From Methylophaga sp. (GTDB lineage Bacteria; Pseudomonadota; Gammaproteobacteria; Nitrosococcales; Methylophagaceae), in the NCBI GenBank assembly GCA_002733715.2, contig NVWQ02000053.1:62001-126000 (forward strand): a DNA stretch of 64,000 nucleotides, in the 5' to 3' direction. The notes beneath the pieces are model-generated. The model ran no database searches. It worked only from the letters and a program-made list of their open reading frames with translations, and had not been told where the DNA came from. Of this stretch, positions 1 through 64,000 are shown piece after piece. Every line of letters begins with the position of its first letter. Position 1 is the stretch's first letter. Both the position numbers and the translations under genes were made by a program.

Positions 1-140
1 TCATCACCACCACCTGCTAAGAAAAACCAGCCACCTGCACCGGCTAAAGCCAGAACAACAACAGCAATGATAATAATCATTTTTTTAGATTTTCCGTCGC
101 CTTCTTCGCTTAGGTCTATATCGTCTATTTTTTCTGCCAT
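1..140 (-). CDS. fliL: FliL-type flagellar basal body protein (N-terminal part)
   Basis: Only the first 46 or so codons are inside the window. The reverse strand from the ATG at 138-140 gives a short acidic, lysine-containing cytoplasmic start (MAEKIDDIDLSEEGDGKSKK), then one hydrophobic helix rich in I, V, L, A and G, then a Gly-rich stretch running off the edge. This short tail, single anchor and glycine linker is the usual FliL N-terminus; FliL sits in the inner membrane around the stator and affects flagellar torque. A second FliL-domain gene lies 50 bp upstream on the same strand. The call rests on N-terminal architecture only, since the FliL domain itself is out of view. Confidence 0.6.
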   Translation of the reverse strand, partial: MAEKIDDIDLSEEGDGKSKKMIIIIAVVVLALAGAGGWFFLAGGGD

Positions 141-190
141 CAGAGCATTCCTAATTTAGTTATATTATGGTTTAGCAATTAGTGTGCCTT

Positions 191-613
191 TTATTGAAGA
201 ATAAAACTGGTGAAGTAGACAGCATCGAGATTATCTTGCCCGGTTTCTTCTTTTAAAATTGCTTTTATTGTCTTGAGAGTATTGGCTTGTAAGGCTTTTC
301 TTCCTTCTGTGCTTGTTACTTCTTCAAATGATTGGGATGAGAATAAAGTACGAAGCGAATCTTCTAACATGGGCAGATTTAATTCAGCACTGCTAATAAT
401 CTCTGGGTTATGTGCCATTAAGCTGACTTTTATCTGTAGATACCGAGCTTTCTTTTTGCTTTGATTAAGAAAATTAATCGTAAAAGCTTCAGGAAATGCA
501 AAATAAACCGCTTGGGGTGGGGCTTCCTCATCGTCTCCAGCCCAAGAGGGCATAGAAAAAAAACTAAGATTAATGAAGATAAATAGTAAGACGTTTGTTA
601 TTGTCAGCCGCAT
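191..613 (-). CDS. Exported FliL-domain protein
   Basis: 140 residues. A signal peptide (about 1-25, ending SWAG) replaces the usual membrane anchor. The rest matches the FliL domain: 'YFAFPEAFTINFLNQSKKKARYLQIKVSL' resembles the FliL core in which a F.VN strand is followed by RYL.V.V. It then has the conserved acidic/basic helix and the C-terminal 'LDAVYFTSFILQ' strand. It is probably periplasmic, either lipid-free or cleaved. It lies just upstream of a second, membrane-anchored FliL gene on the same strand and probably shares its transcript. FliL paralogues outside the main flagellar operon are known in gammaproteobacteria; a role at the motor is inferred. Confidence 0.7.
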   Translation of the reverse strand: MRLTITNVLLFIFINLSFFSMPSWAGDDEEAPPQAVYFAFPEAFTINFLNQSKKKARYLQIKVSLMAHNPEIISSAELNLPMLEDSLRTLFSSQSFEEVTSTEGRKALQANTLKTIKAILKEETGQDNLDAVYFTSFILQ

Positions 614-700
614 GCTTGGTATACTCCGTAGTATTCGTTAAGCTTTATCTAGCAAGAAGTGTGACAATTTTGATTAAGCAGTATTAAAAGGGCAGATAGA

Positions 701-1579
701 TTGAACAATAACCGTAAACCTAAAACCGTTTCATGGCATGATAGATTGGCTACTCTACCGCAATATTTAATACCTCAGCACCTGTTATCAGTAACTATGC
801 ACCGCTTAGCCAACAGTAAAGTAACTTGGTTTAAGAAAGCATTTATTCATTTTATTGTTTCTCGCTATAAAGTGAATGTTAGTGAAGCAGCCGAAACAGA
901 TCTATCGACTTATTCAAGTTTTAACGATTTTTTTACCCGAGCTTTACGCAAGGGGATTAGACCGATTGCGGGGGGTGACAATATTATGACGTCACCAGTT
1001 GATGGTGCCGTGAGTCAAATAGGTGCCATTCAATCAGGGCGGATTATTCAAGCAAAAGGGCGAGATTATAGTGTTGTTGAATTATTAGGTGGTGATGCCG
1101 ACCTTGCTCAGCAATTTGAACAAGGGCAATTTGCAACAATCTATTTGTCGCCAAAAGATTATCACCGTATTCATATGCCGTTAACAGGCAAGCTAAAGAT
1201 GATGCGTTATATCCCTGGAAAATTATTTTCAGTGAACCCTCGCACTGCACGTGCAGTGCCTAGGTTATTTGCTAGAAATGAACGTGTTATTACCGTATTT
1301 GAAACGGAGCAAGGCCCTATAGTAATGGTATTGGTAGGCGCTATATTTGTTGGCAGCATGGAAACGGTCTGGGAAGGGAAAATAACCCCACCCTATAGCC
1401 GTGATATTAAGACATGGGATTATATTGGTGACGATATTGTTAGTTTAGATAAAGGGCAAGAAATGGGTCGGTTTAATATGGGATCGACAGTTGTGTTGTT
1501 ACTGCCAAAATCGATGCAGTCGTTCAAGCCCGAATTTACTACTGAAAGTATTATTAAATTAGGTGAGGCAATGATGTAA
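701..1579 (+). CDS. psd: Phosphatidylserine decarboxylase proenzyme
   Basis: Makes phosphatidylethanolamine from phosphatidylserine at the inner membrane using a pyruvoyl cofactor. The 292 residues match the usual bacterial length. The N-terminal 'SWHDRLATLPQYLIP' matches the family start. 'FNDFFTRALRKGIRPI' and 'SPVDGAVSQIG' follow, with 'LSPKDYHRIHMPL' in the core. The autocleavage motif near the C-terminus is MGST rather than the commoner LGST; the Gly-Ser bond that self-cleaves is intact. The start is TTG at 701, because no ATG precedes the conserved SWHDR segment and AAAGGG lies upstream. The gene diverges from the exported FliL-domain gene and ends at a strong terminator facing zwf. Confidence 0.95.
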   Translation: MNNNRKPKTVSWHDRLATLPQYLIPQHLLSVTMHRLANSKVTWFKKAFIHFIVSRYKVNVSEAAETDLSTYSSFNDFFTRALRKGIRPIAGGDNIMTSPVDGAVSQIGAIQSGRIIQAKGRDYSVVELLGGDADLAQQFEQGQFATIYLSPKDYHRIHMPLTGKLKMMRYIPGKLFSVNPRTARAVPRLFARNERVITVFETEQGPIVMVLVGAIFVGSMETVWEGKITPPYSRDIKTWDYIGDDIVSLDKGQEMGRFNMGSTVVLLLPKSMQSFKPEFTTESIIKLGEAMM

Positions 1580-1590
1580 CTAGCAGAAGC

Positions 1591-1629
1591 AAAAAAGCCA
1601 GATTTAGTTTCTCTAATCTGGCTTTTTTA
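1591..1629. terminator. Bidirectional intrinsic terminator between psd and zwf
   Basis: A 14-bp stem, AAAAAAGCCAGATT against AATCTGGCTTTTTT, with a short loop. It carries a T tract on both strands, so it can end both psd (rightward) and zwf (leftward). It sits 12 bp after the psd stop. Confidence 0.9.
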
Positions 1630-1650
1630 TTTCAGTGTCAGAATTGAGTT

Positions 1651-3123
1651 TTAATCAACATTATTCCGCCATTGATGACATGAATCATCAAAGATTTGGC
1701 TGACTTCTTCTGGTCCCCATGTACCGGCTGGATAGGTGTGTACAAAATCTTGTTCCTTAGACCATTTTTCAATAATTGGGTCAACGGCTTTCCAAGCTAA
1801 ATTGACTTCATCAGCACGTAAGAATAATGAACGGTCACCTAAAATAGCATTTAGAATCATAGCTTCATAAGCATCTAATTTATGTTCAGGATCTTCTTCT
1901 TCATTGGTTTCTAAACCAACAGTATGAGCGACAATCTCTAAGCCAGGTTGTTTAGCTTGTAATTCAATGCGTAGTGTATTATCTGGTTGTAAACCCATAG
2001 TGATCCAGTTGGCATGGCTATTACCGATCTCCGTTTCTTTGAATAGTTCTTGAGGTGGCTTTTTAAAGCGAATGGCAATCATTGCTTTTGATTCTGGCAT
2101 GCATTTACCTGTGCGCAGATAAAATGGTACATCACGCCAGCGCCAGTTATCGATATAAAGTTTCATCGCAGCATATGTTTCAGTCACACTATTTGCTGGT
2201 GCATCGTCTTCTTCTAAATAACCTTGTTGGGCTTTTCCAGCAACGGTTCCAGCTGCATATTGACCGCGAAAAGCATGGCTATCAACCATGTCTTCCGTAA
2301 TCGGGCGAATTGATTTAAGTACTTTTACTTTTTCATCACGTAGAGATTCATCATTTAAATCTGCTGGTGGTTCCATCGCGATTAATGTCATTACTTGTAA
2401 TAAATGACTTTGGATCATATCGCGCATGGCGCCCGAACCATCATAGTAGCCAGCACGGCCACCAACACCCTGTTGTTCGGCATGCGTGATTTGTACGTGA
2501 TCAATGTAATTGCGATTCCATAGCGGCTCTAACAATAAATTAGCAAAGCGGAACACAAGGATATTTTGTACTGTACCTTTCCCTAGATAATGGTCGATGC
2601 GGTAAGTTTGTTTTTCAGTGAAGTTGCGGCTAATCACTTGTTCTAATTCAGCAGCACTTTTTTGATCATAACCAAACGGCTTTTCGACTACTAGATGACG
2701 CCAGCCTTTGTCTTCTTTATTTAATCCTACAGCGGCAAGTTGATCGCCAACTACGCCAAATAAAGAGGGGCTGATAGAAAGATAAAATACGATATTGTCT
2801 GGAAAGTCATTAGCTGGATCTGCTAACATTGCTTTTAGATCTTGGTAAGAATCAGCATCATTAATATCATTTTTGAAATAACTAACTTTAGCTAAAAAGT
2901 TTTCTAATGCATCAGCATTAACGCCGCCACGCGCTTTAGGAGTGACATAATCGCTAACCAAAGATAGCCATTCATCATGTTCTTTATCACTCCGGCCCAT
3001 ACAAATTATTTTTGTATCATCGGTTAAACGGTTTTCGATATTTAAATGGTAAAGTGCTGGCAGTAGTTTCTTTTTGGACAAGTCGCCAGTAGAACCAAAA
3101 ATGATAATTGTGCAAGGTTTCAT
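1651..3123 (-). CDS. zwf: Glucose-6-phosphate 1-dehydrogenase
   Basis: Oxidises glucose 6-phosphate to 6-phosphogluconolactone with NAD(P)+, the entry step of the oxidative pentose phosphate and Entner-Doudoroff pathways. Seen: the Rossmann-fold nucleotide motif '[14 protein letters not shown]' at the N-terminus, 'VEKPFGYD', and the substrate/catalytic motif '[13 protein letters not shown]' near residue 175-190. The length of 490 is normal. An in-frame ATG lies 12 bp further upstream (3135), but the GGGAG ribosome site falls inside that extension with good spacing to the ATG at 3123, so I use 3123. It is divergent from glgA with only 65 bp between. No gnd, edd or pgl lies beside it. Confidence 0.96.
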
Positions 3124-3188
3124 GTTTTCTCCCATTGCGGGCTGATTAATATATAATTGAGCAATTGTACAATTTTTAGGAGGATGGC

Positions 3189-4655
3189 GTGCGAAAAATT
3201 CTGTTTGCTAGTAGTGAGGTTCACCCCTTAATTAAGACGGGTGGTTTAGCAGATGTTTCAGCTAGCCTGCCTATAGCACTTGCGAAACAACAACAGGATG
3301 TACGAATTATTTTACCTGCTTACCGACAATGTCTCGAAGCACTAGATAAAATTGAAACGGTTGCGACGGTAAAGTTAGATGGTTTTCACTTACCCATTGA
3401 AATATTGCAGTCAACATTACCTAATTCAGATGTGCCGATTTGGTTAGTAAACTCTCCTGAACATTTTGATCGTGAAGGTGGTCCTTATGGTACAGCAGAA
3501 GCGGGTGATTGGGAGGATAATGCAGCGCGATTCACACTCTTTTCACGTGCTATTGCGGCGATAGCATTAGATCAACTTGGTTTGGATTGGCAGCCAGATA
3601 TTTTACATTGTAATGATTGGCAAACAGGTCTTGCTCCGGCATTGATTGCGAATGAAGCTAATCGACCAGCCACTGTTTTCACTATTCATAATTTAGCCTA
3701 TCAAGGCTTGTATCCCCAAGATGTTTTTGAAGCCTTAGATTTACCATCATCGCTATGGCATAGTGAGGGTGTTGAGTTTTATGACTTAATGTCATTTATG
3801 AAAGGTGGGCTGATCTATGCCGATCATGTAACTACTGTTAGTCCAACGTATGCTGATGAAATATGTACATATGAATTTGGCTATGGTTTAGAAGGATTGT
3901 TATCCCATCGCGCTGACCAAGGTCGGCTGACAGGAATTCTAAATGGTATCGATATGGATGAATGGAATCCCGAGATCGATCCCTATATTAGTAAAAACTA
4001 TTCAGTTAAAAATATTCGGTACAAAGCTGCTAATAAAACGGCTTTGCAACAATTATTTTCATTGCCAGAAAAAGAAGATGTACTGGTAATGGGTATGATT
4101 AGCCGATTGGTATCACAAAAAGGTGTTGATCTCACTTTAGATGCCGTAGGAAAGCTATTAGATGCAGGTGAAAACATACAACTTATCTGTTTAGGAAGCG
4201 GCGAAGCATCGTATGAACAAGATTTACGTGTTTTGCGGGCGCGACATCCTGATAAAGTAGGATTACACATTGGATATAGTGAAGAATTGTCGCATCAAAT
4301 AGAAGCAGGATCCGATGTGTTTTTAATGCCTTCTCGCTTTGAACCTTGTGGGTTGAATCAACTTTATAGCCTACGTTATGGCACTTTACCTGTTGTTAGA
4401 AACACCGGTGGTTTAGCTGATAGTGTGGTCAATGTTGCAGGTGATAATTTGAAAAATGATTTTGCAACGGGTTTTAAATTTACTGCTGCTACTGCAGAAG
4501 CATTAGAAGAAACGTTGCAGCGTGCAATGGGTTTATTCAAGCACCCTCGCATTTGGCGTAAGGTTATGGTTACAGCTATGAACCAAGATTATAGTTGGGA
4601 AAAGAGCTCGCAAGCTTATCAAGTTTTGTATGATAATTTATTAGATAATGCTTAA
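3189..4655 (+). CDS. glgA: Glycogen synthase (ADP-glucose type)
   Basis: Transfers glucose from ADP-glucose to growing alpha-1,4-glucan. It is a GT5 enzyme with two Rossmann-like domains. 'KTGGLADV' at residues 17-24 is the ADP-glucose binding loop; '[11 protein letters not shown]' and 'TIHNLAYQG' follow; the C-terminal domain has '[32 protein letters not shown]' split across the active cleft. The 488 residues are standard. The start is GTG at 3189, with a perfect AGGAGG at 3178-3183 five bases before it. The gene stands without glgB, glgC or glgP beside it, which is unusual since glycogen genes often cluster. Confidence 0.96.
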
Positions 4656-4665
4656 TAGATAGAGG

Positions 4666-5040
4666 CTATTCTTCATCATCAATACTGGGTTCACTGGTAT
4701 AACCATGAAAATATGACCAGCCATATCCCCAGCGGAATTTAGTGGGCCAATATGGAGATCCTCCTACGCGGACACCTGCCAACATTAGTTGAGCGATAAG
4801 CGGTTCGCCGACTTCAGCAACGCAATTCTTTAATGCCAAATCAGCATCTAGTCGTTGTTGATAAGTTCCGCCACGCCAATAGGCTTTATCATGCACGGTG
4901 CAACAATTTAACCAGAGCTGTTGTTGCTCAAAAGTGCCATCAGGAAAAGTGCTGCAACCATCAGAGGTAAAGGGTTTTATTTCTTCAGCATAGGCGTTAG
5001 TAAGGAGTGTTAACAAAGCAATGAAAAGTAATTGTTTCAT
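4666..5040 (-). CDS. Small exported phospholipase A2-like protein
   Basis: 124 residues with a signal peptide (about 1-18, ending AYA). The mature part has 'DGCSTFPDGT', then 'WLNCCTVHDKAYWRGGTYQQRLDADLALKNCV'. The Cys-Cys-x-x-His-Asp signature matches the catalytic helix of phospholipase A2 folds, and the GG...R..AD..L..C arrangement is common in short bacterial proteins of this kind. The canonical calcium loop is not obvious, so lipase activity is not certain. It is the last gene of a four-gene operon; its ATG overlaps the stop of the PqiA-like gene by 4 bp, so it is likely translationally coupled. Confidence 0.6.
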   Translation of the reverse strand: MKQLLFIALLTLLTNAYAEEIKPFTSDGCSTFPDGTFEQQQLWLNCCTVHDKAYWRGGTYQQRLDADLALKNCVAEVGEPLIAQLMLAGVRVGGSPYWPTKFRWGYGWSYFHGYTSEPSIDDEE

Positions 5041-5531
5041 GGCTCAGATGTCGCTTCTAAAGCTGCCTCGCTTAAACTCACTACTTGTTGGGTAATCAGC
5101 ATAATGAGTAATACCGCCGCACCGAATATATATAAACCTGCATGAACTTGAATGCTGGCAATGGCACCTAATTTGACGCTGACAATTAATATGGCTACGA
5201 CCATCACATCTAACATCGCCCAGCGACCATAATCATGCATCAGGTGTAGCATCTTTTTACGGCGATTTGGATGAGGTGTATCAGGGTGGAGTAGGTTAAA
5301 TAATAGAATGATTTTTGCTATTGGCATCACAATGCTAAATAGGGCGATGATGATAAATAGAATGATTTGTCCTTCAATCAATAATTGCCATACTCCGGCG
5401 ATAATTGATAGTGAATGTTTCACGATAATGAATTTACTAATTGTCAACATTGGGGCAATAAAACCGATTAATAATAATACTGAGCTAAAAACCAGTAAGT
5501 AGCGTAGTTGCTGGGCGTTAAGCTGTTTCAT
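5037..5531 (-). CDS. PqiA-family (paraquat-inducible protein A) membrane protein
   Basis: 164 residues with four predicted transmembrane helices: about 12-30, 50-78, 100-125 and 130-152. 'PMAKIILL' after the second helix and 'GRWAMLDVMVVAIL' at the third are typical of the PqiA domain (the family's 'W.M.DVF.va.lv' motif). Classical PqiA proteins carry two such domains; this is a single-domain member. PqiA/YebS proteins partner MCE proteins in lipid transport, but no MCE gene is nearby. The gene overlaps its neighbours by 4 bp at both ends. Confidence 0.8.
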   Translation of the reverse strand: MKQLNAQQLRYLLVFSSVLLLIGFIAPMLTISKFIIVKHSLSIIAGVWQLLIEGQIILFIIIALFSIVMPIAKIILLFNLLHPDTPHPNRRKKMLHLMHDYGRWAMLDVMVVAILIVSVKLGAIASIQVHAGLYIFGAAVLLIMLITQQVVSLSEAALEATSEP

Positions 5532-6751
5532 TCCTTGTCTGTGCGATCTTTCTTAGCAACATAACGTGGTTTAGCAGCATTCTTTTTAGATTTTGATTTG
5601 GCCTTATTCTTTTTATATTTAGGTTCAAGCCCTTTTATTTTTGCAATCGGTAACTTCATTTTCAAATGAAATTCAAGACGTTCAAGGTTTTTCAAATCAT
5701 GATGTTCAACTAAGTTAATCGCGGCGCCTGTTTGTTCGCCTCGACCCGTGCGGCCAATACGGTGAATGTATATTTCGCCTTTGAATGGAATATCATAGTT
5801 AATAACATGGCTGATATTAGTTAAATCTAAGCCTCGTGCAGCGACATCTGTTGCTACCATTACTTTCACTTGTCCAATACGGAATTTACGTGTTTTGTCT
5901 CGACGCACTGCTTGATCAAAATCGCCATGCATCACTTGAGCAGAAATATTACGAGATTGTAGCCACTCGGTCACTTCTTCAGCACGTTCACGTTTGTTAC
6001 AAAACACTAATGCACTGCTACAGGATTCATTATTAATAGTAGCCAATAAAAGTGCTTGTTTATGTTCTTTATTATCAGCAAAGTAGATAGTTTGGGATAC
6101 TTGTTCTGATTTCTCATTCGCCGGATTAATTTGAATAATTTCAGCATCATGTAATAATTCTTCAGCAAAGATTTCAACACCACTGCCTGCTAATGTAGCC
6201 GAGAATAAACAGGCCTGAAAACCATCTGAAATGGTGGCTAATAAAGCTAAGACATCAGGGCCTTGCCCCATATCAAGCATACGATCTGCTTCATCGATAA
6301 CCACCAACTCTATATCAGATAAATCAATGAATTCATCAGCAACTAAATTTAATAAGCGACCTGGTGTGGCAATAATAATGTCACACGCTTGTTGAGCGTA
6401 ATTAGCTTGTTTTGCCTGTGAAAAACCACCGGTGACAATAGCCGTGTTGACCTTAATATTTCTAGCTAACTGCGTCACCACATGCTGAATTTGAAATGCC
6501 AGCTCACGTGTCGGTGCCAGTATTAATACTCTAGGATTGGCACTCTTATTAGGTTCATCAATTAATTGCTGTAAAGCAGGTAGCACAAACGCCGCTGTCT
6601 TCCCAGTGCCCGTTGCCGCTCCTGCTAATACATCTTTACCTTCAAGAATAAAGGGGATCGTTGCTTGTTGAATCTCAGTTGGAGACGCGAACTTGATTGA
6701 AGTAAGTGCGTCGAGTAGCTTGTCATCAAGCATTAAATCATCAAATGTCAT
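5528..6751 (-). CDS. srmB: DEAD-box ATP-dependent RNA helicase, SrmB-like
   Basis: 407 residues. The helicase motifs run in order: Q motif region 'FASPTEIQQATIP', Walker A 'AATGTGKTAAF', 'PTRELAFQ', 'TPGRLL', 'DEAD' (VVIDEADRMLDMG), 'SAT', then '[12 protein letters not shown]' and 'HRIGRTGR'. A short, very Lys-rich tail follows (from about residue 375), like other RNA-binding DEAD proteins. The N-terminal 'FDDLMLDDKLLDAL' and 'DVLAGAATGTGKTAA' resemble E. coli SrmB, which assists large-subunit assembly; RhlE is the alternative. It sits unusually in an operon with envelope proteins, overlapping the genes on both sides by 4 bp. Confidence 0.85.
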   Translation of the reverse strand: MTFDDLMLDDKLLDALTSIKFASPTEIQQATIPFILEGKDVLAGAATGTGKTAAFVLPALQQLIDEPNKSANPRVLILAPTRELAFQIQHVVTQLARNIKVNTAIVTGGFSQAKQANYAQQACDIIIATPGRLLNLVADEFIDLSDIELVVIDEADRMLDMGQGPDVLALLATISDGFQACLFSATLAGSGVEIFAEELLHDAEIIQINPANEKSEQVSQTIYFADNKEHKQALLLATINNESCSSALVFCNKRERAEEVTEWLQSRNISAQVMHGDFDQAVRRDKTRKFRIGQVKVMVATDVAARGLDLTNISHVINYDIPFKGEIYIHRIGRTGRGEQTGAAINLVEHHDLKNLERLEFHLKMKLPIAKIKGLEPKYKKNKAKSKSKKNAAKPRYVAKKDRTDKE

Positions 6752-7623
6752 GGGTTTTCTTTTATCTTGTAAGCGGTTAGATAGCCGGAGTTCATCATCG
6801 GTATGATGATTAAGTGTTGTTCAGCTAAAACAGTGTGATCGGCACTTCCTTGTCTCAGTGTAACTAGTGTTTTACTGATACCTGCTGGAGTAATGTGTAA
6901 TAGCGTGCCAGCCATCCAATCGGTCACATAATAATTACCGTTCGCATCACTTTCGAGGCCATCAAGATTACCTGCCGGTGATGCGTCTCCTAAACTTTTT
7001 ATTTTTTTAGAAGCAAGGTCAATGGTTTTGATATGCCCTGGTATGGCTGTAGCAAAGCCGTCTGTCATATTGCCCCAGCTAGCAACAAGAAGTTGATTGC
7101 CTTCAACCAATAAACCATTAGGCACTTCAAGTTGATCTGATTGCATCCATAATTCAAATTTACCGTTGTGAAGGCGATAAATTGAATTTGTTAAAAAGCC
7201 TGATACATAGATATTACCATCTCCATCTGCGGCAACGTCATTTAAGAATTTGGCTTTTGGTGCTGAATAATGCTGGATGATTTTTTGATTTTTAATATTA
7301 ACTACAACTAATTCATTGATGTCAGCAATATATAGTTTGCCATCAACAATGGTCATACCTTTGGGAGCATTAAGCCCATCAATCCAATGTTGATCAATGA
7401 TTTTTCCATCAACAGATAATAAAGAAATATAGCCATTACCAGCCGCTTCAGTAGGATTACCATTTACATTCGAAACATAGAGCTGTTTACGCTTAGCGTC
7501 ATAAACAACAGATTCTGGTTGGTCAAAGACCGTTTCTGTTTGCCATGCGGGGAGTAAAATCGGCGATGCGGCCGAGCTTATTATAGGTAGTAAGAGTACG
7601 ATCATGCCCAATATTCGGTTCAT
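6748..7623 (-). CDS. Exported SMP-30/gluconolactonase-like beta-propeller protein
   Basis: 291 residues with an N-terminal signal peptide (about 1-18, ending SSAAS). The rest consists of repeated short strands with 'PESVVYDAKRKQLYVSN', 'APKGMTIVDGKLYIAD', 'FLNDVAADGDGNIYVSG', 'PNGLLVEGNQLLVASWG' and 'NLDGLESDANGNYYVTDW'. This is the periodic signature of six-bladed SMP-30/gluconolaconase/NHL propellers. The acidic and asparagine metal ligands of gluconolactonases (N..D..G.y.sd pattern) are partly present. The substrate is unknown. It is the first gene of the four-gene minus-strand operon and overlaps the helicase gene by 4 bp. Confidence 0.75.
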   Translation of the reverse strand: MNRILGMIVLLLPIISSAASPILLPAWQTETVFDQPESVVYDAKRKQLYVSNVNGNPTEAAGNGYISLLSVDGKIIDQHWIDGLNAPKGMTIVDGKLYIADINELVVVNIKNQKIIQHYSAPKAKFLNDVAADGDGNIYVSGFLTNSIYRLHNGKFELWMQSDQLEVPNGLLVEGNQLLVASWGNMTDGFATAIPGHIKTIDLASKKIKSLGDASPAGNLDGLESDANGNYYVTDWMAGTLLHITPAGISKTLVTLRQGSADHTVLAEQHLIIIPMMNSGYLTAYKIKENP

Positions 7624-7667
7624 AGTAATTTCCAGACTAAATAGAATGTAGGCAAATGATACCAGTG

Positions 7668-8111
7668 TTAGCTTTGACTGGCTAAGATAGCTTGGCTTAG
7701 AATCCAGTAACGGGAAAATTTGCCAGTAGTTACTAAAACTAAAAACAAACCGAAGTTTACTTTTAACATCCCAGCAATAAAGGTAAGAGGATCACCTATT
7801 ATTGGCACCCATGCGAGTAACAGGGACCACTTGCCATAACGATTGAAGTGTTTTTCGGCCTTGTCTGTTTGTTTTTGTGTAAGCTTAAACCAGCGGTGCA
7901 GTATGCCATCAGCACCCCAGTGACCAATTAGGTAATTAACGATTGAACCTAATACATTAGCGAATGTAGCGATGATAATTACAGTGAGTGGGTTTTCACC
8001 TGCAAGCAATAACGCTGATAATACCAGTTCAGAACTAAGAGGCAATATTGTGGCAGCAAGAAAGGCTGATATGCCGAGTCCCCAAAGACCCAATTCAGAT
8101 AATAGGTCCAT
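7668..8111 (-). CDS. yqaA: YqaA family membrane protein (DedA/SNARE-associated type)
   Basis: 147 residues, four to five hydrophobic segments. 'AFLAATILPLSSELVL' near the N-terminus and 'GSIVNYLIGHWGADGI' then 'GKWSLLLAWVPIIGDPLTFIAGML' match the YqaA subgroup of the DedA (VTT/SNARE-associated) superfamily; DedA relatives act in membrane lipid or proton homeostasis. The segment with a G..xxx.P.(I/V)G. pattern is intact. A broken second copy of the same gene lies at 10631-10806, beyond the TetR island. Confidence 0.85.
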   Translation of the reverse strand: MDLLSELGLWGLGISAFLAATILPLSSELVLSALLLAGENPLTVIIIATFANVLGSIVNYLIGHWGADGILHRWFKLTQKQTDKAEKHFNRYGKWSLLLAWVPIIGDPLTFIAGMLKVNFGLFLVLVTTGKFSRYWILSQAILASQS

Positions 8112-8490
8112 GAATTAAGAACAATTACAGAGTGATTGGCTTGGTTGAGTTAACAAAATAATCCTTGTAAAGATATTGCTGGCCAGTTAGCTTCATTATG
8201 AGGTTTCAATACAGAGTAGTTTACTTGTTTTTTTTAACACGTATCTTTATTTAGTAATTCACTACTTAATGTGTAGTTGCTCGGACTTCATTTTATACTT
8301 ATGGGTATCTGAGCTAGATGTGATCTGACAGCTGCCGACCCCAAGCGGTCATTTGGATGTATGGCCTAAGGTGGCGCCTAATATCCGTGGCCAAATTTTC
8401 TTGACCTTCATCTCTGGCGGAATGGTTCATTCGAGTGGATTTCGGTCGATCGCCCTTAACAAGGATAATTGGAATTTAATATCCTAAGCG
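8112..8490. other. 379-bp gene-free stretch with a GC-richer block
   Basis: No convincing ORF. The left half (8112-8320) is AT-rich. The right half, about 8325-8465, is clearly richer in G and C than its surroundings and includes short complementary words such as GACCCCAAGCGGTC. It marks one edge of the accessory TetR island, between the intact yqaA and the TetR gene. No terminal repeats or target duplications could be recognised by eye. Confidence 0.4.
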
Positions 8491-9099
8491 TTAATTTCCT
8501 TGGCTCTGTTCCACTACTTCTTTGGTTTTTCCAGCAGCATTGATTGCTGCATTGGTGATAGAAATAGCGATTTTATCTGCAGTCTTAATAGAAGCTACTG
8601 CTCTGGCCATAGTAAGCCCACCAATTAAAATACCTAATACAGCCCAAGCCTTAGATAGACATTCTGCATGCGAAGTTCCAATAAGACCTTGAGCCATAAG
8701 CTCAACTATCTCGATCATTTTTTCTTGATATATTTCGTGTATTTCAGGTTTAGTGCGAACAACTTCGGGAGATAGGGTTGTCATTGCACAACCACATGAA
8801 AGGTTATCACGATGCGCTTGGCCTAGATAATAATCTGTAAAAGCCACAATCCATTTCTTACCATGTTGAAGTTGAAATTCAGGGATTGCAGCAATCACTT
8901 CATCAAGCCCTACCGACAATGCGGCTTCAAATGCACCCTCTTTTGAACCTAAGTGAGCATAAAAGGCACCCGAAGTTACTCCAGCCTCTTTAGATATGCT
9001 ATCAACACCAATTCCCGCATAACCATTACTTCTAAAACCTTGACTGGCTGCGTTAATAATACGTTTTCTAGTTTCTTGTCTTTTACTTATTTTCGTCAT
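8491..9099 (-). CDS. TetR/AcrR family transcriptional repressor
   Basis: 202 residues. The N-terminal helix-turn-helix (about 8-55) reads 'TRKRIINAASQGFRSNGYAGIGVDSISKEAGVTSGAFYAHLGSKEGAFEAAL', a textbook TetR DNA-binding domain. The ligand domain has 'CGCAMTTLSPEV', as in TetR members that carry a cysteine pair and sit beside electrophile or oxidoreductase genes. It is divergent from a tautomerase and a hydrolase gene. The shared 218-bp gap holds three copies of one palindrome, the likely operators, so the protein probably represses both itself and the tautomerase-hydrolase unit. The inducer is unknown. Confidence 0.92.
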   Translation of the reverse strand: MTKISKRQETRKRIINAASQGFRSNGYAGIGVDSISKEAGVTSGAFYAHLGSKEGAFEAALSVGLDEVIAAIPEFQLQHGKKWIVAFTDYYLGQAHRDNLSCGCAMTTLSPEVVRTKPEIHEIYQEKMIEIVELMAQGLIGTSHAECLSKAWAVLGILIGGLTMARAVASIKTADKIAISITNAAINAAGKTKEVVEQSQGN

Positions 9100-9152
9100 T
9101 TAAATATTCAAAGTGCTGAGAGTATCCTCATTATAACTGTGTTCCCCCTAAT

Positions 9153-9172
9153 AATATAGCGACTGTTATATT
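9153..9172. promoter_or_regulatory. TetR-type operator 1
   Basis: AATATAGCGACTGTTATATT, an imperfect palindrome closest to the TetR start. It shares the arms AATATA and TTATATT with two other copies. It lies between the TetR start codon and the rightward promoter and so could block the regulator's own transcription. Confidence 0.75.
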
Positions 9173-9177
9173 TTATC

Positions 9178-9206
9178 TTGACAATATAGTGATCGTTATA
9201 TAAGAT
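9178..9206 (+). promoter_or_regulatory. Sigma70 promoter for the tautomerase-hydrolase unit
   Basis: TTGACA at 9178-9183, a 17-bp spacer, then TAAGAT at 9201-9206. The spacer is almost entirely filled by operator 2, the standard geometry for repression by a TetR protein occupying the spacer. Confidence 0.65.
9183..9202. promoter_or_regulatory. TetR-type operator 2
   Basis: AATATAGTGATCGTTATATA, 30 bp (about three helical turns) from operator 1 and located in the spacer of the rightward promoter. It is the best-conserved copy of the palindrome core TGATCGTTATA. Confidence 0.78.
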
Positions 9207-9220
9207 CTCCTTAACTACAA

Positions 9221-9240
9221 AATATAACGATCAGTATATT
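9221..9240. promoter_or_regulatory. TetR-type operator 3
   Basis: AATATAACGATCAGTATATT. Its reverse complement matches operator 2 at most positions, so it is the same site in the opposite orientation. It lies downstream of the rightward promoter, upstream of the tautomerase start. Confidence 0.75.
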
Positions 9241-9317
9241 TTTAGCAAAGCTGAAGTTGCTTGAAAACAACTTCGATTAATCACTAACAAGTAACCTAAC
9301 TATTATTGGAGAATACT

Positions 9318-9734
9318 ATGCCCTTAACACTTACTCTTACTGAAGGGGTTATCCCTGCTGGTTCTGAAAAAGAAGCAGTTCAAAAAATCACTCATTCAAT
9401 GCTTAAGCATCATGGACTTTTAGGTAATAAAGCAATGACACCCAATGTAACTGCACATGTGTCAGTGCTACCAAAAAACGCTACCTTTTCAGGTGGTGAA
9501 GAATTCTCCGGTGTTTGGATGGAGTGGAAGGTGCCTTCATTTGCTTTTGCTTCAAGAGAAATTCAACTGGCTCACTTTGCCGAAGCAACCGAAATTATTA
9601 GAGAATTATCTGGCGGAAAACAAGCTGTAGAACATATTTATTCTAATGTTATTCATACGGTAAATGGATCGTGGAATTTTAATGGCATCGCTATGACCAA
9701 TGAAGAAATTGGTGAAGAAATATTAAAAGGATAA
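9318..9734 (+). CDS. Tautomerase superfamily protein with Pro1
   Basis: 138 residues. The start decides the function. The ATG at 9318 gives MPLTLTLTEG, so removing Met exposes Pro1, the catalytic base of the tautomerase (4-oxalocrotonate tautomerase/MIF) superfamily. A TTG 12 bp upstream is also in frame, but the TGGAG ribosome site lies inside that extension and it would bury the proline. After the first beta strand comes 'EAVQKITHSMLKHHGL', the usual first helix, then 'VTAHVSVLPKNATFSGGEEFSGVWMEWKVPSF'. At about twice the length of 4-OT it is probably a longer subfamily. The substrate is unknown. It lies first in a TetR-controlled unit with an alpha/beta hydrolase. Confidence 0.7.
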   Translation: MPLTLTLTEGVIPAGSEKEAVQKITHSMLKHHGLLGNKAMTPNVTAHVSVLPKNATFSGGEEFSGVWMEWKVPSFAFASREIQLAHFAEATEIIRELSGGKQAVEHIYSNVIHTVNGSWNFNGIAMTNEEIGEEILKG

Positions 9735-9845
9735 TTACTATTAGTAAGCAAATTTTACTGAGGTAATATTAGATTTACAGTGGTCATAAAACATATGTCG
9801 GTAATAATCCGACAACAAAATATAATGAAGACATAGGACAAAACA

Positions 9846-10568
9846 ATGAAAAATTATTTACTTATTCATGGTGCTTGGGGTGCTGCATGGGAATTCAATA
9901 ACGTAGCAGAATTGTTATCGAGTGAGGGTCATAATGTTATTGCATTAGATCTACCTGGACATGGCGGAAATAAAGCCAATATCGCAGATGTTACTATGAA
10001 AGCGTACATCCAAACGGTTGTTAATGCGATTTATAATTTAGATGAAAAAGTGATACTCGTTGGCCATTCATTAGCAGGTGCCGTTATTTCGCAAGTTGCT
10101 GAAATTATGCCTGAAAAAATAGAAAAACTTATTTATGTTGCTGCAATGTTGTTAAAAAATGGCGACTCCCCACTTGCGGTTATGCAAAATGACCCTGATG
10201 GGGAGTTACTGCCTAATACCCTTTTTTCTGAAGATGGAAGTTATGCCACAGTCAGTGAAGAAACGGTACGTAATATATTGTTAAATGATGTTGACGATGA
10301 AGCATATTTAGATAGCATAGTGCCTAAGTTTTTATTTAAGCAAGCAACGGAACCGTTTATGGCTCAAGCTCAATTAAGTGAAGAAAGGTTCGGTAGCGTA
10401 GCTAAATATTACATTAAAGCATCAATTGATAAAGTTATATCCCCTTCAGTACAAGACAAAATGCTCACTAACTGGAAAGTAGAAAATGTCTTTAATTTAG
10501 AGTCAGGGCATTTCCCATTAACGTCAATGCCAGAAAAATTAGTTGAAACGATTAAAAACGCTGGATAA
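9846..10568 (+). CDS. Alpha/beta fold hydrolase (esterase/hydroxynitrile lyase-like group)
   Basis: 240 residues. 'LLIHGAWGAAWEF' is the oxyanion-hole segment (HG near residue 8). 'ALDLPGHGGN' follows, 'VGHSLAGAV' holds the nucleophile serine (about residue 78), and 'LESGHFPLTSMPEKLVETI' carries the catalytic histidine. The closest described relatives by layout are plant SABP2/MES esterases, hydroxynitrile lyases and bacterial EstC-type esterases, all short with this HGAWxxxW start. It is downstream of the tautomerase in the same direction (111-bp gap) and likely under the same TetR control, suggesting a small detoxification or catabolic pathway (inference). Confidence 0.85.
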   Translation: MKNYLLIHGAWGAAWEFNNVAELLSSEGHNVIALDLPGHGGNKANIADVTMKAYIQTVVNAIYNLDEKVILVGHSLAGAVISQVAEIMPEKIEKLIYVAAMLLKNGDSPLAVMQNDPDGELLPNTLFSEDGSYATVSEETVRNILLNDVDDEAYLDSIVPKFLFKQATEPFMAQAQLSEERFGSVAKYYIKASIDKVISPSVQDKMLTNWKVENVFNLESGHFPLTSMPEKLVETIKNAG

Positions 10569-10630
10569 GAATGACATGCAAATATGAATCTTGACACTAA
10601 GAGGGAGGGCTCTTAACAGACTCCATTTTC

Positions 10631-10806
10631 CTTAACGATTGAACCTAATGCATTTCGAACGTTGCGATAATAATCAGATTTGTTGTATTTTCACCGGAAA
10701 TTAACAGTGCAGATAAAACAAGTTCAGAACTTAACGGCAAGATTGTTGCGGTTAGAAAGGCTGATAAAGCCACTCCCCCAAAACCATATTCAGATAACCA
10801 TTCCAT
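10631..10806 (-). pseudogene. Truncated, frameshifted second copy of yqaA
   Basis: Read from an ATG at 10804-10806 on the minus strand, the translation starts MEWLSEYGFGGVALSAFL and continues TATILPLSSELVLSALL, near-identical in pattern to the intact yqaA at 7668-8111. After ATF (about residue 50) one base is missing relative to the intact gene, causing a stop at residue 54. In the shifted frame the match continues through a GSIV segment and ends abruptly at about 10631. The last two-thirds of the gene is gone. It is a vestige that brackets the TetR-tautomerase-hydrolase island together with the intact copy. Confidence 0.85.
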
Positions 10807-10810
10807 AAGT

Positions 10811-11683
10811 TTAGGCTTTTAAAACTAGCAAGCTACCGGCAACCATCACCAAACAGGCGGCAAGCCGACGCAAGATATTTTTTTCATTAAAAACTCGATA
10901 ACCGAGGAAGACTTGTAACACCATGCCGAGTTGGAATAGTGCTAGTGAATAGGCTATTAGGAGCTTTGAAAATACCAACATGGTCATGTATTGCATTAAA
11001 AAAATTAACATGCCGAGATAAAGAAATTGGTAAACATGATTTTTTGATTGTTTATAGTCTTTACTGAAATTATCTTTTAAGAATATGGTATGGGCAATAA
11101 TGGCCAGAGGGAAACCAATTAAACACCAAAATACAGTAGTTGATATTGCATCACCAACGACCACCGCATTTTTTAAAGGCAGTGTGCCAATGGAAAACAA
11201 TAAAATTGATAAGAAACGATATTGTACGCCACGGTCTGATAACAATGATAACAAGCGATTAGTGCTTATATGTCTACCATTTGGAAAGAGAAAGTAACTT
11301 CCGATGACAATAATTCCGACACCAATAAAGCCCTGTGTACTTGGTATTTCGCCAAGAAAAAGTATCGCCAATAGCATTGAAATAACGACCTTGTAGGCAT
11401 TGAGTGGCCCAAAAACAGAGAGATCAGTTTTAGATAAAGACATCACCAGAAATAGCGTACCTGCCATGTCTAATAAAGCAGCAAAGAAAATATTAACCCA
11501 GAAAGTTTGATTGAGTTTTGAAAGGTCAAATGTCCACAATAATGGCACGCAAATTATACTGAGCACCAAATAGGATGCCATTACAATAAAAAATGGATGT
11601 AGGCCTTGGTGAGTTAACTTCTTTTGAAAGACATTGGCGAATGATGAAAAGACTAATCGGCCAAGAACAATCAGTAATTCCAT
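10811..11683 (-). CDS. DMT superfamily (EamA-type) transporter
   Basis: 290 residues, about ten hydrophobic helices arranged as two EamA-like halves. The first half holds 'FGPLNAYKVVISMLLAILFLGEIPSTQGFIGVGIIVIGSYFLF', the usual conserved segment at the end of an EamA repeat. The second half ends 'VFLGYRVFNEKNILRRLAACLVMVAGSLLVLKA'. DMT transporters export or import metabolites such as amino acids and nucleotide sugars; the substrate here cannot be told. It lies immediately upstream of the yqaA remnant and is separated from the GGDEF/EAL gene by about 100 bp. Confidence 0.8.
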   Translation of the reverse strand: MELLIVLGRLVFSSFANVFQKKLTHQGLHPFFIVMASYLVLSIICVPLLWTFDLSKLNQTFWVNIFFAALLDMAGTLFLVMSLSKTDLSVFGPLNAYKVVISMLLAILFLGEIPSTQGFIGVGIIVIGSYFLFPNGRHISTNRLLSLLSDRGVQYRFLSILLFSIGTLPLKNAVVVGDAISTTVFWCLIGFPLAIIAHTIFLKDNFSKDYKQSKNHVYQFLYLGMLIFLMQYMTMLVFSKLLIAYSLALFQLGMVLQVFLGYRVFNEKNILRRLAACLVMVAGSLLVLKA

Positions 11684-11779
11684 TGGGGAGGCTACCTTTT
11701 AAACTATTTATAATTATCTAAAGCGAAGATTATTTTTTAAAACTTTTTTTGGATTCTTTCTTAAAAATGTTGAATGTAT

Positions 11780-14700
11780 TTATTTATACTCATCTAAAAT
11801 GTTCATCAGCGCATCAAAAGCTATACGCAGTTGTTCCAGTTTTTCAATAGCTTTGTCTTTATGTCCTGTTGAATAATAATCCAGCGTGGCTTCACCTAAA
11901 GAGAATAATTTATCATGTGAATGGTGAAGCTCTGTTAACCAAGACTTATCAAATAACTCGGTTTTTCTTAATTGGTCAACCCAAGTGCCAAGGTGGCAAA
12001 GTGTGAGTGTGGGTGCTGCTTCAGGTTTATCTGAGGACTCGACAATACTCTTGATATTGTTAAACCACTTATCCGTTGTGAGTTTAAGAATTTTAGTTTG
12101 CAGTTCTGATGGAGAAAATGTTTTTTCTCCAAATTCGGTCCACTGCTTATTAGGCGTGTAATTTTCTAGCCATACAGGTAACGCTGCTGCAGGCATAGGT
12201 TTGGAAATGCCATAACCTTGAGCTTCGTCGCAACCCATTGTGATCAGCATTAGTCCATGTTCAGTTGTTTCAACACCTTCAGCAATTATTTCACGGTTAA
12301 ATGCTTCAGATAAACCAATAATACCATTAACGATGGCAAAATCATTCGGATCATCCAATAAGTCACGTACAAAGGATCTATCAATCTTTATTGTTTGAGC
12401 AGATAAATTTCGGAGATGTGTTAATGATGAATAGCCGGTGCCAAAATCATCTAGTGCAATCCTAACCCCCAACCTATCCTGACATAATTTGATTATATTA
12501 CTGACCGTTTTTATGTCGCCTAATGCACTACTTTCTAAGATTTCTAATTGTAAGAGATTAGACTCGATTTCAGGGTGGACGACTAAGCTTTTTTCAAGAT
12601 CAGAAATAAAAGATGCTGACTGTAAATGATGGGAAGAAATATTCACACTGACTTCCAGCTCAATATCTTGTTGTCGCCATTTGTCCATCTGAGATAAGGC
12701 TTTTTCGATAACCCAATGACCGATCTCATTTTCTAAGCGTGTACCTTCTGTTGCGGGTAAAAAATCAAGCGGAAATAACATGCCTTGTTCGGGATGCTGC
12801 CAGCGGATTAAGGCTTCTACGCCAAATACCTTGCCCGTTTTCATATTCACTTTAGGTTGGTAATGTAAGCAAAACTGACCGTGTTCAAGCGCATGATACA
12901 GTTCGCGCTGTTGCTGTAGTTGTTGACTTTGTTGTTTATCATCTAATGCATCAAACAAGCTATATTGATTTCTGCCAGCCTGTTTGGCTTGGTACATGGC
13001 ATGATCAGCATGTCGGGTGAGCGTATCAATATCACTATTATCTAGAGGATATAACGTGACACCAATAGATGCGCTAATTATATGTGTGTAACCATTAATA
13101 GAATAGGGTTCGGCTATAGATTTTAGAATACGTGTGAGCATATCCTCACATTCACCAAAAGAATGAATAGCGCCTAATAACAGTGTAAATTCATCGCCAC
13201 CTTGCCGAGAAACAGTATCTTCTTCACGAAGACTTGATGAAATACGTTGCGATACTTCGAGCAGGATTTGGTCACCTACTTCATGACCATAATTATCATT
13301 GATGGGCTTGAAATTATCCAAATCAAGAAAGCAAATGGCAAGTAAGCTTTCATTACGTTTACTACGTGCTACAGCTTGGTTAAACCGATCAACAAATAAT
13401 GTTCGGTTTGGTAGCTGAGTTAAGGCATCATAATGTGCCATAAATTTCAGCGCATCTTGCTGTTGCTTTTTCTCGGTAATATCATTGGCTAATATGAAAC
13501 GGTGAGTCGGATTGTTGTTTACATCTGTAATCTGGGTAATAGTTACTTCAGAAAGGGCTTCACTATTATCTTTTCTTCTATTCCACACTTCTCCTTGCCA
13601 ACTGCCGTTATTAATAACAGATTGTTTTATATCGTCATAAAACTCGGATGAATATTTGTGTGAAATTGAGCGAAATATTTGGGCCGGCTGCCCGAGTAAT
13701 TCATCTTTCGAATAGCCTGTGTTTGCGCAAAATGTAGGATTAATATCAATAATAATATCATTATTATTAACTAAGAGAATGCCCTCATGGCTATCATGGA
13801 ACATATGTGAAAATAGTATAAGATTTTCTTCACTTTTTTGTCGTTCCAGTTCGATTGATGCTCGAACTGCCAGTGTATTAAGCAGAGAAATAGTTTGCTT
13901 ATTTTTAGGCGTGGGATTGTCGTCTACAATAGAGATAAGCCCTAATGTATTATTATTAGCATCTTTTAGTGATGCACCGACGTAACTGCGAGCTTTCATT
14001 TTGGCAAGCATAGGGTCATCTGGAAATAATTGCTGAATATTATCGGTATAAAAATCAATTCCTGTACCGACTTTATCAAGTACAGTTTCACAAGGTGTAC
14101 CCGCTAAATCATAACTAATATTATCGATAAATTGGCCATTGCCCCACAGTGCAACTGTACTAGCCTGAGTTTGCTCGACATTAACTATGGCTATAAAGGC
14201 ATAACGTACATTATGAGAAAGTGCAAGCTGGCGAACAATGGTATGTAATATGTCTTTATCGGCAGAGCTTCCAGATTCAGCCAATGTTTGTAACACTTGT
14301 TCGTTACGTTTGCGCTCGGTAATATCCATATTCATTCCCACCATTAACAGTGGTTTATTTTGCTGATCCCATTCAACAATTTCACCGACAGCAGATATCC
14401 ATTTCCATCCTTCTTTTCGAGATTTAACTCGATATTCAACAAACACGGGTTCACCTGTTTCTATGCATCGATGAAATGATTCCATTGTTGCAATACGATC
14501 ATCGGTATGCATATTGGCTTGCCAAAGTTCGACTGAGAAATCTATGTTTTTACCTATGCCTAAGACAGTGCGGTACTCATCACTGACATTAATTGTCATC
14601 GTTTTTAGATTGATTTCATACCAAGCTTGGTTGGCTGTCGATAAGGCATGCTCAAGACGTTGTTGATTTGTAATAAGCGCTTTTGATTGTTGTTGTAGCT

Positions 14701-15379
14701 GAAGTTCTAAATCAGCAGATTTTCGACTGATATATTGGGTAGAAACTATATATATCGGGTAGACGAAACATAAAAATAGTATAGAGAGTGCAATTATTTT
14801 ATAAAGGTGCTGATTTAATAATGTCTGAATATCATCGATTGCCAGATCAGCCACTGCAAGATAAAATGTGCCATCTTCGGAATAATTAGGTATGAAAGTA
14901 CTGCGGAAGCTTCCCCATTGATCGGTGTATTCTAAGAATGCCGATTGTTTTGAATTAAATATTTCAAATACACGTGGATCCACATCATCGTAGCGATCAA
15001 AATAATATGACAAACCTTCGCCTGATTGACGTTCTTTTTTAGTAGCGCTGGATGAGGTAAATAAAATTGCATCATCACGTAATATTAGGGTGTAGGTATA
15101 GACAATATCAGTGTTGTCCGTATAGTTAGATAAGGTGAGCATATTCTGAGTATCAGCTTGTGATGACAGATCACCTTTAACCATATCTTGATGGTGAAGC
15201 TTATCCGGTAATAGAAGTGATGTGGTGAGTGCCGCTGTTTCAAGCTGTTGATCTAGCGATGCATAAAGGCTATCTTTTTCATAGCTAAAACTATAATAAG
15301 CGAACCCGACTACCCATAGTATGTAAATACTTATGGCAATAAATATACGATATTTTAAAGGGACGTTTAAAAGCGACAT
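11780..15379 (-). CDS. Membrane sensor diguanylate cyclase/phosphodiesterase (PAS-GAF-PAS-GGDEF-EAL)
   Basis: 1199 residues. Seen in order: TM1 (about 13-30), a periplasmic sensor region to about 190, TM2 (about 192-214), a coiled stretch, PAS with PAC-like ending 'MVGMNMDITERKR' (240-355), GAF-like domain (365-510), second PAS ending 'FILANDITEKK' (520-640), GGDEF domain, EAL domain, and a 120-residue C-terminal extension. The GGDEF active site is intact and preceded by REED, matching the RxxD inhibitory site. EAL residues are also intact: 'VEALIRW', 'DDFGTGYSSL', 'KIDRSF', 'AEGVE'. It could both make and degrade cyclic di-GMP. The tail ('CHLGTWV', then 'LHHSHDKLF') resembles CZB zinc-binding domains, without the first His being obvious. 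Confidence 0.93.
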   Translation of the reverse strand: MSLLNVPLKYRIFIAISIYILWVVGFAYYSFSYEKDSLYASLDQQLETAALTTSLLLPDKLHHQDMVKGDLSSQADTQNMLTLSNYTDNTDIVYTYTLILRDDAILFTSSSATKKERQSGEGLSYYFDRYDDVDPRVFEIFNSKQSAFLEYTDQWGSFRSTFIPNYSEDGTFYLAVADLAIDDIQTLLNQHLYKIIALSILFLCFVYPIYIVSTQYISRKSADLELQLQQQSKALITNQQRLEHALSTANQAWYEINLKTMTINVSDEYRTVLGIGKNIDFSVELWQANMHTDDRIATMESFHRCIETGEPVFVEYRVKSRKEGWKWISAVGEIVEWDQQNKPLLMVGMNMDITERKRNEQVLQTLAESGSSADKDILHTIVRQLALSHNVRYAFIAIVNVEQTQASTVALWGNGQFIDNISYDLAGTPCETVLDKVGTGIDFYTDNIQQLFPDDPMLAKMKARSYVGASLKDANNNTLGLISIVDDNPTPKNKQTISLLNTLAVRASIELERQKSEENLILFSHMFHDSHEGILLVNNNDIIIDINPTFCANTGYSKDELLGQPAQIFRSISHKYSSEFYDDIKQSVINNGSWQGEVWNRRKDNSEALSEVTITQITDVNNNPTHRFILANDITEKKQQQDALKFMAHYDALTQLPNRTLFVDRFNQAVARSKRNESLLAICFLDLDNFKPINDNYGHEVGDQILLEVSQRISSSLREEDTVSRQGGDEFTLLLGAIHSFGECEDMLTRILKSIAEPYSINGYTHIISASIGVTLYPLDNSDIDTLTRHADHAMYQAKQAGRNQYSLFDALDDKQQSQQLQQQRELYHALEHGQFCLHYQPKVNMKTGKVFGVEALIRWQHPEQGMLFPLDFLPATEGTRLENEIGHWVIEKALSQMDKWRQQDIELEVSVNISSHHLQSASFISDLEKSLVVHPEIESNLLQLEILESSALGDIKTVSNIIKLCQDRLGVRIALDDFGTGYSSLTHLRNLSAQTIKIDRSFVRDLLDDPNDFAIVNGIIGLSEAFNREIIAEGVETTEHGLMLITMGCDEAQGYGISKPMPAAALPVWLENYTPNKQWTEFGEKTFSPSELQTKILKLTTDKWFNNIKSIVESSDKPEAAPTLTLCHLGTWVDQLRKTELFDKSWLTELHHSHDKLFSLGEATLDYYSTGHKDKAIEKLEQLRIAFDALMNILDEYK

Positions 15380-15436
15380 GGTTAGAAAAACAATTCTCGA
15401 CAGTAGTTTATAAATTTATAAGATAACAGCAGTATA

Positions 15437-15688
15437 TTATAGATATTCAACAAATAATTCTGTGTCAGGATACTCTGTTTCGATAGTTTCTATAGCGGCA
15501 AAAATTTCTTTTTCATGAGTAGGGTTAACCAATATAGGTAATATGTTTATGGTTATGTCAGCGCTTGATAATGCCTTTAGCTGCTTGTCTGACAAAATGC
15601 CATCATTAATCCAAAGTGTCGCATTATTTTCTAACACATTTTCTTGGGCATCTTCAAAGCCAGCTTGTGTAAAAATGAGGTAGTTCAT
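15437..15688 (-). CDS. Small protein of unknown function coupled to a TRAP binding protein
   Basis: 83 residues, acidic, no signal peptide or membrane helix. It starts MNYLIFTQAGFEDAQEN and ends 'ELFVEYL'. A plausible alpha/beta fold of alternating strands and helices is visible, but no motif I recognise. Its ATG shares one base with the stop codon of the TRAP binding protein gene (TAATG), so the two are almost certainly co-translated. The 1-bp junction and the sensible composition support a real gene. Confidence 0.6.
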   Translation of the reverse strand: MNYLIFTQAGFEDAQENVLENNATLWINDGILSDKQLKALSSADITINILPILVNPTHEKEIFAAIETIETEYPDTELFVEYL

Positions 15689-16782
15689 TACTTCTCGATG
15701 GCCAAATAGGCATTTTCAGAAATATCAGACCAAGCGTCATTTTGCAGGCGGAATGTTTGATATGCTTCATAAATATGTTTGAACTTTGGATCTTTAGCCG
15801 CTTCTTCCTCTAAAGTCTCATCCGTTAATGCTTTTAGCTTGGCCAATACATCATCAGGGAAGCGATGAATTTGAACCTTAGGACGATCTTTCAATTCTTT
15901 TAATGCGGCCATATTCTTTTGCTCCATTTCAGAGAACATTCTTAAATTTTCAGCCATTGCTGCATTACTAACGATAGCTTGTAAATCAGCCGGCAATGAA
16001 TCCCACGCACGTTGGTTAATGGTCAGTTCTAAAACGGTTCCAGGCTCATGCCAGCCGGGATAATAATAATGTTCTGCGGCACGGTATAATCCTAAGCGTT
16101 GATCATGGAATGGACCGATCCACTCGGTTGCATCAATGGTGTTACGCTCTAGTGCCGTATAAACTTCACTACCGGCAAGTAATACGGGGTTTCCGCCTGC
16201 TTTAGCAAAGACCTTACCGCCGAGACCAGGAATACGCATTTTCAGACCTTTAATATCTTCGAGTGAATTGATTTCTTTATTAAACCAGCCCCCCATTTGT
16301 ACACCAGTATTGCCAAGCGGGAAGGGCACAACATGGAAAGGTTTATACACTTCACGCCATAATTCTAGGCCGCCACCATCATAAAGCCATGCATTCATAC
16401 CTCGAGCGGTCATGCCAAAGGGTACGGTAGAGAAAAATTGTGCTTCAGGTACTTTGCCTGCCCAGTAATATGCGCTGCCATGACCCATTTCAACGGTGCC
16501 CTGTGAAACTGCATCAAATGTTTGTAAGGCAGGAATTAGCTCGCCGCCGGCATAGACTTTGATCTTAAGCCGACCATTCGACATAACATTGATGTTTTCA
16601 GCAAATCGCTCGGCACCTTCTTGTAAAACAGGGAAGCCGGGTGGCCATGTGGTGACCATTTTCCAGTTGTATGTTTTACTTTTATGAACTGCTTGGGAAA
16701 TTCCACTTCCAGATTGATCTTCGTTACACGCGGTAAGCAAAATGCTTAGTGCGGTAATCAATAGAATAAAAGAAGGTTTCAT
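15688..16782 (-). CDS. TRAP transporter solute-binding protein, DctP/TakP type
   Basis: 364 residues. A lipobox (LLTAC, Cys at about residue 19) suggests an outer-leaflet inner-membrane lipoprotein. 'TTWPPGFPVLQEGAERFAE', 'MRIPGLGGKVFAKAGG' (the Arg is the conserved carboxylate-binding residue), 'EWIGPFHDQRLGLYRAAEHYYYPGWHEPG' and 'NQRAWDSLP' match the TakP/lactate-binding branch, whose members take 2-oxo acids or lactate-type acids, often with a cation. No membrane subunits are adjacent. A dctQ-dctM pair lies 14 kb away (30037-31841) without its own binding protein, so these may form one split system. A lone small ORF follows, translationally coupled. Confidence 0.9.
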   Translation of the reverse strand: MKPSFILLITALSILLTACNEDQSGSGISQAVHKSKTYNWKMVTTWPPGFPVLQEGAERFAENINVMSNGRLKIKVYAGGELIPALQTFDAVSQGTVEMGHGSAYYWAGKVPEAQFFSTVPFGMTARGMNAWLYDGGGLELWREVYKPFHVVPFPLGNTGVQMGGWFNKEINSLEDIKGLKMRIPGLGGKVFAKAGGNPVLLAGSEVYTALERNTIDATEWIGPFHDQRLGLYRAAEHYYYPGWHEPGTVLELTINQRAWDSLPADLQAIVSNAAMAENLRMFSEMEQKNMAALKELKDRPKVQIHRFPDDVLAKLKALTDETLEEEAAKDPKFKHIYEAYQTFRLQNDAWSDISENAYLAIEK

Positions 16783-16823
16783 ATGGTGTTCCTAGTTCAA
16801 TAACATAACAAAAAAATAAAGTA

Positions 16824-16908
16824 CGTCATCCTCGCGCAGGCGGGGATCCATGGGGTGTGAATCTAGCTAATATCGTTGGATTCCCGATAAAAGATCTCGG
16901 GAATGACG
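16824..16908. repeat. Dispersed palindromic repeat, subfamily 1, copy A
   Basis: Begins CGTCATCCTCGCGCAGG and ends CTCGGGAATGACG, complementary ends of a fold-back element that recurs at 21213 and 40129 in this window. It lies between the TRAP binding protein and uvrD. Confidence 0.8.
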
Positions 16909-16942
16909 ATGAATTTATTAGGATTCGGATATTTTAAAGTGT

Positions 16943-19117
16943 TCAAACCTTTTCTAATTTAGCATAAGCAGTCACTAACCATTTGCTACCTGCATGTTTA
17001 AAGTTAACTTGAACGCGCGCACTTTTGCCAGAGCCTTCGGTATCGATAACGGTTCCTGCACCAAATTTATGGTGATGTACTTCTTGGCCGGGGTTAAAAC
17101 CGGTTTCATTAATTGCTGTGGTGTGTTTTGGTGCCGAAAAATTCGAATTACCACTGCTAAAAGTAGTTTTTCGTGCCCGAATTTCTTCTACCCGATCGGC
17201 TGGGATTTCACGTAAAAAACGTGAAGGACTGGGCGACATTTCTTGACCATAAAGAAATCGTGATTCGGTATGCATCAAATAAAGTATTGTTCTAGCACGG
17301 GTCATACCTACATAACAAAGACGACGTTCTTCTGCTAGACGGGCAGGGTCATCACTGGATTTTTGACCAGGGAATAAACCTTCTTCCATTCCCACCATAA
17401 ATACCACGGGGAACTCCAACCCTTTAGCCGAATGCAAAGTCATTAATTGCACGCAATCTTCCCATTGATCTGCTTGATTTTCCCCTGCTTCTAAAGCGGC
17501 ATGTGATAAAAATGCATCTAATAAAGGCAGATCTGCTGTTTCTTCATCTTCAGGTCGTTCAAACATACGCGTAGCACTGATTAACTCATCTAAGTTTTCA
17601 ATGCGCCCCTGACCTTTTTCGGTTTTATCTTTTTCAAAATGCATCCGCAAACCACTTTCATCTATCACTAAAGTAGTGAGTTCATGTAGTGGTATAGTGT
17701 CATCTTCGGGTGTTAAGGAATCAATTAACGTTAAAAAACCAGTGAGCGCATTGCCAGCCCGAGCAGTGAAAAATTTAGTCGCAAGCAAATCAACACAAGC
17801 TTGCCATAGGGTTTGATTTTGTTCGCGAGCGTATTGACGTAATTGTGTCAACGTTGATGCGCCGATACCACGAGTAGGCGTATTCACTACGCGTTCAAAG
17901 GCAGCATCATCATTTCGATTAGCGATAAGCCGCATATATGACAACACATCTTTAATTTCAGCGCGATCAAAAAAGCGTAAGCCACCATAAACACGATAGG
18001 GCATATTGGCCTGCATTAAAGCTTCTTCAATCACGCGAGATTGTGCATTTGAACGGTATAACACGGCATGATCAGCACGTTTTCCACCGGCATCAACGGC
18101 TAATTTTACTTGTTCAACTAAATAACCCGCTTCATCGCGTTCGTTATAGGCGTTATAAAGCTGAATGAGTTTGCCATCGTCATCATCTGTCCATAATTCC
18201 TTACCAAGGCGATCGCTATTATTAGCAATAACCGCATTTGCACCGGCAAGTATATTGCCTGTTGAACGGTAATTTTGCTCTAATCGAATAGAGCTAGCAT
18301 CAGTATAATCTTGATGAAATTTTTGAATATTTTCAATTTTTGCACCACGCCAGCCATAAATTGATTGATCATCATCGCCAACAATAAATAAGTGGCCAGT
18401 TTCACCAGCCAGAAGTCGTAACCAAGCATATTGAATGGCATTAGTATCTTGAAATTCATCGACTAATATTTGTTGGAAACGTTGCTGATAATTAGCAAGG
18501 ATATCAGGGCGTTTTAGCCATAATTCATGGCTGCGCAATAAAATCTCACCAAAATCAATTACACCAGCACGCTGGCAGGCATCTTCATAAGCCTGATAAA
18601 TCGCCAACATTTTTTGAGAATAAGGGTCATTGCCCACTTGAATATGCTTGGCTCGCAAACCTTCATCTTTTTGCGCGTTAATATACCATTGTGCTTGTTT
18701 AGGTGGCCATTGGGCTTCGTCTATCTCCATACCACGGATCAGGCGCTTTAGCATGCGAAGCTGATCATCACTGTCTAAGATCTGAAAGCTTTGTGGTAAA
18801 TCAGCTTCTTTCCAGTGGGCGCGCAGTAAGCGATGTGCTAAACCATGGAAAGTACCGACCCACATACCGCCGACTGGATAGCCCAGCACGTCTTCAATTT
18901 TGCCGCGCATTTCTTTAGCGGCTTTATTGGTGAAGGTTACAGCTAGAATATTAGCTGGAGATAAGTTTTCGGCTTGAATAAGCCATGCGATACGGTGAAC
19001 CAATACACGTGTTTTACCACTACCGGCACCCGCAAGAATTCGAGCATGGCCTAAAGGTGCAGCAACGGCTTCGCGCTGCGGTTTATTTAAACCATCAATT
19101 AGTTCTGAAACATCCAT
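16943..19117 (-). CDS. uvrD: DNA helicase II
   Basis: 3'-5' SF1A helicase for nucleotide excision and mismatch repair. The 724 residues fit UvrD. Motifs in order: 'LNKPQREAV' (Q motif), 'AGAGSGKT' Walker A near residue 30, 'AVTFTNKAAKEM', 'ILVDEFQDTNAIQY' (motif II), 'VGDDDQSIYGWRGA' (motif III), 'EQNYRST', then 'MTLHSAKGLEFPVVFMVGMEEGLFP' and 'EERRLCYVGMTRAR'. The tail 'GQEVHHHKFGAGTVIDTEGSGKSARVQVNF' is the UvrD C-terminal Tudor-like module that binds RNA polymerase. It is transcribed alone, away from trxA. Confidence 0.96.
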   Translation of the reverse strand: MDVSELIDGLNKPQREAVAAPLGHARILAGAGSGKTRVLVHRIAWLIQAENLSPANILAVTFTNKAAKEMRGKIEDVLGYPVGGMWVGTFHGLAHRLLRAHWKEADLPQSFQILDSDDQLRMLKRLIRGMEIDEAQWPPKQAQWYINAQKDEGLRAKHIQVGNDPYSQKMLAIYQAYEDACQRAGVIDFGEILLRSHELWLKRPDILANYQQRFQQILVDEFQDTNAIQYAWLRLLAGETGHLFIVGDDDQSIYGWRGAKIENIQKFHQDYTDASSIRLEQNYRSTGNILAGANAVIANNSDRLGKELWTDDDDGKLIQLYNAYNERDEAGYLVEQVKLAVDAGGKRADHAVLYRSNAQSRVIEEALMQANMPYRVYGGLRFFDRAEIKDVLSYMRLIANRNDDAAFERVVNTPTRGIGASTLTQLRQYAREQNQTLWQACVDLLATKFFTARAGNALTGFLTLIDSLTPEDDTIPLHELTTLVIDESGLRMHFEKDKTEKGQGRIENLDELISATRMFERPEDEETADLPLLDAFLSHAALEAGENQADQWEDCVQLMTLHSAKGLEFPVVFMVGMEEGLFPGQKSSDDPARLAEERRLCYVGMTRARTILYLMHTESRFLYGQEMSPSPSRFLREIPADRVEEIRARKTTFSSGNSNFSAPKHTTAINETGFNPGQEVHHHKFGAGTVIDTEGSGKSARVQVNFKHAGSKWLVTAYAKLEKV

Positions 19118-19180
19118 AGGGTTTTAAGCTTATCTGGTAGGGTTATATACTCGTTATCATTCAATCTGTGCATTTTTTCT

Positions 19181-19260
19181 CCTCCGTCACTCCGGTATGT
19201 TTTAAGCCGGAGTCTTACTTGTGCGGAGATCCCGGCTTAAAATATACCGAGATGAAGAGG
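19181..19260. repeat. Dispersed palindromic repeat, subfamily 2, copy B
   Basis: Contains CCGTCACTCCGGTATG at one end and a matching TATACCGAGATGA at the other, with the arms GTTTTAAGCCGG and CCGGCTTAAAATA. The same unit occurs at 36580-36655, and degraded at 41274-41344. It lies between uvrD and trxA. Confidence 0.8.
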
Positions 19261-19294
19261 GTTTTTTGCAAGTTGAAGTATCATGGGTATAGAC

Positions 19295-19330
19295 AGAAAA
19301 ACACTGAATACGCCTAGCGTATTCAGTGTT
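19295..19330 (-). terminator. Intrinsic terminator of trxA
   Basis: A 13-bp perfect stem, ACACTGAATACGC against GCGTATTCAGTGT, with a 3-base loop. On the minus strand it is followed by TTTTCTGTCT. It lies 50 bp downstream of the trxA stop in the right orientation. Confidence 0.85.
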
Positions 19331-19379
19331 CAGATATTTCTTGTATAACAAGACTTCCACACGGAAATCTTAACGGGTT

Positions 19380-19706
19380 TTAAAGATTACTATCTAAAAA
19401 CGCAGTCAATTGTGATTTTGTTAAAGCACCCACTTTAGTTGCTTCAACTTCTCCACCTTTAAATAACATAAGCGTTGGAATACCACGAATACCATAGCGA
19501 GGTGGTGTTTCTGAGTTTTCATCAATATTAAGTTTGCAAACAGTTAATTTGCCGGCGTATTCTGCGCCAATTTCTTCAAGAATCGGGGCAATCATTTTAC
19601 AAGGGCCACACCATTCAGCCCAGTAATCAACTAATACAGGTAATTCAGATTTTAGTACTTGGCTTTCAAAATCGCCATCAGTCACTTGGGTGACATTTTC
19701 GCTCAT
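19380..19706 (-). CDS. trxA: Thioredoxin 1
   Basis: 108 residues. The active-site motif '[15 protein letters not shown]' (WCGPCK) is at about residue 32-37, with 'KLNIDEN' and the cis-Pro '[12 protein letters not shown]' loop downstream. The start is the ATG at 19706 ([10 protein letters not shown]), the conserved TrxA N-terminus. An upstream ATG at 19727 adds seven residues with no homology, and the GGAG ribosome site lies between them. It is divergent from rhlB, the gene order known from E. coli and relatives. It reduces protein disulfides in the cytoplasm. Confidence 0.96.
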
Positions 19707-19863
19707 GTTGTTATCTCCAGAGATCACTATTTTTGTAGGAATGATGATTAATGTTATTAAATCTTCGCACCTAAGCTATTGGAAGGTTATACTTTCTTAA
19801 ATCCAATTAAAAGATATTTTAATTCATTCTTTTCTGATCAGCAAAGGTAATGCAAGTATTTCT

Positions 19864-21153
19864 ATGAGCACACATTTAACAGAGCACGCTTTTTCGTCTT
19901 TACCGTTACATGAAACCCTGCAAAAAGGCTTGCAGAGTGCGGGGTTCGAATTTTGTACTCCAATTCAAGCTCAATCATTGCCGTTATTGCTAGCAGGGAA
20001 AGATGTAGCAGGGCAAGCGCAAACAGGAACAGGAAAAACGATTGCCTTTTTATTGGCAACATTTCAACGATTACTGACCACTGAGCCACCCAAAAACTGG
20101 AATGGAAAACAGCCTCGTGCATTTATATTAGCGCCCACTAGAGAGCTCGCTAATCAAATTGCCAAAGATGCCATTTTACTAAATAAAGAAGCAAATCTGC
20201 GCATTGTGGTTGCCTATGGTGGCAAAGACTACGATAAACAAAAAACAGCGATTACTGACGGTGTTGATATTTTAATTGGCACGCCGGGACGCTTACTTGA
20301 TTATCATAAACAGCATGTATTTAACCTAAAATCTGTTCAAGCCGTGGTGTTGGATGAAGCGGATCGTATGTTTGACTTAGGTTTTATTAAAGATGTGCGT
20401 TATTTCTTACGCCGCGTACCTGCGCCAACTGAGCGTTTAGGTATGTTGTTTTCAGCGACATTAAGTTTTAAAGTTGCTGAACTTGCCTATGAGCATATGA
20501 ATAACCCTGTGAAGGTTGAGGTGGCCGCGGGTAAAATCGCCAGTGATAATATTGAAGAAAGTGTTTATTATCCTGCTAATGAAGAAAAAATACCTTTGTT
20601 ACTGGCATTGCTCAAACGTATTGAGCCGCAACGTAGCATTGTATTTGTGAATACCAAACGCACTGCAGATAGGGTGTGGGGATTTTTAGAAAGCAATGGC
20701 CATAAAGCCGCATTATTGTCAGGCGATGTGCCTCAGAAAAAACGTGAAAGTTTGTTAAAGCGTTTTCAGGATGGCGAGTTTCCATTTTTAGTGGCAACCG
20801 ATGTGGCTGCACGTGGGCTGCATATTCCTGCGGTGAGCCATGTATTTAACTATGACTTGCCACAAGATGCTGAGGATTATGTTCACCGGATTGGACGAAC
20901 CGCCAGAGCCGGAGCTAGTGGTGTAGCAATCACCTTTGCTTGTGAGGATTATGCATTCACATTGCCAGATATTGAAGCTTATATTAAACATAAGCTACCT
21001 GTTGCAGCCACATCAGATGAGCAATTGGAACAGCCTCAACCGGCCAAAAGACCTGAAAAAAGACCGCCACCACCACGAAGAAATAAACAGGGCGATGGTG
21101 GCAATCGAAATCATTCATCACGTTCAAGATATAAACCTTCCCATAAAAAATAG
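19864..21153 (+). CDS. rhlB: ATP-dependent RNA helicase RhlB
   Basis: 429 residues. '[23 protein letters not shown]' and '[29 protein letters not shown]' match RhlB almost word for word, and '[21 protein letters not shown]' and '[41 protein letters not shown]' complete the helicase core. The C-terminal tail (about 375-429) is rich in Pro, Arg, Lys and Gly, as expected for RNA binding and degradosome contacts. The position opposite trxA is diagnostic. It unwinds structured RNA for RNase E-PNPase. Confidence 0.96.
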
Positions 21154-21212
21154 TTGAGCATGTCTAAGTAACCTTGGATTTGCACAGAATATAATATGAT
21201 TTTACAAAAAAA

Positions 21213-21292
21213 CATCATTCCCGCGAATGCGGTAATCCAACGATAGTGGCTAGTTCTACTGCCCATGGAACCCGGCTTTTGCGAGGATGACG
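21213..21292. repeat. Dispersed palindromic repeat, subfamily 1, copy C
   Basis: Starts CATCATTCCCGCGAATGCGG and ends GCGAGGATGACG. The complementary ends form a fold-back like copies A and E. It lies between rhlB and the next lipoprotein gene. Confidence 0.8.
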
Positions 21293-21355
21293 AAAATTCA
21301 TTTTCTGAAATTTTCCACGTTATTTCGCTTCAATGATTATGAGCATAGATGATTA

Positions 21356-22072
21356 ATGAAATCATATAAGTTTTTTGTTTTCATGTTGTGTTTAAATCTT
21401 TCTGCCTGCGCCTCAATATATCCAGAGCAGAAAGTTGTAGCTTCAGATCCAGATAATGCGGGTATCTCTAGGCTGGCAAAAAGTGATATTAATGAAGTTG
21501 TTGAATTGCATCAGCGAGCAGTGATACAAGATTTAAAGTTACTGATGTTTAAGTTATATAAGCGAAATCCTGCTGGGCGCCATGATAAAGGCAAGCGAAA
21601 CATCAAAGCGAGTGTAGCTTTGTTCTTTTCACGCCCACACGATCAATATTTTTCACATTGGCGACAAATGGATGCAACCGATATTATTCGTGTTGCTTTA
21701 GATGAAACGTATCAAGGTTCGGATAGAGTCTTACCTTATATTTTTGGTCTGCGAAAAATGATGATGGCATCGTATGATAACCATACCGAATTTTTCTATT
21801 TCACTAGTATTGATGGGCAAAAGCTATATAACAGTGCCAGAAATATTGAAATTGCAGCGTGGATGCTAGCTGAAAACCGAGACATTAAAGGCAACTTATT
21901 GTTGTTGAGCGATAGCTTAACAAGTGAGCAGCGTAATTTAAGCTATCAACGACTTTTTGGAGAAATGATAGCAACACAAGATAATTTGGCTGAAATAATT
22001 GCCCGTAAAAATGGCCGTTTAATCAAAACAGTAGTGGTAAGAGCTGCTTCGATGATGTTTTTGCCCATTTAG
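21356..22072 (+). CDS. Predicted lipoprotein of unknown function
   Basis: 238 residues. A lipobox 'LNLSAC' gives a lipidated Cys at about residue 18. The mature region is helical and basic in part: 'DINEVVELHQRAVIQDLKLLMFKLYKRNPAGRHDKGKRN', then 'FFSRPHDQYFSHWRQMDATDIIRVALDETYQGSDRVLPYIFGLRKMMMASYDNHTEFFYFTSIDGQKLYNSARNIEIAAWML' read in pieces. No family is recognised. It may be an outer-membrane assembly lipoprotein of the gammaproteobacterial kind often found as single genes. A signal and a Shine-Dalgarno-poor start at 21356 are visible. Confidence 0.65.
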   Translation: MKSYKFFVFMLCLNLSACASIYPEQKVVASDPDNAGISRLAKSDINEVVELHQRAVIQDLKLLMFKLYKRNPAGRHDKGKRNIKASVALFFSRPHDQYFSHWRQMDATDIIRVALDETYQGSDRVLPYIFGLRKMMMASYDNHTEFFYFTSIDGQKLYNSARNIEIAAWMLAENRDIKGNLLLLSDSLTSEQRNLSYQRLFGEMIATQDNLAEIIARKNGRLIKTVVVRAASMMFLPI

Positions 22073-22119
22073 GGTATGATAAGTCTTTTTAATTTTAGGT
22101 AATATAAAAAGGAATAAAT

Positions 22120-23313
22120 ATGGACCAGTTATTAAATAATTTGAGAACGAGTAGTTTTTTCGATAGCCCTTTAGGCCATGCGTTAGTAGGTTTGGCAATT
22201 TTAATTGTGGGTTTGTTTTTTGTTAAATTGGCTTCTAAATTCATTAAATCAGGCCTCTCAAAAATATCATTCTTAAACTACACGGATGAAAAGGGTGTGA
22301 TCTCTGATTTTGCAACACCCATTGCATCATTAATCAAAGCGGTATTAACAATCTTTGTTTTGATGGCCGTATTGCAACACTTTGGACTTACGGATGTGTT
22401 GGCTCCTCTTAAAGATATGACCACTAAATTTATGGCTGCGATTCCAAATGTTATTGGAGCAGGTGTAATTGCGTATGCCGGTTGGATTATCGCTAAAGTC
22501 GTTTCTCAGCTAGTGGGTGTTGCATTAACTAAAGTAGATGGACAGATTGCAGATAAAACTGGAAATAGTGAATTAAAAGTGTCGCCTTTTGGCAGTGCAT
22601 TTGTCTTTATTGCTATCTTGCTACCTATCATTGTAGCAGCATTGGGCGCATTAAAAATTCCCGCTATTTCAGTGCCTGCCTCAGCAATGATCCAGGAATT
22701 ATGGACAGCAATCCCTAATATTATTGGTGCAACGATAATTCTTTTGGTGGCTTATTTTGTAGCCAAATTTGTCGTTTATCTATTAACGACATTACTTGAT
22801 GGCTTAAATGTTAATGCCTTACCTGAAAAAATAGGCTTACAAGGCTTATTTACAGAAAGCTTTACCGTTACTAAACTTGTTGGTGGTACGGTTATGTTCT
22901 TTTCTATGTTGGCAGCGGCAACAGCGGCAGTAAATATATTGGGTATTAACATTATTTCAACTATCTTTGGCAAAGTCTTAGAGTTTGGTGGTGGCATATT
23001 AATCGGTGGTGTTATCCTCATCATTGGTAATGTATTAGGCAATATCGCACATCAAAAGCTTACTGCTGTGGGCAACGATACTGTAGCTAATATTGCGCGC
23101 TTTGCAATTATTGGTCTTGTGCTTGCAATGGGGCTAAGAGCAATGGGCTTAGCAGATAACATTGTTAATATGGCCTTTGGCTTGACTCTAGGTAGTGTTG
23201 CGGTTGCATTTGCACTGGCATTTGGCTTGGGGGGACGTGATGCGGCTAAAACAGTGGCGGATGACTGGGCAAAAAGCCTAGTTAAAAAACCAGCTGCAAA
23301 AGCTAAAAAATAA
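22120..23313 (+). CDS. Mechanosensitive ion channel family protein with TM-helix repeats
   Basis: 397 residues, with about 10 hydrophobic helices. Two copies of the conserved-TM-helix repeat are evident: 'VIGAGVIAYAGWIIAKVVSQLVG' and 'IIGATIILLVAYFVAKFVVYLLTTLLDGLNV'. The C-terminal part has a glycine-alanine rich 'GLTLGSVAVAFALAFGLGGRDAAKTVADDWAK', the MscS-like pore helix pattern. It lacks the MscS beta domain, so is a membrane-only relative; gating is unproven. It ends Lys-rich and is followed by a clean terminator. Confidence 0.8.
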   Translation: MDQLLNNLRTSSFFDSPLGHALVGLAILIVGLFFVKLASKFIKSGLSKISFLNYTDEKGVISDFATPIASLIKAVLTIFVLMAVLQHFGLTDVLAPLKDMTTKFMAAIPNVIGAGVIAYAGWIIAKVVSQLVGVALTKVDGQIADKTGNSELKVSPFGSAFVFIAILLPIIVAALGALKIPAISVPASAMIQELWTAIPNIIGATIILLVAYFVAKFVVYLLTTLLDGLNVNALPEKIGLQGLFTESFTVTKLVGGTVMFFSMLAAATAAVNILGINIISTIFGKVLEFGGGILIGGVILIIGNVLGNIAHQKLTAVGNDTVANIARFAIIGLVLAMGLRAMGLADNIVNMAFGLTLGSVAVAFALAFGLGGRDAAKTVADDWAKSLVKKPAAKAKK

Positions 23314-23336
23314 ACTAAACATAGTTTGGATTATGC

Positions 23337-23373
23337 AAAGCCACGCGATAAGTGATTATCGTGTGGCTTTTTT
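23337..23373 (+). terminator. Intrinsic terminator
   Basis: Stem AAAGCCACGCGATA against TATCGTGTGGCTTT with a 6-base loop, followed by T residues. It ends the channel-family gene 24 bp after its stop. Confidence 0.88.
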
Positions 23374-23390
23374 ATGAGCAGAGGTAATAA

Positions 23391-23579
23391 ATGATTAAGC
23401 TAACAGTTTTGGTATTGCCCATACTATTTGTGATTGGGTGCACCGACGAACAAAATAAAGTTGAAGAGCATGTGTGGAAAGAGCAAACAGATATGATTGA
23501 TAAAGCAAAAGATGTGGAGAAGATGCTCAATGATGCGGCATTGCAACAGCAAAGACTAATAGAGCAGCAAACACAGTAA
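23391..23579 (+). CDS. Small lipoprotein of unknown function
   Basis: 62 residues. A signal peptide with lipobox 'FVIGC' places the lipidated Cys at about residue 17. The remaining 45 residues are charged and helical, probably coiled-coil ('VEEHVWKEQTDMIDKAKDVEKMLNDAALQQQRLIEQQTQ' read in two parts), typical of small lipoproteins of the cell envelope. It has a good ribosome site (GAGGTAAT) just before the ATG. Function unknown. Confidence 0.65.
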   Translation: MIKLTVLVLPILFVIGCTDEQNKVEEHVWKEQTDMIDKAKDVEKMLNDAALQQQRLIEQQTQ

Positions 23580-23728
23580 TAGTTGAGTTAATTTAAGCGA
23601 AAGTATCAAAAGCCAGCCTTGATTTTGAAGTGACAGTCAATGGGGTATCAATTATTTTACAGATGAGAAAATATATAACTATTTGAAAGTGATGGTATTA
23701 TCCTGCATTCAACTTAAGTCACCCCATT

Positions 23729-23752
23729 TTTTTGTGAATTAATTCACAAAAA
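23729..23752. promoter_or_regulatory. Perfect 24-bp palindrome upstream of the VPxPA-CTERM gene
   Basis: Centre GTGAATTAATTCAC flanked by five T residues on one side and five A residues on the other. It is perfectly symmetrical, about 88 bp before the CDS start, in the only sizeable gap in this part (23580-23839). It could be an operator for an unidentified regulator; as a terminator it would serve poorly, having no GC stem. Confidence 0.5.
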
Positions 23753-23839
23753 TGTACTTTGGTACAATATTAATGCCTAAACAGCCTCTTTATAATGGCT
23801 CCAATATTATAAAAAATAACTTTGTTAAAAGGCATGATG

Positions 23840-24622
23840 ATGAAAACACTTAATATATTAACGGCATCTTTTTTAGGCTTGATGTCACTCAGCACATTTG
23901 CTGCAACAGTAGATGGCTCGATTACAGCTTCTGAATATCAATGGAATACAGAGGGTGCTGAAGGTTCTGCCAAATGGCATTCAAAAGGTAGTAGCCTCAC
24001 TGAATATGATGATGCAAGCGGTGGCGATCGTTATGATATTAATTTCCTAGGCACTAATGTTGCCGGTGGTAAATTTCAGTTTGGTGTTGTCGGTGGCGAA
24101 ATTTTAGATGGCCAAGAAACTGGCTTTGGTAACGGTACTCCAATTACGTTAAGTGATTTTGCAATTAGTATTACAAATCCTACCTCAGCTAACCCAACAA
24201 CAAGTTCAGCCGGTTTCGATTTTGCTATCCATTTAGACAGTATTGTTGGTGGTGTAGCAAACTTTTCATTATTAACGGGTGGCACATGGGTTGGAACAGA
24301 TCTTTATGGTAATCCTAACCATGTATCTGAAACTTTCAGAATGACAAATGGTACGGTTGTAACTACATTCCAAGGTGTATGGACAGATAATGGTACTACT
24401 GACACAGATGTACTTGAAGGTGAATTTGATTTAAGTGCGCTTGGCTTGTTATCTGGTGCTAACGTTATCATTAGCACATACTTAACAATGGCTTGTGTAA
24501 ATGATGAAGCACTAGTTCATGCTGACCTTGCAGCTGTTCCAGTACCTGCAGCGCTTTGGTTATTTGCGCCTGCATTAGCTGGTTTTATGGGGCTTCGTAG
24601 ACGCTCAAAAACAACAGTTTAA
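23840..24622 (+). CDS. Exported VPxPA-CTERM sorting-domain protein
   Basis: About 260 residues. The signal peptide (1-22, ending TFAA) is followed by a Gly/Thr/Asn-rich beta domain. The C-terminus reads 'VPVPAALWLFAPALAGFMGLRRR', the tripartite VPxPA-CTERM signal: short motif, hydrophobic helix, Arg cluster. Such proteins are processed at the inner membrane by an exosortase-type enzyme and usually reach the cell surface or extracellular matrix. No exosortase gene is in the window. Three ATG codons occur in tandem (23834, 23837, 23840); the last has the best spacing from AAAAGG. An upstream TTG is less likely. Confidence 0.8.
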   Translation: MKTLNILTASFLGLMSLSTFAATVDGSITASEYQWNTEGAEGSAKWHSKGSSLTEYDDASGGDRYDINFLGTNVAGGKFQFGVVGGEILDGQETGFGNGTPITLSDFAISITNPTSANPTTSSAGFDFAIHLDSIVGGVANFSLLTGGTWVGTDLYGNPNHVSETFRMTNGTVVTTFQGVWTDNGTTDTDVLEGEFDLSALGLLSGANVIISTYLTMACVNDEALVHADLAAVPVPAALWLFAPALAGFMGLRRRSKTTV

Positions 24623-24637
24623 GTTATTACGTTTTAT

Positions 24638-24669
24638 AAAAAAAAGCAGCCTTCAGGCTGCTTTTTTTT
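24638..24669. terminator. Bidirectional intrinsic terminator
   Basis: AAAAAAGCAGCC, a TTCA loop, GGCTGCTTTTTTTT. It carries T tracts both ways and so can end the CTERM gene (rightward) and ubiI (leftward). Confidence 0.92.
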
Positions 24670-24688
24670 GCCTGACATAAATGGCGAG

Positions 24689-25897
24689 CTATTTTGAATT
24701 GATGTTGGTAAGCTTGGGATTGGCAAAGCGATAGCCGGAAGCTTGTCGCATGAATAGTTTTCTTAATAAGTTACTATTATTAACCGTTTGCAAGCCAAAT
24801 CGTCTTACCCAACGTATAGGAGCTAGCTCACAGCCAAATGTACGTTTGAATGCATCCATTGTCAGCTGCATAGCTATATTGTCGCCTTTTCTTCTGCGCT
24901 GGTATTTGTTTAAAGTGTGTAAACTAGCAATGTCACGCCCTTTTTGATGGGCTTCAATGACAATCTCAGCTAATGTTGCCGCATCTAGAAAGCCAATATT
25001 GACTCCTTGACCAGCAAGAGGATGGATAGTGTGAGCGGCATCGCCCACTAAAGCAAAACCGGGTTTCACATAATTAGTAGCATGACGTAAGGCAAGTGGA
25101 AAACTAGCTCTTTGGCTAATGTCAGTGATGTTACCCAGTGTATTTTCAAACGCATTAGATAAAGCCTGCTTAAACGCTTCATCGTCTAACTGGCACAATA
25201 ATTCAGCTTCTTCAGTTGAGTTAGACCAGACGATTGAACATTGATGCGGATCGGATAAAGGTAAGAAGGCGAGCGGGCCTTCAGATAAAAATCGCTGACG
25301 CGCTGTTTGTTGATGTGGCTGCTCTGTCGTCACGGTACATACGATAGCTGTTTGCTGGTAAGCCCAGCCTTTTGTTTCAATACCTGCCCAATCACGCAAG
25401 TTTGAACGTGCGCCATCTGCGGCAACAATTAAATCAGCTGTTAAAGTGCGCCCATCTTCCAATTCCAGAATATTGTCATAAAATGAGTTAGGCTTGGCCG
25501 GGCTAAGAAGTTCAATATTCGATAATGCCGTGCAACGTGCAATGCAGGCTTGCTGAATATGACGGTTTTCTATGATATTACCCAGTAAAGGCTCACCAAT
25601 ATCAGCACTGTCAAAGTGTAAGGTACTATGCTGTGTTTCCCACACTTTCATATCAGTGAAAGCACTGATTCTGCTGGGGATTAAATATTGCCAAATAGAT
25701 AAATTCTTAAGGAGGGCTTCACTTGCTCTAGTTAATGCGCTAACACGCAAATCAGGCGGATCATTTTCACTTAGACTAGGAGGAAGTTGAGCTTCAACGA
25801 TAGCGATAGACAAATCACCTTGTTCGGCCAAGGCAACGGCAAGTGTCGCGCCTACCATGCCGCCGCCTACAATAACGACATCATAGTGCTGGCTCAT
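24689..25897 (-). CDS. ubiI: FAD-dependent ubiquinone hydroxylase, UbiI/VisC type
   Basis: 402 residues. N-terminal FAD dinucleotide-binding motif 'DVVIVGGGMVGATLAVALAEQ', mid motif 'IVAADGARSNLRDWAGI' (DG), and 'GFALVGDAAHTIHPLAGQGVNIGFLDAATLA' (GD motif). This is the UbiH/UbiF/UbiI/Coq6 family that hydroxylates the ubiquinone ring. It is last in the conserved order ygfB-pepP-ubiH-ubiI, overlapping ubiH by 4 bp; position suggests UbiI (C5 hydroxylase), but sequence alone does not fix regiospecificity. C-terminal extension to 'RQASGYRFANPKLTNINSK'. Confidence 0.85.
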   Translation of the reverse strand: MSQHYDVVIVGGGMVGATLAVALAEQGDLSIAIVEAQLPPSLSENDPPDLRVSALTRASEALLKNLSIWQYLIPSRISAFTDMKVWETQHSTLHFDSADIGEPLLGNIIENRHIQQACIARCTALSNIELLSPAKPNSFYDNILELEDGRTLTADLIVAADGARSNLRDWAGIETKGWAYQQTAIVCTVTTEQPHQQTARQRFLSEGPLAFLPLSDPHQCSIVWSNSTEEAELLCQLDDEAFKQALSNAFENTLGNITDISQRASFPLALRHATNYVKPGFALVGDAAHTIHPLAGQGVNIGFLDAATLAEIVIEAHQKGRDIASLHTLNKYQRRRKGDNIAMQLTMDAFKRTFGCELAPIRWVRRFGLQTVNNSNLLRKLFMRQASGYRFANPKLTNINSK

Positions 25898-27099
25898 AGT
25901 TTAATTCCCCTTGCTAGTCGAGGCTGCTTTCTATCTAGGCCCATACTTTTTTGGGCTAACCAATGTTTGGCTAAAGGCAATGCATCGGTCAGTGTTAATC
26001 CTGCCCCGCGGAGGTGGCCGATAATTGGATTGTCGTTACTGAATACCTTAACTAAGATATTAGTATTATCAATGACATTATCTTGATCTTGTTGTTGCCA
26101 TTGACTGTAATCATGCAGAAGGTGGGCATCACCACAGTCACCATCATTATCAACTAGCACGTCAGCTAAAGCAGCGACATCGCGTAAACCTAAGTTGAAT
26201 CCTTGTCCGGCGATGGGGTGAAGGCTATGAGCAGCATTACCAATAAGCACAACGCGATGTTGGATAGGTTGGTCGACTTGTATTAGTTTTAACGGATAAT
26301 TATTTCGTTGGCCGACTTTAAGTAATTTACCAAGACGATAGCCAAAGCGCTCTTGTAGCCGTGACAAAAAGTCTTGCTCAGATAAGCTTAGAATTTCTAT
26401 TTCATCCCCAGTTTTAACTGTCCACACTAAACTACAACGGTTATCTGACATAGGAAGCAGTGCAATGGGACCTGAATCAGTGAAGCGTTCAAATGCTTTA
26501 CCATTATGGGCACGTTCAGGAGTGATATTGGCCGTGATTGCCGTTTGCTTATAATCATGCTCTAGTGATCCGAGGTTTAGCAGACGCTTTATTGTGGAAT
26601 TGCCGCCATCTGCAGCAACGATTAATTTGGCAGATAAAGTACGGGAATCATCTAAGGTTATTGCAACGTAATCAGGGCTTTGGCTTAATTCAGTTACTTT
26701 AGCAGGACAAATAAATTCAAGATTAGCCTGTTGCTCTATAGCCTTATTAAGTACTTGTCCCATCGAACGAGCGGTAATTACCTGTCCTAATGCAGGCACG
26801 TTTTCAGCTTGCACCGAAAGGCGGGTAATACCAAAATGGCCGCGATCAGAAACATGGATATCAGTAATTGCTGTGCTGTGACTAGCAAGTTTAGGCCATA
26901 AGTCAATAGATTCAAAAATACGTTGTGAGCCATAGGCTAAGGCAATACTTCGATCATCATAGCTGGGTTGCTGAGCTGAATTGGCTGGGAAAGCTTCGAT
27001 TATGGCTATTTTTAAGTCGCTATTTTTTAATGCACAAGCAAGGCTAGCGCCGACCATGCCGCCGCCGACAATAATTAAGTCAAAGTCAGTCTTGGCCAT
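25894..27099 (-). CDS. ubiH: 2-octaprenyl-6-methoxyphenol hydroxylase
   Basis: 401 residues. 'DLIIVGGGMVGASLACAL' (FAD), 'IVAADGGNSTIKRLLNLG' (DG motif) and 'VVLIGNAAHSLHPIAGQGFNLGLRDVAALADVL' (GD-like motif). The GQGFNLGLRD variant is typical of UbiH. It acts on the C1 position of the ubiquinone ring as a soluble or membrane-associated flavoprotein. It sits between pepP and ubiI: 1 bp from the pepP stop, 4-bp overlap with ubiI, so translation is coupled. Confidence 0.9.
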   Translation of the reverse strand: MAKTDFDLIIVGGGMVGASLACALKNSDLKIAIIEAFPANSAQQPSYDDRSIALAYGSQRIFESIDLWPKLASHSTAITDIHVSDRGHFGITRLSVQAENVPALGQVITARSMGQVLNKAIEQQANLEFICPAKVTELSQSPDYVAITLDDSRTLSAKLIVAADGGNSTIKRLLNLGSLEHDYKQTAITANITPERAHNGKAFERFTDSGPIALLPMSDNRCSLVWTVKTGDEIEILSLSEQDFLSRLQERFGYRLGKLLKVGQRNNYPLKLIQVDQPIQHRVVLIGNAAHSLHPIAGQGFNLGLRDVAALADVLVDNDGDCGDAHLLHDYSQWQQQDQDNVIDNTNILVKVFSNDNPIIGHLRGAGLTLTDALPLAKHWLAQKSMGLDRKQPRLARGIKL

Positions 27100-27100
27100 A

Positions 27101-28411
27101 CTATTTTGCCTCCGCCATTAATGCCTCAATTTCATCTACTTCTTTGGGCGCTGCTTTTGATAATACATCATGCCCAGTTTTAGTCACTAATACATCATCT
27201 TCAATGCGAATGCCGGTAAAATGCCATTTTTTATCAACATGATCGGGATCACGGATATATAAGCCGGGTTCAACAGTCAGCACCATGCCCGCTTCAAGTT
27301 CACGCCATTGCCCGCCTACTTTATAATCGCCGACATCATGTACATCCATGCCTAGCCAATGACCAGTGCGGTGCATATAAAATTCGCGATAACTTTCTTT
27401 TTTAATCAACTTACTTAATTTACCTTTGAGCAAACCTAGCGCTAGCAAACCTTCAGTTAGCACAGCTACCGCAGCCTCGTGAGGCTGATTCCAATGATTA
27501 CCCGGTTTTACTTCGGCTATGGCTGCCTTTTGGGCATCTAGTACGATAGTGTATAGCGCCTTTTGAGGTTCACTAAATGTGCCATTTACAGGAAATGTAC
27601 GCGTGATATCGGCAGCATAATAATCATATTCTGCCCCAGCATCAATTAGCAATAAATCGTTATTTTTAAGGCGGTGGTTATTCTCAATATAATGCAGAAT
27701 ACAGCCATTTTCACCGCCACCGACAATAGACGGATAAGCGGGCGAACGACAGTCATTTTTCATGAATTCATGAATGATTTCGGCTTCAACTTGGTATTCC
27801 CATTGCCCCGGCTGAGTGAATTGCATGGCACGAATATGGGCTTGAGCAGAAACATCGGCGGCGTAGCGCATCGCTTTAATTTCACTTTTGCTTTTAAACA
27901 AACGTAATTCATTAAGTGTGTGATCAAGCTCAATGATCTCTGTGGGAGATTGTTTTCCTTGACGAGAGGCATTGCGTAAATGATTGAGCCAGCCGACCAT
28001 GCGCTGGTCGAAGCTGGGGATCTTCCCCATGGTATAAAATGCTTTTTCTTTACCTTCTAATAAGCCCGGCAAAATATCGTCAAGATCAGAAATGGGATAA
28101 GAGTCATCCGCTCCATACAGCTCGATAGCTCCATCTTGTCCTGCACGATAACCATCCCAAATTTCTTTGCTAAGGTCACGCTCACGGCAAAATAATAAAT
28201 ATTCGCCATGGGGTCGCCCGGGAATAATGACAATAACGGATTCAGGTTCATCAAAATCACTGAGATAATGAAAATTACTATCACCACGGTAATTATAGTC
28301 AACATCACGGTTGCGATTGGCAATAGGTGCATTGGGCAGTATTGCAATTGTGTCTGGCCCCATAATATCCATTAAATCTTGACGGCGGCGGCGAAAATCT
28401 TTTTTTGTCAT
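27101..28411 (-). CDS. pepP: Xaa-Pro aminopeptidase
   Basis: 436 residues, a M24B metallopeptidase. N-terminal creatinase-type domain (about 1-170), then a pita-bread domain with the metal ligands 'LLIDAGAEYDYYAADITRTFP' (two Asp), 'HRTGHWLGMDVHDVG' (His), 'LEAGMVLTVEPGLY' (Glu) and 'TGIRIEDDVLVT' (Glu). All five ligands are visible. It cleaves X-Pro bonds from peptides in the cytoplasm. It lies between ygfB and ubiH in the conserved cluster, 12 bp after ygfB. Confidence 0.95.
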   Translation of the reverse strand: MTKKDFRRRRQDLMDIMGPDTIAILPNAPIANRNRDVDYNYRGDSNFHYLSDFDEPESVIVIIPGRPHGEYLLFCRERDLSKEIWDGYRAGQDGAIELYGADDSYPISDLDDILPGLLEGKEKAFYTMGKIPSFDQRMVGWLNHLRNASRQGKQSPTEIIELDHTLNELRLFKSKSEIKAMRYAADVSAQAHIRAMQFTQPGQWEYQVEAEIIHEFMKNDCRSPAYPSIVGGGENGCILHYIENNHRLKNNDLLLIDAGAEYDYYAADITRTFPVNGTFSEPQKALYTIVLDAQKAAIAEVKPGNHWNQPHEAAVAVLTEGLLALGLLKGKLSKLIKKESYREFYMHRTGHWLGMDVHDVGDYKVGGQWRELEAGMVLTVEPGLYIRDPDHVDKKWHFTGIRIEDDVLVTKTGHDVLSKAAPKEVDEIEALMAEAK

Positions 28412-28423
28412 AGGTATAATATT

Positions 28424-28975
28424 TTAGTGTTCAGTTGTTTGTTGTGCATTATTATCGGCAGGTTGAAGTTCACTATAAATCAAAAATAAGCCCATCCGTA
28501 AATATTCAGCTAACTCCTCAAAGTCCATGTCAGTATCGCCATCAGATTCTAATTCATCACTATTAATGTGACTGATATTAATCACATCAGCAATATATTC
28601 TTTGCAATCAGTAGATAGTTCGGTGTCATCGGTTAACCCCGATGCGGCGAGACCAAAAAGCAGGCCTTGACACCAATCTGCTATCGCTAAAATGCGCGAA
28701 GCTATCGGAGCATTGTCACTAGGAAGCTCAAGTTGCAAATCAAAATCAAGACTATTTAATGCTTGAACAGTTTGATCAAATAAATGGGTTAAATCTAATA
28801 TTTCATCCTCATCAGGCTGAACATCTTCGTAGAGGCTTTTGTACCAAGTTGCGCGGTTTGCCTGCGAATCAAGGCATAATAAGCCGCATAATGCGCCCTG
28901 CAATTCTGATGAGTTAATAGGGCCATCCCCCGTAGCATTATTGGCAGATAATGAAGGAAAATATAATTCAGACAT
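28424..28975 (-). CDS. ygfB: UPF0149 family protein YgfB
   Basis: 183 residues from the ATG at 28975 (MSELYFPSLS). A longer reading exists to 29077, but it would overlap the start of the divergent gene at 29076 and add no family sequence. The core 'LQGALCGLLCLDSQANRATWYKSLYED', 'IADWCQGLLFGLAASG' and the acidic 'DFEELAEYLRMGLFLIYSEL' are the YgfB/YecA helical fold, lacking the SEC-C zinc tail. YgfB is linked to gene regulation in some gammaproteobacteria, but its molecular role here is unproven. It heads the pepP-ubi operon. Confidence 0.88.
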   Translation of the reverse strand: MSELYFPSLSANNATGDGPINSSELQGALCGLLCLDSQANRATWYKSLYEDVQPDEDEILDLTHLFDQTVQALNSLDFDLQLELPSDNAPIASRILAIADWCQGLLFGLAASGLTDDTELSTDCKEYIADVINISHINSDELESDGDTDMDFEELAEYLRMGLFLIYSELQPADNNAQQTTEH

Positions 28976-29075
28976 ATAGATACACTCTAATTTTAAAAAA
29001 ATTGTGAGGTCGGTTGTTGACCCAGAGGCAAAAGCGAGACTATAGTTAGTCATTACTTTCGCACAACAAGCCCCC

Positions 29076-29291
29076 ATGATAATGGAAAAAGACGTGATTC
29101 AACAGTTAGAACAACAAGTAGATGACTTACTACATGTAAGTCGTCGTACACGTGAAGAAAATATGTTACTAAAATCTCAGAAAGCAGCTTGGTTATCTGA
29201 GCGTGCGCAATTAACTGAGAAAACAGACTTTGCACGAACTCGAATTGAAAAAATGATGGAACGGCTTAAAGAGCTGGATGCTGATTTATGA
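29076..29291 (+). CDS. TIGR02449-type coiled-coil protein (ZapB-like)
   Basis: 71 residues, an almost uninterrupted coiled coil ('QQLEQQVDDLLHVSRRTREENMLLK' and so on), without membrane helix. It is immediately upstream of zapA with ATGA overlap. This pairing with zapA is a known gammaproteobacterial arrangement, and ZapB-like proteins bridge ZapA at the division ring. A cell division role is inferred. Confidence 0.8.
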   Translation: MIMEKDVIQQLEQQVDDLLHVSRRTREENMLLKSQKAAWLSERAQLTEKTDFARTRIEKMMERLKELDADL

Positions 29292-29593
29292 GTGCGCCGG
29301 TTTTGGTCACTATATCAGGTAAGGAATATCAAATTGCTTGCCCAGAATCAGAGAAACCAGCCTTAATAGCATCTGCAAAAATGTTGAATGACAATATGGA
29401 AGACATTCGAGCCACAGGAAAAGTAGTTGGGTTAGATCGTATCGCAGTTATGGCCGCACTTAATTTGGCGAATGATTTGATAAAACTACAAAATACAGAA
29501 GATCACGGTACAGAAGATCTCAATAAAAAAATTGTACAAATGAAAGAGAAGGTCAATGCTTTTTTAGATGAAGATCGTCAGCTAGATCTGTAG
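29288..29593 (+). CDS. zapA: Cell division protein ZapA
   Basis: 101 residues. 'PVLVTISGKEYQIACPESEKPALIASAKMLNDNMEDIR' is the ZapA globular head that binds FtsZ; 'VMAALNLANDLI' and the coiled-coil tail to 'VNAFLDEDRQLDL' follow. It stabilises FtsZ filament bundling at mid-cell. It overlaps the upstream coiled-coil gene by 4 bp (ATGA), is divergent from ygfB, and is followed by the fold-back element and 6S RNA. Confidence 0.92.
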   Translation: MSAPVLVTISGKEYQIACPESEKPALIASAKMLNDNMEDIRATGKVVGLDRIAVMAALNLANDLIKLQNTEDHGTEDLNKKIVQMKEKVNAFLDEDRQLDL

Positions 29594-29595
29594 TG

Positions 29596-29756
29596 TGAGA
29601 CCTTTTCACGATTCAATCACGAGACAAAACAGCTAAAATATCCTCTATGTTCACCAAAAAAACGAGTAAGAACCCGGCTATTACTCTTACTTTTTGGTAA
29701 AAATAGAGAACATTTTTTCTTATTTTGCTTTCGCACTTGAATCATGCAAGGTCTCA
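29596..29756. repeat. 161-bp imperfect fold-back element between zapA and 6S RNA
   Basis: The left arm (from TGAGACC at 29596) matches the reverse complement of the right arm (to GGTCTCA at 29756) over about 65 positions with scattered mismatches and small gaps. A short inner inverted repeat, GAGTAA...TTACTC, lies at the centre. It starts 3 bp after the zapA stop. It looks like a miniature inverted-repeat element or a very large hairpin; no ORF inside. Confidence 0.7.
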
Positions 29757-29816
29757 AAACAGATAAACCTCACAAAATAACAAAATAATAGTGGCGAAAG
29801 CTAAAATTAAGCGTAT

Positions 29817-29822
29817 TATAAT
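29817..29822 (+). promoter_or_regulatory. -10 box of the 6S RNA promoter
   Basis: TATAAT, with the 6S RNA start expected 7-9 bases downstream. No clear -35 is visible at 17 bp upstream (GCGAAA). Confidence 0.55.
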
Positions 29823-29827
29823 AACTA

Positions 29828-30012
29828 AGTCCCTGCGGTGTTCGAGAGCGACATTAGTTTCTTGACCCGATAAGCATTTATGCACGGGGGTTGATTGGCA
29901 ACAGGCGTGCAAGCTCACCTTAGAGTGAGAAGCCCAGTGTTGTTAAGATGCTCCCACTTGAACCAAAAGATGGTTCGAGGACACCGTTTGCAACGGCATT
30001 GCGGGGCACTTA
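29828..30012 (+). ncRNA. ssrS: 6S RNA
   Basis: About 185 nt, directly downstream of zapA as in E. coli. The ends pair (AAGTCCCTGC near the start with GCGGGGCACTT near the end). Conserved words of gammaproteobacterial 6S RNA are present: CGGTGTTCG near the 5' end, then 'CTTGAACC' with a matching 'GGTTCGAGG' and 'TTTGCAACGGCAT' near the 3' side. 6S RNA mimics an open promoter and binds sigma70-RNA polymerase in stationary phase. The gene order then departs from E. coli: the expected ygfA (5-formyltetrahydrofolate cyclo-ligase) is replaced by a convergent dctM. Ends are approximate. Confidence 0.88.
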
Positions 30013-30036
30013 CTTTCCTCTTGTGATTTCATTACG

Positions 30037-31335
30037 TTACTCCATCATTCTTGGTAGCCATAAAGCAACTTCTGGAAAGCTAATCAATATAGCTAATACA
30101 ATAACTTGAATAATAATAAATGGAATCACGCCACGGTAGATTGTAGTTAATTCAAGTGTAGGCGCACTCGCTTTTAGATAAAACAACGAAAAGCCAAAGG
30201 GTGGTGTTAGGAATGAGGTTTGTAGGTTGAGAGCGATTAACAATGCGAACCACAAAGGATCTAAGCCCAGATGGATCGCTACGGGAGCGATGATGGGTAC
30301 GACAATAAAGCAGATTTCAATAAAGTCTAGGAAGAAACCTAAAATAAAAATCAGTAACATGCTGACGATTAGGAAGCTCCACTTACCACCGGGCAATGAG
30401 TTGAAGATATCGAAAATCAGATTGTCACCACCCATACCAACAAATACTAAGCCAAATGCAGTGGCACCAATTAAGATTAGAAATACCATACTGGTAAGGC
30501 GGGTAGTTTGTTGAAGGGCTTGTTGTAAATTAGTAAGGTTTAATCGGCCGTGCAATAGTGCTAGTAACATTGCACCAAATGCACCGACGGCTGCTGATTC
30601 AGTGGGTGAAGCAATACCAAAGAATATTGAGCCTAATACAGCAAGCACTAGAGCTAAAGGCGGCAATAAACTCTTAACCACTTTTAGACCTAAATGTTCA
30701 TCAGTAGGATCTTTCTCAATTGCAGGGGCTAGCTCGGGGTGTCGCCATGCGATAAAGCCGATATAGGCCATGTAAGAAAATACCAACATCATGCCCGGTA
30801 TAGCGGCAGCAACAAACAATTGCCCAACGGGCACACCAATAACATCACCTAACAAGATAAGGATAATACTAGGGGGAATGATTTGCCCTAATGTACCCGA
30901 AGCGGCAATAGTACCGCTGGCTAATGTCGGGGCGTAACCATGTTTTAACATGGCGGGTAAGGCTATGACTGCCATTGTTACTACTGACGCACCTACCACA
31001 CCTGTAGTGGCCGCTAATAAAGCGCCGACGGCGACCACTGAGATGGCTAATCCACCGCGGACACGGCCAAATAGTCGCCCCATGGTTTCTAATAATTCTT
31101 CAGCGATACCTGACTTCTCTAATATCACACCCATAAACACAAATAGCGGAACAGCCAACAAGGTGAAGTTGGTCATAATGCCCCAAATTCTTAGAGGCAA
31201 TAGGTTAAAAAAATCTAGACCGAGAAAGATACTGCCAAAAGCTAATGCAACGGCACCTAATGTAAACGCAACCGGAAATCCAGCTAGTAATAAAATAAAC
31301 AATGCTGCAAACATCACTAAAGCCCAAACCTCCAT
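30037..31335 (-). CDS. dctM: TRAP transporter large membrane subunit (DctM/TakM type)
   Basis: 432 residues, about 12 membrane helices. Seen: 'LLLAGFPVAFTLGAVALAFG', 'TLLAVPLFVFMGVILEKSGIAEELLETMGRLFGRVRGGLAISVV', 'ASGTLGQIIPPSIILILLGD' and 'TPPFGFSLFYLKASAP', the DctM family core with the two scissor-like helices. It provides the sodium-driven translocation path for organic acids. It is co-transcribed with dctQ (1-bp overlap, TAATG) and a response regulator. No binding protein is adjacent; the only one seen is at 15.7-16.8 kb. Confidence 0.93.
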   Translation of the reverse strand: MEVWALVMFAALFILLLAGFPVAFTLGAVALAFGSIFLGLDFFNLLPLRIWGIMTNFTLLAVPLFVFMGVILEKSGIAEELLETMGRLFGRVRGGLAISVVAVGALLAATTGVVGASVVTMAVIALPAMLKHGYAPTLASGTIAASGTLGQIIPPSIILILLGDVIGVPVGQLFVAAAIPGMMLVFSYMAYIGFIAWRHPELAPAIEKDPTDEHLGLKVVKSLLPPLALVLAVLGSIFFGIASPTESAAVGAFGAMLLALLHGRLNLTNLQQALQQTTRLTSMVFLILIGATAFGLVFVGMGGDNLIFDIFNSLPGGKWSFLIVSMLLIFILGFFLDFIEICFIVVPIIAPVAIHLGLDPLWFALLIALNLQTSFLTPPFGFSLFYLKASAPTLELTTIYRGVIPFIIIQVIVLAILISFPEVALWLPRMME

Positions 31336-31841
31336 TATTTGGCCTCTGTGAATGTAATGATGTTTTTTAATAAGCCAGAAAAACCTTGTAAAACAAGTAG
31401 GCCAAAGGCAATTAATAAACTGCCTTTAAGTAGATAACGATAAGGCAGACCGCCGGGGTCGGGTGAGCCTTCATTATAATAAAAGGCATTTTCTACAAAC
31501 GGCCAACTGCTAACCAAAATAAGGATGCAAAAAGGAAATAGAAAAAACAGTGTGCCCAGGATATTAATTAATGCACGTTGTTTATCAGAGACAAATCGAC
31601 TTTGATAAAAAATATCGACTCGCACATGTTCATCATGTTTAAGCGTGTAGGCTGATCCCAATAAAAATATCAACGCAAATAAATGCCATTCTAGCTCCTG
31701 TAATGCCACGCTGCCTTGTTGAAAAAGGTATCGCATAGCTACGTCATAACAAATAAGTAATACCATGGCTAAGACTAACCATGAAGCTGTTTTCCCTACC
31801 CATTCAGTGAGGTTATCTATGATTGAAATAATGTTTTTCAT
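31335..31841 (-). CDS. dctQ: TRAP transporter small membrane subunit (DctQ)
   Basis: 168 residues, four membrane helices. 'AMRYLFQQGSVALQELEWHLFALIFLLGSAYTLKHDEHVRVDIFY' is the DctQ motif (the W.....F..lg..y.l..d.HVRVD pattern). It shares one base with the start of dctM downstream and four (ATGA) with the response regulator upstream, so the three are translationally coupled. Confidence 0.92.
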   Translation of the reverse strand: MKNIISIIDNLTEWVGKTASWLVLAMVLLICYDVAMRYLFQQGSVALQELEWHLFALIFLLGSAYTLKHDEHVRVDIFYQSRFVSDKQRALINILGTLFFLFPFCILILVSSWPFVENAFYYNEGSPDPGGLPYRYLLKGSLLIAFGLLVLQGFSGLLKNIITFTEAK

Positions 31842-32449
31842 TGTTCTCTTTGGCTAAGTAATTGTTTAGCTGTGATCACGGCTTGCGTTCTATTTTCAGC
31901 ATTAAGAGCTTGTAAGATGGCACGAACATGTAATTTAACGGTATGCTCGCTCAAGTCTAAGTTTAAGGCAATGCGTTTATTGGATTCGCCGTTACACAGT
32001 AGAGTGAGCACGTCTTGTTGCCTTGGTGTGAGATCATCTAATGATGATTCAGGCGTGCTTGGATGATTTGGGTGAATCGAAATACCATTACTTAACATTA
32101 ATTTAATGGCATTGAGCATATCGTCGCTTTTCATCGACTTAGACATATAACCTAAGGCTCCCGCTTTAAGCGCGCGTTGAGAATCTTTTGGGTCGTTGGA
32201 TGAGGTAACTACAATGACAGGAGTATCAGGGTGCTGCGCTGAAAGTTGCGCAATCCCTTCGTAATAACTCAAGCCTGGCATATTGAGGTCAACTAACATT
32301 AGATCCCAGTTGTCACTGGCTTCTGCTCGCTCTAATAATTCGGTATAACTGCTTGAAAGGTGTATTTCTGTTGGCTCATCCAAACGCTGAATTAAGATTG
32401 AAAGGGCATCACGATAGAGTTCGTGGTCATCAGCAATAAGAATTTTCAT
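31838..32449 (-). CDS. LuxR/NarL-family response regulator
   Basis: 204 residues from the ATG at 32449 (MKILIADDHELYRDALSIL); the alternative ATG at 32479 adds ten residues with no match and no ribosome site. Receiver domain: 'ADDHELYRDAL' acidic pocket, phosphorylation Asp in 'LMLVDLNMPGLSYYEG', 'VVTSSNDPKDSQRALKAGALGYMSK' with the Thr/Ser switch and Lys. C-terminal HTH: 'LTPRQQDVLTLLCNGESNKRIALNLDLSEHTVKLHVRAILQALN' in pieces. Heads an operon with dctQ and dctM; opposite a CHASE hybrid kinase, probably its partner. Likely controls uptake of the same substrate (inference). Confidence 0.92.
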   Translation of the reverse strand: MKILIADDHELYRDALSILIQRLDEPTEIHLSSSYTELLERAEASDNWDLMLVDLNMPGLSYYEGIAQLSAQHPDTPVIVVTSSNDPKDSQRALKAGALGYMSKSMKSDDMLNAIKLMLSNGISIHPNHPSTPESSLDDLTPRQQDVLTLLCNGESNKRIALNLDLSEHTVKLHVRAILQALNAENRTQAVITAKQLLSQREQ

Positions 32450-32495
32450 GCACAGATAATAGAACAAATTGGTGGACATAGGTATTCTGAATTTA

Positions 32496-34697
32496 ATGAA
32501 TACGCCCCATATTAATTTAAAGCAGTTATTTAAAGACAGGCAGGTACGCCTTCAAGCGCTTATTGCTTTGTTGGTGTTGGCGGCAGGTTTTGTGCTTTCG
32601 ATAGCAGGATTTATTGCCTTGCAAGACGTAGCGAAAGAGCGACTTTATTTACAAACTCAGCAACATGTAGCCGTTAAGCTCAAGCAAATTCAAACTAACA
32701 TTGATATTTCTTTAGATTCATTAAAAGAAATTGCAGCACTTTATCATGCAGCAGGAGGCGTCTCACGATCACAACTTGCTCGTTACGTGACGTCAGACAC
32801 TAAATATCACTCAGGCACAATGGCACTAGGATGGATACCTGTTATTAAGGGTAAAGATGTTGCTAAATTCGAAGAAAAAGTGAGAAAAGATGATCCCGAT
32901 TTCTATGTTTATGAAGTAACGGGACATGGCGTACCAACACCTGTTCATCAGCAAGAGCAGGTTTATCCAGTAGAATTCATTCTTACGGCTGAAAATAAAA
33001 GTATGGCGGCGGGTTTAAATTTAGCCTCGGTTGCATCACGATATAAGGTATTAAAGAAAGCGCAGAGAACGCAACAGACTGCAGCAACACGGCGTATTTC
33101 ACTTTATTCTGATGGTCAACGCTTTCAGGGGTTTCAGGCATTACATCCAGTATTTAATAAAAATGAATTGGGGCAAGAACAGCTGGTGGGTCTTGTAATG
33201 GGTAATTATGATATTCGGGCATTGATGGAAGATGTATTTTTAGGTGATAAAAGTCGGGTCGATATTGCAATTTATGATGCCAATACAACGAGTCAGCAGT
33301 TACTTTATTCCTCGACTGTTTTTCTTGATAGTGTTGAGGATATTAATAATCAAGATCGACCACACTGGACTCATACATTAAAAGTAGCCGATCAAAAATG
33401 GATTATGGTGGCATTTCCAAACTTAAAAGGAGTAAGCACCGCTACGTCATGGCTACCTTATGCAGGGTTGTTAGTGGGCGGTTTAATCACGCTATTATTG
33501 GTGCTTTACTTATTTGTATCATTAGTGAGAACGCGACAACTTTCTCAATTATCAACAGATCTGGCGGGCACGGCAACACAATTAGATATTCAAACCAAGC
33601 TTAAAAAAGAAGCAGATAAGGCCAATCGAGCTAAATCAGGATTGTTGACAGCAGCCAGTCACGACTTAAGACAACCTTTACACACCATTGGCTTATTGAC
33701 CACGCTATTAAAAGATAGCAAAAATAAGACTGAACGCACAAAATTGATTAATAACATTCTTGCTGCAGTAGAGGGTATGAATACCATGTTTATCAGCTTG
33801 CTTGATATTAGCTTGCTGGAATCAAATCAATTACCTATACATATAAAGCATTTTTATTTGCAAGATACATTAGATAAGTTAGATCTGGATTTTGCATTGC
33901 AAGCTACAGAAAAACAAATTGAATTTTCTGTGGTAGAAACATCAATTTGTGTTGTCACCGACCCTATATTATTAGAACGGATCTTGAGAAACTTGTTGTC
34001 GAATGCCTTTCGATATACGCCAGAAGGTAAGGTGTTATTAGGCTGCAGACGGCTAGAACGTCATATTAGAGTATGTGTGTTAGATACAGGAATTGGCTTG
34101 TCAAAAGAAGCACAAGACAAAGTGTTTGAGACATTCTATCGTGAAAAACAGGCAAAACAATTAACGGATAAAGGGCTAGGTTTGGGATTAGCTATTGTGC
34201 AACAAGCTGCTCATTTATTAGAACTGACTACGGGAATGCAGTCCGAGTTAGGCAAAGGCTCCGTATTTTATGTTGATATCCCTTACGGCGATCCGGCATC
34301 AATAGGCGAAGTTCAAACGGTCAAAAAACAATCTTCCATCGATAAACTAATATGGATAATTGAAGATGATAAAACCATGCGAGAGGGTTTAGAAAAGATA
34401 TTACACTCATGGAATTGTCGAGTAGAAAGCTTAGGATCGGGTCGTGATGTTCAACGCTTATTTGATCAAAATAGTGCGTGTCCAGAAATTATTATTGCTG
34501 ATTATCAAATGATTAATGAAACGGGATTAGAGCTGCTAAAGGAAATACGTGATTATTATAAACAAGATATTCCTGCCATTATGATTACGGGAACGACAGA
34601 CCTGACAATACGTGACAAGATCGAACAGGCGGGATGTGAATTCATGATGAAACCCGTCAAACCTGAAGCCTTAAATAACATTCTTCATGATATTTAA
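32496..34697 (+). CDS. CHASE-domain hybrid sensor histidine kinase
   Basis: 733 residues from the ATG at 32496; an upstream GTG at 32469 is less likely. TM1 (about 16-40), then a periplasmic CHASE domain ('LQTNIDISLDSLKEIAALYHAAGG', 'ALGWIPVI') to about 310, TM2 (about 318-343), then HisKA with 'AASHDLRQPLHTIGLLTTL' (phospho-His at about residue 388), an ATPase domain with 'NLLSNAFRYTPEG', 'VLDTGIGLS', 'GLGLGLAIVQQ', and a C-terminal receiver domain with Asp in 'IIIADYQMINETGLELL' and Lys in 'MMKPVKPEAL'. All key residues are present. Divergent from the response regulator of the dctQM operon with under 50 bp between, so the two are probably partners sensing a TRAP substrate. Confidence 0.93.
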   Translation: MNTPHINLKQLFKDRQVRLQALIALLVLAAGFVLSIAGFIALQDVAKERLYLQTQQHVAVKLKQIQTNIDISLDSLKEIAALYHAAGGVSRSQLARYVTSDTKYHSGTMALGWIPVIKGKDVAKFEEKVRKDDPDFYVYEVTGHGVPTPVHQQEQVYPVEFILTAENKSMAAGLNLASVASRYKVLKKAQRTQQTAATRRISLYSDGQRFQGFQALHPVFNKNELGQEQLVGLVMGNYDIRALMEDVFLGDKSRVDIAIYDANTTSQQLLYSSTVFLDSVEDINNQDRPHWTHTLKVADQKWIMVAFPNLKGVSTATSWLPYAGLLVGGLITLLLVLYLFVSLVRTRQLSQLSTDLAGTATQLDIQTKLKKEADKANRAKSGLLTAASHDLRQPLHTIGLLTTLLKDSKNKTERTKLINNILAAVEGMNTMFISLLDISLLESNQLPIHIKHFYLQDTLDKLDLDFALQATEKQIEFSVVETSICVVTDPILLERILRNLLSNAFRYTPEGKVLLGCRRLERHIRVCVLDTGIGLSKEAQDKVFETFYREKQAKQLTDKGLGLGLAIVQQAAHLLELTTGMQSELGKGSVFYVDIPYGDPASIGEVQTVKKQSSIDKLIWIIEDDKTMREGLEKILHSWNCRVESLGSGRDVQRLFDQNSACPEIIIADYQMINETGLELLKEIRDYYKQDIPAIMITGTTDLTIRDKIEQAGCEFMMKPVKPEALNNILHDI

Positions 34698-34800
34698 AGG
34701 AGATAATCCTAAAGGATTAATCCCTCATGGCTATAGTATAAAAATCCTATAAAAAGCATACTTAAATTCCCGATTATTAAAACTAAATGGAAGATAAATT

Positions 34801-35301
34801 ATGTTATCAACAATGATTAAAACAAGCCTGTCAATCGTATTATTAACCAGTGCAATGGCAAGTTTTGCTGGTGATTTAACAGTGACTAAGAACGTTACCG
34901 TTAATGCTAGCCCTGACACAGTTTGGAAGATGGTTGGTGATTTTAATCATCTTGATGTGTGGCATCCTGTTGTTGTTGCCAGTCAGCTTACACATGGTGG
35001 CTGCCAAGCAAATGGCGCAGTTAGACTGCTTACATTGGGCAATGGTGCGACTATTACAGAAAAGCTAATGGCGACTAACTATGCTGATAGAAGCTACACC
35101 TATATGATAACGGAATCCCCGCTTCCTATTGCAGATTATGTCTCAACAATTACAGTTTCAGAAGCGGCTGATGGCAAGGCTACAGTAACGTGGAATTCAA
35201 GTTTTGATGCAAATGGCGCAACAGATGAAGAAGCCATTAATACTATTTCCGGAATTTATGATGCTGGCTTAAATAGTTTGGATAAACATTTTAATAAATA
35301 A
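34801..35301 (+). CDS. Exported SRPBCC-family protein
   Basis: 166 residues. Signal peptide (about 1-24, ending SFAG), then a START-like fold beginning 'LTVTKNVTVNASPDTVWKMVGDFNHLDVWHPVVVASQLTHGG' in pieces. The D..VW....dF..l..WhP pattern is the polyketide cyclase/SRPBCC signature. A hydrophobic ligand is likely; which one is unknown. The gene stands alone between a kinase and a DUF4389 gene, ending at an intrinsic terminator. Confidence 0.8.
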   Translation: MLSTMIKTSLSIVLLTSAMASFAGDLTVTKNVTVNASPDTVWKMVGDFNHLDVWHPVVVASQLTHGGCQANGAVRLLTLGNGATITEKLMATNYADRSYTYMITESPLPIADYVSTITVSEAADGKATVTWNSSFDANGATDEEAINTISGIYDAGLNSLDKHFNK

Positions 35302-35318
35302 AATATAAAACATTCAAT

Positions 35319-35355
35319 AAAAGCCCTTAATGCATAAGTATTGAGGGCTTTTTTG
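35319..35355 (+). terminator. Intrinsic terminator
   Basis: Stem AAAAGCCCTTAAT pairing imperfectly with ATTGAGGGCTTTTTT, T tract at the end. It lies 18 bp after the SRPBCC stop. Confidence 0.85.
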
Positions 35356-35431
35356 TATCTAACATAAAGAATAAAACGCTAAAAATGATTTCATGGTAAA
35401 GTCTCCAGATATATTAATAGGGGCAGAAATA

Positions 35432-35824
35432 ATGGCTGAAGGCAAACAAGAACAATTAAAGCAGAATTTACAAGATGGCAACCAGTGGATGCGGATCCTC
35501 TATATGCTTATGTTTTGGATCATCTTGTATTTTGTATTGATGGTGACAGGTGTAATAATATTTATTCAGGTTTTGTTTGCTCTTATCACAGGTTCTGATA
35601 ATAAACATTTACGTAAGTTTGCCGCCGATTTAACAAAATATATTAATCAAATCATCTTGTTTTTAACGTATAACGAAGATCGTAAACCTTTCCCTTTTGC
35701 TGAATGGGGTAAATTAGATAAGGTCAAGCCGGTAGTTAAGCCTGCGCCGGTCGATGATGCCGATGAACATGAAAAAATTATTGAGATTGAGCCTGAGGAA
35801 AAAGACGATAAACCAGCGAAATAA
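35432..35824 (+). CDS. DUF4389 family membrane protein
   Basis: 130 residues from the ATG at 35432 (MAEGKQEQLKQ), chosen because GGGG lies 8 bases before it; an earlier ATG is in frame. Two hydrophobic segments (about 22-45 and 50-62) lie near 'MLMFWIILYFVLMVTGVIIFIQVLFALITG', then 'LRKFAADLTKYINQIILFLTYNEDRKPFPFAEW', which is the DUF4389 core. The C-terminal 40 residues are acidic and Pro/Lys-rich, ending 'EPEEKDDKPAK'. Function unknown. It lies 6 bp before yaaA, probably in one transcript. Confidence 0.8.
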   Translation: MAEGKQEQLKQNLQDGNQWMRILYMLMFWIILYFVLMVTGVIIFIQVLFALITGSDNKHLRKFAADLTKYINQIILFLTYNEDRKPFPFAEWGKLDKVKPVVKPAPVDDADEHEKIIEIEPEEKDDKPAK

Positions 35825-35830
35825 TAGAAT

Positions 35831-36601
35831 ATGTTAATTGTTATTTCACCCGCTAAAACCTTAGACTTTGATGCCGATCCTGTAACAACGGATTATACTC
35901 AGCCACGATTTTTAGCTCAATCACAGCAGCTTATTAATGACTTAAAAAAACTATCAGCTACCGATGTAGCATCATTAATGAAGCTTAGCGATAAGCTGGC
36001 AGGATTGAATATGGTGCGATTTCAAACATGGTCAACTCCCTTTGACCTAGATAATGCCAAACAAGCTGTATTAGCATTTAAAGGTGATGTCTATACCGGT
36101 TTAGATGCTGATACGTTAGATAAAGCTGGTTTCGACTTTATGCAGCAACATTTACGCATATTATCTGGGCTTTATGGTGTGCTAAGACCACTAGATTTAA
36201 TGCAAGCCTATCGTCTAGAAATGGGAACCAAGTTTGCTAATGCAAATAATAAAGACTTGTATCAGTTCTGGGATAGTCAGCTTCGGGAATCAATAGAATC
36301 CGAATTGTCCGATGACGTGCTGATTAATTTGGCATCAAATGAATATTTCAAAGCACTCCAAGCCAAAAAATTAAATGCTCGAATTATCACACCAATATTT
36401 AAAGATTGGAAAAATGGACAATATAAGATCATTAGTTTTTATGCTAAAAAAGCACGAGGATTAATGAGTCGTTATATTATTGACCATAAAATTGAACAGC
36501 CCGAACAAATCCAACAATTTGATACGGATGGCTATCGGTTTAGCCCAGAGATGTCAGAAGGTGATGACTGGGTGTATACCCGTCATCCCGGTATGTTTTA
36601 A
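35831..36601 (+). CDS. yaaA: Peroxide stress protein YaaA
   Basis: 256 residues, the usual DUF328/YaaA length. '[17 protein letters not shown]' and '[24 protein letters not shown]' are conserved YaaA motifs, as is '[16 protein letters not shown]'. YaaA limits intracellular iron damage under peroxide stress. The last seven residues, RHPGMF and stop, are encoded by the left end of a dispersed repeat (from 36580), so the native C-terminus has been replaced by repeat-derived codons. Confidence 0.93.
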
Positions 36602-36655
36602 GTCGGGATTTCCACACAAGCAAGACTCCGGCTTAAAATATACCGGAGTGACGGA
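36580..36655. repeat. Dispersed palindromic repeat, subfamily 2, copy D, overlapping the yaaA 3' end
   Basis: CGTCATCCCGGTATG...TATACCGGAGTGACG, with arms as in copy B (GTTTTAAGTCGG and CCGGCTTAAAATA). It extends across the yaaA stop codon and supplies its last residues. Confidence 0.82.
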
Positions 36656-36699
36656 GGAGCGAAAATACACCGATTGAATGGTCACGGGTATATTCGGAG

Positions 36700-37281
36700 C
36701 TAGGATTGACTTTTTCTTATTAAATGCCAGAGAGAGCGAACATCAGAACGTGATTTTGTTAGGTAAAATGTAATGGCAATTTCTTCTAATGCAGCTAACA
36801 AACAAACAAAGGCAGCAATACGAAATGGCCATGCAATATTAAAAATAAAGAGTATAAAAAATGCTATACCGGTGGTAATAACAGCAACTTTAACTAACCA
36901 TGTGTGATAACTAGTGAAGTCGTGGAACTTGATAATGCCGACAAGAACGGGCACTGCAAAGCTGATAATGACGGCGCTGATATATATAATCTCGTGTTCA
37001 ACTATATTGGGCCATAACCACCAGATAGAAATTGCCATTATTCCATAAATAAGCAAGTCACCAGCACTGTCTAAAAATGCGCCAAGCTCGCTTTCTTGAT
37101 TTAATATTCTAGCCGTCATACCATCGAGAGCATCAGTTAAAAAAGTAATTGCTAGCACTATTAGAAATGCATTTTCTTGCCCTGACCATGCAAACCACAA
37201 TAATATTGGGGCGGCGATAAAGCGTGAACAAGTCAATAAGTTGGGCAGGGTCAACAATTCATCTAATGTGTATTTTGACAT
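36700..37281 (-). CDS. CDP-alcohol phosphatidyltransferase family protein
   Basis: 193 residues, about five to six hydrophobic segments. The catalytic signature DG-x2-AR-x8-G-x3-D-x3-D is intact in 'DALDGMTARILNQESELGAFLDSAGD'. The residues after it fit PgsA/cardiolipin-type enzymes acting on a CDP-diacylglycerol donor. The acceptor is unknown. Directly downstream of an EEP-family phosphatase (2-bp gap), an order also seen beside cardiolipin synthase genes. Confidence 0.85.
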   Translation of the reverse strand: MSKYTLDELLTLPNLLTCSRFIAAPILLWFAWSGQENAFLIVLAITFLTDALDGMTARILNQESELGAFLDSAGDLLIYGIMAISIWWLWPNIVEHEIIYISAVIISFAVPVLVGIIKFHDFTSYHTWLVKVAVITTGIAFFILFIFNIAWPFRIAAFVCLLAALEEIAITFYLTKSRSDVRSLWHLIRKSQS

Positions 37282-37283
37282 TG

Positions 37284-38036
37284 TTATATCTCAAAAGTAG
37301 CTAAAAGAGGGTTATGATCTGATAGGTTACTCCAAAGGCCGTGAGTAGGCCGCTCACAACTTAATGGCTGTATACCTCGGTAATAAATTCTATCCATTTT
37401 TAAGATAGGTAACCAAGCAGGCCACGTTTTAGCGTGTTGGTCATGCAATGTTTTATGTGCTTCATTAAGATCAAGTTGCTTGGCAAAGCGTTTTTCAGCT
37501 TGCCCCGTCCAGTCATTAAAATCTCCAGCAACGATTAGGGGAGCATTGTGTGGCACATGCTCTTCTATGCGATTAAATAGGGTTTTAAACTGGTAACGCC
37601 GCTCTATGCCGATGACACCAAGGTGAATACAGATAATGTGTAAATCATGGGAAATATTAGGCAGCTGAATGACACCATGCAATAAACTGCGACTCGCTTT
37701 TCCGTAGGGTGAAACATTGATGTTTTCCCAACTGTGTAGGGCATGTTTACTGAGGATGGCATTGCCGTGATGGCCAACATTATAGATGGCGTTTTTGGCA
37801 TAAATTACATGTGGCCATGTATTTTGAGCTAGAAATTCAGAATGTGAATTGTCGGGCCAACTAGGGTGTATTTTTGCGTGTTTTGTATTTTCGCCCTGTA
37901 TTTCTTGCAAAAATAATATATCAGCATCAGCCTTAATGAGTGCCTCCCTAAGTTGGGGCAATATAAATTTACGATTACCTGCACTAAAACCTTTATGAAT
38001 GTTATAGGTCAAGATGCGTAGCTGATCTTTTTGCAT
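37284..38036 (-). CDS. Endonuclease/exonuclease/phosphatase (EEP) superfamily hydrolase
   Basis: 250 residues, no signal peptide. 'LRILTYNIHKGF' (N), 'ADILFLQEIQG' (E), 'IICIHLGVIG' (H), 'LIVAGDFNDW' (D.N) and 'LSDHNPLLATFEI' (SDH) are the metal and catalytic residues of the EEP fold, all present. This YbhP-like group accompanies phospholipid synthases and may handle phosphodiester head groups. Probably co-transcribed with the CDP-alcohol enzyme. Confidence 0.85.
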   Translation of the reverse strand: MQKDQLRILTYNIHKGFSAGNRKFILPQLREALIKADADILFLQEIQGENTKHAKIHPSWPDNSHSEFLAQNTWPHVIYAKNAIYNVGHHGNAILSKHALHSWENINVSPYGKASRSLLHGVIQLPNISHDLHIICIHLGVIGIERRYQFKTLFNRIEEHVPHNAPLIVAGDFNDWTGQAEKRFAKQLDLNEAHKTLHDQHAKTWPAWLPILKMDRIYYRGIQPLSCERPTHGLWSNLSDHNPLLATFEI

Positions 38037-38135
38037 AAATTGTTATGCCTATTCCAGTTTGTTTATTGCAGGACATTAATAACACTAACTATCATCATAG
38101 TCTCTTTGAATTAATAATAAAATAAAGTGAGAAGA

Positions 38136-38162
38136 CTTGAACTATTATGTACGCGTCCCCAT
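38136..38162 (+). promoter_or_regulatory. Sigma32 (heat-shock) promoter of htpG
   Basis: CTTGAA at 38136-38141, 15 bp, then CCCCAT at 38157-38162, matching the RpoH consensus. It lies 43 bp upstream of the chosen htpG start, so the longer in-frame reading from 38127 would begin upstream of the transcript and is excluded. Confidence 0.9.
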
Positions 38163-38204
38163 CTGCTAGTTAAGTTAAAAAAAAGCCGATGGAGGCACGT
38201 ACAA

Positions 38205-40121
38205 ATGGGTGTTGATGCACATAAGGAAACGCTAGGTTTCCAAACCGAAGTTTCACAATTATTGGATTTGATGATCCACTCTTTATACAGTAACAAAGAA
38301 ATCTTCCTACGTGAATTGATTTCAAATGCGGCTGATGCGGCTGATAAATTACGCTTTGAAGCCTTATCTGATGATGCACTGTATGAAAATGATGCTGAAT
38401 TAAAAATTCGTGTTGCTTTTGATAAAGACGCTAATACAATTACCATTACAGACAATGGTATAGGCATGAGCCGTGAAGAAGTCATTGAAAATATTGGTAC
38501 GATTGCTAACTCGGGTACAAAAAAATTCTTCGATAAAATGACGGGTGATGAGACTAAAGATTCTCAATTAATCGGTCAGTTTGGCGTGGGTTTCTATTCG
38601 ACTTTTATTGTTGCAGACAACGTAACATTAAAAACACGCCGTGCAGGCATGGGCAGTGAGCATGGTGTGCAATGGCAATCAGAAGGCAAAGGTGAATTTT
38701 CGATTGAAACCATTGATATGCCACAACGTGGAACGGAAGTCACACTCCATTTGCGTGAAGATCAAGAAGAATTCTTAAACAGCTGGCGTTTGCGTAATAT
38801 CATCAGTAAATACTCAGATCATATTAATTTACCGATTGTGATGACAAAAGATCCCGTGCCAGATGAAGATGGCAAGATTGATGAGTCCGTTGTGCCTGAA
38901 GATGAAACAGTCAACAAAGCCACAGCATTATGGACATTATCAAAGAATGAAATTAGCGATGATGACTATAAAGAATTTTACAAACAAGTTTCACATGATT
39001 ACCAAGATCCATTGAGCTGGAGCCATAATAAGGTTGAAGGAAAATTAGAATATACTTCATTACTGTTCATTCCATCAAAAGCACCGTTTGATCTGTGGGA
39101 TCGTGATAGTGCTCATGGTTTAAAACTGTATGTAAAACGTGTATTTGTAATGGAAGATGCTGAGCAATTAATGCCACGTTATTTACGTTTTATTCGTGGT
39201 GTAATTGATACTGATGATTTGCCATTGAATATTTCTCGTGAAATTCTGCAAGGTAGCAAAACCATTGATAGCATACGTACTGCTTCAGTGAAAAAAATCT
39301 TGGGCGAGTTGAAAAAGATGGCGAAGAATGATGCCGAAAAATATGCAACATTCTGGAAAGAATTTGGCCAAGTGATTAAAGAAGGATTAGGCGAAGACTT
39401 TGCTAACAAAGAAGCATTAGCAAAATTATTACGCTTCTCGACCACAGAAACAGGATCAGAAGATCAAACCGTTTCTTTAGAAGATTATGTTGGTCGAATG
39501 AAAGACAAGCAAGACAAAATCTATTACATCACAGCCGAAAGCTTTGCTGCAGCTAAAAATAGTCCGCATCTTGAAGTATTCAGCAAAAAAGGCATTGAAG
39601 TTTTATTGTTAGCAGATCGTGTTGATGAATGGATGACAAACTCGTTAACTGAGTTTGATGGCAAACAACTGCAATCTGTAGCTAAGGGTGATCTAGATCT
39701 GGGCGACCTTGAAGATGAAAAAGAGAAAAAAGCCCAAGAAAAAGTTGATAAGAAATTTGAGGACTTAGTAGGTCGTGTTAAAAAGGCATTGGGTGATAAA
39801 GTGAAAGATGTACGTATTACACATCGACTGACTGATTCTCCAGCGTGTTTGGTTGCGGATGACAATGATATGAGTGCAAATCTTGAACGCATGCTCAAAG
39901 CCGCAGGCCAACAGATGGGAGCAGATACCAAACCTATTTTTGAACTCAATCCGAAACACCCAATGGTTAAGCGTCTAAAAGACGAGTCAGAAAATAAGAA
40001 ATTTAAAGATTGGTCCTTAATTTTATTTGACCAAGCTTTGTTAGCTGAAGGTGGTCAATTAGAAGATCCTGCAAGCTACGTTAAGCGTTTGAATAAATTG
40101 CTTTTAACCTTATCTAAATAA
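38205..40121 (+). CDS. htpG: Molecular chaperone HtpG (Hsp90)
   Basis: 638 residues from the ATG at 38205 ([20 protein letters not shown]), preceded by GGAGG 9 bases upstream. N-terminal ATPase with '[25 protein letters not shown]', '[28 protein letters not shown]' and 'QFGVGFYS', middle domain '[13 protein letters not shown]', and C-terminal dimerisation domain. It assists folding in the cytosol during heat stress, matching the sigma32 promoter. Followed by repeat copy E and hslO, another chaperone. Confidence 0.97.
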
Positions 40122-40128
40122 AGCGTAG

Positions 40129-40252
40129 CGTCATCCTCGAGATCTTTTATCGGGGATCTTATTAAATAGTCTTGGGTAAGTGATGACTAACTGAAGTTTA
40201 CTTAATTCATTGAAAGGTGATAGATTCCCAATAAAAGATCTTGGGAATGACG
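40129..40252. repeat. Dispersed palindromic repeat, subfamily 1, copy E
   Basis: CGTCATCCTCGAGATCTT at the left, with GATCTTGGGAATGACG at the right as its complement. A longer centre than copies A and C. It lies between htpG and the hairpin before hslO. Confidence 0.75.
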
Positions 40253-40261
40253 TTAAAGTAG

Positions 40262-40299
40262 TAAAATGCTGGGTAGAGAAATCTACTCAGCATTTTTTT
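40262..40299 (+). terminator. Intrinsic terminator or leader hairpin immediately before hslO
   Basis: AAAATGCTGGGTAGA, GAAA loop, TCTACTCAGCATTTTTTTT: a 14-bp stem with one wobble and eight T residues. The T tract ends 12 bases before the hslO start codon, so it either terminates htpG or acts inside the hslO leader. Confidence 0.85.
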
Positions 40300-40310
40300 T
40301 GGAAAAAACT

Positions 40311-41228
40311 ATGAACGATACAACATCTGATACAACTGAATTTCAATCAGACAATTTACAACGTTTTATCTTCGATAATGCGCCAGTTCGTGGTGAATGG
40401 GTACATCTGACCGAGTCGTGGAAAAATGTAACAAGTCGACGAGAATACCCCGTTGCCATTGAACGCCTATTAGGTGAAATGATGGCCGCCGCGGCATTAT
40501 TAACAGCAACAGTGAAAATTAAAGGTCGCCTAGTTTTACAATTAAAATCAACGGGTCCTGTAACGTTAATGATGGTGGAATGTACCAGCAAGAATACCTT
40601 ACGTGCTTTTGCACAATGGGATGGTGATGTTGAGGATAATGCGACGTTGACGCAAGTCACGGGTGAAGGTGCATTAGCCATTACGATTGATGTCGAAGGT
40701 TCAAAACAACCTTATCAAGGCGTGGTGAGTCTGCAAGGCAAGTCAATATCTGATGTATTGGAAGCCTATTTTAAACAATCAGAACAATTAGAAACGCGGA
40801 TCTGGTTAGCGGCAGACAGCCAATCTGCGGCAGGTTTATTTTTACAGCAACTTCCGGGTGAAAGTAATAATAAAGAAGTTGATGAAGAAAGCTGGTCTCG
40901 TCTAAGTCAGTTAGCGAGCACCATTAGTAATAAAGAACTCATAGAGTTGGGAGCGGGGACATTATTGCATCGCTTGTTCCATGAAGAAGAATGTCGGCTA
41001 CTCTCATCAACGGAGTTGAGCTTTTCGTGTAACTGCTCTCGTGAGCGTGTTGCCGATACAATTGGATTGTTGGGTAAAGATGATGCTAAGGATTTAGTAG
41101 AGGAACAAGGCCACATCGAAGTAGCCTGTGAGTTTTGCAATGAGCACTATCAGTTTGATGAAGTTGATGTGGCTCAGGTTTTTGCAAGCCAAATAAGTAC
41201 AAAGACGGATGACAAAACTGTACATTGA
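40311..41228 (+). CDS. hslO: Redox-regulated chaperone Hsp33
   Basis: 305 residues from the ATG at 40311. 'LQRFIFDNAPVRGEWVHLTESW', 'LLGEMMAAAALLTATVKIKGRLVLQLKS' and 'VSLQGKSISDVLEAYFKQSEQLETRIWLA' are Hsp33 motifs. The zinc-switch cysteines are CxC in 'FSCNCSRERV' (about residue 240) and CxxC in 'VACEFCNEHYQF'. It protects proteins during oxidative stress. It follows htpG directly, but a terminator-like hairpin stands between with no obvious promoter after it. Confidence 0.95.
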   Translation: MNDTTSDTTEFQSDNLQRFIFDNAPVRGEWVHLTESWKNVTSRREYPVAIERLLGEMMAAAALLTATVKIKGRLVLQLKSTGPVTLMMVECTSKNTLRAFAQWDGDVEDNATLTQVTGEGALAITIDVEGSKQPYQGVVSLQGKSISDVLEAYFKQSEQLETRIWLAADSQSAAGLFLQQLPGESNNKEVDEESWSRLSQLASTISNKELIELGAGTLLHRLFHEEECRLLSSTELSFSCNCSRERVADTIGLLGKDDAKDLVEEQGHIEVACEFCNEHYQFDEVDVAQVFASQISTKTDDKTVH

Positions 41229-41273
41229 GTTATGGAAAACACATAATTTCTGAAATTACTGTTTTCGATTATT

Positions 41274-41344
41274 GGGCACTCCCACATGTTTTAGTAGCAG
41301 TCTAGAGTTTCAACAGCTCCCAGTTAAAAGCATACTGGGATGGC
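41274..41344. repeat. Degraded dispersed repeat, subfamily 2, copy F
   Basis: GGCACTCCCACATGTTTTAG...CAGTTAAAAGCATACTGGGATGG. It aligns along its whole length with copy B at reduced identity. It lies in the 179-bp gap between hslO and cybB. Confidence 0.6.
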
Positions 41345-41407
41345 GAATAAAAAAGTGCAAATTGATTTCACCTGGTTATCTGCCTTGTGAGGGATTAGGG
41401 ATATGCA

Positions 41408-41965
41408 ATGTTAATCAAAAATGATCAACAACATTTTGGCTTGATTTCCATCTTGTTACATTGGCTGATCGCGCTGGCGACTTTTGGTCTATTTGGTCTT
41501 GGCTTATGGATGACGGGGCTTGGTTATTATGATGACTGGTATCAGCAAGCACCTGATCTGCATGAAGGTGTCGGGGTGATTTTTTTCATTTTATTACTTA
41601 TCCGGATCGTATGGCGCTGGGCCAATCCTCCACCCAAATCACTTCCTACACTTAAAAAATGGGAAAAGGTCAGTTCACATTTGGCCCATGGTATGTTAAA
41701 TTTTTTACTGCTGGTCATTGCCATCAGTGGTTATTTAATTATCACAGCCAAAGGGGGATCGCTTCAAGTTTTTGACCTATTTAGTATTCCTGCCAGCCTG
41801 AGTGGTTTTACTAATCAGGAAGATTTTTCTGGTGAAATTCATCTACTGGCGGCATGGGCTGTGATAGGACTTGCAGCAATTCATACACTGGCGGCCCTCA
41901 AACATCATTTTTTTGATAAAGATGCCACTCTTAGGCGAATTTTGGGCCTGGATAAAAACAGATAG
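41408..41965 (+). CDS. Cytochrome b561
   Basis: 185 residues, four membrane helices. Histidines suited to bind two hemes appear in 'LLHWLIALATFGLFGLGLWMTG', 'LHEGVGVIFFILLLIRIVW', 'HLAHGMLNFLLLVIAISGYL' and 'IHLLAAWAVIGLAAIHTLAALKHHF'. It matches YceJ/CybB-type b561 proteins. It lies directly upstream of yceI (11-bp gap), the pairing known in E. coli. It likely oxidises quinol or another small reductant in the inner membrane. Confidence 0.9.
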   Translation: MLIKNDQQHFGLISILLHWLIALATFGLFGLGLWMTGLGYYDDWYQQAPDLHEGVGVIFFILLLIRIVWRWANPPPKSLPTLKKWEKVSSHLAHGMLNFLLLVIAISGYLIITAKGGSLQVFDLFSIPASLSGFTNQEDFSGEIHLLAAWAVIGLAAIHTLAALKHHFFDKDATLRRILGLDKNR

Positions 41966-41976
41966 AGGTAAATAGT

Positions 41977-42585
41977 ATGCGTAAATTAGTCATTGTTTTA
42001 TTAGCGGGACTTATCAACCTGTCGGTTATAAATTCAGCGGCGGCAGAAAATTATATTATTGACACCAAAGGCACTCATGCTTTTATTCAGTTTAAAATAA
42101 AACATCTTGGCTTCAGCTGGCTACATGGCGAGTTCAATACGTTTTCGGGTGGTTTTAGTTACGATGAATCTAACTCGACTTATTCAAAGATCGATGTTGA
42201 AATTGACACTAAAAGTTTAGATTCTAATCATGCTAAACGAGATAAGCATCTACGTGGTGATAATTATCTTGATGTGAAAAAATTTCCAACAGCAACGTTC
42301 GTTTCCACTTCGTTCAAAGAATTAGGCGGTGGCAAGGCTATTCTCAAAGGCGATTTTACACTACATGGTGTGACCAAAAATATCACCATAGATGTTGAAC
42401 ATATTGGTCACGGCCGTGATCCTTGGGGAGGGTATCGCCGAGGATTTATCGGTACCACTAGTATCAAGCCCGCAGAATATGGTTTGAAAGATATGGATAA
42501 GCTGGGACCACATTCCGAAGAGCTTTTTCTGACATTGTCTATTGAAGGAATTCGTCAGGCTTATGAACGCCAGATTATAGACTAA
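41977..42585 (+). CDS. yceI: YceI-family periplasmic lipocalin-like protein
   Basis: 202 residues. Signal peptide (about 1-23, ending SAAA). Then 'IDTKGTHAFIQFKIKHLGFSWLHGEFNTFSGGFSYD' in pieces, 'HLRGDNYLDVKKFPTATF', 'LKGDFTLHGVTKNITI' and the ending 'LSIEGIRQ', all typical of YceI. The family folds as an isoprenoid (ubiquinone-like) binding barrel. Co-transcribed with cytochrome b561, suggesting quinone-linked redox use. Confidence 0.95.
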   Translation: MRKLVIVLLAGLINLSVINSAAAENYIIDTKGTHAFIQFKIKHLGFSWLHGEFNTFSGGFSYDESNSTYSKIDVEIDTKSLDSNHAKRDKHLRGDNYLDVKKFPTATFVSTSFKELGGGKAILKGDFTLHGVTKNITIDVEHIGHGRDPWGGYRRGFIGTTSIKPAEYGLKDMDKLGPHSEELFLTLSIEGIRQAYERQIID

Positions 42586-42707
42586 TAAAACTGAAGATTA
42601 TATTGTGAATTTAGCCTTTAAATTTTATTTAATCTGTAGGAGTTGTTTTAATAGCTGAAAACTAGTATATTATCAATTACTAATATTGTGTTTAAAGGTA
42701 TTTCACG

Positions 42708-43979
42708 ATGGCACATGTAATCATAATTGGAGCAAGCACAGGCGGACTGCCTGCTGCATATGAAGCTCGGCAAGCATTAGGTAAAGAGCATGATATTACC
42801 GTTGTTTCTAATACACCTGTTTTTCATTTCGTACCCAGCAATCCTTGGATTGCAGTGGGCTGGCGTGAACGCAAACAAACAGCCTTTGATATTGAACCCT
42901 ATTTAAAGAAAAAGAATATTGCATTTACATCGGCTGGCGTAACTGAAATCAAGGCTGAGGAGAATCAACTAGTACTGGGTGATGGTTCGACTTTAGATTA
43001 TGATTACTTAGTTATTGCCACCGGCCCCAAGCTAGCTTTTGATGAAATTGAAGGTTTAGGTCCAGATGGACATACAGAATCAATCTGTAGTATTGATCAT
43101 GCGGAACAAGCGTATGAACATTGGCAAGAGTTCATGAAAAATCCAGGGCCAATTGTGATCGGTGCCGTACAAGCGGCTTCATGCTACGGGCCGGCCTATG
43201 AATTTGCATTTATCCTTAATCGTGTTCTGAAAAAAGCTAAACTACGCGATCAAGTGCCCATCACTTTTGTTACAGCTGAACCTTATATTGGCCATTTAGG
43301 TTTGGGCGGTGTAGGCGATTCTAATGGCTTATTAGAATCTGAGTTTAGAATGAATGATATTAAATGGCTAACAAATGCTAAAGTACAAAAAGTTGAAGCA
43401 GGAAAAATGTTTGTTGAACAAGTTAATGAGCAAGCTGAAACAATTAAAACACATGAGTTGCCATTTGATTTTTCAATGATGCTTCCCGCGTTTAAAGGTG
43501 TTGATTGTGTAGCTAACATGGGTGAAGAAGTTGTAAACCCTAGAGGCTTTATTAAAGTAGATGAATTCCAACGTAATCCTAAATATCACAACATTTATGG
43601 GGTTGGTGTCTGTATTGCTATCCCTCCGATCGAACCGACACCATTACCTGTTGGAGCACCTAAAACAGGTTATATGATAGAGAGTATGGCGACAGCAGCA
43701 GTAGATAATATTAAGCTAGCGATTGAAGGTGAAGAGCCGCACGCGAAGGCATCATGGAGCGCAATTTGCCTAGGAGATATGGGTCACACAGGTACGGCAT
43801 TTGTTGCCATTCCACAAAATCCACCACGTAATGTAGCTTGGATGAAAAAAGGTAAAATGATGCGGGTTGCCAAAGTTGGCTTTGAGAAATATTTTATCCG
43901 CAAAATGAAAAAAGGTACATCAGAACCAGTATATGAGAAATATATGCTAAAAATGCTCGGCATTGAGCGTTTGAAATAA
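42708..43979 (+). CDS. sqr: Sulfide:quinone oxidoreductase-like flavoprotein
   Basis: 423 residues. FAD motif 'VIIIGASTGGLPAAYEAR' at the N-terminus. Two candidate redox cysteines: Cys159 in 'QAASCYGPAYEF' and Cys302 in 'GVGVCIAIPPIEPTPLPVGAPKTGYMIESMA'. The C-terminal amphipathic 'RVAKVGFEKYFIRKMKKG' is the usual membrane-binding segment. This is the pattern of SQR relatives; a third Cys in the first FAD region is lacking (Ser instead), so it is probably one of the smaller non-type-I groups. It would pass electrons from sulfide to quinone. Single gene, start ATG after AAAGG. Confidence 0.85.
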   Translation: MAHVIIIGASTGGLPAAYEARQALGKEHDITVVSNTPVFHFVPSNPWIAVGWRERKQTAFDIEPYLKKKNIAFTSAGVTEIKAEENQLVLGDGSTLDYDYLVIATGPKLAFDEIEGLGPDGHTESICSIDHAEQAYEHWQEFMKNPGPIVIGAVQAASCYGPAYEFAFILNRVLKKAKLRDQVPITFVTAEPYIGHLGLGGVGDSNGLLESEFRMNDIKWLTNAKVQKVEAGKMFVEQVNEQAETIKTHELPFDFSMMLPAFKGVDCVANMGEEVVNPRGFIKVDEFQRNPKYHNIYGVGVCIAIPPIEPTPLPVGAPKTGYMIESMATAAVDNIKLAIEGEEPHAKASWSAICLGDMGHTGTAFVAIPQNPPRNVAWMKKGKMMRVAKVGFEKYFIRKMKKGTSEPVYEKYMLKMLGIERLK

Positions 43980-44141
43980 ATGGAGTGAACTTTGCTTTTT
44001 ACACCATCTCGACTGGGATTGTTTTATAAGTATTTTGCTATAACGCAGTGAACATTTTGAAAATATTGCCCCTAACTTTGGGTATAGGCAACGCGCCGTA
44101 TATATAGTAAGCTCAATATGTTTTATATTGGAGCAAGCGAA

Positions 44142-45914
44142 ATGATTTCACACTCTCGATTATTGTTATTAGTTGCTGTTTTTTCTTTAACAGCGAATGC
44201 AGCAGATACACTGAAAGAAAAACCATTATCGGGAGCAAACGCCAAGCCAAGTTTTAAGCTTCCAAATGCAAATACAACGAGCACATCAGGTGTTAAGCCA
44301 ATACTGAAAAGACCTGCACCTATTGGGCTTGCTCCAAAAGCAAAATTGCAAACCTCACCCAAGATCTCCTCACCACAAATTAAACCTGGTTTTAAAACGC
44401 CTACCACCTCAACTAGAATTAAACCCGGCTTCAAGGGCGATGCTGATATGGAAGGACGGCAGAACCCTGCGGGTGTGGGTGCTTTTGTGCCCACCCTTGA
44501 TTCAACAGGTTTAGGTCATAAAGGAACTGCTTCTCGCCCGAATCCGGGTAATGTATCACCAGGTTCAGGACCTAATAGCCAAGCAGGCTATACAGGAGCA
44601 GGCAGTGATGTCCAAGGAGCGATACCTGATCCAACCATATCAGGCGGAGTAAATGCAGGTGGAGCTAATAGAACAGGTGGCGTACCCGTGGTTGAATATG
44701 ATGGAAAAGTAGAATATGTGGGTACGGTACCAATTGTTGAGGGAAAAGCGAAAGCCGAACCAATACCGGGAGGTTCTGCTGCACAAAACCCATTTGTTGA
44801 TGATGCGCCTAGTACGGGTGGAAGTTCGACAGAAAACCCATTTATTGACGACGTTCCAACATCAGAAGCGCCGGGTTCTCGCGCACGGGTTACGAGTGTT
44901 GGTGGTGCAGTTACGAGTGGTGATAATGGCTTAAAACCGGGCGATAAAGATGGTGTAGGGGGATCTAATCCTTTTATCGATGATGTACCAACATCAGAAG
45001 CGCCTGGTTCTCGCGCACGAGTTACAAGTGTAGGTGGTGAGGCATATGAAGGTGAAAATGGTGTTAAGGAAGTTCCATCAGATGGTTTTAAAATTGGTGT
45101 GGAAGGTAGTAAATCTGGGTTCGGAAGCGGAGTACAACCCCATGTGACAAGTGTAGGTGGTGAGGTTGTTCAAACAGAAAGTTATGATAAGGCAGGGTTT
45201 GGAGGCGGGGTACAACCTCAAGTTACACGCGTTGGAGGAGCAGCCTACGATTCTGAAAGTGGACCAAAGCCAGAACGGTCTAATAGTGGTAATACAAATG
45301 GCTCTGAAGAATCAGCAGGAACAAAAAATAATACTGCAGGAACAAAGAATAATACGGCTGGAAGAAAAAATGAGGATGGCGGATCAGAGAGTGATTCTGA
45401 TGATGATTCAAGTAACGACGATTCCGATAGTGATAATGATAACTCAAGCAGTGATGATTCTGACACATCTTCTGAAAGTAGTGATGAATCAACCGAAACT
45501 GAAACAGATACTGGTGACGAGGCAGCTGATGAAAGCCAAACTGGACTAGATACGGGCAGTTATGGTGGTTATAGCAGTGAGGGTAAAGATGGCGTTGATT
45601 CCGCGGCACGAGTAGGGACAAACACAGTAGAAGAAACAGCTCCTGGCAACTGTGGTGATGGTAAAGGTGGCCAAGTAATGGATCAACAAGAGGCGGATAA
45701 TTGTTTGCCTGGTGGCATGCCGGGTCAAGGCGATGAAGATGATCCTAAACCACCAGGTGCCGATTCTATTTGGCAAGCACCGAGTTCATCTGGTGGCGTT
45801 GACACCGTTATTCAACCCGGTATTGATGATGAACAATTTAATGATGAAGGTATGGACCCTCTGGAAAATATTGGTCGCCAAATTGATTCAGTGACGAATC
45901 CGGGTGGAAATTGA
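44142..45914 (+). CDS. Exported low-complexity protein with repeats and Asp/Ser-rich region
   Basis: 590 residues from the ATG at 44142 (MISHSRLLLLVAVF), which has GGAG at the right distance; an earlier in-frame ATG exists at 44118. Signal peptide 1-20 (ending ANA). A Lys/Pro-rich repeat follows (PSFKLP, SPQIKPGFK, RIKPGFK), then tandem copies of a 40-residue unit containing 'PFIDDVPTSEAPGSRARVTSVGG' (about 44840 and 44970, with shorter VTSVGG/VTRVGG copies after). GTKNNTAG repeats (45318-45375) lead to an extremely acidic Asp/Ser stretch (about 45385-45540). Possible calcium binding or surface-matrix role (inference). First gene of the secreted-protein array. Confidence 0.7.
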   Translation: MISHSRLLLLVAVFSLTANAADTLKEKPLSGANAKPSFKLPNANTTSTSGVKPILKRPAPIGLAPKAKLQTSPKISSPQIKPGFKTPTTSTRIKPGFKGDADMEGRQNPAGVGAFVPTLDSTGLGHKGTASRPNPGNVSPGSGPNSQAGYTGAGSDVQGAIPDPTISGGVNAGGANRTGGVPVVEYDGKVEYVGTVPIVEGKAKAEPIPGGSAAQNPFVDDAPSTGGSSTENPFIDDVPTSEAPGSRARVTSVGGAVTSGDNGLKPGDKDGVGGSNPFIDDVPTSEAPGSRARVTSVGGEAYEGENGVKEVPSDGFKIGVEGSKSGFGSGVQPHVTSVGGEVVQTESYDKAGFGGGVQPQVTRVGGAAYDSESGPKPERSNSGNTNGSEESAGTKNNTAGTKNNTAGRKNEDGGSESDSDDDSSNDDSDSDNDNSSSDDSDTSSESSDESTETETDTGDEAADESQTGLDTGSYGGYSSEGKDGVDSAARVGTNTVEETAPGNCGDGKGGQVMDQQEADNCLPGGMPGQGDEDDPKPPGADSIWQAPSSSGGVDTVIQPGIDDEQFNDEGMDPLENIGRQIDSVTNPGGN

Positions 45915-46011
45915 TTTCTAAATATTAAGAAATTAAAACTAGCGAATATTTATATGTTAATAGGCGAATGAATGGCTTTTTATAGTAGAAATACGCCCCG
46001 ATGAAGGTAAA

Positions 46012-46053
46012 TTGAACCTATTTTATCATTCCTCCGACTTACCTTTTAATGAC
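46012..46053 (+). promoter_or_regulatory. Array promoter P1 (putative ECF sigma)
   Basis: TTGAACC at 46012-46018, 18 bp, then ACTTAC (46037-46042), 6 bp, AATGAC, all at the same spacing as three other copies. The start codon lies 37 bp after the block. Confidence 0.78.
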
Positions 46054-46089
46054 ATCCTTTGTTGTTATTTATAATTTTAGGAGAATGAA

Positions 46090-47445
46090 ATGAAAGTTCA
46101 TAAATTAGCGCTATTAATCAGTGTGCTTGTTTTACCGACGCAGGAATTATTAGCAGGTAATGCTAGAGACCTAACACAAGGTAATAGCAGTAAAGCGGCA
46201 GTTGTTATGTCTGGCAATGCAGATAGTAAAACCAAAGCCGTCGTCCCAACAAGACAAGGTAATGTGGCGGCACCTACAAAGCAAGGTAATGTGAAAAATG
46301 GACGAACAACAGCACCGCCCCCAACGACTACTCAAAAACCAACATTGCCCACTAGAGTGTCAAAACCTGTTGTATCAGGAACGGTGGGAGGATTTATAAC
46401 GCCACAATCATCGGCAACAGTTTCAAGTGATATTGGCAACGCCAAAACTTCGGATAACTCAACTGTTGGACCAAAATTAGAAAGGTTTACAGAGGGGGAT
46501 ACACACCAGCATGGCGCTAATGGAGACCAATCAAATTCAGAGCACTCACTTTTTGACGAAGTTAAGGGTGAAGCGCAAGTGCATGAAAGTGTTGAAGTAC
46601 AACCAGTTTATAAAGAGCTTTCTCAGTTTAACGTAACATCAGATAGTGTGGTTGCAACTGCAACGGTTGTTGTCGATGAAGATCACCGTTCTCTTACTTT
46701 GGTCTGGGGAGATGGTACGTTTGAATATGTCACGCTTTCTGGTTTTAGAAGCACGATTACAGACAAAAACAGGACGAGTGACCCCGCAAAATTTAAATTC
46801 CAACATATTTATAAAGCACCGTTTGATCAAAGCAATAGAACGGTAAAAGTACTTGCGAAGGATGCAAATGGCAAGGGCGTATCAGCTTCATCTACAGAGG
46901 TTAATATAAATCCACGTTATACCTTTATTCTTTACCCTGTTCAACTAGAAATCAACGAGCATTTAGATTCTATTACCGAAACGCATTCTGAATTATATGT
47001 GTATATGAATATGATGCATAACAACCAACTCATAGTAGGAAAGGAGTGGAGAGAAAGTATTCAAACAGCACCTGGTGCGGGGGAGGGAATGCTATACCCT
47101 GTTCATTATTCATTGGGTAATGACAGTCGAGTACAATTAGAGATGAGTTACCAAGATGAGCCAATACAAGTTTATTTTAATATGAAAGAAGAGGATAATT
47201 GGGCAAAATCCGCCTGGGATGTGGTCACTAATATTCCAGCTAGTTTTGATGGATCCAACCAAATCACCCATATTCCAGGTCTTCATCCTAAAGATTTCAC
47301 TGGCAGTAAAGAAGTTAGAGCTATCCATCGTATTGATGACGATGGCACCGTTACTGCTGTGCTATCAGTGGAGTTGAATTTGATCGTACCTAGCACGAAT
47401 AGTGATGGAGAAAATGCACGGTTTAATAACGCTGTGGCTCGGTGA
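46090..47445 (+). CDS. Exported protein with PKD-like domain, array member
   Basis: 451 residues. Signal peptide 1-22 (MKVHKLALLISVLVLPTQ, cut after LLAG). Then the shared linker module with 'ARQGN'-like repeats (TRQGNVAAPTKQGNVKNG) and 'QKPTLPTR'. A PKD-like fold follows: 'VATATVVVDEDHRSLTLVWGDGTFEYV' (WGDG is a PKD hallmark), 'KFKFQHIYKAP' and 'VLAKDANGKGVSAS'. The last 150 residues are beta-rich with no known family. It is preceded by promoter P1 and GGAGAA. Likely surface or periplasmic, of unknown binding partner. Confidence 0.75.
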   Translation: MKVHKLALLISVLVLPTQELLAGNARDLTQGNSSKAAVVMSGNADSKTKAVVPTRQGNVAAPTKQGNVKNGRTTAPPPTTTQKPTLPTRVSKPVVSGTVGGFITPQSSATVSSDIGNAKTSDNSTVGPKLERFTEGDTHQHGANGDQSNSEHSLFDEVKGEAQVHESVEVQPVYKELSQFNVTSDSVVATATVVVDEDHRSLTLVWGDGTFEYVTLSGFRSTITDKNRTSDPAKFKFQHIYKAPFDQSNRTVKVLAKDANGKGVSASSTEVNINPRYTFILYPVQLEINEHLDSITETHSELYVYMNMMHNNQLIVGKEWRESIQTAPGAGEGMLYPVHYSLGNDSRVQLEMSYQDEPIQVYFNMKEEDNWAKSAWDVVTNIPASFDGSNQITHIPGLHPKDFTGSKEVRAIHRIDDDGTVTAVLSVELNLIVPSTNSDGENARFNNAVAR

Positions 47446-47526
47446 GCTGAACCCTAGATCTAGGGGTTGCATGATAAGGTTAACTGGGTATAGTCATTTT
47501 AATAATAGCAAAGATAAGGTGAACAA

Positions 47527-48294
47527 ATGAATAACAAGATAATAGCTATTGCATCGCTAACAAAAAAGTTAAAAATCAGTGGAAAATGGATGCTCTTTTG
47601 TTGCAGTTTAATGCAAATGAACGTTGCTATGGCCGCTTCAACAGTAAAAGGCCCTACGCCACCAGAAGGGTTATATACAATCCAACAACAGAGTACAGGG
47701 CGTTATATGAATGCCTACACAACGAAAAATAAAGACTTTTCGGCTTTTACAGACACCTTGAAAATTGCTAATGAGCAAATGTGGTATCTCAAATATATAA
47801 GTAAAAATACCTACACTATTAGGCAACAAGGTGGCACACAATATTTAGATGCACACACTGATGCTGGCCATGATTTTAATGTGGTTACTCGGCCACACCA
47901 AAAGAATAACTCACAAAAGTGGATCATCAAAAAAATAGGCAATGATTTATATACCATTCAGCAAAAAAGTAATATGCAGTATTTAGATGCACATGATGCG
48001 GGCGGTGCTTTCTCAGTGGTGACACGGCCTGCACAGAATAACAATTCACAACGTTGGATCATCAAGCGAACGTCTAAGGTGCCCGTAAAAGTGACTATTG
48101 ACCTGAATTTGTATTGTAAAAAGAATTTCGGCTCAAAATCTAAAGCGGTGCTTAATGGAAAAACAGCACTGGATTGGGTCTGCCAAACCAATGAAGGGAT
48201 CAATGCGAGAAAAGCCTGCCAACAACAGCATGGTACTAAACAGACAGGGTATACTGAGAAAAGTAATCCCTACTCATGGTATTGCGTTAAATAA
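47527..48294 (+). CDS. Exported ricin-type beta-trefoil protein, array member
   Basis: 255 residues. The N-terminus has a longer basic start (about 1-20) before the hydrophobic signal segment (21-37, ending AMAA). Three repeats 'YTIQQQSTGRYMNAY', 'YTIRQQGGTQYLDAH' and 'YTIQQKSNMQYLDAH', each ending in a QxW-like 'QMWYLK'/'QKWIIK'/'QRWIIK', form a ricin B-type trefoil that usually binds carbohydrate. A separate C-terminal Cys-containing segment ('CKKNFG' then 'LDWVC') follows. Its upstream region lacks the array promoter, so it may be transcribed with the PKD gene 81 bp before. Confidence 0.8.
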   Translation: MNNKIIAIASLTKKLKISGKWMLFCCSLMQMNVAMAASTVKGPTPPEGLYTIQQQSTGRYMNAYTTKNKDFSAFTDTLKIANEQMWYLKYISKNTYTIRQQGGTQYLDAHTDAGHDFNVVTRPHQKNNSQKWIIKKIGNDLYTIQQKSNMQYLDAHDAGGAFSVVTRPAQNNNSQRWIIKRTSKVPVKVTIDLNLYCKKNFGSKSKAVLNGKTALDWVCQTNEGINARKACQQQHGTKQTGYTEKSNPYSWYCVK

Positions 48295-48311
48295 TAAGGG
48301 GATAATTTAAA

Positions 48312-48353
48312 TTGAACCGTTTAGGTGGATGATACGACTTACTTAATAATGAC
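48312..48353 (+). promoter_or_regulatory. Array promoter P2 (putative ECF sigma)
   Basis: TTGAACC at 48312-48318, 18 bp, ACTTAC (48337-48342), 6 bp, AATGAC. Spacing identical to P1. It lies upstream of the Cys-rich gene at 48396. Confidence 0.78.
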
Positions 48354-48395
48354 CCTATGTTGTTATTATTCTAATAAAATTTCTGGAGAGATAAA

Positions 48396-48860
48396 ATGTT
48401 TAAAAAAATAGTGAATATAATGTTTATAATTTTTGCACTGAGCCTAACTGGCATAGCATATGCGGTACCGGTGTCAGATAGCAATGCGGCAGATTTATTA
48501 AGCAATTGCTTATTGGAAGGGGATAACAAAACGGCTTCGGCAAATGGTGGCAAGGATGCTGCTTGTTGCTCTAAATCACTAGGATACTGTGTTATATGTC
48601 GTCAGGGACAGACTTGTACAAAAGTCTCTTATCGCCTATCACCACTCAATGGAGAGAACACGTTGACTAGGCCGGGTAATGCCGTAATAGCCCCAGCACC
48701 TAAACCGCCTTCATTACGAGATCAAGTGAAGCCTGCACAGAGTGCGACAACAGCTCCAGCAAAAATAGTAAACCCAGAAAAGGCACCTACAGTGAAACCT
48801 ATCAAACAATATCAGCAAATCAAAGCCCCAGCATCGGCTGATAAAGCCATGAGTAAATAA
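48396..48860 (+). CDS. Exported Cys-rich array protein 1
   Basis: 154 residues. Signal peptide 1-23 (ending YAVP). A Cys-rich head ('AACCSKSLGYCVICRQGQTC') is followed by a Pro/Lys linker with 'KPPSLRDQVKP' and the tail 'TVKPIKQYQQIKA'. A paralogue with the same plan is at 51939, and a divergent one at 51251. No known family. The cysteines in pairs suggest disulfides or metal binding in the periplasm or outside. It is driven by promoter P2 and followed by its own strong terminator. Confidence 0.72.
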   Translation: MFKKIVNIMFIIFALSLTGIAYAVPVSDSNAADLLSNCLLEGDNKTASANGGKDAACCSKSLGYCVICRQGQTCTKVSYRLSPLNGENTLTRPGNAVIAPAPKPPSLRDQVKPAQSATTAPAKIVNPEKAPTVKPIKQYQQIKAPASADKAMSK

Positions 48861-48883
48861 GCAATCGGGAGTCAGATTGTATT

Positions 48884-48929
48884 AAGCCATTATTCCCATC
48901 TTATAGTTGAGGGAATGATGGCTTTTTAT
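48884..48929 (+). terminator. Intrinsic terminator
   Basis: AAGCCATTATTCCC pairing perfectly with GGGAATGATGGCTT across a 13-base loop, then a T-rich tail. It lies 24 bp after the Cys-rich gene stop. Confidence 0.88.
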
Positions 48930-48958
48930 TGCAAGTAATAAACAAATGAGAATATATT

Positions 48959-49000
48959 TTGAACCTAATTAAATGTTCACCGGACTTACTTTTGAATGAC
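48959..49000 (+). promoter_or_regulatory. Array promoter P3 (putative ECF sigma)
   Basis: TTGAACC at 48959-48965, 18 bp, ACTTAC, 6 bp, AATGAC. Identical spacing to P1, and the start codon again lies 37 bp after the block. Confidence 0.78.
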
Positions 49001-49036
49001 AATTATGACAATTAAATTAGCTTTTAGGAGAATACA

Positions 49037-49672
49037 ATGAAAATTCATAAAATAGTACTATTAGCCGGTCTTTCTATATTACCAATGCAAGGGTTGTTAG
49101 CCGCTGGTGCGAATAATGAGCGTTTGGTTCAACCTATTACAAGTAAAGCTACGATAGTGATGCCTGAGCAAAAATTAAGCCCAGTAGCACCTGGTAAAAA
49201 ACAAGGTGGAGAAATTGCTGGCCCTGGCGGAGCAGCAACGGGCCACACAAAGCCAGTAGTTGTGCAAAGAGACAGTGCTATAGCAAAAATGGGGGTGAAT
49301 TTAAAATTACTTTCAGTAAAGTGGGATGATGAAATTTGTACGCAAGGTTGCCCTGACTTTCGTTCGCTAGGCCTTAGCCTCGGTTACGCCTCATGTGATT
49401 TAGCATTTCGAGTTACGAATACGGGTGATGTAGCTTCTGGTAACTTTAGAGTCCGCTTGCTTAGGACGATACATACGGGAACTGAAGTTCCCCTTGATAT
49501 ATCTAATGGCCTGTACAAGTTAGCCCCACATGAAACAAAGACGTTCACAATAGATCGAGTCTCGCTGGGGCTTTATACGCTAGGGCGTCCATTCACTGTG
49601 ACGCTTGACCCTATAAATCAGATCGCTGAAACCAATGAAAATGATAATTCAGCTACCTTTTTACCACAGTAA
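49037..49672 (+). CDS. Exported CARDB-domain array protein 1
   Basis: 211 residues. Signal peptide 1-22 (MKIHKIVLLAGLSILPMQ, ending LLAAG). A short linker without the full QGNV module precedes a CARDB domain from about 85: 'LKLLSVKWDDEICTQGCPDFRSLGL', 'CDLAFRVTNTGDVASGNFRVRLL', 'LAPHETKTFTI' and the hallmark end 'IAETNENDNSATF'. CARDB folds serve adhesion or binding in surface proteins. Driven by promoter P3. It is the first of three CARDB genes in tandem. Confidence 0.78.
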   Translation: MKIHKIVLLAGLSILPMQGLLAAGANNERLVQPITSKATIVMPEQKLSPVAPGKKQGGEIAGPGGAATGHTKPVVVQRDSAIAKMGVNLKLLSVKWDDEICTQGCPDFRSLGLSLGYASCDLAFRVTNTGDVASGNFRVRLLRTIHTGTEVPLDISNGLYKLAPHETKTFTIDRVSLGLYTLGRPFTVTLDPINQIAETNENDNSATFLPQ

Positions 49673-49759
49673 TAGCTACGTAAATTTTGCCTATTATAAA
49701 GGTTAAATATAGGTAGAGCAGCTGTAAAATCAATAGTTATAAATTATTAGGAAAATAAA

Positions 49760-50398
49760 ATGAAAATTCAAAAGGTATTATTTTTAGCAAGTGTTTTTAT
49801 ACTGCCGACACAAGCATTATTTGCAGAAAATGCTAGATTAGCACAACCGGCTGCAAGTAAATCAACTGTAGCCGTACCCGCTAAGACAACTAGTAAACTT
49901 AAAATGGTTGCACCTATTAGGCAGGGTAATGTAGCTGCTGACCCAGTCGCAACTTCGGGGCCAGCTACAGTTCAAAAGCCAACATTGTCTAGCAGAGATG
50001 CAAAAATAGCTAAACCTGCTGGCCCCGGCCCTAATTTAGTTGTTTCAGTGTCATATGAGCATGATGTTTGTGCGATACATCCCAGTCCGCTTGGTGGTGA
50101 TCTTTTTAATGCTGGATGTGATGTGATAGTTAAAATCAAAAATCAAGGCGGATCAACTACTTCTGAAGCGAACACCATTCAAGTTAATATGTCTTACAGC
50201 GATAGAACGGGGACAGCAAAACTTCTTAGATTCATACCCGCCTTAAAAGCTAATGAAGAGAAAACGATTATTATTCGGAGTGGTTTAATTCACTCATTTA
50301 AAAAGGCTTCGTCATTCACAGCTGTTGTTGATCGGCCTCAGGATGTAACAGAAACCAATGAGAATGATAATACAGCAGTATTTTGGCTGGGGCTGTAA
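49760..50398 (+). CDS. Exported CARDB-domain array protein 2
   Basis: 212 residues. Leader 1-22 (MKIQKVLFLASVFILPTQ, ending FAE), then the shared linker 'PIRQGNVAADP' and 'QKPTLSSR', then CARDB: 'NLVVSVSYEHDVC', 'GCDVIVKIKNQGGSTTSEANTIQV' and 'VTETNENDNTAVF'. It has no array promoter of its own, so it is likely read through from P3. It is closest to the next gene in linker and domain. Confidence 0.78.
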   Translation: MKIQKVLFLASVFILPTQALFAENARLAQPAASKSTVAVPAKTTSKLKMVAPIRQGNVAADPVATSGPATVQKPTLSSRDAKIAKPAGPGPNLVVSVSYEHDVCAIHPSPLGGDLFNAGCDVIVKIKNQGGSTTSEANTIQVNMSYSDRTGTAKLLRFIPALKANEEKTIIIRSGLIHSFKKASSFTAVVDRPQDVTETNENDNTAVFWLGL

Positions 50399-50456
50399 AT
50401 TCAAGAGTTTATGATTAGGAGCCGCTTATGCGCCTTATTTTTTCGGAAAGAATAAA

Positions 50457-50512
50457 ATGAAATTTAAAAAGTACTCTTGTTAGCGAGTATTTTTATATTG
50501 CCATCAAATCAG
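50457..50512 (+). pseudogene. Frameshifted leader fossil of an array protein
   Basis: ATGAAATTTAAAAAGT then CTCTTGTTAGCGAGTATT and TTTATATTGCCATC. With one base restored it reads MKFKK.LLLASIFILPS, the array leader. As it stands, a stop occurs after about eight codons. No body of a gene follows; it lies directly before the third CARDB gene. Confidence 0.75.
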
Positions 50513-50528
50513 CGTAAAGGAATAAATA

Positions 50529-51170
50529 ATGAAACTACATAACTTTATAGTGCTAACAGTTGTTTTACTATTGTCGACACAAGAGTTATTGGCAGGAAAC
50601 GCTAGAGACTTGGCGCAACCTAGTGCTATTAAATCAACAATAACGGTACCTACTAGCACGACTAGTAAGATGACAGTAATTGCTCCTATTAGACAAGGTA
50701 ATGTATCTGCTGGGCTAGTCGCTACACCGGGCCGTACGACAGTTCAAAAACCAACATTGCCGAGCCGGCAGGTGATAGCTAGGCCACGTGGAGCGGGGCC
50801 TAATTTGATTGTTTCGGTGAAGTATGAACGTGATGTGTGCCCTGCAGATGAAAGCCGTCTTCGCAAAAATACTTTTAATGCTAGGTGTGATTTGATAGTC
50901 ACGGTTAAAAATGTAGGCGATGTTCCTACTGACTCTGAAAACGGATCAATTAGTATTAGTCTAATGTATTACAATTATAGGAACAGTCTCCAAAGAGAGG
51001 TTCTTCACATTAATAACTTAGGAATAAACCAAAAAAGAGTCATAGTTTACGACAGATTTAACCTAAGAGACTTCAGGAGAACAGCGACAATTACCGTTTT
51101 TGTTGATACGGAAAAACTCATAACAGAAACAAACGAAAATGATAATCGGGCAGTGTTCGACCTTATGTAA
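50529..51170 (+). CDS. Exported CARDB-domain array protein 3
   Basis: 213 residues. Leader 1-22 (MKLHNFIVLTVVLLLSTQ, then ELLAGNARDL identical to the PKD protein's junction), linker 'PIRQGNVSAGLVA' and 'QKPTLPSR', and CARDB: 'NLIVSVKYERDVC', 'RCDLIVTVKNVGDVP', 'LITETNENDNRAVF'. The shared pieces with the PKD and second CARDB gene show module shuffling. No array promoter upstream; the ribosome site AAAGGAAT is near the start. Confidence 0.78.
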   Translation: MKLHNFIVLTVVLLLSTQELLAGNARDLAQPSAIKSTITVPTSTTSKMTVIAPIRQGNVSAGLVATPGRTTVQKPTLPSRQVIARPRGAGPNLIVSVKYERDVCPADESRLRKNTFNARCDLIVTVKNVGDVPTDSENGSISISLMYYNYRNSLQREVLHINNLGINQKRVIVYDRFNLRDFRRTATITVFVDTEKLITETNENDNRAVFDLM

Positions 51171-51250
51171 TAAAACCATAACGGCCAAAGGGCTAATTAT
51201 GCTATTAGCTCGTATTTTTTACTAAATTAAGCATTTATGAGGAATGTAAA

Positions 51251-51775
51251 ATGATGGAATCAATACACCAATTAGTTATAACAAAATTACTCAGGCCGTT
51301 TACCTTAATGGCTGTACTGATTACATTTTGTATCATGGCTCAAGTAGTCATGGCTGAATCAAGGGGAAGCGGCTCATCGATGGTGCCCGACCCTTGCGCT
51401 TATTATGCTTGTGGTACATGTGATGATCAGACTACCATGTTTTGTAGTGACAAACCGGCGTGTGCTTCTAGCAAATGTTCTGATGTAATTGACCGCCGCG
51501 GGTGGCCAGTTCCTGCCAATGGATCGGTAGGAATTTCCCCTACACCGGATGCATCCACATTACGTAACCATGTTAAGCAACCCCAAAATACAACATCTAC
51601 ACCCGAAAAATCTGTGAGTCCTAAGATAAAACCGACAAAACAACATCAGAAAATAAAATCGAGTCCATCTACAGCCTTGCAAGAAAATATGCAGCCGTCA
51701 GTTGGGACAACAAGACATTTTGATGAAGCAGATGCAATCTTTGGTAAGCGAACGGATGTACCTAAATCTCAATAA
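51251..51775 (+). CDS. Exported Cys-rich array protein 2 (divergent)
   Basis: 174 residues, with a longer N-region before the hydrophobic segment (about 20-35). Mature part: 'DPCAYYACGTCDDQTTMFCSDKPACASSKCSDV' with eight Cys, then a Pro/Lys linker 'DASTLRNHVKQPQN' and the tail 'KPTKQHQKIKS', which parallels KPIKQYQQIKA of the other two Cys-rich proteins. The final 30 residues are unique. A putative terminator hairpin lies upstream (51193-51222), so this gene may have its own unseen promoter. Confidence 0.7.
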   Translation: MMESIHQLVITKLLRPFTLMAVLITFCIMAQVVMAESRGSGSSMVPDPCAYYACGTCDDQTTMFCSDKPACASSKCSDVIDRRGWPVPANGSVGISPTPDASTLRNHVKQPQNTTSTPEKSVSPKIKPTKQHQKIKSSPSTALQENMQPSVGTTRHFDEADAIFGKRTDVPKSQ

Positions 51776-51857
51776 TGCAAGCACATGGAGTGGTTAAAAA
51801 ATGTTTGCCTATTTTAGAACTATATCGTTAATATCACTGGAATAGTTTTCAGAAATA

Positions 51858-51899
51858 TTGAACCTTTTGATAGGTTGCCCCTACTTACCTTTTAATGAT
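51858..51899 (+). promoter_or_regulatory. Array promoter P4 (putative ECF sigma)
   Basis: TTGAACC at 51858-51864, 18 bp, ACTTAC, 6 bp, AATGAT. Same geometry as P1-P3. It lies upstream of the third Cys-rich gene. Confidence 0.76.
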
Positions 51900-51938
51900 G
51901 CCATTTGTCATGAATTGATAAATCCAGGAGAAATAATA

Positions 51939-52409
51939 ATGTTTAAAAATATCTTATATACAGCTGTTATACTTTTTGCAGTGGGGTTAGCGGGTGTGGC
52001 ACAATCAGCACCACTTTCAAGAGAAGCAACAGAGTTTAATGCCTGCACGAGTAGTGCGGATCAAGAAGTAACAATATCTGCAGATGGATCATCATCTAGT
52101 TGCTGTTCTAAATCATTAGGTTATTGTATGTCTTGTGGCCACATTGCATGTGTAAAAACTGATTACCCTACATCTGGAACCGTGCTAGATAAGTTTCGAC
52201 CAAAAAGTGCAATAACAAGACCAGATAGCGCAGTAATAGCCCCAACGCCTAAGCCACCTTCACTGCGTGAACAAATTAAGTCTCAACCTACAATGCCTAC
52301 ATCTACAAAAGCGATGGATAGTGATAATACATCTACAGTGAAACCTATTAAACAATATCAGCAAATCAAAGCTAACCCAACTACAACTGATAAAGCACTC
52401 AGAAAATAA
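51939..52409 (+). CDS. Exported Cys-rich array protein 3
   Basis: 156 residues from the ATG at 51939, which has GGAGAAAT before it; an earlier in-frame start (51858) would sit upstream of the promoter's transcript start. Signal peptide 1-24 (ending AQSAP). 'SSCCSKSLGYCMSCGHIAC', 'AVIAPTPKPPSLREQIK' and 'STVKPIKQYQQIKA' run in parallel with the protein at 48396, so these are true paralogues. No known family. Driven by promoter P4 and ended by a terminator. Confidence 0.72.
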   Translation: MFKNILYTAVILFAVGLAGVAQSAPLSREATEFNACTSSADQEVTISADGSSSSCCSKSLGYCMSCGHIACVKTDYPTSGTVLDKFRPKSAITRPDSAVIAPTPKPPSLREQIKSQPTMPTSTKAMDSDNTSTVKPIKQYQQIKANPTTTDKALRK

Positions 52410-52428
52410 TTTAGCATAACTTACTACT

Positions 52429-52468
52429 AAGCCGTCATTTTCCTTTGTGGATGTGGCGGCTTTTTATT
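52429..52468 (+). terminator. Intrinsic terminator of the third Cys-rich gene
   Basis: AAGCCGTC...GTGGCGGCTTTTTATT, an imperfect stem with a T tract, 20 bp after the stop. Confidence 0.8.
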
Positions 52469-52480
52469 GTTTGTAATAAA

Positions 52481-52545
52481 ATGAAAGTTCATAAACCACT
52501 ACTATTAATTAGTATTTCTGTATTACCAGCATTATTCGCACACTG
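52481..52545 (+). pseudogene. Truncated array leader fused to the subtilisin 3' end
   Basis: It begins ATGAAAGTTCATAAACC and translates MKVHKPLLLISISVLPALFA, the array signal peptide (compare MKVHKLALLISVLVLPTQ). After the leader the sequence turns into the antisense of the subtilisin gene's last codons; the subtilisin stop lies within the leader's last codons at 52532. This looks like a deletion junction, leaving only the leader. Confidence 0.8.
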
Positions 52546-54166
52546 TTTCTGGTGCACGAACAAGCCCCCAACCAAATATTGGATCATGGCCAGCACTACC
52601 AAGGTCGTTACTATTTTCTTTCATGGCACCGTAAAGCAAGTTTGGAGATATTGCCGGATTTTTCCTAAGGTAAAAAGCGGCAATTGCCAGAGCATGTGGG
52701 CTAGCATAGGATGTGCCTGAGCTATATTTTCCTTGATTATGTTTGTTTGCGATCCAGATATCTACACCAGGTGCTGCGAAGTCTATATAAGCCCCTTGAT
52801 TAGCCTGTCGATAAATGTGTTTTGCCGCATCAACTGCGGTGATAGCGATAACGCCTGGTAGCGCGGCGGGGTAAGATTTAGGTGCTGTTCCCCCCCCATT
52901 ACCTGCAGCAGAGAAGATAATTATTCTCTTTTGTATGGCTATAGCAAATGCTTTTTTGAAGACCGAATTATTTTTGCTGCCAGAGAGTGAGATGTTAACT
53001 AACCTAACATTATTTATCATTAGCCAATTTAGCGCTTTGACAATACCTTCTGTTGTTGCCAGTAGCGTATCTTTTTCTTGCCGTAATGTAGCTGCTGCAA
53101 ACATGTTTACATGAGGTAATAATCCTGTAGCTCCCATGTCTGGCTGATTGCCAACGAGGATGGTGGCTACAGCAGTACCATGCTCCATATCTGCTTGGTG
53201 CGATTCTTTTAGGAAACTCTTTATGGTAATGTTTTCATTTAATAATGCAGGATGAGTTAAGTCGGGTGTTCCATCAATTATGCCAATTGCTATAGAGTCG
53301 TAGCTTATTTTATTGCATGATGGTGGCCATAAGATCATTCTCGGAGCATAAATACGAGGTTTAGTGGCAGATTGTTGATAATGGTTATTGACATCAATAT
53401 TGGCATTCGGGAATTTTTTACGCAATGCAATAATTTGAGAGTGTAGATTATTCTCAGTTGTTTTCAATGTTAGTATCGTTTTCCCAAGTGCCTTAAGAAC
53501 ATCACTTTCGAGAAGCTGTAAGCCCATTTTATTAAGCTCTTGCTTTATTGCCGCTGCCTCTAACTGATCAGTAAGGACTAATATTTCACCAATTTCATGA
53601 TTAATCTCAGCTTCATTTCCACTGTTTAATAGGCATACATTTATTGTTAGTTCTGTTGATGAATGACGTGTTAGATTTGCTTTATTTATCAGAAGTATCT
53701 TATATGATTGTTCGCTTTCTAATTTAGGGTGTTCTGGAACCTGAACAATAAGCTGATTTTCAGTTATATGTAGAGGCGTTAGTGCTACTTCATCGTTATG
53801 AATACGGATAGCAAATTTATAGTGTGATAATTGAGATAAATTTTCACCATTAAATTTAACAATATCACCGGGGCGGATACATCGTTGAGGTGAGTTGGTA
53901 AAGCTAAAGTTAGATGTTTCCTCATCCTTAATAGTGGGTTTCTCTTGTTCTGGAAAACCACTAGTGGGTGGAGGGACATTATCTGTCGGTGCAGAAGGTG
54001 TAGGAGCTGTTCCAGAACTTATAGATGATTGAGATGGCGTATAGTAATAAGGGGTGGAATAGGGGGCTGCCGGCCCAGGTGATACGTCGTCAGAAAATAC
54101 GGGTAGGCAGTAACAGGCGGATAGTAAAAAGAAGAACATACCGAGGCTGTTTGGATAAACAGACAT
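52532..54166 (-). CDS. Exported subtilisin-like serine protease (S8)
   Basis: 544 residues. Signal peptide (about 1-24), then a Pro/Ser/Thr-rich stretch and a beta domain ('PGDIVKFNGENLSQLSHYKF' resembles an IPT/TIG-like fold) to about 180. A propeptide-like region 'ILVLTDQLEAAAIKQELNKMGLQLLE' follows, then the catalytic domain: Asp in 'IGIIDGTPDLTHPAL', His in 'MEHGTAVATILVG', Ser in 'SSGTSYASPHALAIAAF'. The triad looks complete. It is the last gene of the ECF-anti-sigma operon, 2 bp after the anti-sigma gene. Its extreme 3' end runs into an array leader fossil. Confidence 0.92.
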   Translation of the reverse strand: MSVYPNSLGMFFFLLSACYCLPVFSDDVSPGPAAPYSTPYYYTPSQSSISSGTAPTPSAPTDNVPPPTSGFPEQEKPTIKDEETSNFSFTNSPQRCIRPGDIVKFNGENLSQLSHYKFAIRIHNDEVALTPLHITENQLIVQVPEHPKLESEQSYKILLINKANLTRHSSTELTINVCLLNSGNEAEINHEIGEILVLTDQLEAAAIKQELNKMGLQLLESDVLKALGKTILTLKTTENNLHSQIIALRKKFPNANIDVNNHYQQSATKPRIYAPRMILWPPSCNKISYDSIAIGIIDGTPDLTHPALLNENITIKSFLKESHQADMEHGTAVATILVGNQPDMGATGLLPHVNMFAAATLRQEKDTLLATTEGIVKALNWLMINNVRLVNISLSGSKNNSVFKKAFAIAIQKRIIIFSAAGNGGGTAPKSYPAALPGVIAITAVDAAKHIYRQANQGAYIDFAAPGVDIWIANKHNQGKYSSGTSYASPHALAIAAFYLRKNPAISPNLLYGAMKENSNDLGSAGHDPIFGWGLVRAPETVCE

Positions 54167-54168
54167 GA

Positions 54169-54774
54169 TTATTCTTCTTGAATAGATTCGATTAGGTCTG
54201 CTTGGGATGCAAGTTTTTCAATTGTAGTATCGCTGCCATCAACGATGACTAAGCGATAAATACCTAAAGCAGACGGTCCATCGACAATAAATACATTGGT
54301 TTCAAGGAATAGATTTCGAATTTGTTGTTCAGTAGCCGCTGGAGAAAAAGTCACGCTTACAATCTTTCCTTTATACTGGGTAACTGCTGTACCACCTGCC
54401 GCTTGGTATGTGTTACCTGTTTCAATATTGTTTACCGTTTGTACGACTAACATTAAGCAAGCTGCCATAGCCGCAAATTGCCAGCGGTTTTTAGTTGAAG
54501 AAAGTATTTTTTGCTGCTGACTATTATTATCTATCGTTTGCTGCTCTTTTAACCTTCTTTGTAAACGTTTAAGGCCAAATTCCCCTGGTGAGTTTTGTTG
54601 TTTTTGTTGTTGAACCTGTATTTGTAGTTTCTGAAGAAAAACCAACTCTTGTTGCAAGTTTTCATTTTCAGCTAAAGTGCGTTCAACCCGCTTAATTTCA
54701 TCCTCAGTTAAACTCCCATTTACATAATAGGGTAATAGAGATTCTATCTCTTGTTCAGTGTTTATATTTGTCAT
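54169..54774 (-). CDS. Membrane anti-sigma factor
   Basis: 201 residues. Cytoplasmic N-domain 'LLPYYVNGSLTEDEIKRVERTLAEN' is the anti-sigma helix bundle start, without the Cys/His zinc motif. A Gln-rich linker precedes one membrane segment (about 98-114, 'RWQFAAMAACLMLVVQTV'). The periplasmic C-domain has 'VSVTFSPAATEQQIRNLFLETNVFIVDGPSALGIYRLVI', which has the I9/subtilisin-propeptide-like pattern found in anti-sigma factors beside S8 proteases. It overlaps the sigma stop by 4 bp. It would hold the ECF sigma at the membrane until proteolysis. Confidence 0.88.
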   Translation of the reverse strand: MTNINTEQEIESLLPYYVNGSLTEDEIKRVERTLAENENLQQELVFLQKLQIQVQQQKQQNSPGEFGLKRLQRRLKEQQTIDNNSQQQKILSSTKNRWQFAAMAACLMLVVQTVNNIETGNTYQAAGGTAVTQYKGKIVSVTFSPAATEQQIRNLFLETNVFIVDGPSALGIYRLVIVDGSDTTIEKLASQADLIESIQEE

Positions 54775-55331
54775 GGCGCACTGTACTCCATACGTTTAGT
54801 CAAGCAGCGTTTCATCGCTTGTTTGGCATGGAACATTCTAGTTTTAACTGTGTTTTCAGGGCAATCGACAATGTTTGAAATCTCTCTGTAAGATAATTCA
54901 TTGAAAAATGTTAACTCCATGACAGTTCGATGAGCTGCTTTCAATGCATCAAGACAAAATCGTACATCACCCGCATTTTCATTACTGATCATACAAGTTA
55001 GTTGATTAGGGCTATCATCTTCTATCTCGAGAAAACGATCATCATCAACTGTTTCAGGTATTTTTTTTCTTAGTCTGTCCATCGTTTTATAATATGCAAT
55101 CCCAAATAGCCAAGTCGAAACTTTAGATCGTCCCTCAAAAGTATTGGCTTTTCGCCATACATCTAGGAACACTTCATTAAGTATGTCGGATGCTTCAAAA
55201 GAATCGTTCAATTTAGATGTAATAAATCGATATAAACGAGATTCGTACATGCGGTAGAGATCCGCAAAGGCGAGCTCATCACCCGTTGAGACCTTTTGTA
55301 GAAGTTCAACAGAAACCAGATCTTCACTCAT
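54771..55331 (-). CDS. ECF-type RNA polymerase sigma factor
   Basis: 186 residues. Region 2: 'ELAFADLYRMYESRLYRFITSKLNDSFEASDILNEVFLDVWRKANTFEGRSKVSTWLFGIAYYKTMDRLRKK', region 4: 'LTFFNELSYREISNIVDCPENTVKTRMFHAKQAMKRCL' with the typical helix-turn-helix. Short linker between, no regions 1 or 3, so ECF. It is co-transcribed with its anti-sigma factor (ATGA overlap) and preceded by the FN3 gene by 12 bp. I infer that it recognises the four TTGAACC promoters of the adjacent array; no copy of that motif was found before its own operon. Confidence 0.93.
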   Translation of the reverse strand: MSEDLVSVELLQKVSTGDELAFADLYRMYESRLYRFITSKLNDSFEASDILNEVFLDVWRKANTFEGRSKVSTWLFGIAYYKTMDRLRKKIPETVDDDRFLEIEDDSPNQLTCMISNENAGDVRFCLDALKAAHRTVMELTFFNELSYREISNIVDCPENTVKTRMFHAKQAMKRCLTKRMEYSAP

Positions 55332-55343
55332 CAGTGTTGAAAC

Positions 55344-56510
55344 CTAGGGTACGGACAATGTTCGAGGTTTAGATTCACCTATAACTTGACCGGTGTAATT
55401 AAACGCACGGACTTTCCAGTGGTAGTTGTAGCCTGATAGTAGTTGATTAAGCGAAAAGGAAGACAATGAAAGGTTAGTACTTGATGCGGGTACTAATTTT
55501 CCTGATATGGCAACACTGTCATCTTTATTAAATACTTCGACTTGATAGGCTGTCGCACCTTCAAGCTGTGGCCAAGAAAAGAGCGTTTCCTCAGTTATAG
55601 GTGCATTATCTCCTGGCGATATAATGTTAATTTCTGTTATATGTGCTAAGGGCGGAATACCATTTTTATCTAACACAAAATATCGTATTACCGGCGTATC
55701 CAATGCGAAATCAGATTCTTGAATAAAAAAGGTCAGTAAGTATAAGCCGTTTTCATTCGAGGGAAGAGGAGGGCTTATAATGCGTGTTCTGCCTTGTCCT
55801 GAGCTACGTAGATTTTTCCGGACTACTTGAAGTACTCGCCCACCTTTTGAACCAAGGCTTGCAGTGGGATCGACAAGTCGCCACTCGCCTTTGAGAATGC
55901 CGCTACTGCGAAATGAAATATCTACAAAGGCTCGGATATGTTCATCTTTATATACGACATCGGTGCGAGCTTGATTTTCAAATGCGAGTTCGATTCTTCG
56001 TATTGCTAATGGGCCGGAATTTCCATTACCAGCAAATAGCTGAGCAAAGCCAAAAGTACCTTTTTGGGTGTCATCGAAATATCTGCGTATTTGTACGCTA
56101 CCTGCGGGGCTTTCTGCTATACGGCGAGCTAGAGCCGCATTAATCGTTATTCTATCACTGATGTTAACGGTGCCTGTTGTACCTACGGGTAAGGATGAAG
56201 GTTTAGTTATTAAGCCTGCTACTGTCGCTACCGCTACCCCATTTATTTCTAATGTGGCAGATGATGAAGATACTATTACCGGAGGATTAGGTAGTGGGTT
56301 TTCCAAGCGAGTAATACGCCAGTTTATGGTAAAGCTTGCTGTCCCTGCTGCAGGTATGCTGGTCGGGTTTGCCGAAATTGATTGTACATCAGCGTATGTG
56401 GGGTTAAAAAATACACATGCGAGCAGAAAGAATGAGATTACATGCTTAGCGACGGGTAGCGACCGCTGCTGTAATTCTGAAAATAGCGAAAATTTGATAA
56501 CTGGTTTCAT
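55344..56510 (-). CDS. Exported protein with C-terminal FN3-like domain
   Basis: About 388 residues from the ATG at 56510 (MKPVIKFSLF), preceded by GGAG; a longer reading exists to 56612 but adds no signal and lengthens the overlap with the upstream gene. The signal peptide lies about residues 20-40 (ending TYAD). Mature part: beta-rich, 'SANPTSIPAAGTASFTINWRIT', with no family recognised until a C-terminal FN3-like domain: 'LFSWPQLEGATAYQVEVFNKD' and 'LLSGYNYHWKVRAFNYTG'. It overlaps the beta-barrel gene by 65 bp. Possibly a surface or secreted partner of the barrel. Confidence 0.7.
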   Translation of the reverse strand: MKPVIKFSLFSELQQRSLPVAKHVISFFLLACVFFNPTYADVQSISANPTSIPAAGTASFTINWRITRLENPLPNPPVIVSSSSATLEINGVAVATVAGLITKPSSLPVGTTGTVNISDRITINAALARRIAESPAGSVQIRRYFDDTQKGTFGFAQLFAGNGNSGPLAIRRIELAFENQARTDVVYKDEHIRAFVDISFRSSGILKGEWRLVDPTASLGSKGGRVLQVVRKNLRSSGQGRTRIISPPLPSNENGLYLLTFFIQESDFALDTPVIRYFVLDKNGIPPLAHITEINIISPGDNAPITEETLFSWPQLEGATAYQVEVFNKDDSVAISGKLVPASSTNLSLSSFSLNQLLSGYNYHWKVRAFNYTGQVIGESKPRTLSVP

Positions 56511-58494
56511 CTTTAATTGTTTCTCCATTAGTGCTTGCCAGTGAACCCCTGATAGCCAAGGAGTAACCTGGACTATTTGTTGTTGCAGGCTTAATTGTCC
56601 AGCCAAGTTCACTATTTATAGTATGTATATCTAATGAGTCTGTGTTTCCACTACTTTGGTTCAAATTATAATTTAGGTTAAGATTGAGTTTGTTTTTAAT
56701 AAGAGGTGACGTCACACCAATATTTAAGTTTCTAGTATAGTCAGTCGTGCGGTTATCTTTATCTTGAACGACAATATATTGTAATGAACTATTGATAAAG
56801 GTGGCATCTAGAACTCTCCAATTTAGAGATATATCAGATGTATTGAAAACGGCATCACTAAAATTATTGGCATAGTCGTTAAAGAGAGAATAATCATGGC
56901 GTGCGGACCAGTAAAACCGTTCATAATTTGACCCCAGATCAACAACAAATGATTTGGACATTTCATCGGTATCAAAGCCGGTGTATCCGGTAGGTGTTTT
57001 TTGGCGTTCAAAATCAGAAATGAAGCCTGAAAAACCGATGTAAGGGGAGCCTAGCCACGAGCGAGATCCTGTTTGTGTTGAAAAAGAATAACTTGAATTC
57101 CAAATGAAGTTTCGTAATTTATCGGTAGGTATATTTTTCAAATCATCTACATTATTTGTTTCATGACTTAACTCTAGCCTAGTGTATAAGCCTCCCCAGT
57201 ATAAATCACTATAAAGATTGACAGTATCATGATTGGCGGGAAGACCAGGGTTGGCTAAACTTTGAAAGAACGTGTCAATGCGTTCATATTTGGCCCCCAA
57301 AACGATGTCTATGCCTTTATCAAATAATGTGGAGTTATCAAAAGGACGCGCTGTAATCGACAATGATACAGCATCACTGTCATCTTCAGGCGCTAAGCCT
57401 GAACTTCCATCAATATCATAGCGTGATTGAGCATATTGTCCCTGAAGGTTTATTTTACCATCGGCTAGTTTTTTTTCTAGAACTACTCCCCAGCCTGAGC
57501 CTGTAGATACTTCGTCGGCATTGCTTGCCCCTATGCCGTTGGCCGATCTTTCGCCATCATAATACATCCCCGTTATTTTTAGCGCATTAGCATCAGTGGA
57601 AAAGGGTTTAAGTGACACTGATGCGCCTTCGAGCCTATTATTGCTGTCAGATAAGCCAGTGAAGTGATTGCTTCCCACCTGTGATACAGGATTAAACGAG
57701 AATATATTTCCTGCTATTTGTTGGTTCTTAGATGTTACTTGTGCAGAGATCCCTCTTCGGTTAAACGATGAGATTAACATTGAGTTCAAACCTAGATCGT
57801 GGTGGCCTAGCGTGACGGTGGTATTGAGTGCTTCACCTGCATAATTAGCCGCAACACGATATTCGCCTATATCGGCTCTTTTCCCCGATAAAGACAAGCC
57901 TTTTTCACTTTGAAGAAAATAGTTACTGTACATGTCGATAGAAAGCTTTTCACCTTGAAGATTGCCTTGAAGATTACCACTACCAGATAGAATAGTGTGA
58001 TCTGGTGGAGAGTTTCCTAGGTTTCTACTTGCGGCACGATTGCTAAATTCTGTGAGAGTATCGGCCTTAAATGATGATGATTTTAACCAAGATTCAGCAG
58101 CAGAGATTTTATCCTCTTCCTGTGAAGAAGCGTTCTTCGTTGTAACCATTTCTGGTGTAACGTCAAAAGGCCATTGTTTTTTTTCATAACTACTACCGTC
58201 AGCCTGTAGGACGAGTAAACGAAGTAAGTGGGGGCCAACTGATAGCGCTTCGACAGGCATGAATGATAATTGCTGATCTTCAAGGGTAAGCAATGCAGTC
58301 ACATCAATTCCATCTAGCTCCACGGCCAATGTTGTTAATGTTGAGCTATCAATATCATTAGGTAACAAAATCGATAAAATGGCTTTATCATGAGAAGGTG
58401 GGTTAAAGTCAGCCGACCAATCAGCTGAAGCTATACCTGCTGATAATATCAATAACAATGTTGCGCTGAGATGGAGGGTGAAATTAAATTTCAT
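56446..58494 (-). CDS. Outer-membrane beta-barrel-like protein with N-terminal periplasmic domain
   Basis: 682 residues. Signal peptide 1-24 (ending ASAD). Residues 25-115 are a small beta domain ('LAVELDGIDVTALLTLEDQQLSFMPVEALSVGPHLLRL' in pieces). From about 160 on the protein has alternating short strands rich in Tyr, Ser, Asn and Gly, e.g. 'LSIDMYSNYFLQSEKGLSLSG', 'NLQGQYAQSRYDI', 'LYTRLELSHETNN', 'WSARHDYSLFNDY'. It fits a large beta-barrel. The final strand ends 'YQIFAIFRITAAVATRR' and lacks the C-terminal aromatic of classic porins. First gene of the ECF operon. The substrate or cargo is unknown. Confidence 0.72.
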   Translation of the reverse strand: MKFNFTLHLSATLLLILSAGIASADWSADFNPPSHDKAILSILLPNDIDSSTLTTLAVELDGIDVTALLTLEDQQLSFMPVEALSVGPHLLRLLVLQADGSSYEKKQWPFDVTPEMVTTKNASSQEEDKISAAESWLKSSSFKADTLTEFSNRAASRNLGNSPPDHTILSGSGNLQGNLQGEKLSIDMYSNYFLQSEKGLSLSGKRADIGEYRVAANYAGEALNTTVTLGHHDLGLNSMLISSFNRRGISAQVTSKNQQIAGNIFSFNPVSQVGSNHFTGLSDSNNRLEGASVSLKPFSTDANALKITGMYYDGERSANGIGASNADEVSTGSGWGVVLEKKLADGKINLQGQYAQSRYDIDGSSGLAPEDDSDAVSLSITARPFDNSTLFDKGIDIVLGAKYERIDTFFQSLANPGLPANHDTVNLYSDLYWGGLYTRLELSHETNNVDDLKNIPTDKLRNFIWNSSYSFSTQTGSRSWLGSPYIGFSGFISDFERQKTPTGYTGFDTDEMSKSFVVDLGSNYERFYWSARHDYSLFNDYANNFSDAVFNTSDISLNWRVLDATFINSSLQYIVVQDKDNRTTDYTRNLNIGVTSPLIKNKLNLNLNYNLNQSSGNTDSLDIHTINSELGWTIKPATTNSPGYSLAIRGSLASTNGETIKDETSYQIFAIFRITAAVATRR

Positions 58495-58658
58495 GTTCTT
58501 CCGGAGTCCTAAGAGTTAGAAAGTAAAATGCATATTAAATTGTGATAACCTTGTAAAAAAATATTGAATTTCAGCTTTTCAAAATTGCGATGTGAACAGG
58601 TAGGAACAAGCAATAGTAGAATAGTACCTGATATTACACATTTAGCAATACCCTTAAT

Positions 58659-59762
58659 CTAGGGGGGCGGAATAATAGTGAACTCGATATTTTGCGGAGG
58701 TTTCGTTTTATTAATATTATGACGAAAGTTAGAGCTGGCTTGATAAACAAGTTTTCGGACTCGGTTTAATGCACCAATAGGTCGATGTGCTTCGATAGTA
58801 TTCCAAGGTGAAAATGATAAGTTTTCACAGAATTGTTGTTGTTCAGGCGTATCAAATTTCTGTGCCGGTATGGTTATTTTTGCAACGCTAATAAAAGGTG
58901 AATCGGTTTCTTTCCACAAAACACTAGGATCTTCTATTGGCATTAGTTTGCTGGCATCTTGTAGTTGAACAAAAAATTGCATGCATGCAGAATCTGAATT
59001 GAGTTCATCTACTAAAGTGTTTCTTAGAAAATCGGGATCAGTTGTATTCTTTTTAGCTTGCAGTGGCTGAGAGCATGAACGCATCATAAATTTAATATTA
59101 TGTGGCCCAAGTTTATAGGCCGTATTACTAAAATAGTCATCCCAAACTGGGCTATAGGGTGGTGAAGATAGGGTGTCGTTTACATGTGATAACTCTCTAA
59201 GCCGCCATTTAAACGGGTTATAACCAGATAAAAAGTACTTGGTTTTATCTTCCCTTTCAACTAATTGATTGTAGTCTTTTAAATCAGTTGAGAAAAAAGC
59301 AGGGCTGTTATGGGCTAAAAATTCTTGGGTTTGCACTTTATTTGGACTGACATTTAGAATTTTGATTGCCATGCCGCGTGAATCTTTGTTTCGATCATCA
59401 CTTTTAGCCATATTTGAGCTGCCATTTGAAAAGCGGATCCATGATTTGAACTGCTTTCCTGGTGTTTTAAATATGCCGTATTGCAGTTGTGGGTCGATAT
59501 CTTTATTGATATCAAAATAGGCTTTTACACAGGCATGGCCTTTTGCATGGGCGCCACGTGCAGCATAGCTTGTCTGTGTTGCTTTTATGATGTTGACAAA
59601 ATTATCTGCTGCCCGCTGTATTTGTTGTGATTCATCAGTTGGAATGACTTCTTCAGTTGTAACAGGTGCATGACTTTGATTATGGAAATATAGCAATATA
59701 ACTAATAATAGAAACAAACCTACTAAACTTAGAACCATTTTTTTTAAGAGTTTGAAAATCAT
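58659..59762 (-). CDS. Small catalase-family heme protein, membrane-anchored
   Basis: 367 residues. One N-terminal helix (about 8-26) acts as an anchor or uncleaved signal. 'AARGAHAKGHACVKAYFDI' (distal His region), 'WIRFSNGSSNMAKSDDRNKDSRGMAIKIL' and 'FLAHNSPAFFSTD' are catalase-core motifs. Near the end 'SFSPWNTIEAHRPIGALNRVRKLVYQAS' carries the usual R...Y heme-ligand region. The enzyme is short like the SrpA/allene-oxide-synthase-type catalases, which often act on organic peroxides. Last gene of a four-gene minus-strand operon; its ATG adjoins the acyltransferase stop. Confidence 0.82.
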   Translation of the reverse strand: MIFKLLKKMVLSLVGLFLLLVILLYFHNQSHAPVTTEEVIPTDESQQIQRAADNFVNIIKATQTSYAARGAHAKGHACVKAYFDINKDIDPQLQYGIFKTPGKQFKSWIRFSNGSSNMAKSDDRNKDSRGMAIKILNVSPNKVQTQEFLAHNSPAFFSTDLKDYNQLVEREDKTKYFLSGYNPFKWRLRELSHVNDTLSSPPYSPVWDDYFSNTAYKLGPHNIKFMMRSCSQPLQAKKNTTDPDFLRNTLVDELNSDSACMQFFVQLQDASKLMPIEDPSVLWKETDSPFISVAKITIPAQKFDTPEQQQFCENLSFSPWNTIEAHRPIGALNRVRKLVYQASSNFRHNINKTKPPQNIEFTIIPPP

Positions 59763-61043
59763 TTAACGCCTTAAATTCATTATTGGCTTTTCAATGAATA
59801 AATACATTAAGGTAGCAATAGACATGCTTAGAATTGAGCTGACAATAAAGCCATAAATCAGTGTTTCAGCCATAGACCAAGGGTATTGTTCAGGCATCAT
59901 TATGGTCAAATTAATCAGAGCGGGAATGACTATTGCCATGACGACAAGATGAATTAAATAAAGTGAGTACGATAAGGTGGCAAAAGGATATAAAAAGGAC
60001 ACAGAGAGTATTTTTCGCATAGCATTTGCAAGACCATGTTGCTGTAATAACATGGCTATAATAATGATGCCAACACCTGCTGAGAATAAATTACGGTTAA
60101 AGATGTAATATAAAATATGCATAGTTTGGTATTCATCATACACGGGCAGATAAGGTGCAAATGTCATAAAGAATATAACGAGTATTAGGCCGGTTATAGT
60201 GGTGACAAGTCCCATTGTGGAATTAAAGAAGTCGTTTAATTTATCTTTGTGGAAGTGAAAGTTATATGCCGCCATACAACCGACTAATAAACTGCCAAAA
60301 CGTGAATGCAGATTATCATACAAGACAGTGAAAAAATGGTTGAAATAGTCATGGTCGAGATACATACGACTACCGGGTGAAGTGCGTAGAGCTTCATCTG
60401 ATAACACGATGCCTGCACGAATTATTATCGAAATTACAAATAGCCACAACATGGTATAGCCGGGTGATTTTGAGTATTTAAGAATGACGATTAAAAGTAG
60501 TGGATAGATAAAGTAGAACTGTTCTTCTATTGCTAAACTCCATGTCCAACCGACGGCTTGGTGACCGTAATCTATAAAGTTACTTATATAGAGGTAGTTT
60601 GCCCATATATAGTCGCTATTAGGCCCGTTCAGTAACCAATAAATGGTGAGGGTGAAGTAATAAGCAGGAGTGAGTCGAAGATATCGGCGAATATAAAAGT
60701 TTTTCAGATCCATATGACCTGACTTAGCGATTTGTCTAAATAATATTCCTGAAATCAAGAATCCACTCATGACAAAAAACACATCTACGCCTTTATCACC
60801 ATTAAATGCCCATGCCCAGCCCATGCCTAATTCATTAATAATGGCGGCCACATCATGTGTTGGGTGTGCAAGCTGATAGACAAAAAAAGTATGGAATACT
60901 AATACTAAAATAATTGAAATAGCACGAATACCATCGATGGAAGCATAATTAGATGCTCTGCGAGTATAAATGGATTTAAAGTTTTCTTTGAAAGAAAAGG
61001 CGCGTTGCAGGGCTGTTTTTGAGACATCGATATCTTGAGACAT
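59763..61043 (-). CDS. Membrane acyltransferase, OafA/YrhL type
   Basis: 426 residues with about 10 membrane helices. 'SIDGIRAISIILVLVFHTFF' is the conserved start (with the His), 'GVDVFFVMSGFLISGILFR' follows, then 'FYIRRYLRLTPAYYFTL' and 'TWSLAIEEQFYFIYPLLL', and the C-terminal 'SYSLYLIHLVVM'. These are the acyltransferase 3 signatures. It probably O-acetylates a cell-surface or extracellular sugar or lipid, substrate unknown. It lies between the di-heme protein (24-bp gap) and the catalase gene. Confidence 0.9.
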   Translation of the reverse strand: MSQDIDVSKTALQRAFSFKENFKSIYTRRASNYASIDGIRAISIILVLVFHTFFVYQLAHPTHDVAAIINELGMGWAWAFNGDKGVDVFFVMSGFLISGILFRQIAKSGHMDLKNFYIRRYLRLTPAYYFTLTIYWLLNGPNSDYIWANYLYISNFIDYGHQAVGWTWSLAIEEQFYFIYPLLLIVILKYSKSPGYTMLWLFVISIIIRAGIVLSDEALRTSPGSRMYLDHDYFNHFFTVLYDNLHSRFGSLLVGCMAAYNFHFHKDKLNDFFNSTMGLVTTITGLILVIFFMTFAPYLPVYDEYQTMHILYYIFNRNLFSAGVGIIIIAMLLQQHGLANAMRKILSVSFLYPFATLSYSLYLIHLVVMAIVIPALINLTIMMPEQYPWSMAETLIYGFIVSSILSMSIATLMYLFIEKPIMNLRR

Positions 61044-61066
61044 GGTATTCCAATTATCTGTATTAT

Positions 61067-62761
61067 TTAGATGGTTTTCAAGTATTCAACTAAGGCCCAA
61101 CGTTCTTGTTCCGTTAATGCAGGCTTGCCATAATAACCCGTACCATATTCATGGCCAGCATTACTATTGCCTTCTATAGTAGTATCAAAAATGAAATTAT
61201 CATTGCCAGTCCCACAGCTAATTGAACTGACATAACCAACGTTATCAGCATCAAACTCCCACGAAGCAATAGAAAATTGTTTTACTCTTTGCTCAGCGGG
61301 TAATAACAGTTGATATAGATTTGGCACAGAACCATTGTGTAAGAAAGGCGCGCTTGTCCATACACCATTTAAAGGACGTGCTTTATAGGCAAGTAGAGCA
61401 TGATCAGATACTTCTTTGCCATGTTCAATAATTTCACCATCAACATATTTTGGTGGATGATTCACTTCAGGATGGCCTAGCTTTTTTGCATCACGTTTAG
61501 CGAAATAAGCCTGTATGGGATTGTTTTTTAGAATACCAACCATTAGGTTATTTGCGATATGAATAGCAGGGGCTTGTTCTGGAAGTGGGCTACCTGCCAC
61601 ATAATATCGGGGTCGACCTTCGAATTTACCTGTTTTACCCTTAAAGTAAATGGCATTTTCAGCCATTAATGGATCTGTGTTAATGACGCCCAATGTACTC
61701 ATGCGTACTTGAATTTTACGCAGCGGGTCGGTTCGGTCGATATCAACGTGACACTGGATACAGTGATTTTCATATAGACCTCGACCTACTTTTGCTAGCT
61801 CTGTATCGATTTCGGGGAAACCTTCGGGCCAAAGCGGCGAATGTAATTGAGCAACAACGTGTTCTAACTCGCGTAATTCACTGGTTTGTATTGATGATTT
61901 ATAGCCACCATCAATAAAACCTAACCAATTGGTCGTTTCAGTTTCAATTTCACCAAACACACCGATAACTTCACCGATGTTTCTAGCTAGAGCACCTACT
62001 CCTGTATTTGATTGTGACCCATTCCATTCAACATAATCATGTTGTGGTGTATCCCAAAGGTAAGGGTAGCTGGTGGGTGCGGTAGGAGAATTAGTGTTGT
62101 TTTCTACCCCTGTTGCAATTAAAGCTTGATTTAAAATGGCGCCAAATGCATCTAAGCGAGAAAAGCCTGAAACAATATCAGAATGATTGGCTGCCATATG
62201 ATTGGCACGTTTCTCATAGACCATATGGATATCTTGTTTTAACTGTTCTGTTTGTTTGTCTGTTACGTTATTACCCAATAATTTTTGTTGGAAACGCACA
62301 AACTTTTCCTTATCATCTAATGTCGCTTTTAATGACGCTGTTATCTCTGTCAGAAATAGATTCAGATCAATAAATGCCTGACCGCCATCAATACGTACGA
62401 TTTGATCGTGATAAGTAATTTGTTGGGTATGACATGCCGCACAAGTTGGTCCCATATGATCGCCGTTTCTTGCTAAGCCTATAGGAAGACCATCGGGATT
62501 ATTTTTGGATTGAGGTGCAGCAATAAAGCCTAGTCGCACCATATTTTCATCATCACGTAGCAAAGTGTCGTTTTTAGCTTGCTCTAAGTGAAGAAAATAG
62601 TCATACGGAATAAGACGTGAACCTTGATCGGCAAAGTAAAAATACTCACGATCTTTATCTGACCAATTCTGTTCAAGATAAGTAATATCTTGGCTGTCAG
62701 CTGCCGCGGCAGATATTATCAGCAAGAGGCTAGTTGTTAGCAATGTTAATATTGATTTCAT
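61067..62761 (-). CDS. Exported di-heme cytochrome c peroxidase-like protein
   Basis: 564 residues from the ATG at 62761 (MKSILTLLTTSLLLIISAAAA, a signal peptide). An ATG at 62773 shares a base with the upstream stop (TAATG) and is the alternative. Heme-binding CxxCH motifs: 'GPTCAACHTQQ' (about residue 110) and 'ENHCIQCHVDI' (about residue 340). The remainder has the helical layout of the di-heme peroxidase/MauG/RoxA group ('AFIDLNLFLTEITASLKATL', 'FLHNGSVPNLYQLLLP'). Located in the periplasm or outside. The residues that separate peroxidase from dioxygenase types cannot be assigned by eye. Confidence 0.85.
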   Translation of the reverse strand: MKSILTLLTTSLLLIISAAAADSQDITYLEQNWSDKDREYFYFADQGSRLIPYDYFLHLEQAKNDTLLRDDENMVRLGFIAAPQSKNNPDGLPIGLARNGDHMGPTCAACHTQQITYHDQIVRIDGGQAFIDLNLFLTEITASLKATLDDKEKFVRFQQKLLGNNVTDKQTEQLKQDIHMVYEKRANHMAANHSDIVSGFSRLDAFGAILNQALIATGVENNTNSPTAPTSYPYLWDTPQHDYVEWNGSQSNTGVGALARNIGEVIGVFGEIETETTNWLGFIDGGYKSSIQTSELRELEHVVAQLHSPLWPEGFPEIDTELAKVGRGLYENHCIQCHVDIDRTDPLRKIQVRMSTLGVINTDPLMAENAIYFKGKTGKFEGRPRYYVAGSPLPEQAPAIHIANNLMVGILKNNPIQAYFAKRDAKKLGHPEVNHPPKYVDGEIIEHGKEVSDHALLAYKARPLNGVWTSAPFLHNGSVPNLYQLLLPAEQRVKQFSIASWEFDADNVGYVSSISCGTGNDNFIFDTTIEGNSNAGHEYGTGYYGKPALTEQERWALVEYLKTI

Positions 62762-62772
62762 AGTAATCACCA

Positions 62773-64000
62773 TTATTCAAAATCATCTCTCGAAAGTAAT
62801 GTATTTAATAAGTTGTCTTGGAAATTAAGATTTCCTGTCAAGTTACTATGTCTGACGCATAAGAAAAAAGATTGTTTCACTGGCAAGTGAATATATTCAT
62901 GTCGCCTAATGCTTGGATCCAAAATATTACGCCCTAAAAGTGATGCTTTAGTCACCGAACCATCTCCGGGCTCTAATAATAATGCATCATAATCAACACC
63001 TTCTACAGCTTGAGTAATTTCTTTAGGGTACATACGAATAAGTGACTCACCGTTGACCTCTTCAACAACAATTCTTGCCGAAGTAAGGGTGCAACCACCA
63101 CCAAAAATAGTGAGTTTAGGATGTACCTCGGGCAAAGGTACTGTTAAAGACCAAACGAAACGACGAGCTCGTTCAAGTCGTTTTTCAAAATAACGATCTA
63201 ACGTAGCTATGTATTTTTCACCTTGTTGCTGAGATTCAAATTTTGCTAGGATCCGATCTCTAACTTTTGGATCAAAAATAGACCATTGAAAGCGACGCCA
63301 GGTTTCAACATCAAACAAGTCACGATCGAGCGGTTCGCCTTTACCATTAACAATCCAATTATTGAGTGGATGAGGGAACAATTGATACAAACTAGGCCAT
63401 GTAGCGATGGTTTCAGTACCAATTTGTTTTAAGCCAATATCAACACCCGTAATAAATAGGTTCAGCGTTTTAACAGAACCTAAATTAGGTGTTCCTAGCA
63501 GGATAACGCGACGAACTTTATTGCCACCATACATGGTGAGCTTTTTATCAAAGTCATTATCATTGATAACATCTTGCTTGCCATAACGAATGTAATAACG
63601 AGAAACCAATCCGCCCATGCTATGAGCAACAATATCGACTTTTAAATTGGGATCTTTGTAATCTACTTGAATTTGGTCTATAAAATTAGCAAGTTGCCCA
63701 GCACTAATGACATTATCTTGTCGCCAATCATAATGAAAAATATAATAATTCTTTTGTTTTGTATCAACGGGCTCACCTATTTTGGCGAGCTTGTAGCCGG
63801 CAGCATCCCCTAAGGTTTTAACAATCTTGCCATAAAAGTCTTTACCTACTGCGCCTTCGGATATGGCGTAAGCCTCGATATTATTTGACATAGGCATTAA
63901 AGACTCAGAATCAATATCAAAAGCAATATCAGAGTAATCACTTAACAATAAACGACTAGCAGAGCCCGGCCAAAGATCTTCCCCCGTTGTTTTATCCCGT
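62773..64000 (-). CDS. Alpha/beta-hydrolase lipase-like protein (5' end outside window)
   Basis: The frame stays open to the window edge: beyond the TTG at 63948 it continues with 'EDLWPGSASRLLLSD', a typical lipase/LCAT-like segment, so the start lies further out. Core: 'YYIFHYDWRQDN', nucleophile 'VDIVAHSMGGLVSRYYI' (AHSMGG), 'RRVILLGTPNLGSVKTL', and an acidic/His region near the end ('EPGDGSVTKASLL'). This layout belongs to LCAT/lecithinase-like esterases. First gene of the four-gene unit with the di-heme protein, acyltransferase and catalase-like protein; substrate probably lipid (inference). Confidence 0.82.
   Translation of the reverse strand, partial: RDKTTGEDLWPGSASRLLLSDYSDIAFDIDSESLMPMSNNIEAYAISEGAVGKDFYGKIVKTLGDAAGYKLAKIGEPVDTKQKNYYIFHYDWRQDNVISAGQLANFIDQIQVDYKDPNLKVDIVAHSMGGLVSRYYIRYGKQDVINDNDFDKKLTMYGGNKVRRVILLGTPNLGSVKTLNLFITGVDIGLKQIGTETIATWPSLYQLFPHPLNNWIVNGKGEPLDRDLFDVETWRRFQWSIFDPKVRDRILAKFESQQQGEKYIATLDRYFEKRLERARRFVWSLTVPLPEVHPKLTIFGGGCTLTSARIVVEEVNGESLIRMYPKEITQAVEGVDYDALLLEPGDGSVTKASLLGRNILDPSIRRHEYIHLPVKQSFFLCVRHSNLTGNLNFQDNLLNTLLSRDDFE

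Follow-up and report, generated by a model that had tools for sequence, protein, structure and literature searches.

Four promoter-like elements in an array of exported-protein genes are very likely read by the ECF sigma factor encoded nearby at 54771-55331, which would activate both the array and its own genes, be held by an anti-sigma factor and probably be released at the envelope (Table 1). The window, here and below, is the whole 64-kb stretch of Methylophaga DNA that was analysed. In the mechanism we propose, RNA polymerase carrying the ECF sigma factor would read a -35 box TTGAACC and a -10 box CGAC(T), 16 bp apart, and this holoenzyme would start the exported-protein units of the array. 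The sigma factor would also raise its own level through an internal promoter within the terminal part of the barrel gene that lies upstream. A membrane anti-sigma factor, encoded adjacent to it, would hold it, and release would probably come after an envelope event in which the operon's subtilase and the outer, propeptide-like domain of the anti-sigma factor both take part. The system is of an ordinary kind, an ECF regulon, well resolved and with unusual parts. What was an unannotated array of secreted-protein genes would thereby be recognised as a regulon whose regulator can be named. The lineage of this ECF occurs in no fewer than two proteobacterial classes, and the promoter sequence that it would read could serve as a tag for finding regulon targets in other genomes. 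Three features are testable: that one constant promoter precedes changing target families, that a promoter lies within coding sequence, and that a subtilase is paired with a propeptide-like anti-sigma factor.

Table 1 Predicted promoters and genes of the array and of the sigma factor locus
Feature	Position	Strand	Remarks
ECF-type promoter 1 (predicted)	46012-46053	+	TTGAACC-N16-CGACTTAC-N5-AATGAC
Unit 1 gene 1: predicted exported 451-aa protein	46090-47445	+	
Unit 1 gene 2 (membership inferred): ricin-B-lectin-like	47527-48294	+	judged exported by eye, though not called by the crude signal-peptide rule
ECF-type promoter 2 (predicted)	48312-48353	+	TTGAACC-N16-CGACTTAC-N5-AATGAC
Unit 2: predicted exported Cys-containing 154-aa protein	48396-48860	+	
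ECF-type promoter 3 (predicted)	48959-49000	+	TTGAACC-N16-GGACTTAC-N5-AATGAC; first base of -10 departs from CGAC
Unit 3 gene 1: predicted exported CARDB protein	49037-49672	+	
Unit 3 gene 2 (membership inferred): predicted exported CARDB protein	49760-50398	+	
Unit 3 gene 3 (membership inferred): predicted exported CARDB-like	50529-51170	+	below Pfam cut-off
Unit 3 gene 4 (membership inferred): predicted exported Cys-containing 174-aa protein	51251-51775	+	
ECF-type promoter 4 (predicted)	51858-51899	+	TTGAACC-N16-CTACTTAC-N5-AATGAT; second base of -10 departs from CGAC
Unit 4: predicted exported Cys-containing 156-aa protein	51939-52409	+	
S8 subtilase	52532-54166	-	Pfam PF00082, E 6.6e-29
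Anti-sigma factor	54169-54774	-	helical N-terminus, one hydrophobic helix, C-terminal subtilisin-propeptide-like fold
ECF sigma factor, regions 2 and 4	54771-55331	-	
FN3/Ig-like predicted exported protein	55344-56528	-	Pfam fn3 and Ig below cut-offs
Predicted outer-membrane beta-barrel protein, N-terminal domain	56446-58494	-	harbours the proposed internal promoter
Internal proposed autoregulatory promoter	56634-56664	-	TTGAACC-N16-AGACTCAT; end of barrel gene, upstream of FN3-ECF-anti-sigma-subtilase

Core promoter element of the array

The array element was TTGAACC-N18-ACTTAC-N5-AATGAY, with four perfect matches in the window against 0.02 expected from shuffles (up to three mismatches). Across the whole genome (2,828,178 bases) the array sites were the only perfect matches, and three further matches had three mismatches each, against one in the reversed control. 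The initial annotation had placed TTGAACC, 18 bp and ACTTAC at these four sites, all of which proved perfect, and had correctly given 37-43 bp between the end of the element and the ATG codons at 46090, 48396, 49037 and 51939. Its 6-bp gap before AATGA(C/T) was wrong, the actual gap being 5 bp: the N6 geometry gave no match in the window at up to three mismatches and only four three-mismatch matches in the whole genome, none of them at the array. The ECF gene, described as 3 kb away, lies about 2.9 kb past the last site, on the strand opposite to the sites.

The boxes themselves had to be redrawn in part. TTGAACC stood as the -35 box. Conservation covers TTGAACC-N16-CGAC(T), which makes ACTTAC overlap the -10 element, and AATGAY does not belong to the general promoter. 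Because the same boxes recur at one spacing with ECF relatives in other genomes, the general core promoter is, judged from sequence, TTGAACC-N16-CGAC, and AATGAY is local to the array. A 16-bp spacer is typical of ECF promoters. Counting the internal site, TTGAACC, an AAC-type -35, was present at all five window sites and exact CGAC at two of them, with GGAC at site 3, CTAC at site 4 and AGAC at the internal site. Upstream of the gene at 44118, TGAAC and CGACT were seen by eye two bases too far apart and were not counted. A conserved 5'-leader hairpin starting at AATGAY was rejected as a general feature: it was clear in two of the four window leaders, had other letters in Micavibrio-like loci, and was weak, different or absent at other loci.

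Paralogues occur in the array (BLAST places four genes in one cluster and three in another), decayed leader copies were seen by eye at 50457 and 52481, and AATGAY is common to these four sites alone, all of which would suit sites that are remnants of a recent tandem duplication of array genes with their leaders rather than a selected promoter. Yet the boxes are fully conserved while the spacers are only 0.44 identical (mean pairwise identity of the 18-bp stretch) and the leaders 0.35, and in bacteria of other classes these boxes, spaced alike, precede unrelated genes. This divergence and the sites in other classes refute a duplication origin of the two promoter boxes, and we give that reading almost no credence. 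The variable 18-bp stretch had been described correctly, and the earlier view of promoter-like conservation holds for both boxes.

Co-occurrence of the element with the ECF gene

The genus set comprised 29 genomes including the window's own (G000), several of them incomplete. A close ECF ortholog was found in two of the 28 others (87% and 60%; G013 and G016). TTGAACC-N16-CGACTYAM occurred in 2, 3 and 3 copies in G000, G013 and G016, all at the ECF locus as counted by eye, and in none of the other 26 genus genomes. Around ECF relatives, 84 stretches (1.35 Mb) contained 65 matches to TGAAC-N17-CGACT, against 0-5 at any one of 19 alternative spacings. Sites with CGAC or CGACT were present in 29 of 31 close-relative stretches; no site was found in 4 of 19 intermediate and 15 of 33 far relatives, nor in the G042 stretch (L047). 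Genome-wide, perfect TTGAACC-N16-CGACT showed a moderate excess (57 vs 18 in the control, with Pelagibius supplying 14 of the 57) and was missing in 6 of 24 ECF-carrying genomes. Near-identical loci (Kiloniella, L111/L113) swell these counts and the 19-gene codon counts given below.

The element also lies upstream of the ECF genes themselves in many relatives, directly preceding the gene's own start in about a dozen alphaproteobacterial loci. Elsewhere its putative targets are mostly exported proteins of many families: a crude signal-peptide rule called export for 28 of 30 target genes picked by hand, against 215 of 572 background ORFs. Recognition of the sites by the ECF sigma factor encoded nearby, as first proposed, thus gained strong comparative support, the element tracking the ECF gene across genomes at one spacing.

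Co-occurrence does not equal direct recognition, and the sites might be read by another sigma factor, for example a second ECF (G000:C75, 33% identical) or a sigma70 assisted by an activator that binds TTGAACC and ACTTAC. ECF factors of 30-35% identity are widespread in the genus, and two weak minus-strand sigma70-type matches lie over sites 1 and 3 (46049-46020, 48979-48951). We nevertheless regard this as quite improbable, as a different ECF of this kind had no site at any of 25 short loci (87 kb in all), the 26 genus genomes without a close ortholog also lacked the motif, and no plus-strand sigma70-type match fell on the conserved boxes (11 matches in the region vs 19.6 in shuffles). According to PMC8103513, ECF promoters pair AAC in the -35 box with a -10 box that begins with CG. 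We therefore infer direct recognition by the ECF sigma factor at 54771-55331, and the transcription starts and operon limits are likewise predicted.

The sigma factor locus and its internal site

Sigma70_r2 (25-90) and r4_2 (123-173) matched the ECF sigma factor above the Pfam cut-off, and the protein has the hallmark make-up of ECF (group IV) factors, sigma2 and sigma4 only with a linker under 50 residues. A second ECF hallmark is the co-encoded anti-sigma gene: it overlaps the sigma gene by 4 bp, its orthologs adjoin sigma in relatives, and the two products are predicted to be a cognate pair. Four of five anti-sigma members matched zf-HC2 with E values no higher than 1, the best being 4.6e-7 and that of the window member only 0.23. 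The hydrophobic helix of the anti-sigma factor presumably spans the membrane. Asp, His and Ser motifs were visible by eye in the translated subtilase, and the barrel protein had only barrel-level similarity to TonB-type receptors. The ATG at 56528 was picked by homology as the start of the FN3/Ig-like gene, whose longest ORF begins at 56612.

Within the internal site, the motif codons were invariant, AAC for Asn 612 and GAC for Asp 619 in 19/19 genes each. The next most C-biased conserved columns reached 10/17 for Asn and 10/18 for Asp; off the motif, Asn 610 was AAT in 19/19 genes and Asp 622 was GAC in 1/19. These codons, frozen at the motif while others vary, point to autoregulation. Positive autoregulation is a further ECF hallmark, with which the position of the motif ahead of many relatives' sigma genes would also agree; the sigma factor seems to activate its own genes. 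The site could instead be conserved protein sequence only, as the peptide YNLN...GDSPD is conserved in close relatives and many far relatives keep neither peptide nor motif at that place. We consider this unlikely, since codon choice is fixed exactly at the motif Asn and Asp, and the end of CGACT lies 105 or 108 nt from the FN3 start in the close loci listed with an internal site. A promoter read by the ECF sigma factor remains our reading of the site.

Outer domain of the anti-sigma factor

Among the top ten VIA rows for the C-terminal domain of the anti-sigma factor, seven were propeptides or pro-forms of subtilases (including 4jp8, which we take to be one) and two were the inhibitor POIA1. 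These nine had Z 7.2-7.7, and an unrelated protein in the remaining row had Z 7.4. Alpha/beta arrangements like this propeptide-like fold are common, all Z values are below 8, and fold families outside the VIA listing are not thereby excluded. The best Foldseek E for the domain was 0.025, and Pfam listed no I9 match for it. A relation to the subtilase's own N-terminal region was rejected, hhalign giving a probability of 4%, which is not significant.

The outer domain and the operon subtilase make a plausible candidate for a proteolytic trigger. It is possible, though rather doubtful, that they belong to a new ECF module, in which the outer domain mimics a subtilase propeptide and is bound or cleaved by the operon subtilase, freeing the sigma factor, whose promoter lies inside the barrel coding sequence. 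Such a module would have moved between Alpha- and Gammaproteobacteria, with a single, unchanging promoter driving a set of exported proteins that is exchanged rapidly.

Extent of the regulon

With the gap corrected to 5 bp, the whole-genome motif search proposed in the initial annotation did find perfect sites before exported-protein genes, but only four, all in the array. With two mismatches allowed, the window's genome gave 13 matches vs 18 in the reversed control, i.e. no excess: the four array sites, the internal site, one inside the ECF gene and seven others. Five of these seven were inspected (L238, L241, L242, L246 and L247, leaving out L070 and L243), and none of the five was convincingly promoter-placed before an exported-protein gene. 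A genome-wide regulon was thus rejected here, and what the motif marks in this genome is a small, local regulon made up of the four units and the internal site.

Relation to known systems

Among the matches listed from open-licence literature, a TTGAACC-N16-CGAC promoter with an ECF was not found, which is no proof of absence, nor was there a fitting paper on ECF classification, on subtilase/S8 or propeptide with anti-sigma, or on Methylophaga with ECF. Cell-surface signalling is the system of FecI, FecR and a TonB-dependent transducer. It resembles the present locus in that barrel, anti-sigma and ECF sigma are encoded together, whereas here the barrel is only barrel-level similar to TonB receptors, a subtilase belongs to the operon and the promoter differs. 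EcfG uses NepR/PhyR logic, unlike the ECF-anti-sigma operon with its small local regulon described here. EcfG general stress promoters of Alphaproteobacteria have AAC at -35 and CGTT at -10 according to PMC8103513; the -35 core and a CG-starting -10 are similar here, where the -10 is CGAC(T).

By the hallmarks in PMC8103513, the system is like the RpoE-RseA type in having a sigma factor with no domains beyond sigma2 and sigma4, an anti-sigma gene next to the sigma gene, a -35 box of the AAC type, a -10 box that starts with CG and, as proposed, autoregulation. A -10 CGT was an early ECF hallmark that later classifications drop; the group here has CGAC rather than CGT (CGAC, CGAC, GGAC, CTAC and AGAC in the window). 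The system further differs by an operon that adds the barrel, the FN3/Ig-like protein and the subtilase, by mostly uncharacterised exported targets and, in close relatives, by a proposed autoregulatory promoter that sits within the coding region of the gene upstream. ECF54 is described in PMC8999054 with subtilase, carboxypeptidase and CHAT proteins in its context and no anti-sigma factor; both it and the ECF described here are encoded with a subtilase, but here an anti-sigma gene adjoins the sigma gene.

Probable promoter element of the array genes

The initial annotation proposed TTGAACC-N18-ACTTAC-N6-AATGAY as an ECF sigma promoter of the exported-protein array, and it placed the four elements correctly. 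The last gap is 5 bp rather than 6 bp, as the N6 form has no window match at up to three mismatches, while TTGAACC-N18-ACTTAC-N5-AATGAY has four perfect matches against 0.02 expected from shuffles. With this N5 form, the suggested genome-wide search recovered perfect matches at these four array sites and nowhere else in the 2.83-Mb genome. The four sites share a mean pairwise identity of 0.44 across the 18-bp stretch, of 0.37 across the 50 bp that precede the elements and of 0.35 across the 20 bases past AATGAY. With the geometry and the -10 corrected, the promoter and its assignment to the ECF sigma stand on sequence grounds, and direct recognition of the sites by this sigma is proposed.

Co-occurrence of the motif with the ECF gene

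In a protein search of 59 genomes (own included, some incomplete), a close ECF ortholog was found only in the genus genomes G013 (87% identity) and G016 (60%). More distant orthologs occur in G042 and G054 (42-44%), and an ECF with about 30-35% identity is present in most of the genus. Judged from translations, the sigma operon of G013 and G016 lies between nuoN and fusA with exported-protein genes alongside, several of which carry TTGAACC-N18-ACTYAM. Stretches L043/L044 and L045/L046, around ECF relatives in the two related genomes, show this nuoN/fusA location, from which the window differs. A search of the 29 genus genomes for TTGAACC-N{14,22}-ACTYAM found dispersed matches in each of them, at chance expectation. 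Preceded by CG at N16, ACTYAM occurred twice in the own genome and three times each in G013 and G016, always at the ECF locus, and, by visual reading of the rows, was absent from the other 26; G010 had a single CG match with a different spacing. The AATGAY version, allowing two mismatches, occurred once in 58 relatives, in G011, which lacks a close ortholog.

ECF relatives at E 1e-35 or better were encoded in 28 of 369 genomes drawn from the class. From 551 loci encoding relatives we retained the best 80 (38-88% identity), including Methylophaga, Kiloniella, Micavibrio, Pelagibius, Nitrincola, Microbulbifer, Pseudomonas and others. Over 84 stretches totalling 1.35 Mb (duplicates L096 and L110 omitted), TGAAC-N17-CGACT matched 65 times, against 0-5 for each other spacing from 8 to 27. 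Grouped by ECF closeness, close loci account for 26 of these matches, intermediate loci for 22 and far loci for 17. A CGAC or CGACT site was present in 29/31 close, 15/19 intermediate and 18/33 far stretches; none was found in the G042 stretch (L047) or in 25 loci of other ECFs, which are short (87 kb in total). The profile of 63 distinct sites, with TGAAC and CGACT preset by the search, reads TTGAACC-N16-CGACT-N-A, other positions being barely conserved. In 24 ECF-carrying genomes, TTGAACC-N16-CGACT matched 57 times genome-wide and its reversed control 18 times; six of the genomes had no match and Pelagibius litoralis had 14. Five perfect matches in the latter are packed into 17 kb, possibly an expanded target array.

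In an ECF tree (64 proteins, some from metagenome bins), the sigmas of the window, NORP65 (G013) and L097 cluster with Kiloniella and Micavibrio sequences (support 100/98 for the 15-row set holding the window sigma), and those of Methylophaga OBS4, BWSM_61 and G016 fall outside. Transfer of the sigma between classes is likely from these sequences. This group, along with its motif, may well already be covered by the 2021 ECF classification.

A conserved site within the barrel gene

The barrel gene, which precedes the FN3-ECF-anti-sigma-subtilase genes, holds a further site, TTGAACC-N18-ACTCAT, some 190-220 bp from its end; the homologous place has ACTCAC in G013 and ACTTAC in G016. Among 19 close barrel genes (some near-copies), Asn 612 is AAC and Asp 619 is GAC in all 19, against C-ended codons in at most 10/17 (Asn) and 10/18 (Asp) at other conserved columns, and in 0/19 and 1/19 at neighbouring Asn 610 and Asp 622. 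The simplest reading of these codons is that a promoter constrains synonymous sites within the gene. The site instead directly precedes the ECF gene in about a dozen alphaproteobacterial relatives, and the anti-sigma or barrel gene in several gammaproteobacterial ones. We propose that the ECF gene is autoregulated from the internal site.

Target genes and their turnover

Thirty sites before clear genes were hand-picked, excluding the operon's inner genes. By a crude signal-peptide rule, 28/30 target genes passed versus 215/572 background ORFs (window plus 41 loci); the two failures are the same gene in two Kiloniella genomes. The 28 proteins and four further array genes formed 13 BLAST clusters: a nine-member cluster spans both classes and includes G013, a five-member cluster consists of the barrel gene, and the eight window proteins fall into two clusters plus a singleton, with no partners elsewhere in the set. 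Hence the promoter is retained as the genes that follow it are exchanged.

The array contains a ricin-B-type lectin gene and three CARDB-type genes, two above the Pfam cut-off. Largest-cluster proteins are exported, of about 410-465 aa, from both classes; four lack a Pfam match above cut-off. Two short array-gene remnants consist of ATG and signal-peptide-like codons followed by a stop or frame loss, so array genes seem to undergo duplication and decay. A low-complexity protein of 598 aa, judged by eye to be exported, matches (43% over 132 aa) a stretch upstream of a barrel gene, and its gene possibly once belonged to the sigma locus. Micavibrio-like target leaders carry an inverted repeat (AACAGC...GCTG) past the promoter; at a comparable position, two window leaders could fold into a different hairpin.

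Coordinates of the features (L, stretches around ECF relatives)
Feature	Sequence	Position	Strand
Array elements	window	46012, 48312, 48959, 51858	+
Internal site	window	56664-56634	-
CARDB-type, above cut-off	window	49037, 49760	+
Start remnants	window	50457-50483; from 52481	+
Hairpin leaders	window	from 46048, 48348	
598-aa protein	window	44118-45914	+
Match to 598-aa protein	L110	6406	
P. litoralis sites	G420 contig C64	159611-176403	
Inverted-repeat leader	L098	5232	
Inverted-repeat leaders	L099	3993, 5444	
Inverted-repeat leader	L100	395	
Inverted-repeat leader	L108	2121	
Largest-cluster member	L044	1352-2746	-
Largest-cluster member	L098	5331-6671	
Largest-cluster member	L115	5248-6630	
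Largest-cluster member	L133	13232-14464	

Module composition and predicted structures

Barrel, FN3/Ig-like, ECF, anti-sigma and subtilase genes occur together in 34 of 41 loci (L096-L136); the other seven lack one or two, several at contig ends. The AlphaFold barrel model is confident and many-stranded (pLDDT 86.8); its resemblance to usher pores and TonB receptors is limited to the barrel level (TM-scores about 0.2-0.45). The model of the anti-sigma factor (pLDDT 80.6, pTM 0.39) comprises an N-terminal helical part, matching RslA bound to sigL in one row (Z 6.8, rmsd 4.6), a hydrophobic helix and, at the C-terminus, an alpha/beta domain. This domain best matches propeptides of subtilisins and POIA1, a propeptide-like inhibitor (Z 7.2-7.7), but the fold is a common one and an unrelated domain reaches Z 7.4. 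With its gene next door, the subtilase is proposed to recognise this propeptide-like domain. The domain ends at the C-terminus of the anti-sigma factor, comparable to propeptides whose end lies in the active site.
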